The position numbers and the translations under genes were made by a program. Of a stretch of DNA of 43,769 nucleotides, positions 1-43,769 are shown piece after piece. The notes beneath the pieces were generated by a model. That model searched no databases, was not told the origin of the DNA, and worked only from the letters and a program-made list of their open reading frames with translations. How positions within the stretch are numbered: the stretch's first letter is position 1; each line of letters opens with the position of its first letter. Source of the DNA: a virus; the IMG/VR virus record IMGVR_UViG_3300027573_000012, positions 1 through 43,769 of that record; one strand, written 5' to 3'.

Positions 1-127
1 CAATATCGTTAGAATTCAAAAACACATTAATCACGTTTTCCAGCTTTATTGCGTCAACTCCCTTCCGTTCACATCGGAGATGTTCATTGGTAATAAGGTC
101 TTTGAGGACGTTATATACTTTGATTCC
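1..127. repeat. Terminal direct repeat, left copy (circular contig overlap)
   Basis: The first 127 bases are identical to the last 127 bases of the window. The repeat lies inside the primase-helicase gene, whose frame reads straight through when the two copies are merged. Exact identity and a length of 127, a common assembler k-mer, point to an overlap from closing a circular contig rather than a packaged terminal repeat. Confidence 0.95.
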
Positions 128-1465
128 TCCTGTGATGTCGGCTTCCTCGATAACCAAGAGCTGAGCCGCGCCGATTCCACTGTTGAATTTACTTTCCAAG
201 TCAGAGAGATTACACTTCCAGGTGTTCTCCGATCCAAAGATACGCTCCGCGATGGCAGCCATCCAACCCTTACCAACTCCGCTAGAGCCGACCAACATAA
301 GTGCAGTATTGAGCTTGACCCCAGGATATTGGAGTTGGTATCCCCACCAGTCCTGGAAGTACTCTCCTTCACTTCCACAGAAAGCAGACTGAACCCAAGA
401 AGTGAAGTACTCCACATCTCCGGGGGAGGGAACACAGCCCCATCCACTCCATAAATTAAAGTAACTTGGATCTTCATTTTCCACCACCCTCGCCTGTCCA
501 GGCTTATACTTCAAAGTATCAACAACACGCCGCTTTTTCCATTTAGTCCACGCTTTAGCGACACTTACAAACTTCCCTTCACTATCCATAGCAATTCGGT
601 TAGCATAGCTCACATCTTCGAATTGCGACCGTGGCATAACGACCCCACTCTTAATATCAGCGAAACGGCCAATATCAAGCACGATACACACTTCGTTGTT
701 AAGCGCGACTTTATGCTGGTATAATTCCGAAGGGATAACGAAAGGCTCACGGGCCAGAAGCTCCTGCATAGCAGGAGTTCCATACTTTACATAATAATCA
801 TCGAGTCCCCAACTATCTCTCCCCGCTTCCGCCGGAGGCGGTGGAAGTAAAAGAAATTCGGCATCAACACCAAGCTTGATCTGACATTCAGCTTGAAACC
901 GACTAATTACGGCTGAAAGTCCGCTTTCATAGTTAACATTAGAATCCATAAATAGAACAGGCCGAAGTCCTAAATCTCGCCAACCTATATCTTGGAAAAC
1001 CGGATTTATTTCTCCATCTTTACTCCAACCCCAACAGCCCGACACACCAATGGAGTACTCCCCTAGCTTCCCCAATATCGCAGCTTTGAGATATGATTCA
1101 CAAATAAAGATTCTCTGGCCATAAGTCATAGAATTCCAATTAACTAATGGCGAAAACCAAAGGCTCGTTACCTTCCCAGGCCGACTAAGGAACTTAGGGC
1201 CATCAGGTAAGTCGGCGAAGCCGGTATTTCCCGCAGCATAGAATACTCTTGCCCCGCAATCTGTCACTTCTTTATTCGTATTAAATACAGGGAACAGAAT
1301 AGACCGAGTCGGTCGATAACGAAAGAACTTAAACCCTAATTCTTCGAGTTTTCCTGGGCCATGAAATTGGAGCCCTAACTTTTCTTGTGTCTCTTCATCG
1401 ATTCCACGTGCTCGCAAATACTTCTTTTCTGAATCAAACGTTTCAAAATTAAATACATTGGACAT
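1..1465 (-). CDS. Primase-helicase, N-terminal part (continues at 43642-43005)
   Basis: Joined across the circular junction this gene encodes about 700 residues. The N-terminal third reads as a TOPRIM-like (DUF3854-type) primase domain, with a catalytic-type Glu in ICESYLKA near residue 120, an FMDSN acidic motif and a GLDDYY motif. The C-terminal half is an SF3/DUF5906-like helicase with Walker A GSSGVGKG (about residues 392-399) and Walker B LLVIEEAD (about 435). It would prime and unwind phage DNA for the family A polymerase at 6573. Two ATGs are possible: 1471 has its SD (AGGGG) only one base away, while 1465 has six bases of spacing, so 1465 is chosen. The gene runs off the left edge only because of where the circle was cut. 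Confidence 0.9.
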   Translation of the reverse strand, partial: MSNVFNFETFDSEKKYLRARGIDEETQEKLGLQFHGPGKLEELGFKFFRYRPTRSILFPVFNTNKEVTDCGARVFYAAGNTGFADLPDGPKFLSRPGKVTSLWFSPLVNWNSMTYGQRIFICESYLKAAILGKLGEYSIGVSGCWGWSKDGEINPVFQDIGWRDLGLRPVLFMDSNVNYESGLSAVISRFQAECQIKLGVDAEFLLLPPPPAEAGRDSWGLDDYYVKYGTPAMQELLAREPFVIPSELYQHKVALNNEVCIVLDIGRFADIKSGVVMPRSQFEDVSYANRIAMDSEGKFVSVAKAWTKWKKRRVVDTLKYKPGQARVVENEDPSYFNLWSGWGCVPSPGDVEYFTSWVQSAFCGSEGEYFQDWWGYQLQYPGVKLNTALMLVGSSGVGKGWMAAIAERIFGSENTWKCNLSDLESKFNSGIGAAQLLVIEEADITGGIKVYNVLKDLITNEHLRCERKGVDAIKLENVINVFLNSNDI

Positions 1466-1540
1466 TGACATCCCCTAAGACAATAGTATGACCCACCCGC
1501 ACCCCTTATTTTACGGGGCACGGGCGGATCATACAATCTC

Positions 1541-1708
1541 TCAGCTTAAATCAATTGTCGCGCCAGAGAATACCGAGTCCACTTCGTACACATCTTCGAT
1601 CATCTCGGTAATTTCCAGGGCCAGTTTAACCTCTTGCTCCCCAGTTGAGCATTCTATGACCAGCTCGTCCATCACATCGCCATCAGCTCGGCATAGTATT
1701 ATTTTCAT
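1541..1708 (-). CDS. Small acidic hypothetical protein, 55 aa
   Basis: An open frame of 55 codons starting MKIILCRADGD and ending ATIDLS. It follows an SD of GGGAGG, and its ATG overlaps the stop of the upstream gene in an ATGA quartet (1705-1708), the classic sign of translational coupling. The protein is strongly acidic with no membrane segment. Function unknown. It is the last small gene before the primase-helicase in the leftward early block. Confidence 0.7.
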   Translation of the reverse strand: MKIILCRADGDVMDELVIECSTGEQEVKLALEITEMIEDVYEVDSVFSGATIDLS

Positions 1709-1893
1709 AGTGCCTCCCATATCGTCTTGATCTCCACAGCCCTGTAGTCATTCTTGGGTCGGGCCTTGCGCATCATGCCAAGCTTTAGCTCGGCAGCTCC
1801 CTGGGTGAACGGTTTCTGAGAATCAGTACCAATAACCTTTGGATTCTCTCGATCTGTAAGATCGAGGATCACGTACCTTTGGATTTCACTCAT
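1705..1893 (-). CDS. Small hypothetical protein, 62 aa
   Basis: A 62-residue protein starting MSEIQRYVILDLTDREN, soluble and mixed in charge. It is coupled by ATGA overlaps to genes on both sides (1705-1708 downstream, 1890-1893 upstream), which supports it as a real member of the leftward early operon. No recognised domain. Frames on the opposite strand here are weaker and lack ribosome binding sites. Confidence 0.7.
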   Translation of the reverse strand: MSEIQRYVILDLTDRENPKVIGTDSQKPFTQGAAELKLGMMRKARPKNDYRAVEIKTIWEAL

Positions 1894-2054
1894 TTCTGTA
1901 CCCTCACAGATCCACGGCCAAGCCCACCATCACGGTTCTTTTGCAGTTCCCGTGACATAAACTTCGCCTTATTGGTTGATGTAAACGTGGCGACCTCCTT
2001 GGTAGTGAGGTCGGTAATGCGGTTTTCTTTACGTTCAAACAGTGCTGGTTTCAT
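1890..2054 (-). CDS. Small basic hypothetical protein, 54 aa
   Basis: A 54-residue basic protein beginning MKPALFERKENRITDLTTKE and ending in a Gly/Arg-rich tail (GGLGRGSVRVQK). The SD GGAG lies before the ATG at 2054, and the stop overlaps the next ATG in ATGA. The composition would allow nucleic-acid contact, but no family is recognised. It is one of a chain of overlapping tiny early genes. Confidence 0.65.
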   Translation of the reverse strand: MKPALFERKENRITDLTTKEVATFTSTNKAKFMSRELQKNRDGGLGRGSVRVQK

Positions 2055-2055
2055 G

Positions 2056-2187
2056 CTAGTACTCCATGGTTATTAACGCGAACAACAACAGTACGACACC
2101 CCAGATGTACAAGATGTCTCGTAGTCTATATCTTTTGGGCCAAGTTTCCGTAGGCGCTGCAAAATCACGATAAGATCTCTTACGCAT
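2056..2187 (-). CDS. Small single-pass membrane protein, 43 aa
   Basis: A 43-codon frame starting MRKRSYRDFAAP with a hydrophobic segment, ILYIWGVVLLLFALIT (about residues 25-40), after a strongly basic N-terminal half. That predicts one transmembrane helix with the N-terminus inside. GGGGAG lies eight bases before its ATG, and its stop sits just before the next gene's ATG. It overlaps the 67-aa gene 2073-2276 in a different frame, so either the two genes really overlap or one is spurious. A role in the host membrane during early infection is inference only. Confidence 0.5.
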   Translation of the reverse strand: MRKRSYRDFAAPTETWPKRYRLRDILYIWGVVLLLFALITMEY

Positions 2188-2276
2188 TCTGGGATCTCCC
2201 CGTCAAAGTGGCACGATACTTCCATTAACGCACATTCCAGGCACTGGCGCTTGATCTTACCTTCGGAGACAGACAT
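2073..2276 (-). CDS. Cys-containing small hypothetical protein, 67 aa
   Basis: A 67-residue protein beginning MSVSEGKIKRQCLECALMEV. It contains a CLEC pair and ends in a Cys-rich run (CTSGVSYCCCSR), so metal binding is possible. A strong SD, AGGAGG, lies six bases before the ATG, inside the 3' end of the upstream gene, with which it overlaps by 20 bases. Its last third overlaps the membrane-protein frame 2056-2187. Function unknown. Confidence 0.6.
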   Translation of the reverse strand: MSVSEGKIKRQCLECALMEVSCHFDGEIPECVRDLIVILQRLRKLGPKDIDYETSCTSGVSYCCCSR

Positions 2277-2511
2277 CCAACACCTCCTTTGCGAAGTCAA
2301 TGTACCCCGCCTCCAGTGCTTCGCGGGCGTACAGGAACCCCACAAGGTCGTAATCGTAGTAGGATTCACAGTCGGCGACATTGTAGTCTTTCTTGCGTAG
2401 TTCGGCGGGTAGGTCAACCGCACAGGCAGGGTCGCGTGTGCGTTGGATGTGCTCTTTCACTGCTAGTTTCGTATACTCAGGGTACATCGTGTAAAACGTT
2501 TCAAGTTCCAT
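2257..2511 (-). CDS. Early hypothetical protein, 84 aa (paralogue of 2724-3008)
   Basis: An 84-residue acidic protein. Its start, METF-YPEY region, and C-terminal motif REALEAGYIDFAKEVLD match the 94-aa protein at 2724-3008 (IEAIDLGYTEAAKGIL), so the two look like ancient duplicates. AGGGGA precedes the start. No known domain; the repeated pattern of helices suggests a compact helical fold. It lies in the leftward early block downstream of a conserved promoter-like element. Confidence 0.75.
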   Translation of the reverse strand: MELETFYTMYPEYTKLAVKEHIQRTRDPACAVDLPAELRKKDYNVADCESYYDYDLVGFLYAREALEAGYIDFAKEVLDVCLRR

Positions 2512-2520
2512 CGCTGTCCC

Positions 2521-2661
2521 CTACAGGTAAGCCCGAATTACATCGGGCTGTGAAAAGTAGGCGTCGTGGGGCCAACGAATCCCCTTGCAAAGAATCTTAA
2601 TTACTAAGAGTCTTGCCATACCAATGGAACGTAATCGTATATAATTGTTGAACATTATCAC
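2521..2661 (-). CDS. Small basic hypothetical protein, 46 aa, GTG start
   Basis: A frame of 46 codons with a GTG start at 2661, preceded by AGGAG at eight bases, the same arrangement as the GTG-started gene at 3311. It reads IMFNNYIRLRSIG onward and is basic with a short hydrophobic stretch (LLVIKIL). It is the first gene after the promoter-like element at 2698-2726. An inverted repeat (2530-2549) lies in its 3' end. Function unknown. Confidence 0.55.
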   Translation of the reverse strand: MIMFNNYIRLRSIGMARLLVIKILCKGIRWPHDAYFSQPDVIRAYL

Positions 2662-2697
2662 GGTATTCACTCCTGGTTAAGGTTAGCTACCATGTAT

Positions 2698-2726
2698 AGT
2701 ATGCGCCTCGCGGTAATCTTTAGCTA
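2698..2726 (-). promoter_or_regulatory. Early leftward promoter, copy 4 of conserved element
   Basis: Read on the minus strand: TAGCTA, 17 bases, then CATACT, containing the repeated core CGAGGCGCATACTA. The -35-like box overlaps the stop of the 94-aa gene. It stands before the small gene starting at 2661. The same spacing and core occur at 3348-3376. Confidence 0.65.
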
Positions 2727-3008
2727 GTCTTTTGTTTTCAGTATCTCCCCAGTCAGATCGTAGTGCAAAATCCCCTTGGCAGCTTCGGTGTAGCCAAGAT
2801 CAATAGCTTCTATTGCCATTATTATGGAAAGCAGAGTGCTCTCCTCGGGGCTTTCCGGGTAGTCGCAATGCAGAATATCCGTAGGGGCGAACACGGTGGG
2901 CATGACATCATCCTCGTGCTTAACGTGCCCGTCACACGCTATAAGCGTATGACGGCATGCCTTGACAACTATCTCGGGGTATTCTTGCCAGACTTGTATA
3001 ATTTTCAT
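2724..3008 (-). CDS. Early hypothetical protein, 94 aa (paralogue of 2257-2511)
   Basis: A 94-residue acidic protein starting MKIIQVWQEYPEIVVKACRH, with the shared C-terminal motif IEAIDLGYTEAAKGIL also present in the 84-aa protein downstream. GGGAG precedes the ATG, six bases after the previous stop. Soluble, two Cys and several His, no recognised domain. The long opposite-strand frame over this region (2763-3329) has no ribosome binding site and is rejected as antisense. Confidence 0.75.
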   Translation of the reverse strand: MKIIQVWQEYPEIVVKACRHTLIACDGHVKHEDDVMPTVFAPTDILHCDYPESPEESTLLSIIMAIEAIDLGYTEAAKGILHYDLTGEILKTKD

Positions 3009-3014
3009 TGCCAG

Positions 3015-3311
3015 TTACTCCCAGGAAAATTCGCCAACGAACAGCGTAACAGCGTTGATGGCCGCATCGGCATACGCCACCGCGGGATCTTTGTAATCCA
3101 CTCCCGTGGGTATCGCAAAGCTGCCGTCCATGTATACCTGCATCCATGCTGCGTCGCGTACCTGCGGGTATTGACTTACTTCCAGTATCTGTGCCAGGAA
3201 GTAGATGTGGTCGTAACTAAGCCCACCGATTTCAGGGTGGTTAGTTACGACCTCTGCTGCTTCGTGTGCCGATTCCCATCGTGCCTGATCATACTTTGGT
3301 GTAATTTTCAC
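3015..3311 (-). CDS. Early hypothetical protein, 98 aa, GTG start
   Basis: A 98-residue acidic, Ala- and Tyr-rich protein starting (GTG) KITPKYDQARWESAHEAAE and ending FVGEFSWE. It is the first gene of the leftward early transcript, with SD AGGAG eight bases before the GTG and the promoter-like element at 3348-3376 above it. No domain recognised. By position it should be among the first phage proteins made. Confidence 0.75.
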   Translation of the reverse strand: MKITPKYDQARWESAHEAAEVVTNHPEIGGLSYDHIYFLAQILEVSQYPQVRDAAWMQVYMDGSFAIPTGVDYKDPAVAYADAAINAVTLFVGEFSWE

Positions 3312-3347
3312 TTTATTGACTCCTACTAGGGTTAGCTACCAGTTGCT

Positions 3348-3376
3348 AGTATGCGCCTCGCAATAGTCCTTAGCTA
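3348..3376 (-). promoter_or_regulatory. Early leftward promoter, copy 3 of conserved element
   Basis: On the minus strand: TAGCTA, 17 bases, CATACT, containing CGAGGCGCATACTA. It lies 37 bases above the GTG of the 98-aa gene and is divergent from the element at 3435-3463. The leader that follows shares GGTAGCTAACC with copy 4. Confidence 0.7.
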
Positions 3377-3434
3377 CTCTTATTTGCTCTCCGACTAGTT
3401 CACACCTTGTATATATACGCCCACAGGGGGGCCT

Positions 3435-3463
3435 TGTTCATTGACTATTACGAGGCGCATACT
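3435..3463 (+). promoter_or_regulatory. Early rightward promoter, copy 1 of conserved element
   Basis: TGTTCA, 17 bases, CATACT, containing CGAGGCGCATACTA, followed by a leader with a short hairpin (CTGG/CCAG) and an SD (AGGAG). It lies head-to-head with the leftward element at 3348-3376, so this 180-bp gap is the main divergent early control region. The -35 box is poor, so an activator or an extended contact may be needed. Confidence 0.65.
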
Positions 3464-3500
3464 AGGTTACTGGCACAGCCAGGACAACTAGGAGATGAAA

Positions 3501-3863
3501 ATGATTGTAGAACCAATAGGACTTAGAAACGGTGAACTCCACTGTAAAGTGGATCGTGTACCCAACGATGAGGAGTTCACCTTCACCATTAGGAAAGGTC
3601 AATACTACGGCGTACTACCGAACGGGGTAGCTCGTATATATCAAACAGTGGACAATAAGAAGTGGTATACGAGACCTGAGTTCAATAATAAAATCTTCCC
3701 CCACGTCGTTACTTGCTGGCTTGAAGATGAAAAAGGTCCGTACCTAGGGTACGTCACATTGAAAGTGGCGAGGCAGCTCGCCAAGCAATTGGGGTATGAA
3801 CTTGCTGGAAAAAGGGTGGATGGAGGCATGTTATACCTGATTAAAAAAGACCCACACGAATAA
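3501..3863 (+). CDS. Early hypothetical protein, 120 aa
   Basis: The first gene of the rightward early block. It reads MIVEPIGLRNGELHCKVDRV onward and ends LIKKDPHE: a basic, beta-rich-looking soluble protein with no recognised domain. Two in-frame ATGs exist (3495 and 3501). The SD GGAG touches the first, so the second, six bases away, is preferred. Its stop codon lies inside the next promoter-like element. By position it could be an early host-takeover protein, which is inference only. Confidence 0.75.
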   Translation: MIVEPIGLRNGELHCKVDRVPNDEEFTFTIRKGQYYGVLPNGVARIYQTVDNKKWYTRPEFNNKIFPHVVTCWLEDEKGPYLGYVTLKVARQLAKQLGYELAGKRVDGGMLYLIKKDPHE

Positions 3864-3884
3864 TTACGAGGCGCATAATAGGGT
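3862..3884 (+). promoter_or_regulatory. Early rightward promoter, copy 2 of conserved element
   Basis: Core CGAGGCGCATAATA with -10-like CATAAT (3874-3879), followed by a leader with a CGGG/CCCG hairpin and the SD GGGAG of the zinc-ribbon gene at 3918. It overlaps the stop of the previous gene. No clear -35 box. Confidence 0.6.
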
Positions 3885-3917
3885 ACGGGCACGGCCCGGA
3901 TAACTGGGAGATCTAGC

Positions 3918-4115
3918 ATGTCACTCAAAGAGTACGTCGATGAAATGAGCAAGGTCCTGTACGGCATTGCGAAAACTGATGCCAGGAACCAAGGGATCTG
4001 TGTTATGTGCAAAGAACAGGCATTACCGAAGTGCATCACACAGGAAGGCCGAGATGAGTACAGGATCAGCGGGCTGTGCGAGCCTTGCTGGGACAAGGTG
4101 ACCGGTGAATATTAG
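3918..4115 (+). CDS. Small zinc-binding protein, 65 aa
   Basis: A 65-residue protein with CVMC in the middle and LCEPCW near the C-terminus, the pattern of a four-Cys zinc ribbon or knuckle common in small early phage proteins. A helical N-terminal half (SLKEYVDEMSKVLYGIAK) precedes it. SD GGGAG at eight bases. It overlaps the next gene by 11 bases. The partner or target cannot be read from the sequence. Confidence 0.75.
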   Translation: MSLKEYVDEMSKVLYGIAKTDARNQGICVMCKEQALPKCITQEGRDEYRISGLCEPCWDKVTGEY

Positions 4116-4365
4116 TGTCCCTACCTTCCAACTCCTACAATGGAAGTATGCCATGCGATTAGAAAAGCAGGGCATGACGGCGAAGGGTGGCCGCAAGGTG
4201 TCCACCCACATGCGAAAACTATTGGGATTGAAGAGAACCTTCCCGATTGATGATTTAATCAAACTTTGTGAACAGGAACTGGAGAAGCGAAATGAAGAAA
4301 CTAGCGATAGTATTACTCCTTCTGGCGGGGCCAGCACTCGCTTGCCAAGCATTTTTGAAGGATGA
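4105..4365 (+). CDS. Conserved small phage protein, 86 aa, GTG start
   Basis: An 86-residue basic protein. The segment WKYAMRLEKQGMTAKGGRKV followed by HMRKLLGLKR and a helical stretch resembles a small protein often seen in podovirus early regions, of unknown role. The GTG start lies inside the end of the zinc-ribbon gene, which suggests coupled translation. Its own 3' end overlaps the secreted protein at 4292. The C-terminus is Ser/Thr/Gly-rich and probably disordered. Confidence 0.65.
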   Translation: MNISVPTFQLLQWKYAMRLEKQGMTAKGGRKVSTHMRKLLGLKRTFPIDDLIKLCEQELEKRNEETSDSITPSGGASTRLPSIFEG

Positions 4366-4480
4366 ATTCACGGATGGCTTTAACAAGATCTGCTTGTACG
4401 ACCACTTGGGCAGTGACTATGCGATCACCGTAGGGGCACAGGACTTCTGCCCTACGACCGTTGAGGTGGCCCATGAATAA
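4292..4480 (+). CDS. Small secreted protein with signal peptide, 62 aa
   Basis: A 62-residue protein with an N-terminal signal peptide, MKKLAIVLLLLAGPALA, then Cys. The mature part carries three Cys and an FNKICLYD...ITV...DFCPTTVEV pattern seen in small periplasmic phage proteins. Cleavage could be by signal peptidase I (ALA), or the Cys could be lipidated, although the -3 position is Ala rather than Leu. SD GGAG at eight bases. An early-expressed periplasmic protein might act in superinfection exclusion or envelope interference; this is inference. Confidence 0.7.
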   Translation: MKKLAIVLLLLAGPALACQAFLKDEFTDGFNKICLYDHLGSDYAITVGAQDFCPTTVEVAHE

Positions 4481-4712
4481 CCGGGAAAAGGAGGCCTTAG
4501 ATCGGCACATTACGGGGAACTATGGGGAAGATCAGTTTGATGTGTGCAATCACACCCCAGATAACTCATGGTGGGAGAGTGACGCCCGGGGAATCCCGAT
4601 AGCTCGCGTATGCGATAATTGTCGGGATGATGTCCTAGCTAAGTACCGACCAGAGGTATTAACAGACAGCAACTACGAGTCAGATGAACCCATAGAACCA
4701 GAGGACTATTAA
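4473..4712 (+). CDS. Zinc-binding conserved small protein, 79 aa
   Basis: A 79-residue acidic protein beginning MNNREKEALDRHITGNYGED, with Cys/His groups DVCNHTP and RVCDNCRDDVLAKYRPEV. The LDRHITGNYGEDQF stretch is widely seen in phage and bacterial small proteins of unknown role. The start at 4473 is chosen because GAGG precedes it and it overlaps the upstream stop. The C-terminal tail is highly acidic. Probably binds one metal ion. Confidence 0.7.
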   Translation: MNNREKEALDRHITGNYGEDQFDVCNHTPDNSWWESDARGIPIARVCDNCRDDVLAKYRPEVLTDSNYESDEPIEPEDY

Positions 4713-5287
4713 TGAGGTACACAGCTCTGGCGTTGGCCGTACTCGCCACAACAGGACAAGCTGCCGAATGCCCACCCGATCTTGATGACACTGTATCTAC
4801 GACACTAAACGTGGGACTTCCATCCTATACTACCTGCGCAGACTGTCGTTTAATCTATAAATACGACGGAACAGGCTTCCCACAGGACTGGAATAACCAC
4901 GTATGGAACTATATCCGAACGACTGCAAGTACTTCGTACAAGAAGTACTTCGGTAACCTGGATGGTTCAAGTTCCGCATCAACCATGATGGTCCGTACAG
5001 TGAACAAGTTAGGTCAGTCAGCGAATACCGCCGTGGTTACGACATTTGAAATAACCTGGGAGAATGATGATCCATGGTGTCCTACCCCAGAACTTAGGAG
5101 AAAGAGAATCCAAGAGATAAAACTCATTACCGTTCTTCCTACTGGTGAAGCCTTCACTCAGAATTACTCCTACGCAACCTTTGGAATGGCTCTGTATCCT
5201 ATCCCTGCGGGGCCAGGAGATGACTTTGCCACTCCAGGAAAACAGTGCTATAGTAACGACGGATATAAAAGATCCTGGCCTTGGTAA
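4712..5287 (+). CDS. Secreted protein of unknown function, 191 aa
   Basis: Begins with a signal peptide, MRYTALALAVLATTGQAAEC, so it is exported to the periplasm or beyond. The mature part of about 170 residues has six Cys (including CADC) and many aromatic and Thr/Ser residues, suggesting a disulphide-bonded beta-rich domain. TAATG overlaps the upstream stop. It is not recognised as an enzyme. Two secreted proteins this close together in an early block hint at a shared envelope role, such as receptor blocking, but that is inference. A long-stem RNA structure follows it. Confidence 0.65.
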   Translation: MRYTALALAVLATTGQAAECPPDLDDTVSTTLNVGLPSYTTCADCRLIYKYDGTGFPQDWNNHVWNYIRTTASTSYKKYFGNLDGSSSASTMMVRTVNKLGQSANTAVVTTFEITWENDDPWCPTPELRRKRIQEIKLITVLPTGEAFTQNYSYATFGMALYPIPAGPGDDFATPGKQCYSNDGYKRSWPW

Positions 5288-5289
5288 CA

Positions 5290-5370
5290 TGGGGTCCGGT
5301 GGTGTTGATCTTTAACGTGACGACGAGCGGGAACTCAACGTCATACATAAGCCGATGCCACCGGACCCCA
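5290..5370 (+). ncRNA. Structured RNA element with 13-bp closing stem
   Basis: GGGGTCCGGTGG (5291-5302) pairs perfectly with CCACCGGACCCC (5358-5369), plus one flanking T-A pair. The roughly 55-base interior has its own complementary arms (GTTGA/TCAAC). No T-run follows, so it is not a standard intrinsic terminator. It fills the gap between a secreted-protein gene and the promoter at 5381. It could be an RNA processing site, an mRNA stabiliser or a small RNA. Confidence 0.45.
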
Positions 5371-5380
5371 CCTTTCGTTA

Positions 5381-5409
5381 TAGCTTCCGAGTTTTGACTA
5401 TGGTATAAT
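5381..5409 (+). promoter_or_regulatory. Extended -10 promoter upstream of the replication genes
   Basis: TAGCTT, 17 bases, TATAAT, with TG one base before the -10 (TGGTATAAT). TAGCTW at the same spacing recurs in the two leftward early promoters. It stands before the replication genes that begin at 5438, with a GGGAGG ribosome site downstream. Confidence 0.7.
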
Positions 5410-5437
5410 AGGGTTCTACATAACCTGGGAGGTTACT

Positions 5438-5818
5438 ATGGATTTACAAGAATTGGGCGCGCTCATTGACCGTTTAGATAAGGTCCGAGCTGATCGTATC
5501 GCGGCAGGTAAAGTTCACGAAAGCCTAAAGAATGAAGAGCTACGCTTGGAGGGTGTAGTCATTGCCGTTATGGAGGAGAAAAACCTGTCTGCCGTCGGTG
5601 GCAGGATAGCGATGGTCCATCGTAGTATCAAGCGTCAACCTTACGCGATGGATTGGGACCCTATCCGCGGATATATCCTTGAGCACAATGCCTTTGAGCT
5701 GCTCCATAAGCGCCTAACCTTCGGCGCTGTCCTTGAACGATTTGATGATGGTGATCCAATTCCAGGGATTGGTATACAAGAACTAAGCAAGTTGACTTAT
5801 GCAAAAGCGAGGACCTAA
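5438..5818 (+). CDS. Gp157-like coiled-coil protein, 126 aa
   Basis: The N-terminal half is a long charged helix (LIDRLDKVRADRIAAGKVHES) followed by a domain with PYAMDWDPIRGYI, FELLHKRLTF and a Pro-Gly-rich stretch. This resembles phage proteins of the siphovirus Gp157 type that sit next to ssDNA-binding and recombination genes. SD GGGAGG at six bases. It directly abuts the probable ssDNA-binding protein, which supports a replication or recombination role. The family call is by resemblance only. Confidence 0.6.
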   Translation: MDLQELGALIDRLDKVRADRIAAGKVHESLKNEELRLEGVVIAVMEEKNLSAVGGRIAMVHRSIKRQPYAMDWDPIRGYILEHNAFELLHKRLTFGAVLERFDDGDPIPGIGIQELSKLTYAKART

Positions 5819-6520
5819 ATGTCTAACGAACTTATAAATTGGGAAGAGAAAATGCGGGAGCAAGCCGTGGCAGTAGCCCGGCAGGAAAGACCAACGACCA
5901 CCAAGATCTCATTTAAGTCCGGGGTTATGTCCTACATGGACACAGCCATCAAAGATAACACCTTGGACTGTATTATCTTGGCTGCTTCAGAGGAACATGT
6001 CTGGTACAAGACAAAGTGGAAGGCCGATGAATACAGCCCTCCGGCCTGCTTCGCAGTCGGTATACCGGGGGATACTCTTTACCCACATGCAGTCATACCT
6101 AACCCGCCCTCGGATTCATGCGGTGCTTGCCCGAATTGGGTATACGGATCTGACCCTGATGGCCCAGGAAAAGCTTGCAAGGAACGTCGCCGCCTTGCTG
6201 TGATTCCCAATGCAGACTTCTCCACCAGTGAAATGGCGATTATGTCCATCCCCACTATGTCGGTAAAGAATTGGGGGAACCACGTAAATGAGGTTGCTGC
6301 CATACTCCAGCGTCCCCCGTGGGGTGTCATATCTCGGGTACGGCTCGTACCTGATAAGAAGTCACAGTTCAAGGTAGTGTTTGGTCTAGTTCGCCCTCTC
6401 GAGTCCGATGAACTCTCCCAGGTTCACAGTCGGATTCCTATTGCAGAGGCACTAGTCAACACTCCCTATGAGATGGAGTCAGGTGCCCAAGCTCCTTCTA
6501 CCAAGAAAGAGAAATTCTGA
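5819..6520 (+). CDS. Probable ssDNA-binding protein, 233 aa
   Basis: A 233-residue soluble protein. A central metal-binding-looking block has CGACPNW and GKACKERRRLAVI, typical of a phage protein family usually found just before the DNA polymerase and suspected to bind single-stranded DNA. The C-terminal half (KNWGNHVNEVAAIL...VPDKKSQFKVVFG) looks OB-like in strand pattern. The C-terminus, SGAQAPSTKKEKF, is flexible but lacks the acidic tip of typical SSBs. Start abuts the Gp157-like stop. Function is inferred from context. Confidence 0.55.
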   Translation: MSNELINWEEKMREQAVAVARQERPTTTKISFKSGVMSYMDTAIKDNTLDCIILAASEEHVWYKTKWKADEYSPPACFAVGIPGDTLYPHAVIPNPPSDSCGACPNWVYGSDPDGPGKACKERRRLAVIPNADFSTSEMAIMSIPTMSVKNWGNHVNEVAAILQRPPWGVISRVRLVPDKKSQFKVVFGLVRPLESDELSQVHSRIPIAEALVNTPYEMESGAQAPSTKKEKF

Positions 6521-6572
6521 CATGATCTCACAGGTCTGGCCCACCTGAACCAACGGGCCACTGGGAGATATC

Positions 6573-8480
6573 ATGATTACATTAGACTTTGAATCCGAGG
6601 CCATAACGGTCAATCCGCTATGGCGTCCCCCCAGACCTGTTGGTCTGGCTCTTATGAGGGGACACGATGAACCAGTCTACATCACAGATTGGAACGAAAT
6701 GCAACAGACGTGGCTGACGCTTATAGCCTCGGATGAACCCCTGCTATTTCACAATGCTCAATTTGACCTCTCCGTAGGGCTCAAGTGGCTGGGAGGATTA
6801 GACCCCTATTGGGAGCGCGTACATGACACCCTATTCTTACTATTTCTCAAAGACCCGTACAGCACTTCTCTATCGCTTAAACCGTCGGCTGATAGATACC
6901 TGGATCTCCCAGCACAAGAGCAACAAGACCTCCACCAATGGATCCTCGAGCATGTACCAGACGCTACCCCGAGCACCGTTGGAGCTTATATATCACATGC
7001 GCCGGTTGACCTCGTCGCTCCATACGCCAAAGGTGACGTTTATCGTACACGACGACTCTACGACCTACTTATTGGCGACGTGGGCGGCGAAGCCTACGAT
7101 CGAGAGCGAAGACTTGCTCCCAAACTTAGAGCAAGTAGCGCCCACGGTATTCGCGTGGACAGAGAACGACTCGAAAGGGACTATGAGTTTTGTACAAGAT
7201 CGATGCATACCGCCGATGATCGTATATATGAATGTCTTGGATGTGAACCGTTCAACGTTAATTCCCATGCCGAGCTGGCCGAGCGGATGGACAAAGCTGG
7301 AGTTGTCGATGAGTGGATACTCACTCCGACGGGTCGTCGTTCAACATCTAAAGATAATTTGCAGAAAGTTTGTAAGCATCACAAGCTAAAGAACCTTCTG
7401 ATCTATCGCAATACCTTGAAAACCTGCACGGGGACATTCATGCTCCCGTGGATTAACTTCTCGGCAGAGGATGGGCGTGTTCATACTGAATGGAATCAGG
7501 TGGCGAATGATGAGGGTAGACACTCAGGGACAAGAACTGGACGCCTATCCAGCTCTCGGCCTAACTTCCAAAATGCACCGAATATATTTAAGGGAATAAA
7601 TAGAAGGGGAAACTCTAAGCACACTAATAATCCGATGATTAAGGAGCTTCAGGAGGAAGATGATCTCTACACACCGGCAGATTTAGCAGAACTCCCTAAT
7701 ATGCGGAGTTACCTTCTCCCCGAGGAAGGACACATATGGATCAAGCGTGACTTTAGCTCCCAAGAAATACGAATCCTCGCCCACTTCGAGGATGGAATAC
7801 TCTTAGAATCCTACATTAACGACCCGTGGCTGGACCCTCATGATATGGCTCGCCTTCTTATAGAGCAAATGTTGAACTTGCAGTATGAGAGAAAGGATGT
7901 TAAAATCACTGGCTTCTCGATAATTTACGGCAGCGGGGTAGGGGGATTGGCCTCCCAGCTAAATCGACCACTCTCCGAAGCCTTCGAGCTACGCGAGGCA
8001 TACCTGCGGGCCATGCCAGCGGCTAGGGCACTCGCTAGGTCGACGCGCAATAGGGGCCGCGATGGTGGGGCAATCAGGACCTGGGGAGGGAGAATGTATT
8101 TTACTGAGCCTCCAAAGATAATCAAGGGGAAAATACAGTCTTACGAATATAAGCTCTTGAATTATCTAATTCAAGGTAGTGCAGGTGATCAGACGAAACA
8201 AGTCATTAATGATTGGTGGGAGGACTACAAGGACGTTGACACCGTATTTCTTGCTACGATACACGATGAGATAAATGCATCAGCTCCAGAGGAGTACTGG
8301 GAGAGCGAGATGATAGCGCTCAGGCTGGCTATGGACCAACCGCTCTTTGATTGCCCAATGCGATCCGAGGGGGAGTTCGGACGTAATTGGGGTGAGTTAG
8401 AAAAAGTACCAAGGAGCGAGGATTATGATACAGTCGTACAGCAGCATGGCGACGTACGAGCAATGTCCGCAAAAGTATAA
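6573..8480 (+). CDS. DNA polymerase family A with 3'-5' exonuclease, 635 aa
   Basis: The replicative polymerase. The exonuclease domain has DFESE (D5, E7), HNAQFD (about 60-65) and a YAKGDVYRTR motif. The polymerase domain has TGRLSSSRPN (about 321), motif A DFSSQEIR (about 390), motif B KITGFSIIYG (about 442) and motif C HDE (about 562). All catalytic acids are present. At 635 residues it is somewhat shorter than the T7 enzyme (704). The leader contains a TGGCCC/GGGCCA hairpin and SD GGGAG. The nuclease gene at 8425 starts inside its 3' end. If the phage uses modified thymidine, this enzyme would have to accept it. Confidence 0.95.
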   Translation: MITLDFESEAITVNPLWRPPRPVGLALMRGHDEPVYITDWNEMQQTWLTLIASDEPLLFHNAQFDLSVGLKWLGGLDPYWERVHDTLFLLFLKDPYSTSLSLKPSADRYLDLPAQEQQDLHQWILEHVPDATPSTVGAYISHAPVDLVAPYAKGDVYRTRRLYDLLIGDVGGEAYDRERRLAPKLRASSAHGIRVDRERLERDYEFCTRSMHTADDRIYECLGCEPFNVNSHAELAERMDKAGVVDEWILTPTGRRSTSKDNLQKVCKHHKLKNLLIYRNTLKTCTGTFMLPWINFSAEDGRVHTEWNQVANDEGRHSGTRTGRLSSSRPNFQNAPNIFKGINRRGNSKHTNNPMIKELQEEDDLYTPADLAELPNMRSYLLPEEGHIWIKRDFSSQEIRILAHFEDGILLESYINDPWLDPHDMARLLIEQMLNLQYERKDVKITGFSIIYGSGVGGLASQLNRPLSEAFELREAYLRAMPAARALARSTRNRGRDGGAIRTWGGRMYFTEPPKIIKGKIQSYEYKLLNYLIQGSAGDQTKQVINDWWEDYKDVDTVFLATIHDEINASAPEEYWESEMIALRLAMDQPLFDCPMRSEGEFGRNWGELEKVPRSEDYDTVVQQHGDVRAMSAKV

Positions 8481-9090
8481 GTTCGCCTATATAGATAAGA
8501 TAGAGATGGAGAAGGAACCGCCATCTCCCGCGATGGAGCGGGGTCTCGCTGTCCATAAGTCCATAGAAAACTACTTCAACAGAAGTACGGAGTACCTGCA
8601 CCCTGATATACATGCGAACTATGGGCAGTTCATGTTCGGTATACGCGAGTCATACCCCAACATCAAGTCCGAATTTAAGTGGGGGATTACCTGGGAGTAT
8701 GAACCTTGCTCGTATTCTGATCCCCGGGCCATGTTCCACGGCTTCATAGACTTCCTTATCCTACCTCCCCCGCCAACACTTCTATTATACGAATGGAAGA
8801 CGGGGAAGCGGTATGTCAAAGAGCACATGAGTCAAACTCATCTATACTCTGTAGCTGTGCTCTGCCATCACCCCGAATATGATAGCGTAGATGCCTTCAT
8901 TACCTACCTAGACGAAGTTGACTCTCATAAGGTGAACTACCCACGGGCTATGATGTTTGAGTATAAGCCGATGCTCCGGCGTATAGCGGGGAATATCGCT
9001 GATGCTACCCTATTCCCTCCCATGCCCTCCTTCAAATGTCAGTGGTGTCCCTACAGTAGACAGAAGGGGGGTCCATGTCCAGTCGCTTAG
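8425..9090 (+). CDS. Cas4/RecB-like PD-(D/E)XK exonuclease, 221 aa
   Basis: Shows the Cas4/RecB nuclease order: SYSSMATYEQCPQKYKF at the N-terminus, RGLAVHKSIE, a GFIDF acidic motif, YEWKTGK (catalytic E-x-K) and a QTHLYSVAV helix. Three C-terminal Cys (CQWC and GGPC) together with the N-terminal Cys fit an iron-sulphur site. It probably degrades host DNA or processes phage DNA ends. It overlaps the polymerase gene by 56 bases and the VRR-NUC gene by 16, so the three are tightly coupled. Confidence 0.85.
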   Translation: MIQSYSSMATYEQCPQKYKFAYIDKIEMEKEPPSPAMERGLAVHKSIENYFNRSTEYLHPDIHANYGQFMFGIRESYPNIKSEFKWGITWEYEPCSYSDPRAMFHGFIDFLILPPPPTLLLYEWKTGKRYVKEHMSQTHLYSVAVLCHHPEYDSVDAFITYLDEVDSHKVNYPRAMMFEYKPMLRRIAGNIADATLFPPMPSFKCQWCPYSRQKGGPCPVA

Positions 9091-9446
9091 AAACAGAGAT
9101 AGCAAAAAAAGTCTGCGAATACGCGCAGGGCTTCGGTATTCTCACACCAAAGATACAAGTAGTCAGTGAGAGAGGTTGGCCGGATAGGTTGTTTATTAAT
9201 ACAGATGGGACCCATGTATGGGTAGAATTTAAGAAGATGGGTGAAGTGCCTGCTCCTATCCAGCTTTATAGGATGGAGCAATTAGCAGAACGAAATGTAT
9301 TGTCTATAGTCATAGACAACGTAGAAGCTGGGGAGGATCTAGTAGATGCTATGGTCGCCACACGAATACCAGAAGAGAGCGATAGAACTCCTGCTATCGC
9401 AGGGATCCGTGGGTCTGTTCCTAGACCCGGGACTGGGGAAAACTAG
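9075..9446 (+). CDS. VRR-NUC domain nuclease, 123 aa
   Basis: Carries the VRR-NUC pattern: N-terminal helix (LETEIAKKVCEYAQ), SERGWPDRLF with the catalytic Asp, WVEFKKMG with E-x-K, then PAPIQLYRMEQL. Small stand-alone VRR-NUC proteins in phages are usually paired with a SNF2-type helicase, as here: the helicase begins inside its 3' end (9346). A role in branched-DNA or junction cleavage during replication is inferred from the family. Confidence 0.9.
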   Translation: MSSRLETEIAKKVCEYAQGFGILTPKIQVVSERGWPDRLFINTDGTHVWVEFKKMGEVPAPIQLYRMEQLAERNVLSIVIDNVEAGEDLVDAMVATRIPEESDRTPAIAGIRGSVPRPGTGEN

Positions 9447-10764
9447 CATATGTCTAGCAGCCTTCAGTGTTCTAAAGAACATGGGCTACGTCAAGTCTAT
9501 GCTGGTCATAGCACCCCTTCATGTATGTCACAACGTTTGGCCGAAAGAAATACAGAAATGGGATAACTTCAATAACTTAAAAATAGAGATACTACATGGG
9601 CCTAATAAAGAGTCTGCACTTAGAAGGGACGCCGACATATACGTTATCAATCCTGAAGGACTCCTATGGCTCTTTAAGCATGGAAATAAAGAGTGGGACA
9701 TCCTCTGTGTCGATGAGTCTACGCGATTTAAAGATACTCAAACTAAACGATTCAAGCTTATGCGCCCTCACTTTCAAAGATTCCCGCGACGGTGGATCCT
9801 TACTGGCACACTTATACCGAACGGAATACATGATCTATTTGGGCAGATATACATACTTGATCTCGGACACGCCCTTGGTAGATATGTCACCCACTTCAGA
9901 GATAAGTACTTCACCTCGGAAGCATGGAAACCGTACTCTTTTATCCCGAAGGCCGGGGCTTGGGAGGCTATAGTAGATCGCATATCCCCGTACAGCCTGC
10001 GGCTGAAGGCCGAGGACTACCTGGAGATGCCAGAGTTATTCATCCTTCCCCCTACGAAGATAGAATTGCCATCGGCAGCCCGTAAAATCTATTCAGAGAT
10101 AGAGAATGACTTCATCACCACCCTTAATGAAAACACTATTATCGCTGCGAACACGGCTGTTGCGGGAGGAAAGTGTCGCCAAGTATGTAACGGAGCACTG
10201 TACACTGAGCGAGACTCAGCGACATTCAGTACTATCCATGAGTCTAAACTTGACGCTCTTGTATCACTCCTTGAAGAGATTAACGGATCTCCTACACTGG
10301 TGCTCTACGAATTCCAGCACGATAAAGCAAGACTCCTTGCTAGACTCGGAAGTGCGACACCAGTTCTTGGGGGCGGCACTACGACTAAGCGAGCATCTGA
10401 AATCATTCGTAGCTTTAACGCTGGACATATCCCAGTCCTGCTCGGACATCCAGCTTCTATGGGACATGGGCTTAACCTCCAAGAAGCGTGCCACCACATC
10501 ATTTGGTTTGGAATTACGTGGAATTTCGAACACTACGATCAAGCAATTAGAAGAGTCTATAGACAAGGTCAACAAAAACCAGTCTTCGTCTATCATATCG
10601 TTGCTACTGACACACTAGACGAAGTGGTCATGGAGGTACTACAAAGGAAGGGAAGCACTCAGGAGCTATTGTATTCAAAACTAACTAGTTGGAGAAACGA
10701 AAGTGGACGAGAACGCGAAGGCAATGTATCGGGATATGCTGGTAGAGCAATGGAACACTCTTAA
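9346..10764 (+). CDS. SNF2-family DNA helicase/translocase, 472 aa
   Basis: An SF2 ATPase with Walker A DPGLGKT (27-33), Walker B-like CVDESTRFKD (about 118), motif III LTGT (about 153), VLYEFQHDKARLLA at the second RecA domain and motif VI IRRVYRQGQ (about 402). DES in place of DEAH is usual for phage SNF2 proteins of this type. It overlaps VRR-NUC by 101 bases. It probably remodels or unwinds replication and recombination intermediates together with the two nucleases. Confidence 0.9.
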   Translation: MLWSPHEYQKRAIELLLSQGSVGLFLDPGLGKTSICLAAFSVLKNMGYVKSMLVIAPLHVCHNVWPKEIQKWDNFNNLKIEILHGPNKESALRRDADIYVINPEGLLWLFKHGNKEWDILCVDESTRFKDTQTKRFKLMRPHFQRFPRRWILTGTLIPNGIHDLFGQIYILDLGHALGRYVTHFRDKYFTSEAWKPYSFIPKAGAWEAIVDRISPYSLRLKAEDYLEMPELFILPPTKIELPSAARKIYSEIENDFITTLNENTIIAANTAVAGGKCRQVCNGALYTERDSATFSTIHESKLDALVSLLEEINGSPTLVLYEFQHDKARLLARLGSATPVLGGGTTTKRASEIIRSFNAGHIPVLLGHPASMGHGLNLQEACHHIIWFGITWNFEHYDQAIRRVYRQGQQKPVFVYHIVATDTLDEVVMEVLQRKGSTQELLYSKLTSWRNESGREREGNVSGYAGRAMEHS

Positions 10765-10948
10765 TACCTTCATTAGTAAGGTTGAAGCCAAGGTTGGCGA
10801 TAACAAGGATATTGATAAGGCATGGAAGACTGTTGATACCCTCATGGCTTCCCTTATGAAAGCCTGTGGGATCAAGAAAGACGAAATTGCTATGGAAGAA
10901 ACGGAAGTTGAGGAAGAAACTGCTGTAAGTGATGAAGAAACTGAGTAA
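10703..10948 (+). CDS. Small acidic helical protein, 81 aa, GTG start
   Basis: An 81-residue protein with a GTG start at 10703 (SD GGAG), overlapping the helicase end. It is helical (WNTLNTFISKVEAKVGDNKD) with a very acidic C-terminal tail rich in Glu (about residues 60-81). Acidic tails of this kind occur in DNA mimics and SSB-like proteins, but no family is recognised. Confidence 0.65.
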   Translation: MDENAKAMYRDMLVEQWNTLNTFISKVEAKVGDNKDIDKAWKTVDTLMASLMKACGIKKDEIAMEETEVEEETAVSDEETE

Positions 10949-11014
10949 ATAATGCTTGCTCCCTACCCTGGGACGTGTTAAAGTGAAGCTGTCAACTACT
11001 AAAAGGAGAAACTC

Positions 11015-11377
11015 ATGGCTGACACAACTCCCCCGAAATTGGCTCTCAAAGAAAAGGCCCCGAAGGTCGCAAAAGAGTCGAAAGAGCCAAAAGAAAAGAA
11101 GCCCCGCGCTCCCCGTAAGGATTACGGGTTCCTCCCAGACGCTGTTATCAAGCTTACTGAGGGAGAAAAGAACTACAAGGGGAAGCGTAAGGAAATGTAC
11201 GAAGCTCTTAAAAAGAGCAATGGCAAGACCGTACAGCACTTCCTGGATAATAACAAGAACGATGAGGACCCGCCGCGCGGGTGGATCCGCTTCTTCGTCC
11301 AGAATGAAGCAATCCAGCTCATTGGGGGCACCAAGAAAGAGCCGGCCAAGCCAAAAGAAGCTGTCGCTTCGGCTTAA
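11015..11377 (+). CDS. Member D of the SAR/WF small-protein family, 120 aa
   Basis: A very basic N-terminal linker of about 45 residues rich in Lys, Glu and Pro leads into a domain with NYKGKRKEMYEAL, GKTVQHFL and GWIRFFVQNEAIQLI. The spacing matches the small proteins at 41417, 41903 and 42401, whose equivalents are N[FY]...SAR.L[YW] and a W(F/W)V core. This member has normal base composition and plenty of Asp/Glu. The Lys-rich arm suggests nucleic-acid binding. SD AAAGGAG at six bases. A strong terminator follows at once. Confidence 0.75.
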   Translation: MADTTPPKLALKEKAPKVAKESKEPKEKKPRAPRKDYGFLPDAVIKLTEGEKNYKGKRKEMYEALKKSNGKTVQHFLDNNKNDEDPPRGWIRFFVQNEAIQLIGGTKKEPAKPKEAVASA

Positions 11378-11383
11378 CCCTAG

Positions 11384-11413
11384 AGAGCTCGACTTTCAAG
11401 TCGAGCTCTTTTT
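11384..11413 (+). terminator. Intrinsic terminator after the 120-aa gene
   Basis: AGAGCTCGACTT and AAGTCGAGCTCT form a 12-bp perfect stem with a two-base nominal loop, followed by TTTTT. It lies within the rightward block, 18 bases before the epimerase gene, so it would attenuate expression of the modification genes below it. Confidence 0.9.
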
Positions 11414-11431
11414 ATTTGTGGAGAAGATAAA

Positions 11432-12355
11432 ATGAATTGTTTAGTAATTGGAGGCCAAGGCTTCCTAGGACGAGCCATCGTTAATGAACTAGAAAAGGAG
11501 GGTAACGATGTTACGGTGGCCGACCGTACCTTGGGCCATGATATCACAGACTTCAAGTCCATCAAGGAGCTAATAAGAGGACGTGACGAAGTATACCACA
11601 TGGCGGGAATCCTTGGCACATCGGAGATGAACCGGGACATCCACAACTCAATCACGGTAAATATCCTGGGGACTGTCAATGTCCTCGAGGCCTGCCGCCA
11701 GACAGGGGTCCCCCGTCTGTTCTACCCCAGCAAGCCGAACGTATGGCTGAATACTTACTCGGTGACCAAGCAGGCTGCCGAGGACTTTGCTCAACTCTAC
11801 AATAAGAATACCGATTTAAAGGTAATCTGCCTGCGGTATTTCAACGCCTATGGAGCAGGTCAGCACACCCACCCCGTTCGGAAGATAATCCCCACGTTCG
11901 CTATAGAAACTTACTTTAAGAAGCCCGTAGAGATCTACGGCAGCGGGGAGAATATCGTTGATATGATTGATGCCAGAGACATCGCAAAGTATTCCGTCGC
12001 AGCAACCCGTGCTGAATTAAATGATACCATATATGACCTTGGGCGGGGCATAGAAATATCAGTCCGTGAAGTTGCTTTTGATGTTTTAGACATTACCCAC
12101 GGTTCAGTAAAGTATATTCCTATGCGAGCGGGGGAGGTTGAGCCAACAGTTCTTGTTGCCAATGTTGACAAGCTACTCTCCAGATTAGGAATGAACGGGT
12201 TCCTTCCCTGGGAGGATTCATTACGCGAAGCTATAGACTACTATCATTGTTTACCTGAATATGAATTAAGGGAGGCTTATGAATTTCTACATCATGACAA
12301 GAGGACGAGTGGGGCGTCAATACACTTGGCGGAACCTACCGGAGGAAATACGTGA
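11432..12355 (+). CDS. NAD-dependent sugar-nucleotide epimerase/dehydratase (extended SDR), 307 aa
   Basis: N-terminal Rossmann motif GGQGFLG (7-13), catalytic YSVTK, and LRYFNAYG downstream as in UDP-sugar epimerases. The usual Ser/Thr of the triad may lie in the SKPNVWLNTY stretch. It would make an activated sugar. The neighbouring TAGT-like glycosyltransferase suggests the sugar is for DNA bases rather than for cell-surface glycan, although surface modification cannot be excluded. It overlaps the next gene by 77 bases. Confidence 0.85.
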   Translation: MNCLVIGGQGFLGRAIVNELEKEGNDVTVADRTLGHDITDFKSIKELIRGRDEVYHMAGILGTSEMNRDIHNSITVNILGTVNVLEACRQTGVPRLFYPSKPNVWLNTYSVTKQAAEDFAQLYNKNTDLKVICLRYFNAYGAGQHTHPVRKIIPTFAIETYFKKPVEIYGSGENIVDMIDARDIAKYSVAATRAELNDTIYDLGRGIEISVREVAFDVLDITHGSVKYIPMRAGEVEPTVLVANVDKLLSRLGMNGFLPWEDSLREAIDYYHCLPEYELREAYEFLHHDKRTSGASIHLAEPTGGNT

Positions 12356-13139
12356 ACGAACATTCTTGGTTTGCCCTCGGGACGAAGTTGATATACACAC
12401 TGATGTCAACATTTGCAGAATCATCGCTACCCCCACCGAGATACGAAGCCATTCAGCGAAACTTAAATGGATCTTTGAAGATGGAGTCGGAGATGGGTCC
12501 GATAAATGTGTCATACTCGATGACGATCTCACCTTCTCAATTCCATATATCCGTGGGGATGGAGAAATCAGACTTCGGGCCGTCAAATCCGAGTTAGACC
12601 TAGAGAAAGTCGCAGTAGGTTTTCGCTTTATGGAGGCACTATTAGATGATACGGCGCTCGTCGGAATCCACCCACGCCAGATGGGACACCTTCAAAAACC
12701 GCCCTATACCGAAAATGGTAAGATCGTTTGCGTCTTTGGTATTAACCGAGCGATGGCGGGAAACATACCCGACCTGGATCGTTTTCCTATTATGGGCGAT
12801 ATTACTCTCAACGCTAGCCTGCTTGAGCGCGGTCTTAGTAATAAGATTATTACAACATTCTTCATAGATTGGTACCCTTGTCAAGCCGAGGGTGGGTGTT
12901 CGCTAACGCGAACCCCTGAGATTCAAGCAGAAGCTTGTCACTGGCTGGAGCGTCGCTTCGGCCCATACATCACAGCAGTTGAAAAGGAGTCGAAAAATGG
13001 ATGGCTGGGAGGCAAGCGAGTCGATTTTAGAGGTCGGTGGAAAGCCCTACACGCGGCAGGAACTTCTGGCCTATTGGATATCAGAGCGCGAGAAGATAAG
13101 GCTGAAGAAAGAAGCTGGGGACCGAAAGCCGTGGAGTGA
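12279..13139 (+). CDS. TAGT-like (TET-associated) glycosyltransferase, 286 aa
   Basis: A GT-A type glycosyltransferase by its N-terminal pattern (MNFYIMTRGRVGRQYTWRNL) and the VILDDDLTF motif (DDD at 81-83, metal and nucleotide-sugar binding), with VGIHPRQMG and VFGINRAMAG downstream. This layout resembles the TAGT family described by comparative genomics as glycosylating hydroxymethylated bases in phage DNA. It sits between an epimerase and an aGPT-PPlase/HMUDK-helical protein, which supports that reading. The acceptor base and the sugar are not determined by sequence. Confidence 0.7.
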   Translation: MNFYIMTRGRVGRQYTWRNLPEEIRERTFLVCPRDEVDIHTDVNICRIIATPTEIRSHSAKLKWIFEDGVGDGSDKCVILDDDLTFSIPYIRGDGEIRLRAVKSELDLEKVAVGFRFMEALLDDTALVGIHPRQMGHLQKPPYTENGKIVCVFGINRAMAGNIPDLDRFPIMGDITLNASLLERGLSNKIITTFFIDWYPCQAEGGCSLTRTPEIQAEACHWLERRFGPYITAVEKESKNGWLGGKRVDFRGRWKALHAAGTSGLLDIRAREDKAEERSWGPKAVE

Positions 13140-13839
13140 TGACCCCGTATTTCAGAACACCTACTTTACGAATGTACACAGGGAGGATGACCGTGTCACC
13201 CGATGGATCAGAGAAAACTATACCCTTGCCCTCTACGGAGGAAAGTACGAATACTCTATGGTTGTCGCTCGGATCTTCAATCGGCCTAGTACACTTGAAT
13301 ATCTTAAACTCGACCTCGTTCCATTTAACCTTAGCCGAATCTACGAACGACTTGACCAATGGAGAATCCATAGAAATACGACCTGGGGGAACGCTTACGT
13401 TATCACGACAAACGGGGTCCCAATGGAAAAACTACTGTATTGTCTTGAGCTCATAGGTAAGGTCTATGATATGGAGTTTAAGTACGGGGACTGCCGAACT
13501 ACGTGGGACTTCCTCCAGAAGGTAAACGGTTTAGGAAGTTTCCTCTCCGCGCAGGTAGTCGCTGATTTAAAGAATACTGAGGGACATCCCCTCTTTGTCG
13601 CTAGTGACAAAGAGACTTTCAGTGCTCCCGGCCCCGGCTCCCTTCGTGGGCTGGCATGGTTCTTTGAAACTAAGGTACGACCCGGTGACTATCAGTTCCT
13701 AATACAGGAGGCCAAGTCCATCCTTGGGTGGGAAGGGGACATGCAAGATCTGCAAAATTGCTTCTGTGAGTACGATAAGTACTGTAGAGTGGCGTATGGG
13801 ACCGGTAGGTCAAAAAGACGCTATGCAGGTGCGGTGTAG
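12997..13839 (+). CDS. HMUDK-helical/aGPT-PPlase family DNA base-modification protein, 280 aa
   Basis: Shows the family hallmark PWSDDP (45-50) followed by FTNVHREDDRVTRW (57-70), then a helix-hairpin-helix-glycosylase-like helical body. Related phage proteins are annotated as 5-hmdU DNA kinase helical domain or alpha-glutamyl/putrescinyl thymine pyrophosphorylase and act in thymidine hypermodification. No P-loop is present, so a kinase step is not encoded in this protein. The ATG at 12997 is chosen over an upstream TTG because AAAGGAG lies eight bases before it. It overlaps the glycosyltransferase gene by 143 bases. Confidence 0.75.
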   Translation: MDGWEASESILEVGGKPYTRQELLAYWISEREKIRLKKEAGDRKPWSDDPVFQNTYFTNVHREDDRVTRWIRENYTLALYGGKYEYSMVVARIFNRPSTLEYLKLDLVPFNLSRIYERLDQWRIHRNTTWGNAYVITTNGVPMEKLLYCLELIGKVYDMEFKYGDCRTTWDFLQKVNGLGSFLSAQVVADLKNTEGHPLFVASDKETFSAPGPGSLRGLAWFFETKVRPGDYQFLIQEAKSILGWEGDMQDLQNCFCEYDKYCRVAYGTGRSKRRYAGAV

Positions 13840-13840
13840 A

Positions 13841-13900
13841 CGCGTCGAGATAAGTGGGCCGCTAGGGTAGCCTAGCCCGGTTTACCCCCTTGTCGACGCG
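13841..13900 (+). ncRNA. Structured element between the base-modification genes
   Basis: CGCGTCGA (13841-13848) pairs with TCGACGCG (13893-13900). Inside, GCTAGG and CCTAGC form a second hairpin with a GTAG loop. No T-run follows. It could be a processing site or a translational control element for the thymidylate-synthase homologue at 13937. Confidence 0.45.
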
Positions 13901-13936
13901 GTTTAAAACAGCCTTACAAAACAACAGGTTACGCCA

Positions 13937-14884
13937 ATGATTACACAAATCTTCGGTAATAACATTCCTCGAGCCTATAATGACGGGCTCTGGAAGCTAC
14001 GGAGTAGCGGGGTACGGCAGGGCAGCCGAAACGGTACGGTCTTCTCTATCCCAGCTCCCGTTCTACTGACCATACGATACCCCCAGGAGCGGGTCCTCTT
14101 CGACGAGAAGCGCAATGCCAACCCCTTCTTTCATGTCATGGAATTCTGCTGGATGATGGCAGGTTCCAATGACGCTGGCTGGGTCAGTCAGTTCAACAAG
14201 AGGATGATGGAATATGCAGATGATGGGATTCTTCGAGGTGCTTACGGATATAGATGGCAACACGGTGATCAGATTAGAAATACCATCAATCTACTTCGCA
14301 AAGACGCCGGAACTAGACAGGCAGTTATTTCAATGTGGGACCCGGTTTATGATGGACCATCTGCAAGGACTTCCGACCGACCTTGTAATACTCACATTTA
14401 CTTCCGAGTGTCGCCCACGGGTATGCTGAATATGACGGTGTGCAACCGGAGTAACGATTTCATATGGGGTATGCTCGGCGCAAACGCCGTGCATATGACA
14501 CTACTACATGAACTGATCTCCTTTGAAACAGAGATACCACTCGGCGATTATATGGTCTTCTCCAATAACGTTCACGTCTATGAAAAGCATATGAAAGAAT
14601 TGGTGGAAAAGCCGGTACTCGACGACCGATACCCCCTTAACATCATGCCGTTGCTCCACAATGGGGAGCATTACATGGATCTCATCCAGGACTGTAAGGA
14701 TCTCGTGGAGTACGGAGTCCAGAAATCGTTTAGAATTGATTGGATGCGACACGTTGCAGAGCCAATATTCAGGGCCTACATAGACAAAGGAGAAAGGATG
14801 TCTTACATTAAGAGGATAAAGGCTGAGGACTGGCGAGTGGCCTGCAACGAATGGGCAATTCGTGCTAGCTCAAGATTGTCATAG
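13937..14884 (+). CDS. Thymidylate synthase homologue, possible dUMP hydroxymethylase, 315 aa
   Basis: Has the catalytic Cys in DRPCNTHIYF (C150), the RSND loop (171-174) and an Asn in GANAVHM (N183) that in this superfamily favours dUMP over dCMP. GAYGYRWQ matches the YGxxWR region. The stretch that normally carries the WDEW tryptophan of true thymidylate synthases reads GWVSQFNKRMMEY instead; loss of that tryptophan is a feature of the hydroxymethylases. With the glycosyltransferase and aGPT-PPlase-like genes just upstream, a 5-hydroxymethyl-dUMP role is plausible. Plain dTMP synthesis remains the alternative. Confidence 0.85.
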   Translation: MITQIFGNNIPRAYNDGLWKLRSSGVRQGSRNGTVFSIPAPVLLTIRYPQERVLFDEKRNANPFFHVMEFCWMMAGSNDAGWVSQFNKRMMEYADDGILRGAYGYRWQHGDQIRNTINLLRKDAGTRQAVISMWDPVYDGPSARTSDRPCNTHIYFRVSPTGMLNMTVCNRSNDFIWGMLGANAVHMTLLHELISFETEIPLGDYMVFSNNVHVYEKHMKELVEKPVLDDRYPLNIMPLLHNGEHYMDLIQDCKDLVEYGVQKSFRIDWMRHVAEPIFRAYIDKGERMSYIKRIKAEDWRVACNEWAIRASSRLS

Positions 14885-14923
14885 GGTTTACAATGGTACA
14901 TAGGCAAACGGGGTCAAGGGATC

Positions 14924-15052
14924 ATGGAGCAACCAGACTATGGGGAACTCCCCATACAAGACTTCACACATAAACTACTAGAAACATTGCTGATTATAAA
15001 GTATGTCACCTATCTTATATTAGCCTCGCTATGGGTCCAATACTTACTATGA
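14924..15052 (+). CDS. Small membrane protein, 42 aa
   Basis: A 42-codon frame beginning MEQPDYGELPIQDFTHKL with one predicted transmembrane helix (ETLLIIKYVTYLILASLW region). AAGGG lies before the ATG, and its stop overlaps the next gene in ATGA (15049-15052), supporting it as real. Holin-like or lysis activity is possible for so small a membrane protein, but nothing in the sequence shows it. Confidence 0.6.
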   Translation: MEQPDYGELPIQDFTHKLLETLLIIKYVTYLILASLWVQYLL

Positions 15053-15444
15053 GTAAAGCATTGCCGGGGGAGCATTACTGCGAAGCGCATCAAGGCAATC
15101 ACAGTCACTATGCTAAAAAGAATTGCACGGTATGCAGGCTTGAAGCCGAGCATAAAGGGATTGAAGTGAGTAAAGCTAACCAAACACAGATCGGCGGGGA
15201 CCACTATAAGGTGGGAGGTGAGGAGCACTGGGACCGAGCATACCGCCTAGGGTATGATCCGTTCCAGTACATTATCACCAAATGGATTGAACGATGGAAG
15301 AACAAGGGCGGCGTACAGGATCTATACAAAGCGAAACACGCCATTGAAAAGTATATTGAGGTTGCGGAGGCGGAAATACGCCGCGTCCAGGCAAAAAAGG
15401 TAGGGGCAGAACCCCTGCCGAAAGGGTACGTGAACCAAGACTAG
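15049..15444 (+). CDS. DUF3310 protein with N-terminal Cys/His cluster, 131 aa
   Basis: The C-terminal part is a clear DUF3310 domain: QIGGDHYK, GYDPFQYIITKWIERWKN and DLYKAKHAIEKYIE. T7 gp1.7, a nucleotide kinase, carries this domain, so a role in phage nucleotide metabolism is plausible. The N-terminal 35 residues hold CEAHQGNHSH and CTVC, a likely zinc site. The start is set at 15049 by the ATGA overlap with the upstream membrane gene. Confidence 0.85.
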   Translation: MSKALPGEHYCEAHQGNHSHYAKKNCTVCRLEAEHKGIEVSKANQTQIGGDHYKVGGEEHWDRAYRLGYDPFQYIITKWIERWKNKGGVQDLYKAKHAIEKYIEVAEAEIRRVQAKKVGAEPLPKGYVNQD

Positions 15445-15453
15445 GAGAATAAG

Positions 15454-15855
15454 ATGTACTACATTTCACTAAAATTTGAAGCACAGGAAAAGTTTATGGA
15501 GGCGATGAACCTCCTCGATCAGTATGGTATAGGTCTGGATGACTTTGGTAGGCTGCCCAATGGGCATGACGTGGTGAAGCCGAAGATAACCAATCGATTC
15601 AAACAAAAAGGGGTCAACCGCCACTTCGGTATGTCCTTAAAGCTTGGGAAAAAGACCACGACCAAGGGAATGACGGAATACCAGGAAAAGATTTACCGGA
15701 CCATACACAAAATCCTAAAGGCCCAGGAAGGCGGGGTTCTGTCAAGGGTAAAAGTTTCGCAACTGGCAGCGGCTGAAACAGGCATAGCAAGACCATCCCT
15801 CAGCCCGCAGATAACCCTGCTCATACGGTCAGGCTACTTCGACGAGGTGAAGTAG
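15454..15855 (+). CDS. Hypothetical protein with winged-helix-like C-terminus, 133 aa
   Basis: The N-terminal half (MYYISLKFEAQEKFMEAMNL) looks like an alpha/beta unit. The C-terminal half (VSQLAAAETGIARPSLSPQI then LLIRSGYFDEV) has the helix-turn-helix-wing pattern of DNA-binding domains. SD AGGAG at seven bases. As the last gene of the rightward block it could be a regulator, for example of the early-late switch. This is inference. Confidence 0.6.
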   Translation: MYYISLKFEAQEKFMEAMNLLDQYGIGLDDFGRLPNGHDVVKPKITNRFKQKGVNRHFGMSLKLGKKTTTKGMTEYQEKIYRTIHKILKAQEGGVLSRVKVSQLAAAETGIARPSLSPQITLLIRSGYFDEVK

Positions 15856-15893
15856 TGCATAGCTGAGCCCGGTCAGGATGCTAGGCGTTGGCC

Positions 15894-15930
15894 GAGGGGG
15901 CAACGTAAATCCGGGCAACCCCCTCACTTT
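15894..15930 (+). terminator. Terminator between the converging early and late blocks
   Basis: GAGGGGG (15894-15900) pairs with CCCCCTC (15919-15925), followed by ACTTTATT. The interior and flank can form competing pairings (GCCCGG/CCGGGC, CGTTG/CAACG). It lies between the last rightward gene (stop 15855) and the last leftward gene (stop 15929), as expected for a convergent terminator. Confidence 0.7.
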
Positions 15931-16111
15931 ATTGAGGTGTACAGAGTACTGTGAGTTTCTTCTTAGATTTCTTCATATACACGATCAGTACCGTGGTACT
16001 CTCTTGATCAACGACTAGGGTTGTGGCTTGATCAGGACAAACGTAGCTCCTCATTTCAAGCTCCCCGCAAGATTGGAGTAGGAATAGGGTCGCTAACAGT
16101 AGCATCCTCAT
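15929..16111 (-). CDS. Small lipoprotein, 60 aa
   Basis: Signal peptide MRMLLLATLFLLQSC with lipobox LQSC gives a predicted lipid-modified Cys at residue 15. The mature part is about 45 residues with a Lys-rich stretch (MKKSKKKL) and two more Cys. SD AAGGA at seven bases. It is the last gene of the late block, where lysis genes often lie, so an outer-membrane spanin-like role was considered; it lacks the Pro-rich character of typical Rz1. Confidence 0.7.
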   Translation of the reverse strand: MRMLLLATLFLLQSCGELEMRSYVCPDQATTLVVDQESTTVLIVYMKKSKKKLTVLCTPQ

Positions 16112-16268
16112 TGTGAATTCCTTGATTGATCACCAGAAGATGACCATCAGAGATTGCACCCAACCATTCTATCAGTTCTAAATAAGTCCTCGCTGCATTA
16201 GCTGGAATAGTCAGCGTAGGCGACTGAATAAGCGCCAGCAAAGATTTCGCCATATCGCTATGTGTCAC
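16056..16268 (-). CDS. Late hypothetical protein, 70 aa, GTG start
   Basis: A mostly helical 70-residue protein (MAKSLLALIQSPTLTIPANA onward). The GTG start at 16268 overlaps the stop of the fibre gene in GTGA, with GGGG five bases before, so coupled translation is likely. It overlaps the lipoprotein gene by 56 bases. No transmembrane segment of clear strength; function unknown. Confidence 0.6.
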   Translation of the reverse strand: MTHSDMAKSLLALIQSPTLTIPANAARTYLELIEWLGAISDGHLLVINQGIHNEDATVSDPIPTPILRGA

Positions 16269-17287
16269 GTCAGCCCCATTCCCCAAAGAAAGTACGCGGT
16301 ATCACCGTACTTGTGAACAGTACAGACGCTCGCCGCTGCCAGAGTACGAGTTCCCGTAGTTCCTGCAGAACCTGTTTGATCTAACCAATAGATAGTAACA
16401 CCAGGTCCTTGAGCAATGGTGAGGGGCTCTGTATCACGATTAACGACAACCCACGTCGCTCCCTGTGGGAGATTTGGATCGTCGACGCAAGTGAAGGTTA
16501 CAGCTCCCCCAGAACTTTTATTCCATAGCATCCCATTATGGGCCAAATCAAAATTTTGATTCGTTGTCGGGGCATAGCCGGGCATGACATTAAACCCGAT
16601 AGGTCTACCAACATCTGTTCCATCAGTAACCCGACCCCCCGTACCCCAGTCAGCAGTCGTTACAGGTCCACTTAGAGTCCAGGTTCCTGTGATAACTTCA
16701 CTCGCTGCCACGCGAGTTAAGACTGCACCATCAGTGATCTGAGTTTCCGCGATAGTTATCGAGGACTGATGATCTACAACGGCTGCTCCTGGAATATTCA
16801 TAGCAGCATTCGTAAAGTTCCACGCACCAGTGATAGTCTCTGCCGCCGCAACACGAGCCAGTATGGCTCCGTCAGTAATCTGAGTCTCTGCAAAGGTCGC
16901 CGAGGAGATGGGGCCAGAAATATCCGAGCCATCATGGAGGACATTACGGAAAGCACCGTCAGCCCAAATCCGCACCGGATTGGAGGTATTGGCGATCCAT
17001 TGCATCCTAGTCAAACCGGCAATGACCGCCCGCATATCATTCGTAGCCGCGCGGTAAAATCCCGATGAGGTTTCCCCTGCCCATGTGATACCAGGAGCTG
17101 CGACTGTACCGTCAGCATTCTGGAAGGGTACGAGCATACCGCCCTTCCCACTCCGCGACAAGGAATCTTGGAGTTCCGCTGCAAGATCCGACATAGTCGG
17201 ATTCGCCCACGAGGTATCAATAGTTGTCCCTGTTACTACCGGATTACCAGCAGGGAGGCTATAGTTTCCACTTCCATCACGAGGCAT
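16265..17287 (-). CDS. Tail fibre/receptor-binding type protein, 340 aa
   Basis: Starts MPRDGSGNYSLPAGNPVVTG, a very common N-terminus of phage tail-associated proteins, followed by MSDLAAELQDSLSRSGKGG. The middle has two copies of an AETQITDGAxLxRVAAxE motif (about 35 residues each), typical of a trimeric fibre shaft. The C-terminal 120 residues are beta-rich and could bind receptor. ATG at 17287 is preferred over an upstream in-frame start. It overlaps the ejection-type protein by 11 bases. Confidence 0.8.
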   Translation of the reverse strand: MPRDGSGNYSLPAGNPVVTGTTIDTSWANPTMSDLAAELQDSLSRSGKGGMLVPFQNADGTVAAPGITWAGETSSGFYRAATNDMRAVIAGLTRMQWIANTSNPVRIWADGAFRNVLHDGSDISGPISSATFAETQITDGAILARVAAAETITGAWNFTNAAMNIPGAAVVDHQSSITIAETQITDGAVLTRVAASEVITGTWTLSGPVTTADWGTGGRVTDGTDVGRPIGFNVMPGYAPTTNQNFDLAHNGMLWNKSSGGAVTFTCVDDPNLPQGATWVVVNRDTEPLTIAQGPGVTIYWLDQTGSAGTTGTRTLAAASVCTVHKYGDTAYFLWGMGLT

Positions 17288-18953
17288 CTTGTGCTCCCAA
17301 TACGATAGCAGCATCGCGAGCACTGAAACCTGCGGCTGCCAGTTCTTTCCTCAATTTCTTCTTCATAATCTTCGTTAACCTCTGTCCTCGGAGCTGGCCC
17401 GACAATGCCCTCTGAACTGTCTTTGAGGCAAATCCGTAGCCCCCGAGTATAGCCATCCCTAAGGCTGCTCCTGCTCCAGTAAGACCCCCAAGTGCGATCA
17501 TGGGACTCGCAGCCGCTGAGGTTGCTGCAAGGGTAACGAAAGCACCTTGCTTAGAGGGGAAGTTCTCCAGTGACTCAACACCCGCCTCAGCGCCCTTCTG
17601 TAACATGGACTTTTTCTGTGGGTTTAGCGACTTACGGGAAGCCTCGGCCAACCTCGTTGGAGAAAACTTATTCTTTTTCTCAACTGCCTTTAGAAAAGCT
17701 TTCCCCGCCGAGTAATGATCGGAGACATCCTTATATCGTTGCCAGATATCAGCCTTGCCGCCGTGATATTTCCCCGACGGTCCGGGCTTCTTACCCCCGA
17801 TCAAGTTAGCCTTCAGTAATTCATCGAGTTCTTGGGAATACTTCTTAATAATGGGCTTCTGTACTCCCGCTACCTTAGGAAACAGTTCTCCAAGAGTTGT
17901 CTTAAGAGCAATAAATTGCGCTCCAGTAAGGGTCTGTCCAGGTTTAATGGTACTCACCATTCCATTCGTGTGTTTAGTAAGTAGATCATCTAACCAAGGA
18001 TCCGCCATTGGAGTCTTAAACTTGAGAGCACGTACACTTTCTTTCTTAATTTCCTCAAAGGCATGGTCATCCCAGAATCTCTTTACCTTGTCAATTACGA
18101 CATCTATCGAATCATCTTTTTTAACAAGGTACTCATCAGGGATCCAGGGATTGGAGACATCGTGAGGCATTGCCTTTTCTCCGGCGAACCGTCGGAGATC
18201 TTTAATCGCTGTATTATACTGACCTCTGAGTTTCCCACCCGCTCCCGCAATGTTCGCTATCAGGGTATTGTAAAACATCTTAACTAGACCATTCTCGGCT
18301 GACTGTGACAGAGGGATGAACATACCGGGGTTCATCTTCTGCATTCTATTAGCTTCATGAGTGATCTTTGTAAGACCGCCGGAAATCATATTCCCTGCGC
18401 CACGGAAGGCTTTGGAGAGGACAGCGCCCCCTGCGGCAGAGCCTAGCGTATCTCCCAGGCGCTCACCTGGATCTGATAGTGCGAGACCTACTGCACCGCC
18501 CTCAGCGGCTGCCTGCCCCGCCTTGGTAGCAAGGGCCTTGCTTAACCCTCCCGTGCCTCGACCGGCTACTCGAGCAGCCATACCAGCGCCCCCGCCTATG
18601 GGCAAAGTGGCGGCTATCTCACTGGTCAGCTTGCCTGCCATCCCGGCCTTGGTAGACGTAAGATCCTGATCAAGCTCCGTCTGCTCTTGGATGGCCTCGT
18701 CACTGGCCCAATCAGGGGTGATGGCCTCTGGCAAAGCCAGATTCGCTACGCGACGACCTACGTTAGCGCCTCCGGCGCCGAGTCCCGCTGCAAAATTTTG
18801 CAGCGAGGAATCAGAGGCGGCACTTCCCGCTCCCTCGTAGCCGAAGTCCTCGGGCTTGGCGATACCTTGCTGTATCGCCATCGTTGAAACCATATGCTTC
18901 TTGGTCCCATCAGGGACGGTTATAGTCTTACCATTTGGGAGTTGAACATCCAT
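17277..18953 (-). CDS. Putative internal virion/DNA ejection protein, 558 aa
   Basis: Large, Ala/Gly-rich protein. Two hydrophobic Gly-Ala stretches (residues about 110-185 and about 490-520) flank a helical, charged middle, a composition often found in podovirus inner-core proteins that form a trans-envelope channel. The N-terminus VQLPNGKTITVPDGT is shared with many phage structural proteins. It lies in the tail/ejection group downstream of the nozzle gene. No transglycosylase motif was recognised. Confidence 0.65.
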   Translation of the reverse strand: MDVQLPNGKTITVPDGTKKHMVSTMAIQQGIAKPEDFGYEGAGSAASDSSLQNFAAGLGAGGANVGRRVANLALPEAITPDWASDEAIQEQTELDQDLTSTKAGMAGKLTSEIAATLPIGGGAGMAARVAGRGTGGLSKALATKAGQAAAEGGAVGLALSDPGERLGDTLGSAAGGAVLSKAFRGAGNMISGGLTKITHEANRMQKMNPGMFIPLSQSAENGLVKMFYNTLIANIAGAGGKLRGQYNTAIKDLRRFAGEKAMPHDVSNPWIPDEYLVKKDDSIDVVIDKVKRFWDDHAFEEIKKESVRALKFKTPMADPWLDDLLTKHTNGMVSTIKPGQTLTGAQFIALKTTLGELFPKVAGVQKPIIKKYSQELDELLKANLIGGKKPGPSGKYHGGKADIWQRYKDVSDHYSAGKAFLKAVEKKNKFSPTRLAEASRKSLNPQKKSMLQKGAEAGVESLENFPSKQGAFVTLAATSAAASPMIALGGLTGAGAALGMAILGGYGFASKTVQRALSGQLRGQRLTKIMKKKLRKELAAAGFSARDAAIVLGAQDAS

Positions 18954-19852
18954 TACCGAGGCACCTCATCCCATGGAATAAGACCTGAGGAGGGAGCCAC
19001 TCCCCCTTCAGGGGCCGTGGGCGCTGAGGGATCCTCACCCTGCCCAAAGCCAAGATTGTCGGCATGATCACCATATACGCTATAGACCCACTCTTCATCA
19101 AACAGCGGAGCATCATTAGCGAACTGCTTCTTCAGTGCATTATTCGCTATCCCTTGGAGGCGAGCAATGCCCTGTTTTATGACCTCTACAGAAGAATCAG
19201 GGCCTATATTGGCCGACGCCCACGAGGCTCTTTCAGGGGCAGTAAGGGCAGAACCGAACATATCATTACGAGTTGGAAGGGTGTATATTTGATCGTACAA
19301 TGCCCACCAATTCTGTTGATCTCTCATTCCTTGCGTGCCAAAAGGAGTATATTTAGTGAGGAGATTAGATGCAGTACCCTCGCCAAATCCAGTACTGGAA
19401 GCATAATCATCTTGGAACATATCAGCCAATCTATTCAAGTCATCAACACCGCTAATGACCGCCATAGTCTTCTTCTGAGCTGCTACTGGGGGAGCTCTCC
19501 TTTGCTTCTGCATAGACTTGGCGAGCATATTCTTTTCAGTCGCCATATGGTGACGCTTCATCTCCTCTAATTCTTCATACTGCAAGGCACGACTCAAGCC
19601 CTGCTGCTCAGCCATCTGGTCGTAATAGCCCTTGGTCAGATCACGTTGCTTCTGGGACTCCATCTCCTTGGCACGGGTAGCAAACTGATCAGATACATCA
19701 GCGTGGAGGGAGCCGCCAAAAGTCTGTGATGTAGGATCCCCTGAGAGTATAGCGAGTTGGGCGACTTCTTTGCGCTTCCGGAGGGCGTCAGCTAACCCCT
19801 TCATTTGGGATTCATCTCGGCCTTGACCAAGGAGAATTTGCATCGGATCCAT
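18953..19852 (-). CDS. Putative internal virion protein, 299 aa
   Basis: A helical, Gln/Met/Ala-rich protein with long coiled-coil-like segments (ADALRKRKEVAQLAILSGD and QYEELEEMKRHHMATEKNML). The C-terminus is Pro-rich (PSAPTAPEGG). Start and stop touch its neighbours (TAATG type). Together with 17277 and 19852 it forms the likely ejection-protein group. The family is not named; the role is from position and composition. Confidence 0.55.
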   Translation of the reverse strand: MDPMQILLGQGRDESQMKGLADALRKRKEVAQLAILSGDPTSQTFGGSLHADVSDQFATRAKEMESQKQRDLTKGYYDQMAEQQGLSRALQYEELEEMKRHHMATEKNMLAKSMQKQRRAPPVAAQKKTMAVISGVDDLNRLADMFQDDYASSTGFGEGTASNLLTKYTPFGTQGMRDQQNWWALYDQIYTLPTRNDMFGSALTAPERASWASANIGPDSSVEVIKQGIARLQGIANNALKKQFANDAPLFDEEWVYSVYGDHADNLGFGQGEDPSAPTAPEGGVAPSSGLIPWDEVPR

Positions 19853-20514
19853 TACTTGTTCCTCAAGAACTCTAGCAACTTCTTCCGCGACTCTGCCAGT
19901 TCCTCGCTATACTTCCCTACGTCCTTCTTACCACGCAAGCGAGCAGCGATAGTCCCCAGATGCTCTATAGGGTGAGCCGCTGTATACATACGACCTCCAC
20001 CCGTATACCGTCCCTCGGGGGTCTCCATCTCACGGAGCTTCTCGGCGTAGTTCAGTTTACGATTCGTACCCTCCATACCCAGGATCTGATTAAGAGCATC
20101 AGGGTTATCCCATATGGATCCGCTTCCAGCGGATCCATCAGCAACGGGTGGACCCATAGGGGAAGGCGAGCTTGTCGGTGGACCCACCGGCGTCGGAGGA
20201 GTTCTACCCTGACCGTATACCGTCGGAGGAGCCATCGGCTCGGGCGTAGGCCCGAGCTGTGGCATAGGAGGAGCCGCACCCTGAGGTGGACCCACTGGGG
20301 GAGCTGCCCCCGGTGGAGGTCCAGGCGGCGGCGCTACGGGAGCAGGATGGGGATCGGCTACCGGAGTCGGTAATGTCGACTTCTCCAATAGCTCTCTGAG
20401 CTTCTGAGCCAGAAGTACATTACTCGGGGCAGCATACTTCTTCTCCCCGCTTAACGGCGACCTCAGCCAATCAGGCATACTGAGCTTTGGCAGTGGATTG
20501 TCAAATAAGGGCAT
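19852..20514 (-). CDS. Proline-rich virion-associated protein, 220 aa
   Basis: An N-terminal segment (MPLFDNPLPKLSMPDWLRSP) and a C-terminal helical Lys/Arg-rich end flank a central region of about 70 residues that is mostly Pro, Gly and Ala, certainly disordered. The 3' end touches the next gene's start. Likely a minor structural or ejection protein; no catalytic motif. Part of the central Pro-rich region also gives long antisense frames, which are not genes. Confidence 0.6.
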   Translation of the reverse strand: MPLFDNPLPKLSMPDWLRSPLSGEKKYAAPSNVLLAQKLRELLEKSTLPTPVADPHPAPVAPPPGPPPGAAPPVGPPQGAAPPMPQLGPTPEPMAPPTVYGQGRTPPTPVGPPTSSPSPMGPPVADGSAGSGSIWDNPDALNQILGMEGTNRKLNYAEKLREMETPEGRYTGGGRMYTAAHPIEHLGTIAARLRGKKDVGKYSEELAESRKKLLEFLRNK

Positions 20515-20524
20515 CGTATATCTC

Positions 20525-21397
20525 CTAACCGAACGCCATAGCGCCAGCGCCGAGGCCGCTCATTAGCGAATTCCAGCCTGCATTGCGAGCATTGTATTGA
20601 TCCATTGAGGCCCCATACTGATTCTGAGCAGCCCCAGAGTAGTCAACCCCTTGTGATACGCCAGCCTGCGAGAATCCGGGCATACTCGGCATACCGACTT
20701 GCTGCCCAGAGATCAACGCGTTGATCTCATTGAGGGAGAACCCTCTACGCTGCATCTCCTCGGCGACCTGGGACTGCCTGACCGTATTGCCGAATCCAGC
20801 ATTAGCGAGGTTCATTCCATGGACCCGGGATCCCTCGGCTCCGCCTTCACGGATCGAGGAGAACATGGCCTGATTGTAAGCGTCATTCTCTTGCTCACCA
20901 GTCTCACTGAGCGCTCTGTCATAGGCTTCATCGCCGGGCCTCAGTCCCTGATTTCGTAGGGCCGCAGCTTGACTCTCCTTCTGCTTCTCAAAGCGAGGGT
21001 CAAGGCGACTGGTCGCCTGCCCATAGGAGGCGTCTATCGCCTGCTGCCTCGCAGCGTCACCCGTACCTGCACCGGTCTGATAAGGGTTGAACTTGCCCCA
21101 GTCCATTGAGGGGCCCAGCTCTTCTCCCACACGACCGAACATATTCTGGGCATAGCCAGTTCGCTGAGCCCCTAGCTTCATCTGGGAGTCAAGCGAAGCC
21201 TGCTCCGCAGGGCTGAGCTTTATGTTCTGAGACCAGGACCCTCCGGGTCCCTTCTCCCACGTTGAGGATCCCCAAGGCGTATACTGGTCAGGACGATTCG
21301 CCTGAGTCTGATACTCCAGCATCTGCTGGTTAGAGGCAGCGGTCTTCTCCGCGGCCCCTGTATAATCAGGCGGCGGTGGAGTGCTCTTCTTTCCCAT
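20525..21397 (-). CDS. Putative internal/ejection structural protein, 290 aa
   Basis: Begins MGKKSTPPPPDYTGAAE and contains QYTPWGSSTWEKG and SPAEQASLDSQ, a pattern frequent in podovirus structural proteins near the nozzle and ejection genes. Gln, Gly and Ala rich, helical, with a hydrophobic Gly-rich C-terminus (SLMSGLGAGAMAFG). It overlaps the acetyltransferase-fold gene by 32 bases. Virion location is inferred from neighbours. Confidence 0.6.
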   Translation of the reverse strand: MGKKSTPPPPDYTGAAEKTAASNQQMLEYQTQANRPDQYTPWGSSTWEKGPGGSWSQNIKLSPAEQASLDSQMKLGAQRTGYAQNMFGRVGEELGPSMDWGKFNPYQTGAGTGDAARQQAIDASYGQATSRLDPRFEKQKESQAAALRNQGLRPGDEAYDRALSETGEQENDAYNQAMFSSIREGGAEGSRVHGMNLANAGFGNTVRQSQVAEEMQRRGFSLNEINALISGQQVGMPSMPGFSQAGVSQGVDYSGAAQNQYGASMDQYNARNAGWNSLMSGLGAGAMAFG

Positions 21398-21797
21398 ACC
21401 ATTCCTCTTTACGCAGTTGAGTGACTACGTAGTCAATGCCGACTTTATATCCGTCTTTTATACGGTAAATCTCTTTAAAACCCATGTGAGCGTTGAATTT
21501 CAACGCCTTGTGGTTATCCCCGGGGGTCACCCCAATGATGACACCCTTCTTACAAGTCTTGAACACATAATCCATCACTTCCTGGGAAAAGCCACGGCGG
21601 AAAACAAAGGGATCCTCTACTGCTATGTGGATAGTTCCTGAATTATATGACCAGTTGTCGATCGCAACAGCGGCCACGATCTCATAGTTGCGGTACGCAA
21701 CTATCCCCCTCATATCTTCGCAAAGTAGGGGCTTCGCCCTATCCGAGAGCCACTTCCACTCGTGCTCATGCTGCAATTTCGTAAAGCGATATCTCAC
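21366..21797 (-). CDS. T7 gp13-like internal protein with GNAT fold, 143 aa
   Basis: The C-terminal half, VTPGDNHKALKFNAHMGFKE followed by RIKDGYKVGIDYVV, resembles the GNAT-type acetyltransferase fold of T7 gp13 and relatives. These are needed for virion assembly rather than for known acetylation. The GTG at 21797 overlaps the nozzle stop in GTGA with CAGGGA before it, so it is preferred over an upstream GTG at 21830. Lies in the same place in the tail gene order as gp13 in T7-like phages. Confidence 0.7.
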   Translation of the reverse strand: MRYRFTKLQHEHEWKWLSDRAKPLLCEDMRGIVAYRNYEIVAAVAIDNWSYNSGTIHIAVEDPFVFRRGFSQEVMDYVFKTCKKGVIIGVTPGDNHKALKFNAHMGFKEIYRIKDGYKVGIDYVVTQLRKEEWYGKEEHSTAA

Positions 21798-23368
21798 AAG
21801 AATCCCTGCATCAGCGAAGCGGGCTGCCACATGACTCCGATATCAACCATTGTCGTCTTTAGAGTAGAGGCTCCACTCATCGCTATAGCGACGGTATTGC
21901 CTATCCCGGCTCCTCCGTTAAGGACTTGGAACTTACCCTGACCACCTCCCCATATAGCATTGTCCCAAGTGGAAAGGTCCCAGACGTTGAGGGGGTTGAC
22001 AAACCCCGAGGACTGGGTGAGCTCGGTAAGGTCATAATCATAGAAAGCATGAACCTTGTAAGATGGAGCGCCTTCAGCGACAAATCGTGGGCGGATAAAA
22101 TGGACTATTTTAGCCATCTGAGGGGAACCAATATCCCCATATGACGTAAGAAGTGACCAAAATATGGGCTGAGGGTTAGGGTCTACTACGGTGACATTAT
22201 CCAAATTCCCCGTAACCCAATGAACACTGGTATCCGCCCCAACATAGACATTATTCTTAAAGGTCGCTACCGTCACCATCGGCATGTCGCGCCAGATACT
22301 CCAGGCTTTGGTATTCACATCATAAACAAACTGAAAATAGGGCTGATTCCCTATTTTCGGTGTGGTCACGATTATCTTTGCTAAGTCAGGAACAACCCAA
22401 AGACCCCACCCCATCTCATTAATGGTCTGTCTAATGGAGTTATTCAGAAGTGGGGAGATTTTATAGCTTACGGATCCTTCGAACGTGAACGGATTCTTTC
22501 CCTCCAATAGATCACGAGCAGATATAATTCCATAACTAGATAGAAGATACAGATCACCCCCAACAGATAGAGCAATACGACGTCCATTCGGTACTTTCCC
22601 TATGAACCACGTCCCTATAATTCCGAAAGTATCGTACGTATCCGGATCAGTCCCTTGATAAACAAGGACGTCACCCGACGAAGACACAGCGACAAGAAAA
22701 TCATCAGGGCCATCCCCAGAATCAAGGGACCAATTATAGATGCCCTTAAGAAAGCCACCAGCAATGAATTTATTACCGAAATTGAACTTAGTGAGTGTTC
22801 CGCTGTGTGAGCCTGCATCGGTATACCAGCCTGAATTCGTATTCTTTTGAACAAACCAAACTCGTTGCTTCCAAAGCATGACCTGGACAAGACTAGCTGC
22901 GGCCACCGGAGTTACGGTAGGAACCGCCCAAGTAGCCGTCGCCTCCTCATAATAGACCAAACCATTAGCGAGGTCAGCAACAAGTAAGAAACGTGCTCCA
23001 GCATCATTCGTAAAGATAACATACGAGCACCATCCAGCGTCGCTGGATGCAACTCCCCACGTATGCACCGCGATAGGGTTGACGACTGGATTCGTCACAT
23101 CAAAGATACCCGCAGAAGTGCAGGCAAAGAGTTTATCTTTCGAACCGTTCTCCAAAGTCCCCATATAAGGGATAAGAGTCTTTACCAAGTCTCCAGATAT
23201 CGTAGTGGCATGATCTATATAGCCAGGACGGACCCGCATACCGTAGGCTGAGGAGTCAATATTGTACGAATAGATGGCATCCCCCGGCTCCATAAGGGCC
23301 AGAGAGGATATAGAATTAATCCCCTTAAAAGGAGCTGGGAGAGTCTGAGTTTGTATTGTCTGTGGCAT
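21794..23368 (-). CDS. Tail nozzle/tubular protein B-like, 524 aa
   Basis: A beta-rich protein with repeated WD-like strands (for example FLVAVSSSGDVLVYQGTDP) and a start, LPAPFKGINSISSLALMEPG, typical of podovirus nozzle proteins with a beta-propeller core. Follows directly the adaptor gene (ATG overlaps its stop), the order seen for tail tubular proteins A and B. It is about 270 residues shorter than T7 gp12. Confidence 0.8.
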   Translation of the reverse strand: MPQTIQTQTLPAPFKGINSISSLALMEPGDAIYSYNIDSSAYGMRVRPGYIDHATTISGDLVKTLIPYMGTLENGSKDKLFACTSAGIFDVTNPVVNPIAVHTWGVASSDAGWCSYVIFTNDAGARFLLVADLANGLVYYEEATATWAVPTVTPVAAASLVQVMLWKQRVWFVQKNTNSGWYTDAGSHSGTLTKFNFGNKFIAGGFLKGIYNWSLDSGDGPDDFLVAVSSSGDVLVYQGTDPDTYDTFGIIGTWFIGKVPNGRRIALSVGGDLYLLSSYGIISARDLLEGKNPFTFEGSVSYKISPLLNNSIRQTINEMGWGLWVVPDLAKIIVTTPKIGNQPYFQFVYDVNTKAWSIWRDMPMVTVATFKNNVYVGADTSVHWVTGNLDNVTVVDPNPQPIFWSLLTSYGDIGSPQMAKIVHFIRPRFVAEGAPSYKVHAFYDYDLTELTQSSGFVNPLNVWDLSTWDNAIWGGGQGKFQVLNGGAGIGNTVAIAMSGASTLKTTMVDIGVMWQPASLMQGFL

Positions 23369-24096
23369 TAAAGCCCGAACCCTGAGTCAGGAATGTTCTT
23401 ATAGCTTAAGAATGGAGTACGGCTAGAGGGGAGCCCTGCATTGATAATAGGGGAGCCCTGATTCCGGCCAGTTACTCGGTTATAGGTGTCAGTAAATGCT
23501 TGACGGGCCTCAGTAGTGTCGAATCCCTTCGCACTGAGGAATCTGTACTTAAGATACTGCACCATCAAAACTGGATTAAAGAGTATGATATCGCCATTAT
23601 TCTGTACTCTATCATTAAACCCAGAACCATCCTGGATCCAATTACGACTTATATACTCAAAATGTATGTCCAGCGCATCGGGAACCGGGTTATTCGGGTA
23701 TACATTGAACATATTCTGCATGACACGGAAGGTAACGTAGATTGAAGAATCTACGAGATTACGCCCCTCCAGATACGCCCACTGTTGAGCTGACAGGGGG
23801 CCAGACAGGGGGTTCCTATTCGAGCGCTCCCACCCTGTCTGATCAATCATGTACGCAAAGTCTTCAGGCAGGGGATATTCCCCCGAATCAAGGCTTGTCG
23901 TCGTTATTTGGTGTTCCCTTCGCAGATACTCCCACTCATAGGCTTCCACAAACTCCTGACCACAGGTAGTTAAAAGACTTCTTAACTGTATGTAGGTGGG
24001 ATTCGTATCAGCAAAGACGTCCGAGGATGTCTGGGAGATGACCTCCACAGACACCCGGTTGACTATATCTTGTGCGGATATGTACCGATCAGCCAT
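23368..24096 (-). CDS. Head-tail adaptor/tail tubular protein A-like, 242 aa
   Basis: The helical N-terminus (ISAQDIVNRVSVEVISQ), WEYLRREH, YPLPEDFAYMID and the C-terminal FSAK helix region resemble podovirus adaptor proteins that connect the portal to the nozzle. Length is close to the usual 190-240. It precedes the nozzle gene with overlapping start and stop. Confidence 0.8.
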   Translation of the reverse strand: MADRYISAQDIVNRVSVEVISQTSSDVFADTNPTYIQLRSLLTTCGQEFVEAYEWEYLRREHQITTTSLDSGEYPLPEDFAYMIDQTGWERSNRNPLSGPLSAQQWAYLEGRNLVDSSIYVTFRVMQNMFNVYPNNPVPDALDIHFEYISRNWIQDGSGFNDRVQNNGDIILFNPVLMVQYLKYRFLSAKGFDTTEARQAFTDTYNRVTGRNQGSPIINAGLPSSRTPFLSYKNIPDSGFGL

Positions 24097-24694
24097 CGTC
24101 GTCCTCTAAGGCTTGGATGCGAGCCATTTGGTCTTTCAAGGCCTCTTCGAGAGATGCGATTCGCGCATCTCTTTCGTCTAACTGAGCCTGGAGCTGCGCA
24201 ATGGGGGCCTCACTTTTCGCGGCTTCGAGATAAGCCTTCGCCTGCCGCTTAAGATTATTGATATTCATGAACTTCTGAGCATGGACATCCGCAAGATCTA
24301 CGAGCTGCTCTACCGTAAAGATGTTAAAGAATTTTAGTTCCTCAACCTGACCTGCGGTGAGGTAGGCCCACTTATCAAGAGGGGTACCGACCATTATCTG
24401 GGCATTACGAGCTTTGAAAGCTTCGTAGTGTCTCCGAAATCGTTGCTTATCATGCGGGCGAGCTTCACGCATGATAACATTGTCCTTATCCCCGGGGATC
24501 ATGATGGTGATAAACTCTTTATCCTCGAAAATAGGACGGCCTTCTTCGAGGCTCTTCGCCTCGTTCTGAAGGGGATGATAGGAAAACTTGACGTATAGCT
24601 TATCGTCATCTCTGTAGCGGTTATATTCACTCATGCCCTGGGAAGTAAGCTCATAATCTGCTTCCCTAGAATTAAAATCAATTTCACGGTCCAT
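24089..24694 (-). CDS. Virion-associated coiled-coil protein, 201 aa
   Basis: An N-terminal acidic domain (YHPLQNEAKSLEEGRPIFED and IMIPGDKDNVIMREARPHD), a middle KWAYLTAGQVEELKFFNIFT motif, then a C-terminal coiled coil (LQAQLDERDARIASLEEALK). This layout is common in metagenomic podoviruses beside tail genes. The ATG at 24694 is preferred because AGGAG nearly touches the ATG at 24700. Function unknown. Confidence 0.65.
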   Translation of the reverse strand: MDREIDFNSREADYELTSQGMSEYNRYRDDDKLYVKFSYHPLQNEAKSLEEGRPIFEDKEFITIMIPGDKDNVIMREARPHDKQRFRRHYEAFKARNAQIMVGTPLDKWAYLTAGQVEELKFFNIFTVEQLVDLADVHAQKFMNINNLKRQAKAYLEAAKSEAPIAQLQAQLDERDARIASLEEALKDQMARIQALEDDDG

Positions 24695-24707
24695 TATCAT
24701 TCTCCTT

Positions 24708-25730
24708 TTATTCGGTCGTTACAACCAGTTTTCCATTGGTAGTCACCCGTGCTCCAGACTCCCAAATATCATCAGAAGGCAGAATTTCTGTAATTGTCTG
24801 TCTAGCTGCCTCATCAACCTTGTATCCCTCTGGGACCCAAGTTATGCCCTCGTCAACATCATTTACCCTTCGTACTCCGTGCATTGTGTGACGTAGGCCC
24901 CCAAGATTCACATCTGTAATGGGGTAGGTACGGAGATATTTGAATATGGCGATGCCTGACCCACCAGAGTTCGAACCAGCACCGTTTCCTCGTATTCCTC
25001 CAGCACCTCCACCCGTATTGGCTGCTCCATTATTCGCTGTATTCTTAGTTTGAGCTCCAGCACCCCCGCCACCTAAACCTCCAGCGCCACCTGGAGTTGT
25101 AGCGTCAGCGCCTCCACCTCCGCCGCCATAGTATGTAGGAGTTCCTGATATGCTGGACTGTACTCCAATACCCCCGTTTCCTCCAGTGGCACTAGCCGCA
25201 TGAGCACCGGGTCCTCCAGCGCCGCCCCCACCGCCTGCGGCTCTTAGAGAAGTTGTTGCCGAAGTAAATCCATCACCACCGGAGAACCCAGTATCAGAAC
25301 CTGATCCGGGTGAAGCTGTAGAAATCCCACCTCCTCCGCACCCATTACCTCCATTTACTCCTGCTACAAGAGGATTTCCATTCATATTCGCGACAGCACC
25401 GCCTCCGGCGGTTATTCCATTCCAAGTGGTTGCGCCTCCTACAATTCCAGTACCTTCTGCAGGATGAACATATCCTGGGCCTCCAGTACCAATGACTACA
25501 GGAAGAGTTCCTACAGCGACTGTAGTTGTTCCAGGCTTTACCGCACCTCCACCAGCTCCACCATAATAGGATGTTCCAGCTCCATTATTATAGTTTCCTC
25601 CACCGCCACCACCGACCAAGAGATATTCAACATCTCCTGCCTCCTGAACAATCATATCCTCTGAATTCAGAAAGGTATTGATTCGGTATGAACCGACGTC
25701 AGTAACAATACCTCCAGCTAAGATAGTCAT
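24708..25730 (-). CDS. Glycine-rich adhesin-like tail protein, 340 aa
   Basis: Residues about 35-265 are extremely Gly-rich with Thr, Asn, Ala and Tyr, including runs of five or more Gly (EYLLVGGGGGGNYNNGAGTS). Such composition is typical of polyglycine-II sandwich tip adhesins of T-even type and of glycine-rich fibre tips. The C-terminal domain (RTITEI-region, EGITWVPEGYKVDEAARQ) is not repetitive. It overlaps the spike gene by four bases (ATGA), so the two are made together. Confidence 0.7.
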   Translation of the reverse strand: MTILAGGIVTDVGSYRINTFLNSEDMIVQEAGDVEYLLVGGGGGGNYNNGAGTSYYGGAGGGAVKPGTTTVAVGTLPVVIGTGGPGYVHPAEGTGIVGGATTWNGITAGGGAVANMNGNPLVAGVNGGNGCGGGGISTASPGSGSDTGFSGGDGFTSATTSLRAAGGGGGAGGPGAHAASATGGNGGIGVQSSISGTPTYYGGGGGGADATTPGGAGGLGGGGAGAQTKNTANNGAANTGGGAGGIRGNGAGSNSGGSGIAIFKYLRTYPITDVNLGGLRHTMHGVRRVNDVDEGITWVPEGYKVDEAARQTITEILPSDDIWESGARVTTNGKLVVTTE

Positions 25731-27658
25731 ACAGGCGTATTAACTGTCGTTCCAGCAGAATCTTTCCAAAGATCGCCGTCGGCGCTGCCGACTGCCCAGA
25801 CAGGCTTTCCAACGGTGCTATTATATAGGCAAAACCCCTGACGTTTATAGGCTGATGTATTGACCTCGTGGGCTATATTATTCAAATTAGCAGAGGTCTC
25901 TACTCGATCGCCAATACCCCCTCTCTCCATCCACATAAAATCATAGATAGCCCCTACGCTGTTTCTGAAGAGGGTCGGGAACCGACCATCGTAGAATACT
26001 TCTCTGATTCCATAGGGCTGATGAATACTGATGGGAGCAGATGCGATATTACACCCGATAAAACGAAGTATAGTCGTACTATTGGAAGTTCCATTTACAA
26101 AGGGAAAGTAGTGATTCTGAAGAAGATTTCGTGTTTCTGCCGCCGAAGGGGTGACAATCCAAATATTCTCCGATGGACTTCCAGGAGTTGAATACCTCAA
26201 TAAATGGATATACAGGGGACGGACATTATCCGAACAGGAGAGAACTTGCCACATATGATCAAAGGACTTCGCCCCTGCTCCCACGATTACTACTTCAACA
26301 TAATCGTTATCTGTAATCGCTTGTGCATTCCACGTAGCTGTCGGTCTAGCGAGAGTTCTTGAAAAATAATTCGCTGTATTCGCCAAAGTAATATCCGACG
26401 AAGTCGGAATAGAGGCTAGAGCACTCGTTGTTTGGAGCGCCATAAAGTCAGTTTTAGGGTCCGTAACAATGACATTCGTACCTGAATAAGTTCCCCATGT
26501 AATCGTTGCAGGGAGGGCATGAGCCTCAAATTCATCCATAAGGTCTGTGATGAATAGACCTCTTCGCCCAGCCACCGTCGTACGGGGAATGAATCCAACT
26601 GGGTTATTGATGTGAGGCCAGAGAGTATTACCTTTTATGGAATTACGACCTGTAAATTCTTCCTGGTCATCAATCCGTACATCCTTACCCTCAACATCAT
26701 ACTGAGTATGATTATGCCACCATCCGTTGTTGTGCTGACCTTTACCAAAATCAAAGAACCTAGCAGTATAGATGTGATGATCAGTCCCGCGCAAATAAAG
26801 ACCAGCATGAGCGACGCTTTCATCGTATGTCAGGTACATAGAATCTCCTTGGTGCATGAGATCTATGCCTAGATTATTGAATGCGATGCTATAGATACCA
26901 CTCTTTACGGCCTGAGCACGAACCTTCCAATGACAGTTATTCGCCCACTGGTCATATCCAGGGTTACGCGCGTCAGCGTAGATGCCATATCGCATATTAC
27001 GAACTTCTATATCCATTTCATGGTGAGTGATATAGGCATTCGCTACGGTCTGAGTGGAGAAATCGTAATGTATTGCAGTTCCCCCACCATTAAGCGTATG
27101 AAGATGTGTCTCAGAACCCGCCGCCACGACATCTTTAATGGACCCACCCCATCCAAAGAACATGATAGGATAATAGAATACTGCCTTGGTCGGTGCAGAG
27201 TGCATCAATTCGTACAGACCACCCCGAATATGCACTTCTGGAGTACGAATATCAAACATATTGATATTATTCGTGGTAAAGAACCGAGCCTGCTCGTATG
27301 TAACCGGAGGCCAAGGATCCGCAGGGTCGTTCGTCGTTAACGAAGTACGAACCTTCAGACCACTGAAGCAATAAAAGATTTTCGGCTGCAAAAACAGCAG
27401 AGGATTATCAATCTTGTATACACCGGGAGGAACATAGACGGCGTATGGGGACTCTATAGCGTCACCGATAGCTTGTGAGCTGTCAGTCGCCCCCGTAGGG
27501 TCAATTCCTTGGAATCCCAAGACATTACCGGGGGAGTCAGCTAGACCCTCAAGATACGAAGCTGGAAACTTGTAGGATACCCCACTCGACGACGCAAATA
27601 GATAGTCTTCTGGGCCTAAATTCGGTAGAGTAGGGAGTGCTGGAAGGGTGCTGCTCAT
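25727..27658 (-). CDS. Tailspike with pectate-lyase-like beta-helix, 643 aa
   Basis: After an N-terminal attachment segment of about 45 residues, FQGIDPTGATDSSQAI and YAVYVPPGVYKIDNPLLF mark the start of a right-handed beta-helix of the pectate-lyase type. Many later Gly/Asn/Asp-rich coils fit this fold. It probably recognises or depolymerises host surface polysaccharide. Catalytic residues cannot be assigned from sequence alone. Confidence 0.8.
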   Translation of the reverse strand: MSSTLPALPTLPNLGPEDYLFASSSGVSYKFPASYLEGLADSPGNVLGFQGIDPTGATDSSQAIGDAIESPYAVYVPPGVYKIDNPLLFLQPKIFYCFSGLKVRTSLTTNDPADPWPPVTYEQARFFTTNNINMFDIRTPEVHIRGGLYELMHSAPTKAVFYYPIMFFGWGGSIKDVVAAGSETHLHTLNGGGTAIHYDFSTQTVANAYITHHEMDIEVRNMRYGIYADARNPGYDQWANNCHWKVRAQAVKSGIYSIAFNNLGIDLMHQGDSMYLTYDESVAHAGLYLRGTDHHIYTARFFDFGKGQHNNGWWHNHTQYDVEGKDVRIDDQEEFTGRNSIKGNTLWPHINNPVGFIPRTTVAGRRGLFITDLMDEFEAHALPATITWGTYSGTNVIVTDPKTDFMALQTTSALASIPTSSDITLANTANYFSRTLARPTATWNAQAITDNDYVEVVIVGAGAKSFDHMWQVLSCSDNVRPLYIHLLRYSTPGSPSENIWIVTPSAAETRNLLQNHYFPFVNGTSNSTTILRFIGCNIASAPISIHQPYGIREVFYDGRFPTLFRNSVGAIYDFMWMERGGIGDRVETSANLNNIAHEVNTSAYKRQGFCLYNSTVGKPVWAVGSADGDLWKDSAGTTVNTPV

Positions 27659-27661
27659 TAT

Positions 27662-27898
27662 TTACCCCAGAGTAACGTACATCTTATTTTCTGCGGAATA
27701 GCGAGTTCCATTAATGAAAACATCACCAGGAGCTCCTGAAAAATCATTGTCAACAATCTGTACAAACGTCGCACCATTTTCATCGACCATCCCACCACCA
27801 GGGACATTATAGTACTGACCTGATAATAGAAGAAAATTTACTCCATCATCAAGGAGAAAATCAGTACCGTCATCTAATAGAAGGTGTGGTATTGTCAT
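27662..27898 (-). CDS. Small structural protein, 78 aa (paralogue of 27895)
   Basis: An acidic 78-residue protein. Its C-terminal half, DENGATFVQIVDNDFSGAPG then GTRYSAENKMYVT, matches the next upstream gene (DEYGATYTVTVSATFTGVAG, GTRYTFDGAMYIT), showing a tandem duplication. The N-terminal halves differ. Beta-rich; probably a minor tail or head component. ATGG overlap with its neighbour. Confidence 0.65.
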   Translation of the reverse strand: MTIPHLLLDDGTDFLLDDGVNFLLLSGQYYNVPGGGMVDENGATFVQIVDNDFSGAPGDVFINGTRYSAENKMYVTLG

Positions 27899-28140
27899 GG
27901 GGGATCCGAAGTAATGTACATCGCGCCATCAAAAGTGTACCGTGTACCCTCAATAATGACATCTCCAGCTACGCCGGTGAATGTCGCTGAAACCGTTACT
28001 GTGTAGGTCGCCCCGTATTCATCAATCTTAACCCCAGTAGGGATAGAATTATCCCCCAGAGGCGGTATAGGGGGATCATCCTCCCAAAAACCGACAGCCC
28101 AGAAGGTGGGGGAGTAAGTATCATCGCGCCATGTACTCAT
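27895..28140 (-). CDS. Small structural protein, 81 aa (paralogue of 27662)
   Basis: Shares the GATY...GDV.I.GTRY module with the downstream gene, with a different Trp/Pro-rich N-terminus (MSTWRDDTYSPTFWAVGFW). Likely a beta-sandwich minor virion protein. Overlaps the preceding 242-aa gene by four bases, so translation is coupled through this cassette. Confidence 0.65.
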   Translation of the reverse strand: MSTWRDDTYSPTFWAVGFWEDDPPIPPLGDNSIPTGVKIDEYGATYTVTVSATFTGVAGDVIIEGTRYTFDGAMYITSDPP

Positions 28141-28865
28141 CCGAGCGAGTAGAACGGAGTCGTTGTGCCGTTACCGTTAACGACAAAGTCATTAACGGTA
28201 GCGAGGTTAGATTGTACTCGTCCAGTCCCCGTAAACTGGAGGGAGTCAGTCTTACCCTTAACAGCGGTGACATTACCATTGATAGTTCCCAGGGTAGTCG
28301 TCATCGTATTCAACTTGCCGTCCAACGTCGCGCCAGTGTCAATGAGTATTTCATCGACTATACCGTCGATGACCGCCACATTGGCCGTCAACGTCGCCAG
28401 AGAAGCTGCCGTCGCCGGGGCATAGTTCGCCTGAGTAGAGTTAAGAATGACGCCGTTAGCCCCTGTGATGAGGTCAAGATCGAGCTGCGCGGTGGCGACT
28501 TGTCCTGAAATGGTGGTCGCTAGTGCGAACAGATTGCTCGTAGAAAAGAGGAAATCGTAGCCATCCGTATTGTAGATAGTGAACCGCTCCCAAACAGGGA
28601 GCGCTCCAGCCACCTGAATGGAGACGAAGAAGTTACCCCGAGTTCCTGTATCCGTCGCGTTGAAGGTGCAAGAATAGAGTCCTCCAGTTTGGTGAGCACA
28701 GGCTGAAGCTTCAGATTTAGCCCCGAATACACCACCAGCCTTTGAAATCATCACCGAAGCAGCGGGGATGGACAGGGCCGTCTCCGGAGTTATCCCATCA
28801 GTGGAGTCCAAAAATGGCCCCATAATGACCGTGACAGTCGTTGATTGGCGCATTACTCCACTCAT
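28137..28865 (-). CDS. Phage structural protein, 242 aa
   Basis: Begins MSGVMRQSTTVTVIMGPFLD with DGITPETALSIPAASVMISK, a pattern common in phage tail-associated proteins. A long helical, Thr/Ala-rich segment of about 70 residues (LATLTANVAVIDGIVDEILI region) could be a trimeric coiled-coil. Probably part of the tail fibre or spike apparatus. It overlaps the large spike by four bases. Confidence 0.65.
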   Translation of the reverse strand: MSGVMRQSTTVTVIMGPFLDSTDGITPETALSIPAASVMISKAGGVFGAKSEASACAHQTGGLYSCTFNATDTGTRGNFFVSIQVAGALPVWERFTIYNTDGYDFLFSTSNLFALATTISGQVATAQLDLDLITGANGVILNSTQANYAPATAASLATLTANVAVIDGIVDEILIDTGATLDGKLNTMTTTLGTINGNVTAVKGKTDSLQFTGTGRVQSNLATVNDFVVNGNGTTTPFYSLG

Positions 28866-31800
28866 ACTTGCCTTCTCCGGAAATAGTTCATTATCTTCGT
28901 AATAACTCCGCTTTCAGGGGGGTCAGGTGCTTCAGTCATATCACCCTTACCCCAATAGACAGGACGTCTCCACGGGGGCATCAAATAGGTCTGCGTATTC
29001 GTGCCACCTTCTACACCGAAGTGCCAATAGTCTGGGCGTGTACCGCCACCGAATACACCATGAAACTCTGCAGACCAGAACCTACCCTCATCCTGAACCT
29101 GGGATATCCTATAATTAGCGACATTCCGCACATAGACCAGAGCTGGGGAGTAGGGAGAGGGGTAAAATCCAGTCGGTGCCGGGTTATACCCGCGAGTAGA
29201 CGCTGGAGTTGTGACGACCTCACCAATCGGCACATTGGCGCGAGGTATGTGCCCAGACGAATTCCCCGTCAAGGCATGTAGAGCAACAAACGTTGAATCT
29301 ACACAATTAATGAATGGAGCATTCGCTTCGCACTTGGAACCAAAGATGTTAACTCTATGGCAATTGATGATGTGAATATTCCCCGGCCAGTTGTGAGTAT
29401 GCTCTGGATTGATGGCATAGGCGCTGACAGAACCTACAATATCTCGAAATTCATAGTGACAATAGGGGGATTGAGTATTGTAGATTACCCCCTGATTCGG
29501 CATGAAATGCTTTCCCGTAGCATTGTCAGTCCACTGAACAAGAGGGGCTGAAGCATCGTATTCTGGCGTTGAAGCGTAGTTAATGAATCCCCAATAAGTA
29601 TTTCTACGAGTAAGGAAAGAATAGGAAGTATTATTCCCCCTCCAATGAATGGCAAATCCGGTAGGCATCCCATGATGCCTCCATATATTCATAGTTGCAA
29701 CAGTACTCGGTAGAGTACTATCAGCAGTACGGAGCATCGGTCTCTGAGGACTATCACTAGAACCAAAGGGTTGACCTGCTGTGGGGAATCTGGTAGCCAC
29801 GAAATTAGAAGACGCCTTGTTTGACCCGACTAAGTGCCTCCCCTCCAATAGATCGTAGGTATTATTTCGTAACCAGTATCCCCGGCGTAGATAAATGACA
29901 TCTCCAACGACAGAATCAGACATTGCGGCGTCCATAAACGTCGTATTGTCAACCAATCCAGTCAATGGGTTAATCGCATAGTCAGTTGCTACATTAATCG
30001 TCGCATCTTCCCAAGTCTTAAATTCAGCATCTGAAACACGATGACGATCTACAATATCCGCCGGTACAGGAATGAAGTTAGCATGACCATCAGCATAAAT
30101 TTCTACCGTATTGGCGCTAGAGTCTACTCCGTCAATCCTTGAATTCGTATTAAAGGGCGTTGAGTTGGAGACCAGCTCATGGTCAACCCCATTAGTTCCG
30201 GGAAGTTCAGCGGCGATATTAGCATTGATATTCCCGACACTGGGGGAAGTAAGATTATGGGGTACAATCAGTCTCTTAATGTAGACCCATCCCGTACTGG
30301 CGGGGGACGTAACATCGCCCTTGGGATGCTCTAAAATCTTAGTACAGTTCCTAACCCAGAAATTCTCAACTACGAAAGGACGATTTGTCTCGAATGCTAC
30401 ATTCGCTGTCTGGGGGGTAGAAAAGTCAATATAACCATCCGTAAACTCCATGTAGCCTTGTTCCACAACCGACTGTCCAGTCCCCATAGACCCACCATCT
30501 ACCGCCAGTTTCCCGACAGAAGATGTATCCATCGTGATACCAGTACCTACAAAGAAGACCGTATTACGGGGGCCAGTGTCACCCCCACTGGGAATGGATG
30601 GACCGCAGTAGATGGCACTAACGGTCTGATTAGTTAGATAGTACCCGGAGAAGACACATCCTGGCTGGACTGAGCAGAGGAGAAGGCCATACTGAAACCC
30701 GTCTATATCCCCTGTAAGTTGGGAACCTCCTGCTCCGTTACCATTCCTGATACCTGCATAGCCGGAACCTGTAATCTTTATCCGGATTATTTCCTGACCT
30801 TGAGCACCTTGCATGTCGAGAGCAATGGCTCCGACATTAGTCCCAGTATCCAACCATAGATTAATAACTCCATTATTATACAAAGAATTTGGCTTATTCG
30901 TACCTGAGGGAGGTTCAGGGTTATAATCAGCATTTTCTATAAGAACAAAAACTTTCGGGCTACCCACGGTTCCATAGCCAGAGGAACCATTGGCAAGCCG
31001 GAGTTTCGGTTTATTAGCCCCCTGATTAGAACCTTGAAGAACGTAGCCTCGTGTTTCATCAATGAAAGACTGGCGATCTCCAGCAGCCGAGCTAGTACGC
31101 TGGGAAACGAACTGCCTAAAGAAGATCTGATTATTGACGACATACTCAGAATCTTCTTCGAAGAATAGATCCATTCCGTACTCAGCTGCATTCTTTCCAG
31201 CATCAAGAATTGCTGTTAGATTTGTAGCAGACGTACCTCCCCCTGCATTATTCGCATTGAATGGGGCACCAGAAGCTATAATCTTGGAGTCATTCATGTA
31301 CGGCTGCGAAGCAGCCGGAAGACGAGGCATTTCCGTAGAGGCCCAATCAAGGTATGGACCGAAAACTGTATCTAGAGTATAGGATTGATTACGATAGATA
31401 ACATCAGCCTGGGAGATTACAGCACTTTCAGTACCGCCCCCGGCATTAAACTCTAGAAAGAAAGCTGCCCATGCCGTATTAGGATTATTGGAGTCTTCAA
31501 CTCCAGTATTCCACAATTTTGGATCAAGACCGTGAGCAAGAGTTGTAGAATCCCCACCAATTAGAGTATCAGCAACGTCATAAGCATAAACCTCAACTTC
31601 TCTGCCTGTGGCCCCTACGTTCCAATTCTCTTTACGAAGAATTAAACGAATTCGTCGTATCTCAGCACTCAAAACGCCAGAATTATAGGTGTAAGTCGGG
31701 AAGGCTCCCGGAGAATTCTCTTTCCAACCAATACGAACTACTTTAGTAGAACTTGCATTGAGTTCTATAGCAGAAATGGCGGAAGAAGCACGATCGCTAC

Positions 31801-32077
31801 TACCGACCACGCCCATGCGAAGACGGGTTGTGCCAGTTCCAGGGAATATTTGAAAACGGACGTCGAATTCGACGTCCATACAAAATGGGCTGAAGTAGCG
31901 AGAAAAGGGACTTACTATTCGCGAATTAGCGGCAGAAAGCGTAACATTTCCACCAGACCAGACAGGAGTTCCAATTTCAGACCAAAAGGGATCAGTCGTA
32001 CCAGAGTCAATAAGAACCTGACCCCCATGACCGCTGATATAGAACGGCTGAAATCTGGGGTAGCGTAAGACCGCCAT
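28862..32077 (-). CDS. Large tail spike/fibre protein, 1071 aa
   Basis: The largest gene. The N-terminal 230 residues look like a beta-sandwich, lectin-like domain. They are followed by two long Asn/Gly/Ser/Thr-rich regions with the appearance of parallel beta-helices, and a Tyr/Pro-rich C-terminus ending in a basic helix (KIMNYFRRRQV). No lyase or esterase motif is recognised. SD GGAG at five bases. The terminator at 32086-32118 lies just upstream, so it may need its own transcription start. Confidence 0.75.
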   Translation of the reverse strand: MAVLRYPRFQPFYISGHGGQVLIDSGTTDPFWSEIGTPVWSGGNVTLSAANSRIVSPFSRYFSPFCMDVEFDVRFQIFPGTGTTRLRMGVVGSSDRASSAISAIELNASSTKVVRIGWKENSPGAFPTYTYNSGVLSAEIRRIRLILRKENWNVGATGREVEVYAYDVADTLIGGDSTTLAHGLDPKLWNTGVEDSNNPNTAWAAFFLEFNAGGGTESAVISQADVIYRNQSYTLDTVFGPYLDWASTEMPRLPAASQPYMNDSKIIASGAPFNANNAGGGTSATNLTAILDAGKNAAEYGMDLFFEEDSEYVVNNQIFFRQFVSQRTSSAAGDRQSFIDETRGYVLQGSNQGANKPKLRLANGSSGYGTVGSPKVFVLIENADYNPEPPSGTNKPNSLYNNGVINLWLDTGTNVGAIALDMQGAQGQEIIRIKITGSGYAGIRNGNGAGGSQLTGDIDGFQYGLLLCSVQPGCVFSGYYLTNQTVSAIYCGPSIPSGGDTGPRNTVFFVGTGITMDTSSVGKLAVDGGSMGTGQSVVEQGYMEFTDGYIDFSTPQTANVAFETNRPFVVENFWVRNCTKILEHPKGDVTSPASTGWVYIKRLIVPHNLTSPSVGNINANIAAELPGTNGVDHELVSNSTPFNTNSRIDGVDSSANTVEIYADGHANFIPVPADIVDRHRVSDAEFKTWEDATINVATDYAINPLTGLVDNTTFMDAAMSDSVVGDVIYLRRGYWLRNNTYDLLEGRHLVGSNKASSNFVATRFPTAGQPFGSSDSPQRPMLRTADSTLPSTVATMNIWRHHGMPTGFAIHWRGNNTSYSFLTRRNTYWGFINYASTPEYDASAPLVQWTDNATGKHFMPNQGVIYNTQSPYCHYEFRDIVGSVSAYAINPEHTHNWPGNIHIINCHRVNIFGSKCEANAPFINCVDSTFVALHALTGNSSGHIPRANVPIGEVVTTPASTRGYNPAPTGFYPSPYSPALVYVRNVANYRISQVQDEGRFWSAEFHGVFGGGTRPDYWHFGVEGGTNTQTYLMPPWRRPVYWGKGDMTEAPDPPESGVITKIMNYFRRRQV

Positions 32078-32085
32078 CTATACTC

Positions 32086-32118
32086 CAAAAAACCCCGGGA
32101 GGCGCAGACCTCCCGGGG
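32086..32118 (-). terminator. Intrinsic terminator after the capsid gene cluster
   Basis: On the minus strand CCCCGGGAGG and CCTCCCGGGG form a 10-bp perfect GC stem with a six-base loop, followed by TTTTTT. It ends the capsid-decoration transcript before the large spike gene, a usual way to set capsid protein above tail protein. Confidence 0.92.
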
Positions 32119-32128
32119 AAGCAGGGTA

Positions 32129-32407
32129 TTACACGACCAAAGCAGCGGTCCGAACCCACCCAAACTCGTTAAGAGCAAAGGCAGCCGTATTGACATAAGC
32201 ACCTGATCCGTCAGTAGCTAGACCCGCAGTAGTTACCGCGACGTCCGTCTGAGAAGCAGCGATTACACCGTTAGCTTTGACATAGATGTAGACGTAACCA
32301 TTACTACCGATTACAGTCGTTGCTTCTTTGAAGTCAGCAACAGTCGTACGACGATCGGGTTCTACAGCCCCGATAACTCCACCTGCGACAGGAATTCCAG
32401 CAGCCAT
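32129..32407 (-). CDS. Probable head decoration protein, 92 aa
   Basis: A small, Ala/Val/Thr-rich beta protein (PVAGGVIGAVEPDRRTTVAD; VGSNGYVYIYVKANGVI-like strands). It sits three bases after the major capsid stop, under the same strong promoter and before the terminator. That high-expression position and its size fit a capsid-cementing protein. No family name is assigned. Confidence 0.65.
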   Translation of the reverse strand: MAAGIPVAGGVIGAVEPDRRTTVADFKEATTVIGSNGYVYIYVKANGVIAASQTDVAVTTAGLATDGSGAYVNTAAFALNEFGWVRTAALVV

Positions 32408-32410
32408 AGG

Positions 32411-33376
32411 TTATGCTCCATTAATACGGCCCTGGAATTGCAGACCAGAGCTTGTCATGTTACCCGCCCACGCCAGAATCTGAACCTCAGCGTCCTGGTT
32501 CGTCGAGTAACGACGATTCGGAGACAGAGGAACCATGTTCCTGCGAGAGTGGGGCCGGAAGTGCAGATACTTCGTGTTCAGGAAGTACGCCGTGGAAGCG
32601 GCGGCGAAACCACCGATACCACCGTCAAGCACGACATCGCAATCCATGAACTTCAGGGTTGGGAACCCGAGATTGCCTACCGAAGGTGACGAGAACCTCT
32701 GCTGTGCCTGGAGTGAGGCCACATAGAAACCCCAGAATAGGGAGTCCATAAGTATGAGGTCCGGACGATTCGAGCCGCGCACGAGAGAGGCCCACATCGC
32801 ATTCATCTGGGTCTGCACGTTTGCGCCAGTGATCGTCACAGCGGTATACTTGTTCCGCCAGAACGTCCAGTTTACCCGGCTGATACCACCGTAAGATCCA
32901 GTAGATGGGGTAATCGAGATAGCAGCGTCGAGACCACCAATCTCTTTACCGCCAGCTCCAGTTCCATCTGAGTACAGACCATCAGTCAGGGTATTCTCCA
33001 TCGTAGTTTCAGCGACAGTAATACGGGACTCCATAAGATCAATGAGAGCCTCCTTACCACTGTTCTGAAGCTGTTCCAACCCAGAAATGACGATAGGGCA
33101 GGCGAGCTGCTTAAAGTCATATTCCGCGGCAGAAATTACGTCCTGAGGAGCCGTAGGCAGCAAATCATACCCAGAGTACCAACCGACGTTGGCGTTCTCC
33201 TGGAAGGAGAGCTCTTCGTAAATTTTGCGGCCACCGGAGATCGTGCGAATACGCCCACCCATTTTGAGTTTGGACAGGAGGGCGTTGTTCTTTGTTACGT
33301 TGTCAGCGATCGTACGACTACGATTTTCAATAGTAGTCGCAATGATGTCGCTGACATTTACGTTTGCGAACGCCAT
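32411..33376 (-). CDS. Major capsid protein, 321 aa
   Basis: Starts MAFANVNVSDIIATTIENRS and has a long N-terminal helical arm, KIYEELSFQENANVGWYSGY (an HK97 E-loop-like stretch) and a central helix (ALIDLMESRITVAETTMENT). The domain pattern and position after the scaffold identify it as the HK97-fold coat. The second ATG (33376) is chosen because CCTTGGAG before it gives a normal spacing. It lies downstream of the promoter at 33467-33496. Confidence 0.88.
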   Translation of the reverse strand: MAFANVNVSDIIATTIENRSRTIADNVTKNNALLSKLKMGGRIRTISGGRKIYEELSFQENANVGWYSGYDLLPTAPQDVISAAEYDFKQLACPIVISGLEQLQNSGKEALIDLMESRITVAETTMENTLTDGLYSDGTGAGGKEIGGLDAAISITPSTGSYGGISRVNWTFWRNKYTAVTITGANVQTQMNAMWASLVRGSNRPDLILMDSLFWGFYVASLQAQQRFSSPSVGNLGFPTLKFMDCDVVLDGGIGGFAAASTAYFLNTKYLHFRPHSRRNMVPLSPNRRYSTNQDAEVQILAWAGNMTSSGLQFQGRINGA

Positions 33377-33455
33377 ATGATTCTCCAAGGGAAAGTGAAA
33401 GACACCTTCGTGAATCCTTGGGGAATCTGCAACTAGGCTGAGAATCCTAGGGTGT

Positions 33456-33496
33456 CACTCACGGTGAGTGTACCATACCTGCGATAAGATTTGCAA
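33456..33496 (-). promoter_or_regulatory. Capsid promoter with overlapping operator-like dyad
   Basis: On the minus strand TTGCAA (33496-33491), 18 bases, TACACT (33472-33467). A perfect seven-base dyad, CACTCAC-G-GTGAGTG (33456-33470), overlaps the -10 and start region. The same TTGCAA -35 box occurs before genes at 41197, 41728 and 42634. Confidence 0.6.
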
Positions 33497-34522
33497 CTAA
33501 GTCACAGTAGCGTCGTCCCAGGCATCGGCCAAAGCCGACCTAAGATCCTTCGCAGACCCTCCCTTCTTCTCCGAGTTGGGAGAATTGCCCGGTATAGAAC
33601 TGGCAGCTCTCTTCTTTTCTTCAGTGACTGCCATACTCCGCTGAGAAACGATCTTTGCAATATCAGGAGTGAGCTGACAAGCTTTGTCGTATGCCTCCTG
33701 CAAAGTCATAGTAAGCCCGCGTCTCTCAGCTACTTCAATTAGGTCAGCCATTGTCTCCCTAACGTCGCTGTAAAATTCATGCGACTTATCATTAGAAAAC
33801 TCTTCAATTTCCCGCTCAATCTTAGCCGACTGGCTTTCTTGGTAACTTTTCTGATTACCCTGAGCTTCCTCAAAGAATTTAAGCATTGGAGCAAAACGCT
33901 TCTCCATTGCCTGGATAACAGAGTCATTCGCCGAGCCTGGGAGCTCCTCACCGGCCAATACCGAATCAAGAATTCCAATATCTACATCGTAATTCTTGAT
34001 GATGTCACGAATAACCTGCGCCTTCTGCGTAGGTGTACCATCGGCAAGATGGGCTGCTGTACGAAGCATATTATCCACAGCCTGGAAGGGAGTGCTATTC
34101 GCAAGACGAATATACTTCTCGTACGGCCGAATAAGATTGGCATATTCATCGGCAAGTTTTCTATGACCAGAGGCCCGCTGAAGCGCCCGCGAAATTTCCG
34201 TCTCCCTGCGTGAAATCTCTTCTTTTACTTCTTTTGGGATCCCCTTCCAATGCTCCCGAATAGCTGGCTTCCAAGACTCTGGAGCCTTGATATCGTCCTC
34301 GGGAGGAGGCGGGGCCGATTCTTTCTTTGGTTTCTCTTCTGGCTCCTCTGGCACTTCCTTCGCAGGAGCCTCCTCGTCTTCCAGTTCGGGTTTTTCTTGC
34401 GGCTCGACTTCTTCCGTTTCCCCGGGAGACCCCACGGGCTCCTTGGGGTCTTCTTCGGGTCGCCCTGTTTCTTCACCGACATCAAATGTCTCCTCAAGCG
34501 CTTCTCGTATTGATTTTGGCAT
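33497..34522 (-). CDS. Scaffolding-like protein, 341 aa
   Basis: An extremely acidic, Pro/Glu/Lys-rich N-terminal third (EEVEPQEKPELEDEEAPAKE and similar) followed by a long helical region and a C-terminal helix (ALADAWDDATVT). High charge, low complexity and position just before the major capsid gene are typical of podovirus scaffolding proteins. Not expected in the mature virion. Confidence 0.75.
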   Translation of the reverse strand: MPKSIREALEETFDVGEETGRPEEDPKEPVGSPGETEEVEPQEKPELEDEEAPAKEVPEEPEEKPKKESAPPPPEDDIKAPESWKPAIREHWKGIPKEVKEEISRRETEISRALQRASGHRKLADEYANLIRPYEKYIRLANSTPFQAVDNMLRTAAHLADGTPTQKAQVIRDIIKNYDVDIGILDSVLAGEELPGSANDSVIQAMEKRFAPMLKFFEEAQGNQKSYQESQSAKIEREIEEFSNDKSHEFYSDVRETMADLIEVAERRGLTMTLQEAYDKACQLTPDIAKIVSQRSMAVTEEKKRAASSIPGNSPNSEKKGGSAKDLRSALADAWDDATVT

Positions 34523-36177
34523 TAGAGTATACCTTCCCTTGCAAGATCAACCAAATTATAGGGGTTTGATACTGGAGCCCCTGACACATTACCAAAGAGA
34601 TTACCGTGATCTCTAATGTGCTCAGGATGAATGTACTTCAGGTACTTATCGGGGAACCAATCAGGCTTAACCCCAGACGCAATCCACTTATCGATATCAC
34701 CGCTATATCTATTCTTGTCAAACAATTCCCTAATTTCATTGAATAGACCTTGTGGAGCATCTTCCAGGCCCATTCGTGGGTCTATCTTCCCGCCCAAGGG
34801 GGCATCAGCACGACCCACGGTAGCCGCGTCCAAAGCCTGCTTCGGCGTAACGCCTTCGGGGAGATTTTCAAACAACCACTGGAATTGGTGAGAAAACTGT
34901 CCAGTTACAAACTCCATATCCCCTTCTTCCATGCGTTTCAGCAATTTATTGGCAAATTCAGCATCACTGGGGTTCCCCTGTTTTGCTATATCAGTAAATG
35001 CTTCTTTATAGTAATCAGCTATTTCCTTCCTATATTCATACTTCCTTGGCTGACGTGCATTTCTGGTATAGTTTAGACGGTGGTAAGGATTCATGGACTG
35101 CCCGGTATAATCATCCCAAGCGGTTATATTTCCACCAGCCTCATCAAGATAATCTGGATCAATATAGGGTCTTAAATGTTCTGGTATTTTTTCTACCGGA
35201 ATTTCACCAGTAAGATGATACATATCTATATCATCTTTACTCATCGAATCCCAGAAAAGGTCATTAGCTTCATCGTAGAGTTTCTCTTCCTCGGGGGAAA
35301 GCGGATTATCTGCATTTCCCCATCTCTTACCACGAGTACCAAACTCAGGATACTCTATTTTAGGTTTAATATCATAATTAGCTTCGGGATCACCCATAAT
35401 ACGCTTAAGAGCATTACGAGGATCTTCTCCTTCTGGAGTATGTGCCAAAAGGTCCTCTAGCTTTACCATTTCCTCTTCTGAAAATAAGTTTTCAAACAAC
35501 TCAGGATCTTCTAGTGCCTTCTTATTTGCAAGTTCCTGTTCGTGCCATTCTCTTCTATATAGATACTTACTTGGGTCAAAATACTCTGCTTGACCAACCA
35601 TACTTTGATCAATTTCTCGCTGAGCAAGATTTCTCATCTCTTCAAAAATAGTTGCTCGTGAGAGTTTTGGTGCCGCCTTCACTGCGGCCTTCACTACAGT
35701 CTCATCTGCAACTGCTTTTCTTAGCAAGTCAGGAAGTGTATGTGCTGCGGCGGCTCCAGCTACACTGACCGCCCCCAAACCCTTCAAAAATTTTCGTCTA
35801 CTCAAGTCCGTGGTCTCCTCTGTAGGCGTAGCCTGCACAGGTACTATACCACGTCCAGTATTCCGAGGTTTCCTTAGAGCACGTATCGTGCTCTTCACCC
35901 CCGCCCCGGCGCCGAAGGTTGGGAGGGCAGCGACATCAGCAACTCCAGGTTTAAGAGTCGTCGTCTGCCCCCGCCCCGTCGTTGGCATCCATCCATAGGC
36001 GGCGTCTTCTATGGTCTCAGGGGCTTCACCGAATATAAGGTCACCAAAACCTAATCTCCAATCCTCCTCTCCAAAGGGGTCCGAAATGAACCCCTTATTC
36101 AGAAAGTCTTTAGGTTTGCGTAGAGCATTGGCTAGATGTATCAGCCTATTGGGCTCTATGCCTCGAATTTCACCCAT
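34522..36177 (-). CDS. Unknown late protein with internal twin-arginine motif, 551 aa
   Basis: Lies between the small membrane gene and the scaffold, where a head or portal-associated protein is expected. Residues 126-132 read SRRKFLK followed by a short hydrophobic, Ala-rich stretch (GAVSVAGAAAAHTL), a near-perfect Tat signal but 125 residues in from the start. The rest is acidic, Tyr/Pro/Asp-rich and has no recognised domain. Either an alternative internal start produces an exported form, or the motif is a coincidence in a virion protein. The first ATG overlaps the upstream gene. Confidence 0.7.
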   Translation of the reverse strand: MGEIRGIEPNRLIHLANALRKPKDFLNKGFISDPFGEEDWRLGFGDLIFGEAPETIEDAAYGWMPTTGRGQTTTLKPGVADVAALPTFGAGAGVKSTIRALRKPRNTGRGIVPVQATPTEETTDLSRRKFLKGLGAVSVAGAAAAHTLPDLLRKAVADETVVKAAVKAAPKLSRATIFEEMRNLAQREIDQSMVGQAEYFDPSKYLYRREWHEQELANKKALEDPELFENLFSEEEMVKLEDLLAHTPEGEDPRNALKRIMGDPEANYDIKPKIEYPEFGTRGKRWGNADNPLSPEEEKLYDEANDLFWDSMSKDDIDMYHLTGEIPVEKIPEHLRPYIDPDYLDEAGGNITAWDDYTGQSMNPYHRLNYTRNARQPRKYEYRKEIADYYKEAFTDIAKQGNPSDAEFANKLLKRMEEGDMEFVTGQFSHQFQWLFENLPEGVTPKQALDAATVGRADAPLGGKIDPRMGLEDAPQGLFNEIRELFDKNRYSGDIDKWIASGVKPDWFPDKYLKYIHPEHIRDHGNLFGNVSGAPVSNPYNLVDLAREGIL

Positions 36178-36328
36178 CTACATTAAGATTCCTTACAAGG
36201 AAAGCGAGGGAAAAGAAAGCCAGTCCAGCTGAGACTAGATTGAACCGTCCAGAGGGAACCCCTATGGCGGCGACGATGAAAAGGATAACTGCGACCAACA
36301 GACATAGAACCGAGAATGTAATCGTCAT
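36170..36328 (-). CDS. Small membrane protein, 52 aa
   Basis: Two hydrophobic segments, FSVLCLLVAVILFIVAAIGV and VSAGLAFFSLAFLV, separated by a short polar turn. A small inner-membrane protein of a type frequent in metagenomic phages. ATGA overlap with the upstream gene and eight-base overlap with the next one. A lysis or holin role is possible in this genome, which otherwise shows no holin. Confidence 0.7.
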   Translation of the reverse strand: MTITFSVLCLLVAVILFIVAAIGVPSGRFNLVSAGLAFFSLAFLVRNLNVDG

Positions 36329-36627
36329 GATTTTGACTCCAGTTGCGCTATAGAGCGAAAAATGTCTTCTCTTCGTTGTTCTGAGGACTTTCGTCCGAAA
36401 GTCCTCTCCCTATTCTCTCGCTGTAATGCGAGCGTATCCTCCATCATCCCTGGAAGGCTTTGTACGACATCATTTCGTTGATTATGGTCGTATAATTCGT
36501 ACTTGTTCCGTATCACGGAGCCATCCACGGGGGACCTGAAGGTCCCCTCGAAGAGCATTTCGGGAAGTGGCTTCTGTGGAGTCATCTCAACAGCCACACC
36601 GTTGATATACCGATATCTACGGCGCAT
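36325..36627 (-). CDS. Late hypothetical protein, 100 aa
   Basis: A basic 100-residue protein starting MRRRYRYINGVAVEMTPQKP, with an IRNKYELYDHNQRNDVV motif. Starts inside the portal's 3' end and shares ATGA with the following membrane gene. Similar small genes are often found after the portal. No domain recognised. The start at 36627 is chosen over 36636 because it fits the coupled overlap better. Confidence 0.65.
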   Translation of the reverse strand: MRRRYRYINGVAVEMTPQKPLPEMLFEGTFRSPVDGSVIRNKYELYDHNQRNDVVQSLPGMMEDTLALQRENRERTFGRKSSEQRREDIFRSIAQLESKS

Positions 36628-38704
36628 CTGCCCCATTCTCCTTCTGATGCTTCGCCTTATTATCGTCTACCTTGATCTGATTTTGGGTCTCATGCGTATC
36701 CTGGATCATTGCTGCCTCGCTTTGCGAAGCCTCAGCCTGAATTTCCGCAATCATCTCCGCCTTGATCACCGCCAGCTCCTTCTCAAGCTCCGCCTTGAGC
36801 TCTGCCATGACATTCTGGCTCTTAACCTGGAGCTGTTGCATCGCCGACTGAGCTTTAAGCTGCTCAATCTGCATCTGCATCTGGAGTTTCTGCATCTCAG
36901 CCTGCGCTTTGAGCTCTTCAGGCGACGGACCCTTCTCTTGCGGACCAGCCTTGATCATCTTGTCTATGGCTTGGTCGAGGACCCCCTCAATCTCGTTGCT
37001 GCCCTTGAAGCCAGACATAGTCCATTTCAGGATCATAAGGAGGGGGGCAGTAGCATTGGGGTCCATCTCTGCGAGCGGCATTGCCGCGGACATAAACTGC
37101 GACAAGGCTCCAATGTACTCCGTCCTCTCGCGCTGTAGCCTCTGGTAGTCCAACATCGCCATAGATTCTGGTGCTATTTTGATTCGCCATAGTGAATCCG
37201 TCGGGGTCTTGATCAGTTGTATCGCTTGCGCAGCGAAGGGAGCGTCGAAAGACATCATTATATTTGATCTCTTTGCGATAGTATCAGCTGAGAAATGGCG
37301 AGCTATGATCTCGGCACGAATTGACATAAGCTCCGATGCGAACTGAGCGAGTTCCTCGCTGATAGCCTGCACACGGACAGAGGCAAACTGACGCTTCGAA
37401 CTCGAGGCCTCGGCGGTTTCTCTATCTGGGCCGTTAGCGCCTCGCATAATCTCTGACATGCCTGTGACTTCATAGAGGAGCCCCATCGCATCCGTTCTTT
37501 GCTCCTTGAGGTGGCTAAGTACCTCAGCCAACTCTTTCACCGGCATCCAGTCGATGACGCCCTCCAGCCCGACCTTCTCAGAGAATCTCGCCCAGTCCTT
37601 AACCGGGATTAGATCATTCTCCACGCCCTCCTCGAACATTCTACGGATCTCGGGCGTGGAGGCATCGTAGACGCCCACCGCTTTGATTGCATCCGTAATG
37701 AGAGATATTCTCGTCTCGAGCTGGTCGATTTGATTGTATAAGTCCTGCGCAAGAAGGAAGTCTGGCTGAGGGAGATAGGTGTCCGTAATTGGGTTCGCAA
37801 CCAGTGGTTCAGGTACCGGCCAGAAGTTAAATAACCCGAGAGGGTCAGGCTGGGTGTCAAGAAGCTCCTGCGGCTCCTCGGAATACCAGTAGACGTGCTT
37901 ATTGTCTTTACACCAAATCTCCCATACCTCAGCGCGGTCCCAAGCATCGGTCTTTTCCGGCGTCCGATCGTCAACGTCCTCATCGTCACGTCCTTTCTTA
38001 TTGTAAGTCAGCTTCTCAGCCTTCTTCTCGCCGAAACGCTTCGCTGCCTGATCCTTCGTGGGGAAAGTGCGGAAGGAAATCCAGGGGACCTCTGACCATA
38101 CGCGGGCGAAACCCCACAAGAAGTCGTCCCAGTGAACGTACTCTATGGGAGCCCGCTCGTCGACAAGCTTCTGCTGCTTAACTTCTGGGGCAAGCTCGTT
38201 GCCCTCGGCATCCGAGATGGCCGGTACGAGGTTCTCTTCGGAATCGAACTCGTATCTTACGCGGGCGATGCCAAGGCCGGGGAGCAGACGGTCGGAAAGG
38301 ACGTGACCTAAGATACCTTTGACATCGCTGCCTGCGGCGAGGATGGAATTATTGAGCATCCGATCGTAGATAAGAGCGGCGACGCGGGCCACGTCGTCCT
38401 CGGGATCCGCGTAGCGGCGGGATACGTCCACCTTTGGCGGATTTCCGTTAACCATGTCCATCAAAGTCTTGGTATTACTATGGAACAGATTCACTCGGAA
38501 GGCGTAACCCGACGCGGTAGCCCGCTCATCTCCATCTAGCGTAGCTCGGGCGTCCTGGTAACGAGCATGGATGCGCTTACCCTTCTTTCTCCACTTGGAG
38601 ATGCGCTCCTCAGAGGCTTTAAGCTCCGCTTTCCATCGCTTCCACTGGTCTTTCGGACTCGCGTCAAAGTCCTTTACCGATCTAATGCTCTCTGGGCTGC
38701 TCAT
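36617..38704 (-). CDS. Portal protein, 695 aa
   Basis: Long protein with the usual podovirus portal layout: a helical N-terminus (SPESIRSVKDFDASPKDQWK), a DFLWGFARVW-type alpha/beta core, YDASTPEIRRMFEEG, a conserved ARFSEKVGLEGVIDWMPVKE segment, RGANGPDRETAEASSSK, and a C-terminal barrel-like coiled coil rich in Gln/Ala/Lys. It directly follows the terminase (four-base overlap). It forms the dodecameric DNA entry ring. Confidence 0.85.
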   Translation of the reverse strand: MSSPESIRSVKDFDASPKDQWKRWKAELKASEERISKWRKKGKRIHARYQDARATLDGDERATASGYAFRVNLFHSNTKTLMDMVNGNPPKVDVSRRYADPEDDVARVAALIYDRMLNNSILAAGSDVKGILGHVLSDRLLPGLGIARVRYEFDSEENLVPAISDAEGNELAPEVKQQKLVDERAPIEYVHWDDFLWGFARVWSEVPWISFRTFPTKDQAAKRFGEKKAEKLTYNKKGRDDEDVDDRTPEKTDAWDRAEVWEIWCKDNKHVYWYSEEPQELLDTQPDPLGLFNFWPVPEPLVANPITDTYLPQPDFLLAQDLYNQIDQLETRISLITDAIKAVGVYDASTPEIRRMFEEGVENDLIPVKDWARFSEKVGLEGVIDWMPVKELAEVLSHLKEQRTDAMGLLYEVTGMSEIMRGANGPDRETAEASSSKRQFASVRVQAISEELAQFASELMSIRAEIIARHFSADTIAKRSNIMMSFDAPFAAQAIQLIKTPTDSLWRIKIAPESMAMLDYQRLQRERTEYIGALSQFMSAAMPLAEMDPNATAPLLMILKWTMSGFKGSNEIEGVLDQAIDKMIKAGPQEKGPSPEELKAQAEMQKLQMQMQIEQLKAQSAMQQLQVKSQNVMAELKAELEKELAVIKAEMIAEIQAEASQSEAAMIQDTHETQNQIKVDDNKAKHQKENGADAP

Positions 38705-40029
38705 AATCTATGTCTGCTCCAATTTACCTTCTCGCGCTGAGCGAAAAGATCGTCGAGGGTGTACGCGGGACGGCTGAAAGCCGTCCGTTCCACGGCTCGT
38801 TCTACCGCGCCATGTCGCGCACGCGCCACGAGGGCGAAATACCGGAATGCGTCCGCGCCGTGGCAGGCCCAGTCATGGTCGGGCTTATCTGAGAAGACCT
38901 GCTTCAACTCGTCGTACCGTCGCCGGTAGGCTCGCAGGGCCTCGATTCCGTAGGCACAGCGAGTTTTGTCTATGGATGAAGTCTGGAGTACCAAACGCGA
39001 AGCGTTGATTCCATCCTGTAAGTCCAACCGGGGGACAATGCTCCAGGTCCAGTCCAGTTCTCGCTCCTCGGTCCATCGTAGACACTGTTCGATAGTACTT
39101 CGCCCTGTCTGTAAGGTCTTAGCTCTTGCATCGTGGGGGAGGTAGAGGGTATCGTACACATAGGGTTTAGACTCCAAAAGATTGAGATAGTGCTCCAGCG
39201 CCTCGCCCTCTCCTTCGACGAAGTCGATAAGAGCGAACCCGTCGGGTCGCTCTTGCCAAAACCAGATAGCGGTAGAGTCGGAGAAGCCGAGGTCCATGGC
39301 GACGTTGACGTTTAGATCGGGGTCGTGATCGACCTGGCCGATGCGGCCATCGCGCTCCATTTCCGAGATGATCTCCGAATAGTAAGTGCCCTTCACGGCT
39401 GCCTCGAAGGAGCACTCGTACTCTTGCGCGTACTGGTTCTCGTCCATGATAGTACGGGCGATTTGGAGCTCGGAATCGAGCAGAATGCCGGACGCGGAAG
39501 CGGGGACCTCGAGGTAGAACCAGTCGGGAGATCGCTTCGCTATCTCTCTGATATCGTAAAAGTGATTTTTACCCTTCGGTGTCCCGATGAACGTGGCCCA
39601 CCCTTGACGGTCAGTCAGAGTGGGGAAGATTACCTCAGCCCAGAGGGAGGGGCGACAATCGCCAAACTCGTCGAGGACTACGCCATCGAGGTAGATGCCC
39701 CGAAGGGCGTCGGGATTATCTGCACCGTAGAGGCTGATCTTGCTCCCGTTGAATAGCTCGACGGAGAGCTCCGACTCCCGGGTTTTCGTTTGCGTGTCTT
39801 TGGTAGCGTACTTTAGATACATCCACGCTACATCTTTTGCCTGCCGGTAGAAGGGGGCGATGTAGGCATATCGCGCCAGCGATTTCTGCGTATAGAGGGC
39901 TCGGGTGTGAAGATCGTTCACACATGCGACGGTCTTACCGCCGCGACGGTGGAAGACAATACAGGCCCATCGCTTGTCTCTCTCGTGAAACGAACGAAAG
40001 GCCTCGCGGGGGGTGTAGTAGACGTCCAT
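38701..40029 (-). CDS. terL: Terminase large subunit, 442 aa
   Basis: ATPase domain with Walker A HRRGGKT (27-33), Walker B GVVLDEFGD (about 115-122) and an FIGTPKGKNH motif (coupling). The C-terminal nuclease domain has AMDLGFSDST (first acid) and later Asp/His residues including DHDWACHGADAF. Packages DNA into the capsid. Type of ends cannot be read from the sequence, because the window is circular. Confidence 0.95.
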   Translation of the reverse strand: MDVYYTPREAFRSFHERDKRWACIVFHRRGGKTVACVNDLHTRALYTQKSLARYAYIAPFYRQAKDVAWMYLKYATKDTQTKTRESELSVELFNGSKISLYGADNPDALRGIYLDGVVLDEFGDCRPSLWAEVIFPTLTDRQGWATFIGTPKGKNHFYDIREIAKRSPDWFYLEVPASASGILLDSELQIARTIMDENQYAQEYECSFEAAVKGTYYSEIISEMERDGRIGQVDHDPDLNVNVAMDLGFSDSTAIWFWQERPDGFALIDFVEGEGEALEHYLNLLESKPYVYDTLYLPHDARAKTLQTGRSTIEQCLRWTEERELDWTWSIVPRLDLQDGINASRLVLQTSSIDKTRCAYGIEALRAYRRRYDELKQVFSDKPDHDWACHGADAFRYFALVARARHGAVERAVERTAFSRPAYTLDDLFAQREKVNWSRHRL

Positions 40030-40464
40030 CTAGGGGTCGATCGCTGCGGTCATAGTGACTGTCGCCGTCGCCAGAATAGTATTCGGTGGCGCAGCCATAC
40101 GGAGCTGCACCGTCCCGGTGCAGGTGTGGGAGACTGGAAGGGCTGGGGCGGATGCCTCTATAGTCCATACCCGTGTACCGCTCATAGAGATCCATGAATT
40201 GATTAATGCTCCCCCCATGAATGTGGTATCGCCTGTGACGTTATAGATTACGTCGTAGTCGGTGGAGACCGCGCCAGCGGGGAGCCATACCCCGATAGTG
40301 GTCCAGGTCGTCCCATCAAGGGACGACTGCTCGTTACCGGCTGTCGTCAGGCGGTAGCCGACCGTTTTTGTCCCTGTGGGGATCGACTCTGAGATGACCG
40401 TACCGACAAGGACGGCTGTAAGCCGTCTCTGAGCGGCGTTCGCACTGAAGTGCGTGATGCTCAT
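40030..40464 (-). CDS. Late beta-rich hypothetical protein, 144 aa
   Basis: A Thr/Val/Ala-rich protein with alternating strands (GTVISESIPTGTKTVGYRLT; ILATATVTMTAAIDP) typical of small beta-sandwich virion proteins. It sits between the small and large terminase genes, an unusual place for a structural protein. The start overlaps the TerS-like stop in ATGA. No domain name assigned. Confidence 0.65.
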   Translation of the reverse strand: MSITHFSANAAQRRLTAVLVGTVISESIPTGTKTVGYRLTTAGNEQSSLDGTTWTTIGVWLPAGAVSTDYDVIYNVTGDTTFMGGALINSWISMSGTRVWTIEASAPALPVSHTCTGTVQLRMAAPPNTILATATVTMTAAIDP

Positions 40465-40859
40465 CGGTCTAGCGCCGTGGGCGGTAGGACGTGCTGGATG
40501 ACGACCTTGTCATCGGACTCGGACGAGCCGAGCGTGAACGCTCGGGAGGCCTCGCTGGGGAGGATGCGGGCGAATAGCTTGAAAAATTCTGTAGGGTGCT
40601 GATCGCCCCAGTGGGCGAGACGGGGAACACCACCGATAAGCTCGAAGGCGTCGTGGAAGGCGTTTACAACGCGAAGTCTCTTGACCTCACGGGGGACGGA
40701 GATACGGGATAGACCGTTTCCCGAAGAGGCGAGGTCCGTGAGGCTTCGACAATCTTGCGCAGTTTCGGAATACGGAGCGGGGTCTGCGTAGACTCGCTCC
40801 TCGATGGGACCTTCAGAGATCTTTTCGAATTCTTCATGCGTTATCAGTTCTTGTTTCAT
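40461..40859 (-). CDS. Terminase small subunit-like protein, 132 aa
   Basis: The motif AFELIGGVPRLAHWGDQHPT followed by EFFKLFARILPSEAS is typical of small proteins encoded before the large terminase in podoviruses and of TerS-like DNA-binding subunits. A helical domain of about 55 residues follows a disordered N-terminus. It would recognise the packaging start on phage DNA. Assignment rests on this motif and position. Confidence 0.65.
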   Translation of the reverse strand: MKQELITHEEFEKISEGPIEERVYADPAPYSETAQDCRSLTDLASSGNGLSRISVPREVKRLRVVNAFHDAFELIGGVPRLAHWGDQHPTEFFKLFARILPSEASRAFTLGSSESDDKVVIQHVLPPTALDR

Positions 40860-41197
40860 TCTCGAATGAGACTCGTCGGAGGCTTAGGTTTGAGGACCCT
40901 GCAATTCGTTTGGTTCGAGTTATTGCTTTCTATGTCATTCGAATTATAAGCTCTTGCTACGATATAATGAGTTCCCACCGACATGTCGGTGAGCGTATAC
41001 GTTGTCGCGGAGGGGTCCATGATGGTGGCTAAAATCGTATAGGGACCCCCGGCTACGCCTGAGACATACAGCCGATACCCTGACAAGTCTGTCAGAGGGG
41101 AACCGTTGGTGTTCTGCGTGGGAGGGGTCCATGATAAGATACAATCTGCAAATGCAGATTGCGACAAGAGGAGAAGAAGGGGAAGGAATCGCCGCAT
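40856..41197 (-). CDS. Secreted fibronectin-III-like protein, 113 aa
   Basis: Signal peptide MRRFLPLLLLLSQSAFA, then a compact domain with LSWTPPTQNTNGSPLTDL, GYRLYVSG and YIVARAYNSN, the pattern of a fibronectin type III fold. One Cys lies at each end. First gene of the late block. Exported Ig/FN3-like phage proteins can bind cell-surface glycans, but here the role is unknown. A TTGCAA promoter lies just upstream. Confidence 0.75.
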   Translation of the reverse strand: MRRFLPLLLLLSQSAFADCILSWTPPTQNTNGSPLTDLSGYRLYVSGVAGGPYTILATIMDPSATTYTLTDMSVGTHYIVARAYNSNDIESNNSNQTNCRVLKPKPPTSLIRE

Positions 41198-41203
41198 CCC
41201 TGG

Positions 41204-41232
41204 AGCTTAGCACAGGGGCGCAGAGATTGCAA
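41204..41232 (-). promoter_or_regulatory. Late leftward promoter
   Basis: On the minus strand TTGCAA (41232-41227), 17 bases, TAAGCT (41209-41204). The predicted start site falls almost on the ATG at 41197, so the first gene may be leaderless or the true -10 may lie slightly upstream. It stands at the head of the leftward late block. Confidence 0.5.
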
Positions 41233-41246
41233 GTTTGAAGGAATGG

Positions 41247-41345
41247 TCTCGAAATCGAGAGTGGGAGGGCGAGGCGTTAAGCTTTCGCTTAACGTTTGGG
41301 GGTTCGGGGGGGCGGCCTTTAATTTTACGAAATTTTAGGCCCGCC
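41247..41345. repeat. Cluster of short inverted repeats at the island's left edge
   Basis: Three small inverted repeats lie in this noncoding stretch: TCTCGA-AA-TCGAGA (41247-41260), CGTTAAGC-TTTC-GCTTAACG (41275-41294) and a GC-rich imperfect arm pair around 41308-41345 (GGGCGGCCT / AGGCCCGCCC). The left border of the GA/TC-free segment falls inside the last one. Confidence 0.5.
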
Positions 41346-41362
41346 CTTATAGCTAAACGGTA

Positions 41363-41399
41363 TAAATAAATAGCGGGTTAGCTATTGCTAACCCGCTAC
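41363..41399 (-). terminator. Intrinsic terminator of the 41417-41728 gene
   Basis: TAGCGGGTTAGC and GCTAACCCGCTA form a perfect 12-bp stem with a four-base loop (41372-41399). Downstream on the minus strand is ATTTATTTAT. It obeys the GA/TC exclusion completely. Confidence 0.8.
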
Positions 41400-41416
41400 C
41401 GTTATGCTAGGGCCGT

Positions 41417-41728
41417 TTAGCTTTGCGGCCCCGTTAACGTGGCATAGCCATTGCGTATAAACCACCGCAAGTAAGGCATAGGCGGCTCTACTGTACCTTT
41501 TTTAGTAAAGCAAGGCGGGTTAGCTATAATAGCTGCACAAAAGGCAGCAGCCGGCTGGCCTGCATGCGCCGCTAATACCGCATGGTACAGCGCACGCGCG
41601 CTGCCTTGGGTAAAATTTACCTTTGCGGCTGTTAGCCCTATGGTGTGCCCCATTGCGCCAGCAGGTGCGGTTGGTGTGGCAGCCGGTGCCGGTGCTACCG
41701 GCTGGTGTACCTTGTTTGGTTTAGCCAT
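41417..41728 (-). CDS. Member A of the SAR/WF family, 103 aa, nearly free of acidic residues
   Basis: An Ala/Pro-rich, probably disordered N-terminal arm of about 38 residues leads to a domain with NFTQGSARALYHAVL, PAAAFCAAI and PYLRWFIRNGYATL, matching the paralogues at 41903, 42401 and 11015. The protein has no Asp and one Glu, which is the single GA/TC exception in the island (41487-41488). All Ser codons are AGY, all Phe TTT, and the stop is TAA. The ribosome site is AAAAGG rather than the GGAG used elsewhere. Basic and small, so DNA or RNA binding is likely, but untested. Confidence 0.9.
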   Translation of the reverse strand: MAKPNKVHQPVAPAPAATPTAPAGAMGHTIGLTAAKVNFTQGSARALYHAVLAAHAGQPAAAFCAAIIANPPCFTKKGTVEPPMPYLRWFIRNGYATLTGPQS

Positions 41729-41748
41729 GTTTGCAATTACCTTTTGCT

Positions 41749-41776
41749 AGTTACTAGGCAACATTACCTAGTAACT
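41749..41776. repeat. Inverted repeat in the leader of the 41417-41728 gene
   Basis: AGTTACTAGG and CCTAGTAACT are perfect 10-base arms with an eight-base loop. They lie just downstream of the -10 box of the leftward promoter, so they could be an operator or an RNA hairpin in the leader. Confidence 0.7.
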
Positions 41777-41780
41777 GCAT

Positions 41781-41807
41781 GGTATACCCCTAGCTAACCT
41801 ATTGCAA
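41781..41807 (-). promoter_or_regulatory. Promoter of the 41417-41728 gene, free of GA/TC
   Basis: On the minus strand TTGCAA (41807-41802), 15 bases, TATACC (41786-41781). The usual -35 TTGACA would contain GA; the box found avoids it. Spacing of 15 is short, so activity may be modest or the -35 one base off. Confidence 0.6.
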
Positions 41808-41840
41808 GCTTTTTTTAAACTATTTTTTAAAATAAAATGC

Positions 41841-41869
41841 TTGCATTGTTTTAGCTATGGGCGTATAAA
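41841..41869 (+). promoter_or_regulatory. Promoter of the 41903-42151 gene, free of GA/TC
   Basis: TTGCAT (41841-41846), 17 bases, TATAAA (41864-41869). Good sigma70-like spacing. Both boxes avoid GA and TC. It is divergent from the promoter at 41781-41807, with an AT-rich stretch between. Confidence 0.7.
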
Positions 41870-41902
41870 GGGTAAACCAACCAACTAGCAAAGGGTAATT
41901 AA

Positions 41903-42151
41903 ATGCAACATACCATGCAGGTTTTAAATACAGGCAATTACCATGCCAATAGTGCCCGCGGGTTATGGGTGGCCGCAATAGTTAAGGCAGCTAACCAAGG
42001 GTTAACAGTAAACCAGTTTTGTATGCAGGCGGCAGTTAACCCACCACAAGCGCCTAAATTTGGCGCCTGGCCCAACCCGCTAACCTACGCTAACTGGTGG
42101 GTTAACTGGGCACAGCGTACCGGGCATATTAGGCTGCACCGCAAGCTATAG
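41903..42151 (+). CDS. Member B of the SAR/WF family, 82 aa, no acidic residues at all
   Basis: Eighty-two residues with not one Asp or Glu. The motif NYHANSARGLWVAAI and C-terminal YANWWVNWAQRTGHIRL align with the other three family members; a Glu in member C at the residue after SAR is Gly here and Ala in member A. The ribosome site AAAGGG also avoids GA. Divergent from member A with its own promoter; a perfect palindrome follows its stop. The protein is very basic, so nucleic-acid binding is the simplest guess. Confidence 0.9.
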   Translation: MQHTMQVLNTGNYHANSARGLWVAAIVKAANQGLTVNQFCMQAAVNPPQAPKFGAWPNPLTYANWWVNWAQRTGHIRLHRKL

Positions 42152-42158
42152 CTAAATA

Positions 42159-42188
42159 GCACGGGCCTTGCATATGCAAGGCCCGTGC
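42159..42188. repeat. Perfect 30-base palindrome after the 41903-42151 gene
   Basis: Fifteen-base arms beginning GCACGGGCC meet with no loop, eight bases after the TAG stop. It can act as a terminator hairpin for the rightward gene although no T-run follows. It lies six bases before the right border of the GA/TC-free island, and the inverted repeats at 41247-41345 mark its left border. Confidence 0.85.
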
Positions 42189-42193
42189 CAACC

Positions 42194-42362
42194 GACCTGG
42201 GCCGACGAAAACGAGAAGAAAGAACGATTTTCGCATCGGTCATGACCGAGCTTCGCAGAATTGAGGGCGGAGTCTTAAAGATCCTTCTCAAATCGGTCAT
42301 GATTGATCTCTCTGTTTCTGTTTCGGTGCGCTTCTCTCTACCGAGTTCTTCGATTTCAGGCG
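42194..42362. other. Noncoding gap with repeated ATCGGTCATGA, rich in GA/TC
   Basis: No credible gene. ATCGGTCATGA occurs at 42235-42245 and 42292-42302; the first copy sits in a perfect 14-base palindrome (TCGGTCATGACCGA, 42236-42249). These could be binding sites for a regulator. GA and TC make up about a quarter of the dinucleotides here, roughly twice the usual share, in contrast with the neighbouring island. Confidence 0.55.
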
Positions 42363-42392
42363 AAAAAAGACCCCCGTCGGATGACGGGGGTC
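42363..42392 (-). terminator. Intrinsic terminator of the 42401-42634 gene
   Basis: On the minus strand GACCCCCGTC and GACGGGGGTC form a 10-bp stem with a four-base loop, followed by TTTTTT. Placed nine bases after the gene's stop. Confidence 0.93.
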
Positions 42393-42400
42393 GGGTCTAT

Positions 42401-42634
42401 CTACTTCTTGGAGTCGACGAGCGTCGCGTACTTTTCACGGACAAACCAGTTCAGCCATCCCTTCGCCTTTTCGGCACGCCCAGATTTCGGCAGCTTCGCG
42501 GGAGTCTCAGTCATGGCGGTAATGAAATCCGCCACGGGCTTGCCATTGAATTTCACCAGCTCGTTGTAATACAGCTCGCGAGCTGATTCAGTACGGAAAT
42601 TCGCCTTTTTCTTTTCTACCTTTATGATACTCAT
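42401..42634 (-). CDS. Member C of the SAR/WF family, 77 aa, normal composition
   Basis: A 77-residue protein with NFRTESARELYYNEL, GKPVADFITAM and GWLNWFVREKYATL, the same order as members A, B and D. It has ordinary Asp/Glu content, so it shows what the family looks like without the GA/TC constraint: positions that are Glu here are Gln, Gly or Ala in A and B. It has its own sigma70-like promoter (42682-42710), a leader hairpin (GGGCATGGTGCCC), SD GGGAG and a strong terminator, so it is an independent unit like A and B. Confidence 0.85.
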   Translation of the reverse strand: MSIIKVEKKKANFRTESARELYYNELVKFNGKPVADFITAMTETPAKLPKSGRAEKAKGWLNWFVREKYATLVDSKK

Positions 42635-42681
42635 TGCTAGTACTCCCAGAACGGAAGGGCACCATGCCCTACCTAGCTAAG

Positions 42682-42710
42682 AGTATACAGCATTGCGGCT
42701 CTGTTTGCAA
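42682..42710 (-). promoter_or_regulatory. Promoter of the 42401-42634 gene
   Basis: On the minus strand TTGCAA (42710-42705), 17 bases, TATACT (42687-42682): near-consensus host sigma70 promoter. The leader forms a hairpin GGGCATGGTGCCC before the SD. The -35 box is the same as in the capsid promoter and the promoter of member A. Confidence 0.8.
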
Positions 42711-42846
42711 GTCTTATTTAGTCATTGATCTCGAGATGAGGTGCTCGGCCGACTCTCCCCTTAGACTGGGAAATTACCATCTAATAGATCATATACGCGC
42801 AAACCTTCGGTTGTATGAGAAGCTTCAGGAACCATCCAGTTGCCTA
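42711..42846. other. Noncoding stretch between the 42634 promoter and the iterons
   Basis: No reading frame with a ribosome site is seen here. Apart from moderately AT-rich sequence (ACCATCTAATAGATCATA region) that could melt easily next to the iterons, I see no feature. Confidence 0.5.
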
Positions 42847-43197
42847 GGTTGCTGTGGTTGCCAGCCACCCCCACCCCCGCCTAATACATATATTCGAGAT
42901 ATGTCAAGAACAACGATACCGTGTATATAGGGGAATGGGTAATTATTGGCAACCTCAGCAACCTTGGCAACCTAGACATAAAGATACGTATATAAAACAT
43001 ACACTTAAAACTTCTCTTTCTTGGTTGCCAACGCATTCGCGTTGGCAACCTGATCCGTTTGACTGGCAACCAATTTCTGCCAAAACGGCCTTTGATCCAA
43101 CTGACCCTGGTAATCTTGCTCTTTACCGACACTTCCAACCCAATAATATAGATTTGTAACTCCATTATATTTGATTTTCTTGCCTTGGTTGGCAACC
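42847..43197. repeat. GGCAACC iteron cluster, candidate replication origin
   Basis: GGCAACC or its complement GGTTGCC recurs at 42856, 42948, 42966, 43023, 43044, 43065 and 43191, with near-matches at 42847 (GGTTGCT) and 42957 (AGCAACC). Three copies in direct orientation lie within 27 bases (42946-42972). At 43023-43050 two copies form a perfect 12-bp inverted repeat with an ATTC loop. AT-rich segments lie between. The cluster spans the end of the primase-helicase gene and the noncoding stretch below it. Iterated sites next to replication genes are typical of origins. Confidence 0.6.
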
Positions 43198-43769
43198 TGT
43201 ACTCGTGCATTTTTCAATGCTTTGACCATCGCCATAGACTGCCTACGATCTATATCATTCCATGGAACCATACCCTCCATATAGCACCATGACAGCTCCT
43301 TCGCAGTCATGAGACATGGCTCATTTTCGGCGAGCATGATAATGCGACCTACCACCAATTCCTCTCCATTTACCACATGATCCCTCACCCATGTATCTAT
43401 CGGCGAGTGGGTTATATCTATCATGTCCTGCTTCGCCTGAGTCCATGGAGCTTCAGCGTGCGGGTTAAACGAATCGGAAATCTTCCGATTCAGCAGGTAA
43501 TCCATGACTGCCGGAGCACCCACATCACTTCGTAACCATTCCCATCGTGGCTCCCAGTAGGCCATATCGTTTGCATGTGGAAACTTCCTTGGTATTTCCA
43601 AAATGGCAAACCGACGGTCAAATTCGTCTAGTTTCAGTGATCCAATATCGTTAGAATTCAAAAACACATTAATCACGTTTTCCAGCTTTATTGCGTCAAC
43701 TCCCTTCCGTTCACATCGGAGATGTTCATTGGTAATAAGGTCTTTGAGGACGTTATATACTTTGATTCC
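43005..43769 (-). CDS. Primase-helicase, C-terminal part (continues from 1)
   Basis: The remainder of the SF3 primase-helicase begun at 1465. It carries the NVFLNSND sensor motif and DRRFAILEIP (probable arginine finger) just after the junction, then a helical C-terminal domain (WVRDHVVNGEELVVGRIIML and following). Positions 43643-43769 duplicate 1-127. Two GGCAACC iterons and the 12-bp inverted repeat (43023-43050) lie within its last 20 codons. The stop is at 43005. Confidence 0.9.
   Translation of the reverse strand, partial: GIKVYNVLKDLITNEHLRCERKGVDAIKLENVINVFLNSNDIGSLKLDEFDRRFAILEIPRKFPHANDMAYWEPRWEWLRSDVGAPAVMDYLLNRKISDSFNPHAEAPWTQAKQDMIDITHSPIDTWVRDHVVNGEELVVGRIIMLAENEPCLMTAKELSWCYMEGMVPWNDIDRRQSMAMVKALKNARVQVANQGKKIKYNGVTNLYYWVGSVGKEQDYQGQLDQRPFWQKLVASQTDQVANANALATKKEKF
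43643..43769. repeat. Terminal direct repeat, right copy
   Basis: Identical to positions 1-127. Counting it once gives a circle of 43,642 bp and restores one unbroken primase-helicase gene. Confidence 0.95.

Follow-up and report, generated by a model that had tools for sequence, protein, structure and literature searches.

A gene unit free of GA and TC dinucleotides in phages carrying thymidine-modification genes

The window analysed here, a virus record of 43,769 bases from IMG/VR, carries an 863-base island of two small divergent genes from which the dinucleotides GA and TC are almost completely excluded. The exclusion is confined to the genes and their flanks, recurs in related phages, is maintained by selection and occurs together with genes for thymidine modification. 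On balance, we lean towards the reading that the island avoids the T-C site of the phage's own thymine-modifying enzyme, letting one gene be transcribed from hypermodified DNA. The record has a 127-bp direct terminal repeat (1–127 and 43643–43769) and probably represents a complete genome, circular or permuted. The features are collected in Table 1.

Table 1. Features of the window, with coordinates, strand and the evidence for each.
Feature	Position	Strand	Evidence or remark
Family paralog adjoining the modification genes	11015–11377	+	GA/TC 50 vs 49.7 expected; synteny in relatives
Nucleotide-sugar epimerase	11432–12355	+	PF01370, phrog_540
TAGT-type glycosyltransferase	12279–13139	+	PF20691, phrog_842
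5-hmdU DNA kinase helical-domain protein, candidate TC-specific enzyme	12979–13839	+	PF18723, 123 bits
Thymidylate-synthase-like protein, candidate dUMP hydroxymethylase	13937–14884	+	PF00303, phrog_5131
Terminase large subunit (terL)	38701–40029	-	phrog_2
Small-terminase-like protein	40461–40859	-	by position and by eye
GA/TC-free island	41331–42193	.	0 GA, 1 TC; best segment 41305–42194
Terminator-like hairpin then T-rich stretch, gene A	41371–41398	-	
Island gene A, 103 aa, one acidic residue (Glu81)	41417–41728	-	winged-helix-like model; AF2 core pLDDT above 90
Glu81 codon, sole GA/TC in island	41486–41488	-	Glu invariant in A3
Divergent promoter region between A and B	41729–41902	.	candidate sigma70-like boxes
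Candidate boxes, gene A	TTGCAA 41802–41807; TACCAT 41779–41784		sigma70-like
Candidate boxes, gene B	TTGCAT 41841–41846; TATAAA 41864–41869		sigma70-like
Island gene B, 82 aa, no acidic residues, paralog of A	41903–42151	+	homology
Perfect palindrome, hairpin after gene B, no T run following	42159–42188	+	
Paralog of A and B outside island	42401–42634	-	GA/TC 34 vs 30.6 expected

An exact count of the island gave no GA and one TC (at 41487), with even base use (A 219, C 212, G 212, T 220). At the background rate of 0.141 per step, the probability of one GA/TC or fewer in 862 steps is 10^-54.7. The two longest stretches without GA/TC (707 and 158 bp) fall within the island; no other stretch of the window exceeds 59 bp. 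A maximal-segment scan of the window placed the best-scoring GA/TC-poor segment at nearly the same borders, with two GA/TC. The other dinucleotides in the island stand at 1.92 for GC, 1.59 for TA, 1.23–1.32 for AA, TT, CC and GG, and 0.79–1.04 for the remainder. This table is close to that of plain exclusion of GA and TC, so nothing systematic took their place. Because GA is TC on the opposite strand, excluding both means excluding TC from the duplex, and the equal cleanness of the two strands shows that the rule acts on duplex DNA. The preliminary description of this DNA had reported the absence of GA and the single TC in 863 bases, a strand-symmetric rule and its reach over promoter region, ribosome site, gene and terminator, and had set it apart from the avoidance of one 4–6 bp site; all of these points stand, the first at P ~10^-55. 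It had also considered a misassembly or chimera. The IMG/VR contig L001 is 100% identical over the island and through both flanks, and this, together with the many contigs that carry islands of different sequence, rules misassembly out.

The island consists of genes A and B, each followed by a hairpin. Where GA is missing, no Asp or Glu codon can be written, and the lone TC falls in the codon of a conserved glutamate, so this exception is not random. For the same proteins, 25.1 GA/TC would be expected in gene A and 19.9 in gene B, against one and none observed. A and B share homology with one another and with two further genes elsewhere in the window (Table 1); one of the latter, a second family member with normal GA/TC, adjoins the modification genes in the window and in many relatives. 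Island genes hold 0–2 GA/TC where their proteins would allow 12–30, whereas the paralogs give z near 0; the exclusion is thus tied to the locus and not to the protein family. The candidate sigma70-like boxes between A and B score no better than a Markov null.

The AF2 model of the island product has a core pLDDT above 90, and VIA aligned it at Z 3.3–6.4 with several chains, which we take to be winged-helix domains. Foldseek searches with the model against PDB and viral sets returned no match below 0.001, and members of the family met no convincing family in Pfam or PHROG. The product is a small basic protein with a predicted winged-helix-like fold, the evidence for the fold being weak. Searches among named phages found neither island nor paralog proteins, and the island DNA gave a single 48-bp match there at E 0.9. 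The small-terminase-like protein had no match in Pfam. A small fibronectin type III domain protein (40856–41197) lies between the island and the terminase genes, and a 25-bp element built around the palindrome TCGGTCATGACCGA occurs twice just outside the island (42228–42309).

Two sets of relatives were drawn from IMG/VR: terL relatives, and contigs picked by their kinase-domain protein, taken whole where possible. All ten dinucleotide classes were scanned with one maximal-segment statistic and a cut-off of 25 nats. The GA/TC class yielded 25 entries above the cut-off, corresponding to 23 distinct related contigs (L019 is the same contig as G014, and L049 is a near-copy of G031). The other classes yielded only two AA/TT entries and one TA entry, which are a few low-complexity or composition effects. 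The inspected islands comprise one small family gene, the DNA upstream of it and, in most cases, a hairpin resembling a terminator, with two such units in the window; the weak G053 and part of G064 are less clear-cut. Their proteins are nearly free of Asp and Glu, and all belong to one small-protein family. In strict islands, GA and TC are absent from about 70–250 bp upstream of the start and, in nearly all, to 40–140 bp past the stop. In the terL-selected contigs, the island lies 0.6–4.4 kb upstream of terL. No island was present in the scanned parts of Mvi-Yong1342-1, Pam3 (without the first 5 kb), LuckyBarnes (without the last 0.8 kb) and ctUhy936.

Pooled over other intergenic regions, TC depletion did not exceed that of controls. 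Two further intergenic gaps in the window are low in GA/TC (13840–13936, observed/expected 0.42; 42931–43004, 0.46). Repeats flank some of the islands. In L068, the 13-bp repeat TATATTATGTTAA and its reverse complement, 18–20 bp apart, lie on either side of the island gene (279–316 and 789–935); by eye, similar arrays surround the islands of G007, L009, G010 and G044, and other motifs occur in G031 and G069. The 13-bp arrays are operator-, iteron- or packaging-site-like.

The GA/TC exclusion is under active purifying selection. The close relatives G007, G009 and L009 differ at 24–30 synonymous codons with no new GA/TC, where random synonymous changes would create 8–10 (P < 1/4000). In seven strict islands (G000, G002, G007, G009, L009, G040 and G054), the sole in-gene exception is the conserved Glu codon, found in the contexts TVEPP, KPEP and QQEP. 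The rule is leaky or lost in other relatives, which are scattered over the kinase tree. Relaxed copies are seen in G010 (L072, 6530–6799) and G044 (L192, 1827–2096), where the protein keeps one acidic residue. Sense TC has been regained in both, with 17 TC against two GA, a fossil-like trace of the rule. Narrower contexts appear in G064 (HTC 12 vs 70.9 expected, GTC at its normal count; p 2e-7), L008 (TCD 10 vs 39.5 expected, TCC spared; p 5e-5) and G082 (TCH 10 vs 66.7 expected); they were picked after looking, and a rough correction leaves G064 and L008 standing, with the others suggestive. A fixed T-C core with varying neighbours is as expected of the recognition site of an evolving enzyme, drifting by lineage.

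In the window, the genes for the epimerase, the TAGT glycosyltransferase, the PF18723 protein and the thymidylate-synthase (TS)-like protein adjoin one another. The PF18723 protein is of the 5-HMUDK family but covers the helical domain only, and no P-loop partner for it was found among the window proteins. The PF00303 and phrog_5131 matches do not separate a TS from a dUMP hydroxymethylase. The cluster of the relatives consists of a TS-like enzyme, a 5-hmdU-DNA-kinase helical domain and often a glycosyltransferase. Judged by gene content, these clusters suggest that the phage group chemically modifies the thymines of its own DNA; given the glycosyltransferase neighbour and the absent P-loop partner, the chemistry may differ from that of known kinases. 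In G014 (L075/L076, 25714–26280) and G024 (L104, 14732–15199), the gene next to the island, in divergent orientation, codes for a small P-loop NTPase (TGPPGxGK), which could be the missing kinase partner. A search for a T7-type RNA polymerase (PF00940) gave no match, but the control likewise matched nowhere, so this negative does not amount to absence. Searching genome contigs with the kinase profile gave no confirmed match, hence no host.

All terL-selected island contigs of more than 20 kb encode PF18723, and six long contigs that lack it are also without an island. Such kinase-less contigs are scarce and for the most part distant, so shared descent partly confounds this association. A strict island is missing from roughly one half of the full-length contigs that have the kinase domain, close relatives included, and is thus not essential to all of these phages. 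The presence of TAGT does not separate island from no-island contigs, and the modification cluster is the same in the strict G009 and the relaxed G010 and G044.

From the genes and the related kinases, we envisage that the DNA is made with 5-hydroxymethyluracil (hmU), after which thymine-type bases would be hypermodified in a T-C context. Selection would strip every T-C site, on both strands, from a compact unit (two divergent ones in the window), which would stay without the bulky modification that the remainder of the genome would carry. Unmodified host RNA polymerase could then read the island gene from hypermodified DNA, most likely just after injection; as virion DNA would enter modified, we expect the island unit to be read first. 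The small basic, winged-helix-like product might act as a first regulator, helping expression of the rest. Among the causes listed in the preliminary description, a need for DNA that lacks a context-dependent modified base has the most support.

Biochemical data on known enzymes are consistent with this scheme. 5-HMUDK acts at TG and TC (PMC6449724, PMC7653180). With a phosphorylated hmU template, E. coli RNA polymerase gave 37% of the transcription from unmodified template and 10% of that from hmU, and hmU itself raises transcription by this polymerase (PMC6457204). The islands avoid TC/GA and not TG/CA, which is indirect evidence for a TC context. Against the transcription reading, the known kinases also act at TG, which the island does not avoid, although an ATG-started gene could not avoid it. 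If only the template strand mattered, TC should persist in the sense strand, but it is just as rare there, and the other promoters of the genome must function although they are not TC-free. That the exclusion tracks the gene from promoter to terminator, and not other intergenic regions, suggests that transcription of the unit must not meet the modification. The main weaknesses of the proposal are the equally clean non-template strand, the missing P-loop partner and the roughly one half of kinase-domain phages that do without a strict island.

The same modification might serve another purpose, with unmodified DNA needed near terS and terL for the start of packaging, a replication origin or self-binding by the island protein. 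The position of the island upstream of terL in terL-selected contigs, the iteron-like arrays flanking it in some relatives and the equal cleanness of both strands fit such a DNA transaction. The borders, however, track promoter to terminator instead of a fixed distance from terS, the arrays themselves contain GA/TC, and the same conserved gene is present each time; a cut or binding site needs no 450–890 clean bases that include synonymous sites. We consider this account unlikely, if deserving of attention. Quite improbable, in our judgement, is that the island escapes a nuclease or glycosylase with TC/GA, plain or modified, as its target, whether the enzyme comes from the host, a rival phage or the phage itself. 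In its favour, the excluded motif is short and double-stranded, with neighbours that differ between lineages, but 98% of the genome has a normal density of the site, a clean zone of 0.9 kb would not save that genome, and there would be no reason to spare one small gene alone.

Avoidance at the RNA level seems very improbable. The defence ADP-ribosyltransferase CmdT modifies the A of GA steps in mRNA, with a preference for such dinucleotides in single-stranded RNA (PMC11618068), and the relaxed copies of G010 and G044 keep sense GA rarer than sense TC. This asymmetry also fits relaxed copies whose protein has yet to regain Asp and Glu. Strict islands are equally without sense TC, and DNA well upstream of the gene is clean as well, so both strands would have to be transcribed and the RNA enzyme would have to be strand-blind. 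We give hardly any credence to mutation bias, recent capture or assembly error, for which the sharp island edges might be cited. The identical second contig spans both of these edges, islands of different sequence occur in many contigs, the dinucleotide table shows plain exclusion with no replacement bias, and the protein retains one Glu codon with its GA. The relatives diverged at synonymous codons under the rule, and relaxed copies regained TC. Capture from a GA/TC-free element, proposed in the preliminary description, is further contradicted by the place of the island upstream of terL in several diverged relatives, by the normally spelled paralogs in the same phages and by the relaxed copies in close relatives. 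Two other candidates were dropped. For deazaguanine modification at GA motifs, the window proteins examined included no such genes; APOBEC-like mutation would have replaced the acidic residues in the manner of GA -> AA changes, a pattern that is not seen.

If the island does escape the phage's own modification, its purchase at the loss of nearly all Asp and Glu would point to a very strong cost of single modified sites. We see an even chance of a wider pattern, in which widespread uncultured phages hypermodify thymines in a TC context and keep exactly one modification-proof unit as a private channel for host RNA polymerase, the exemptions of each lineage reporting the context of its enzyme. 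The target context of uncharacterised DNA-modifying enzymes could then be revealed by genome sequence alone. The first transcription of phage DNA that carries bulky bases becomes testable, and a small protein family, found in the island and beside the modification genes, stands out as a likely key regulator.

In phages M6, ViI and phi W-14, the pathway runs from 5hmdU through 5-HMUDK to hypermodified T, and we know of no modification-free gene described in them. Nor, to our knowledge, has a natural gene been described that excludes a dinucleotide almost totally on both strands at the price of nearly all its Asp and Glu. The open-licence literature searched gave no earlier description of a gene kept free of the target dinucleotide of a modification pathway; the pathway is of a known kind, and the target-dinucleotide-free gene is new as far as our literature search goes. 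M6, ViI and phi W-14 carry hypermodified T at TG and TC, ascribed to 5-HMUDK (PMC6449724). They share with the window phage a TS-like enzyme and a 5-HMUDK-family domain, and in them the modification is tied to T in TS (TG/TC) dinucleotides (PMC6449724). The window phage differs in its proposed context, TC only, and in having a glycosyltransferase beside the kinase domain with no P-loop partner found. In Brevibacterium phage LuckyBarnes and Caudoviricetes sp. ctUhy936, a TS or pyrimidine hydroxymethylase likewise adjoins one or more glycosyltransferases, and LuckyBarnes also has a kinase-domain protein; unlike the window, the scanned parts of both are without a GA/TC-free island. Base J (glucosyl-hmU) of kinetoplastids, a glycosylated hmU linked to transcription arrest in the literature, offers an analogy only, being eukaryotic, made by other enzymes and unaccompanied by dinucleotide-free genes. 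The avoidance of restriction sites by phages is also selection against the recognition site of an enzyme, but it concerns 4–6 bp words throughout the genome, whereas in the island a 2-bp core is almost totally excluded from a single gene, and the enzyme avoided is probably encoded by the phage itself.
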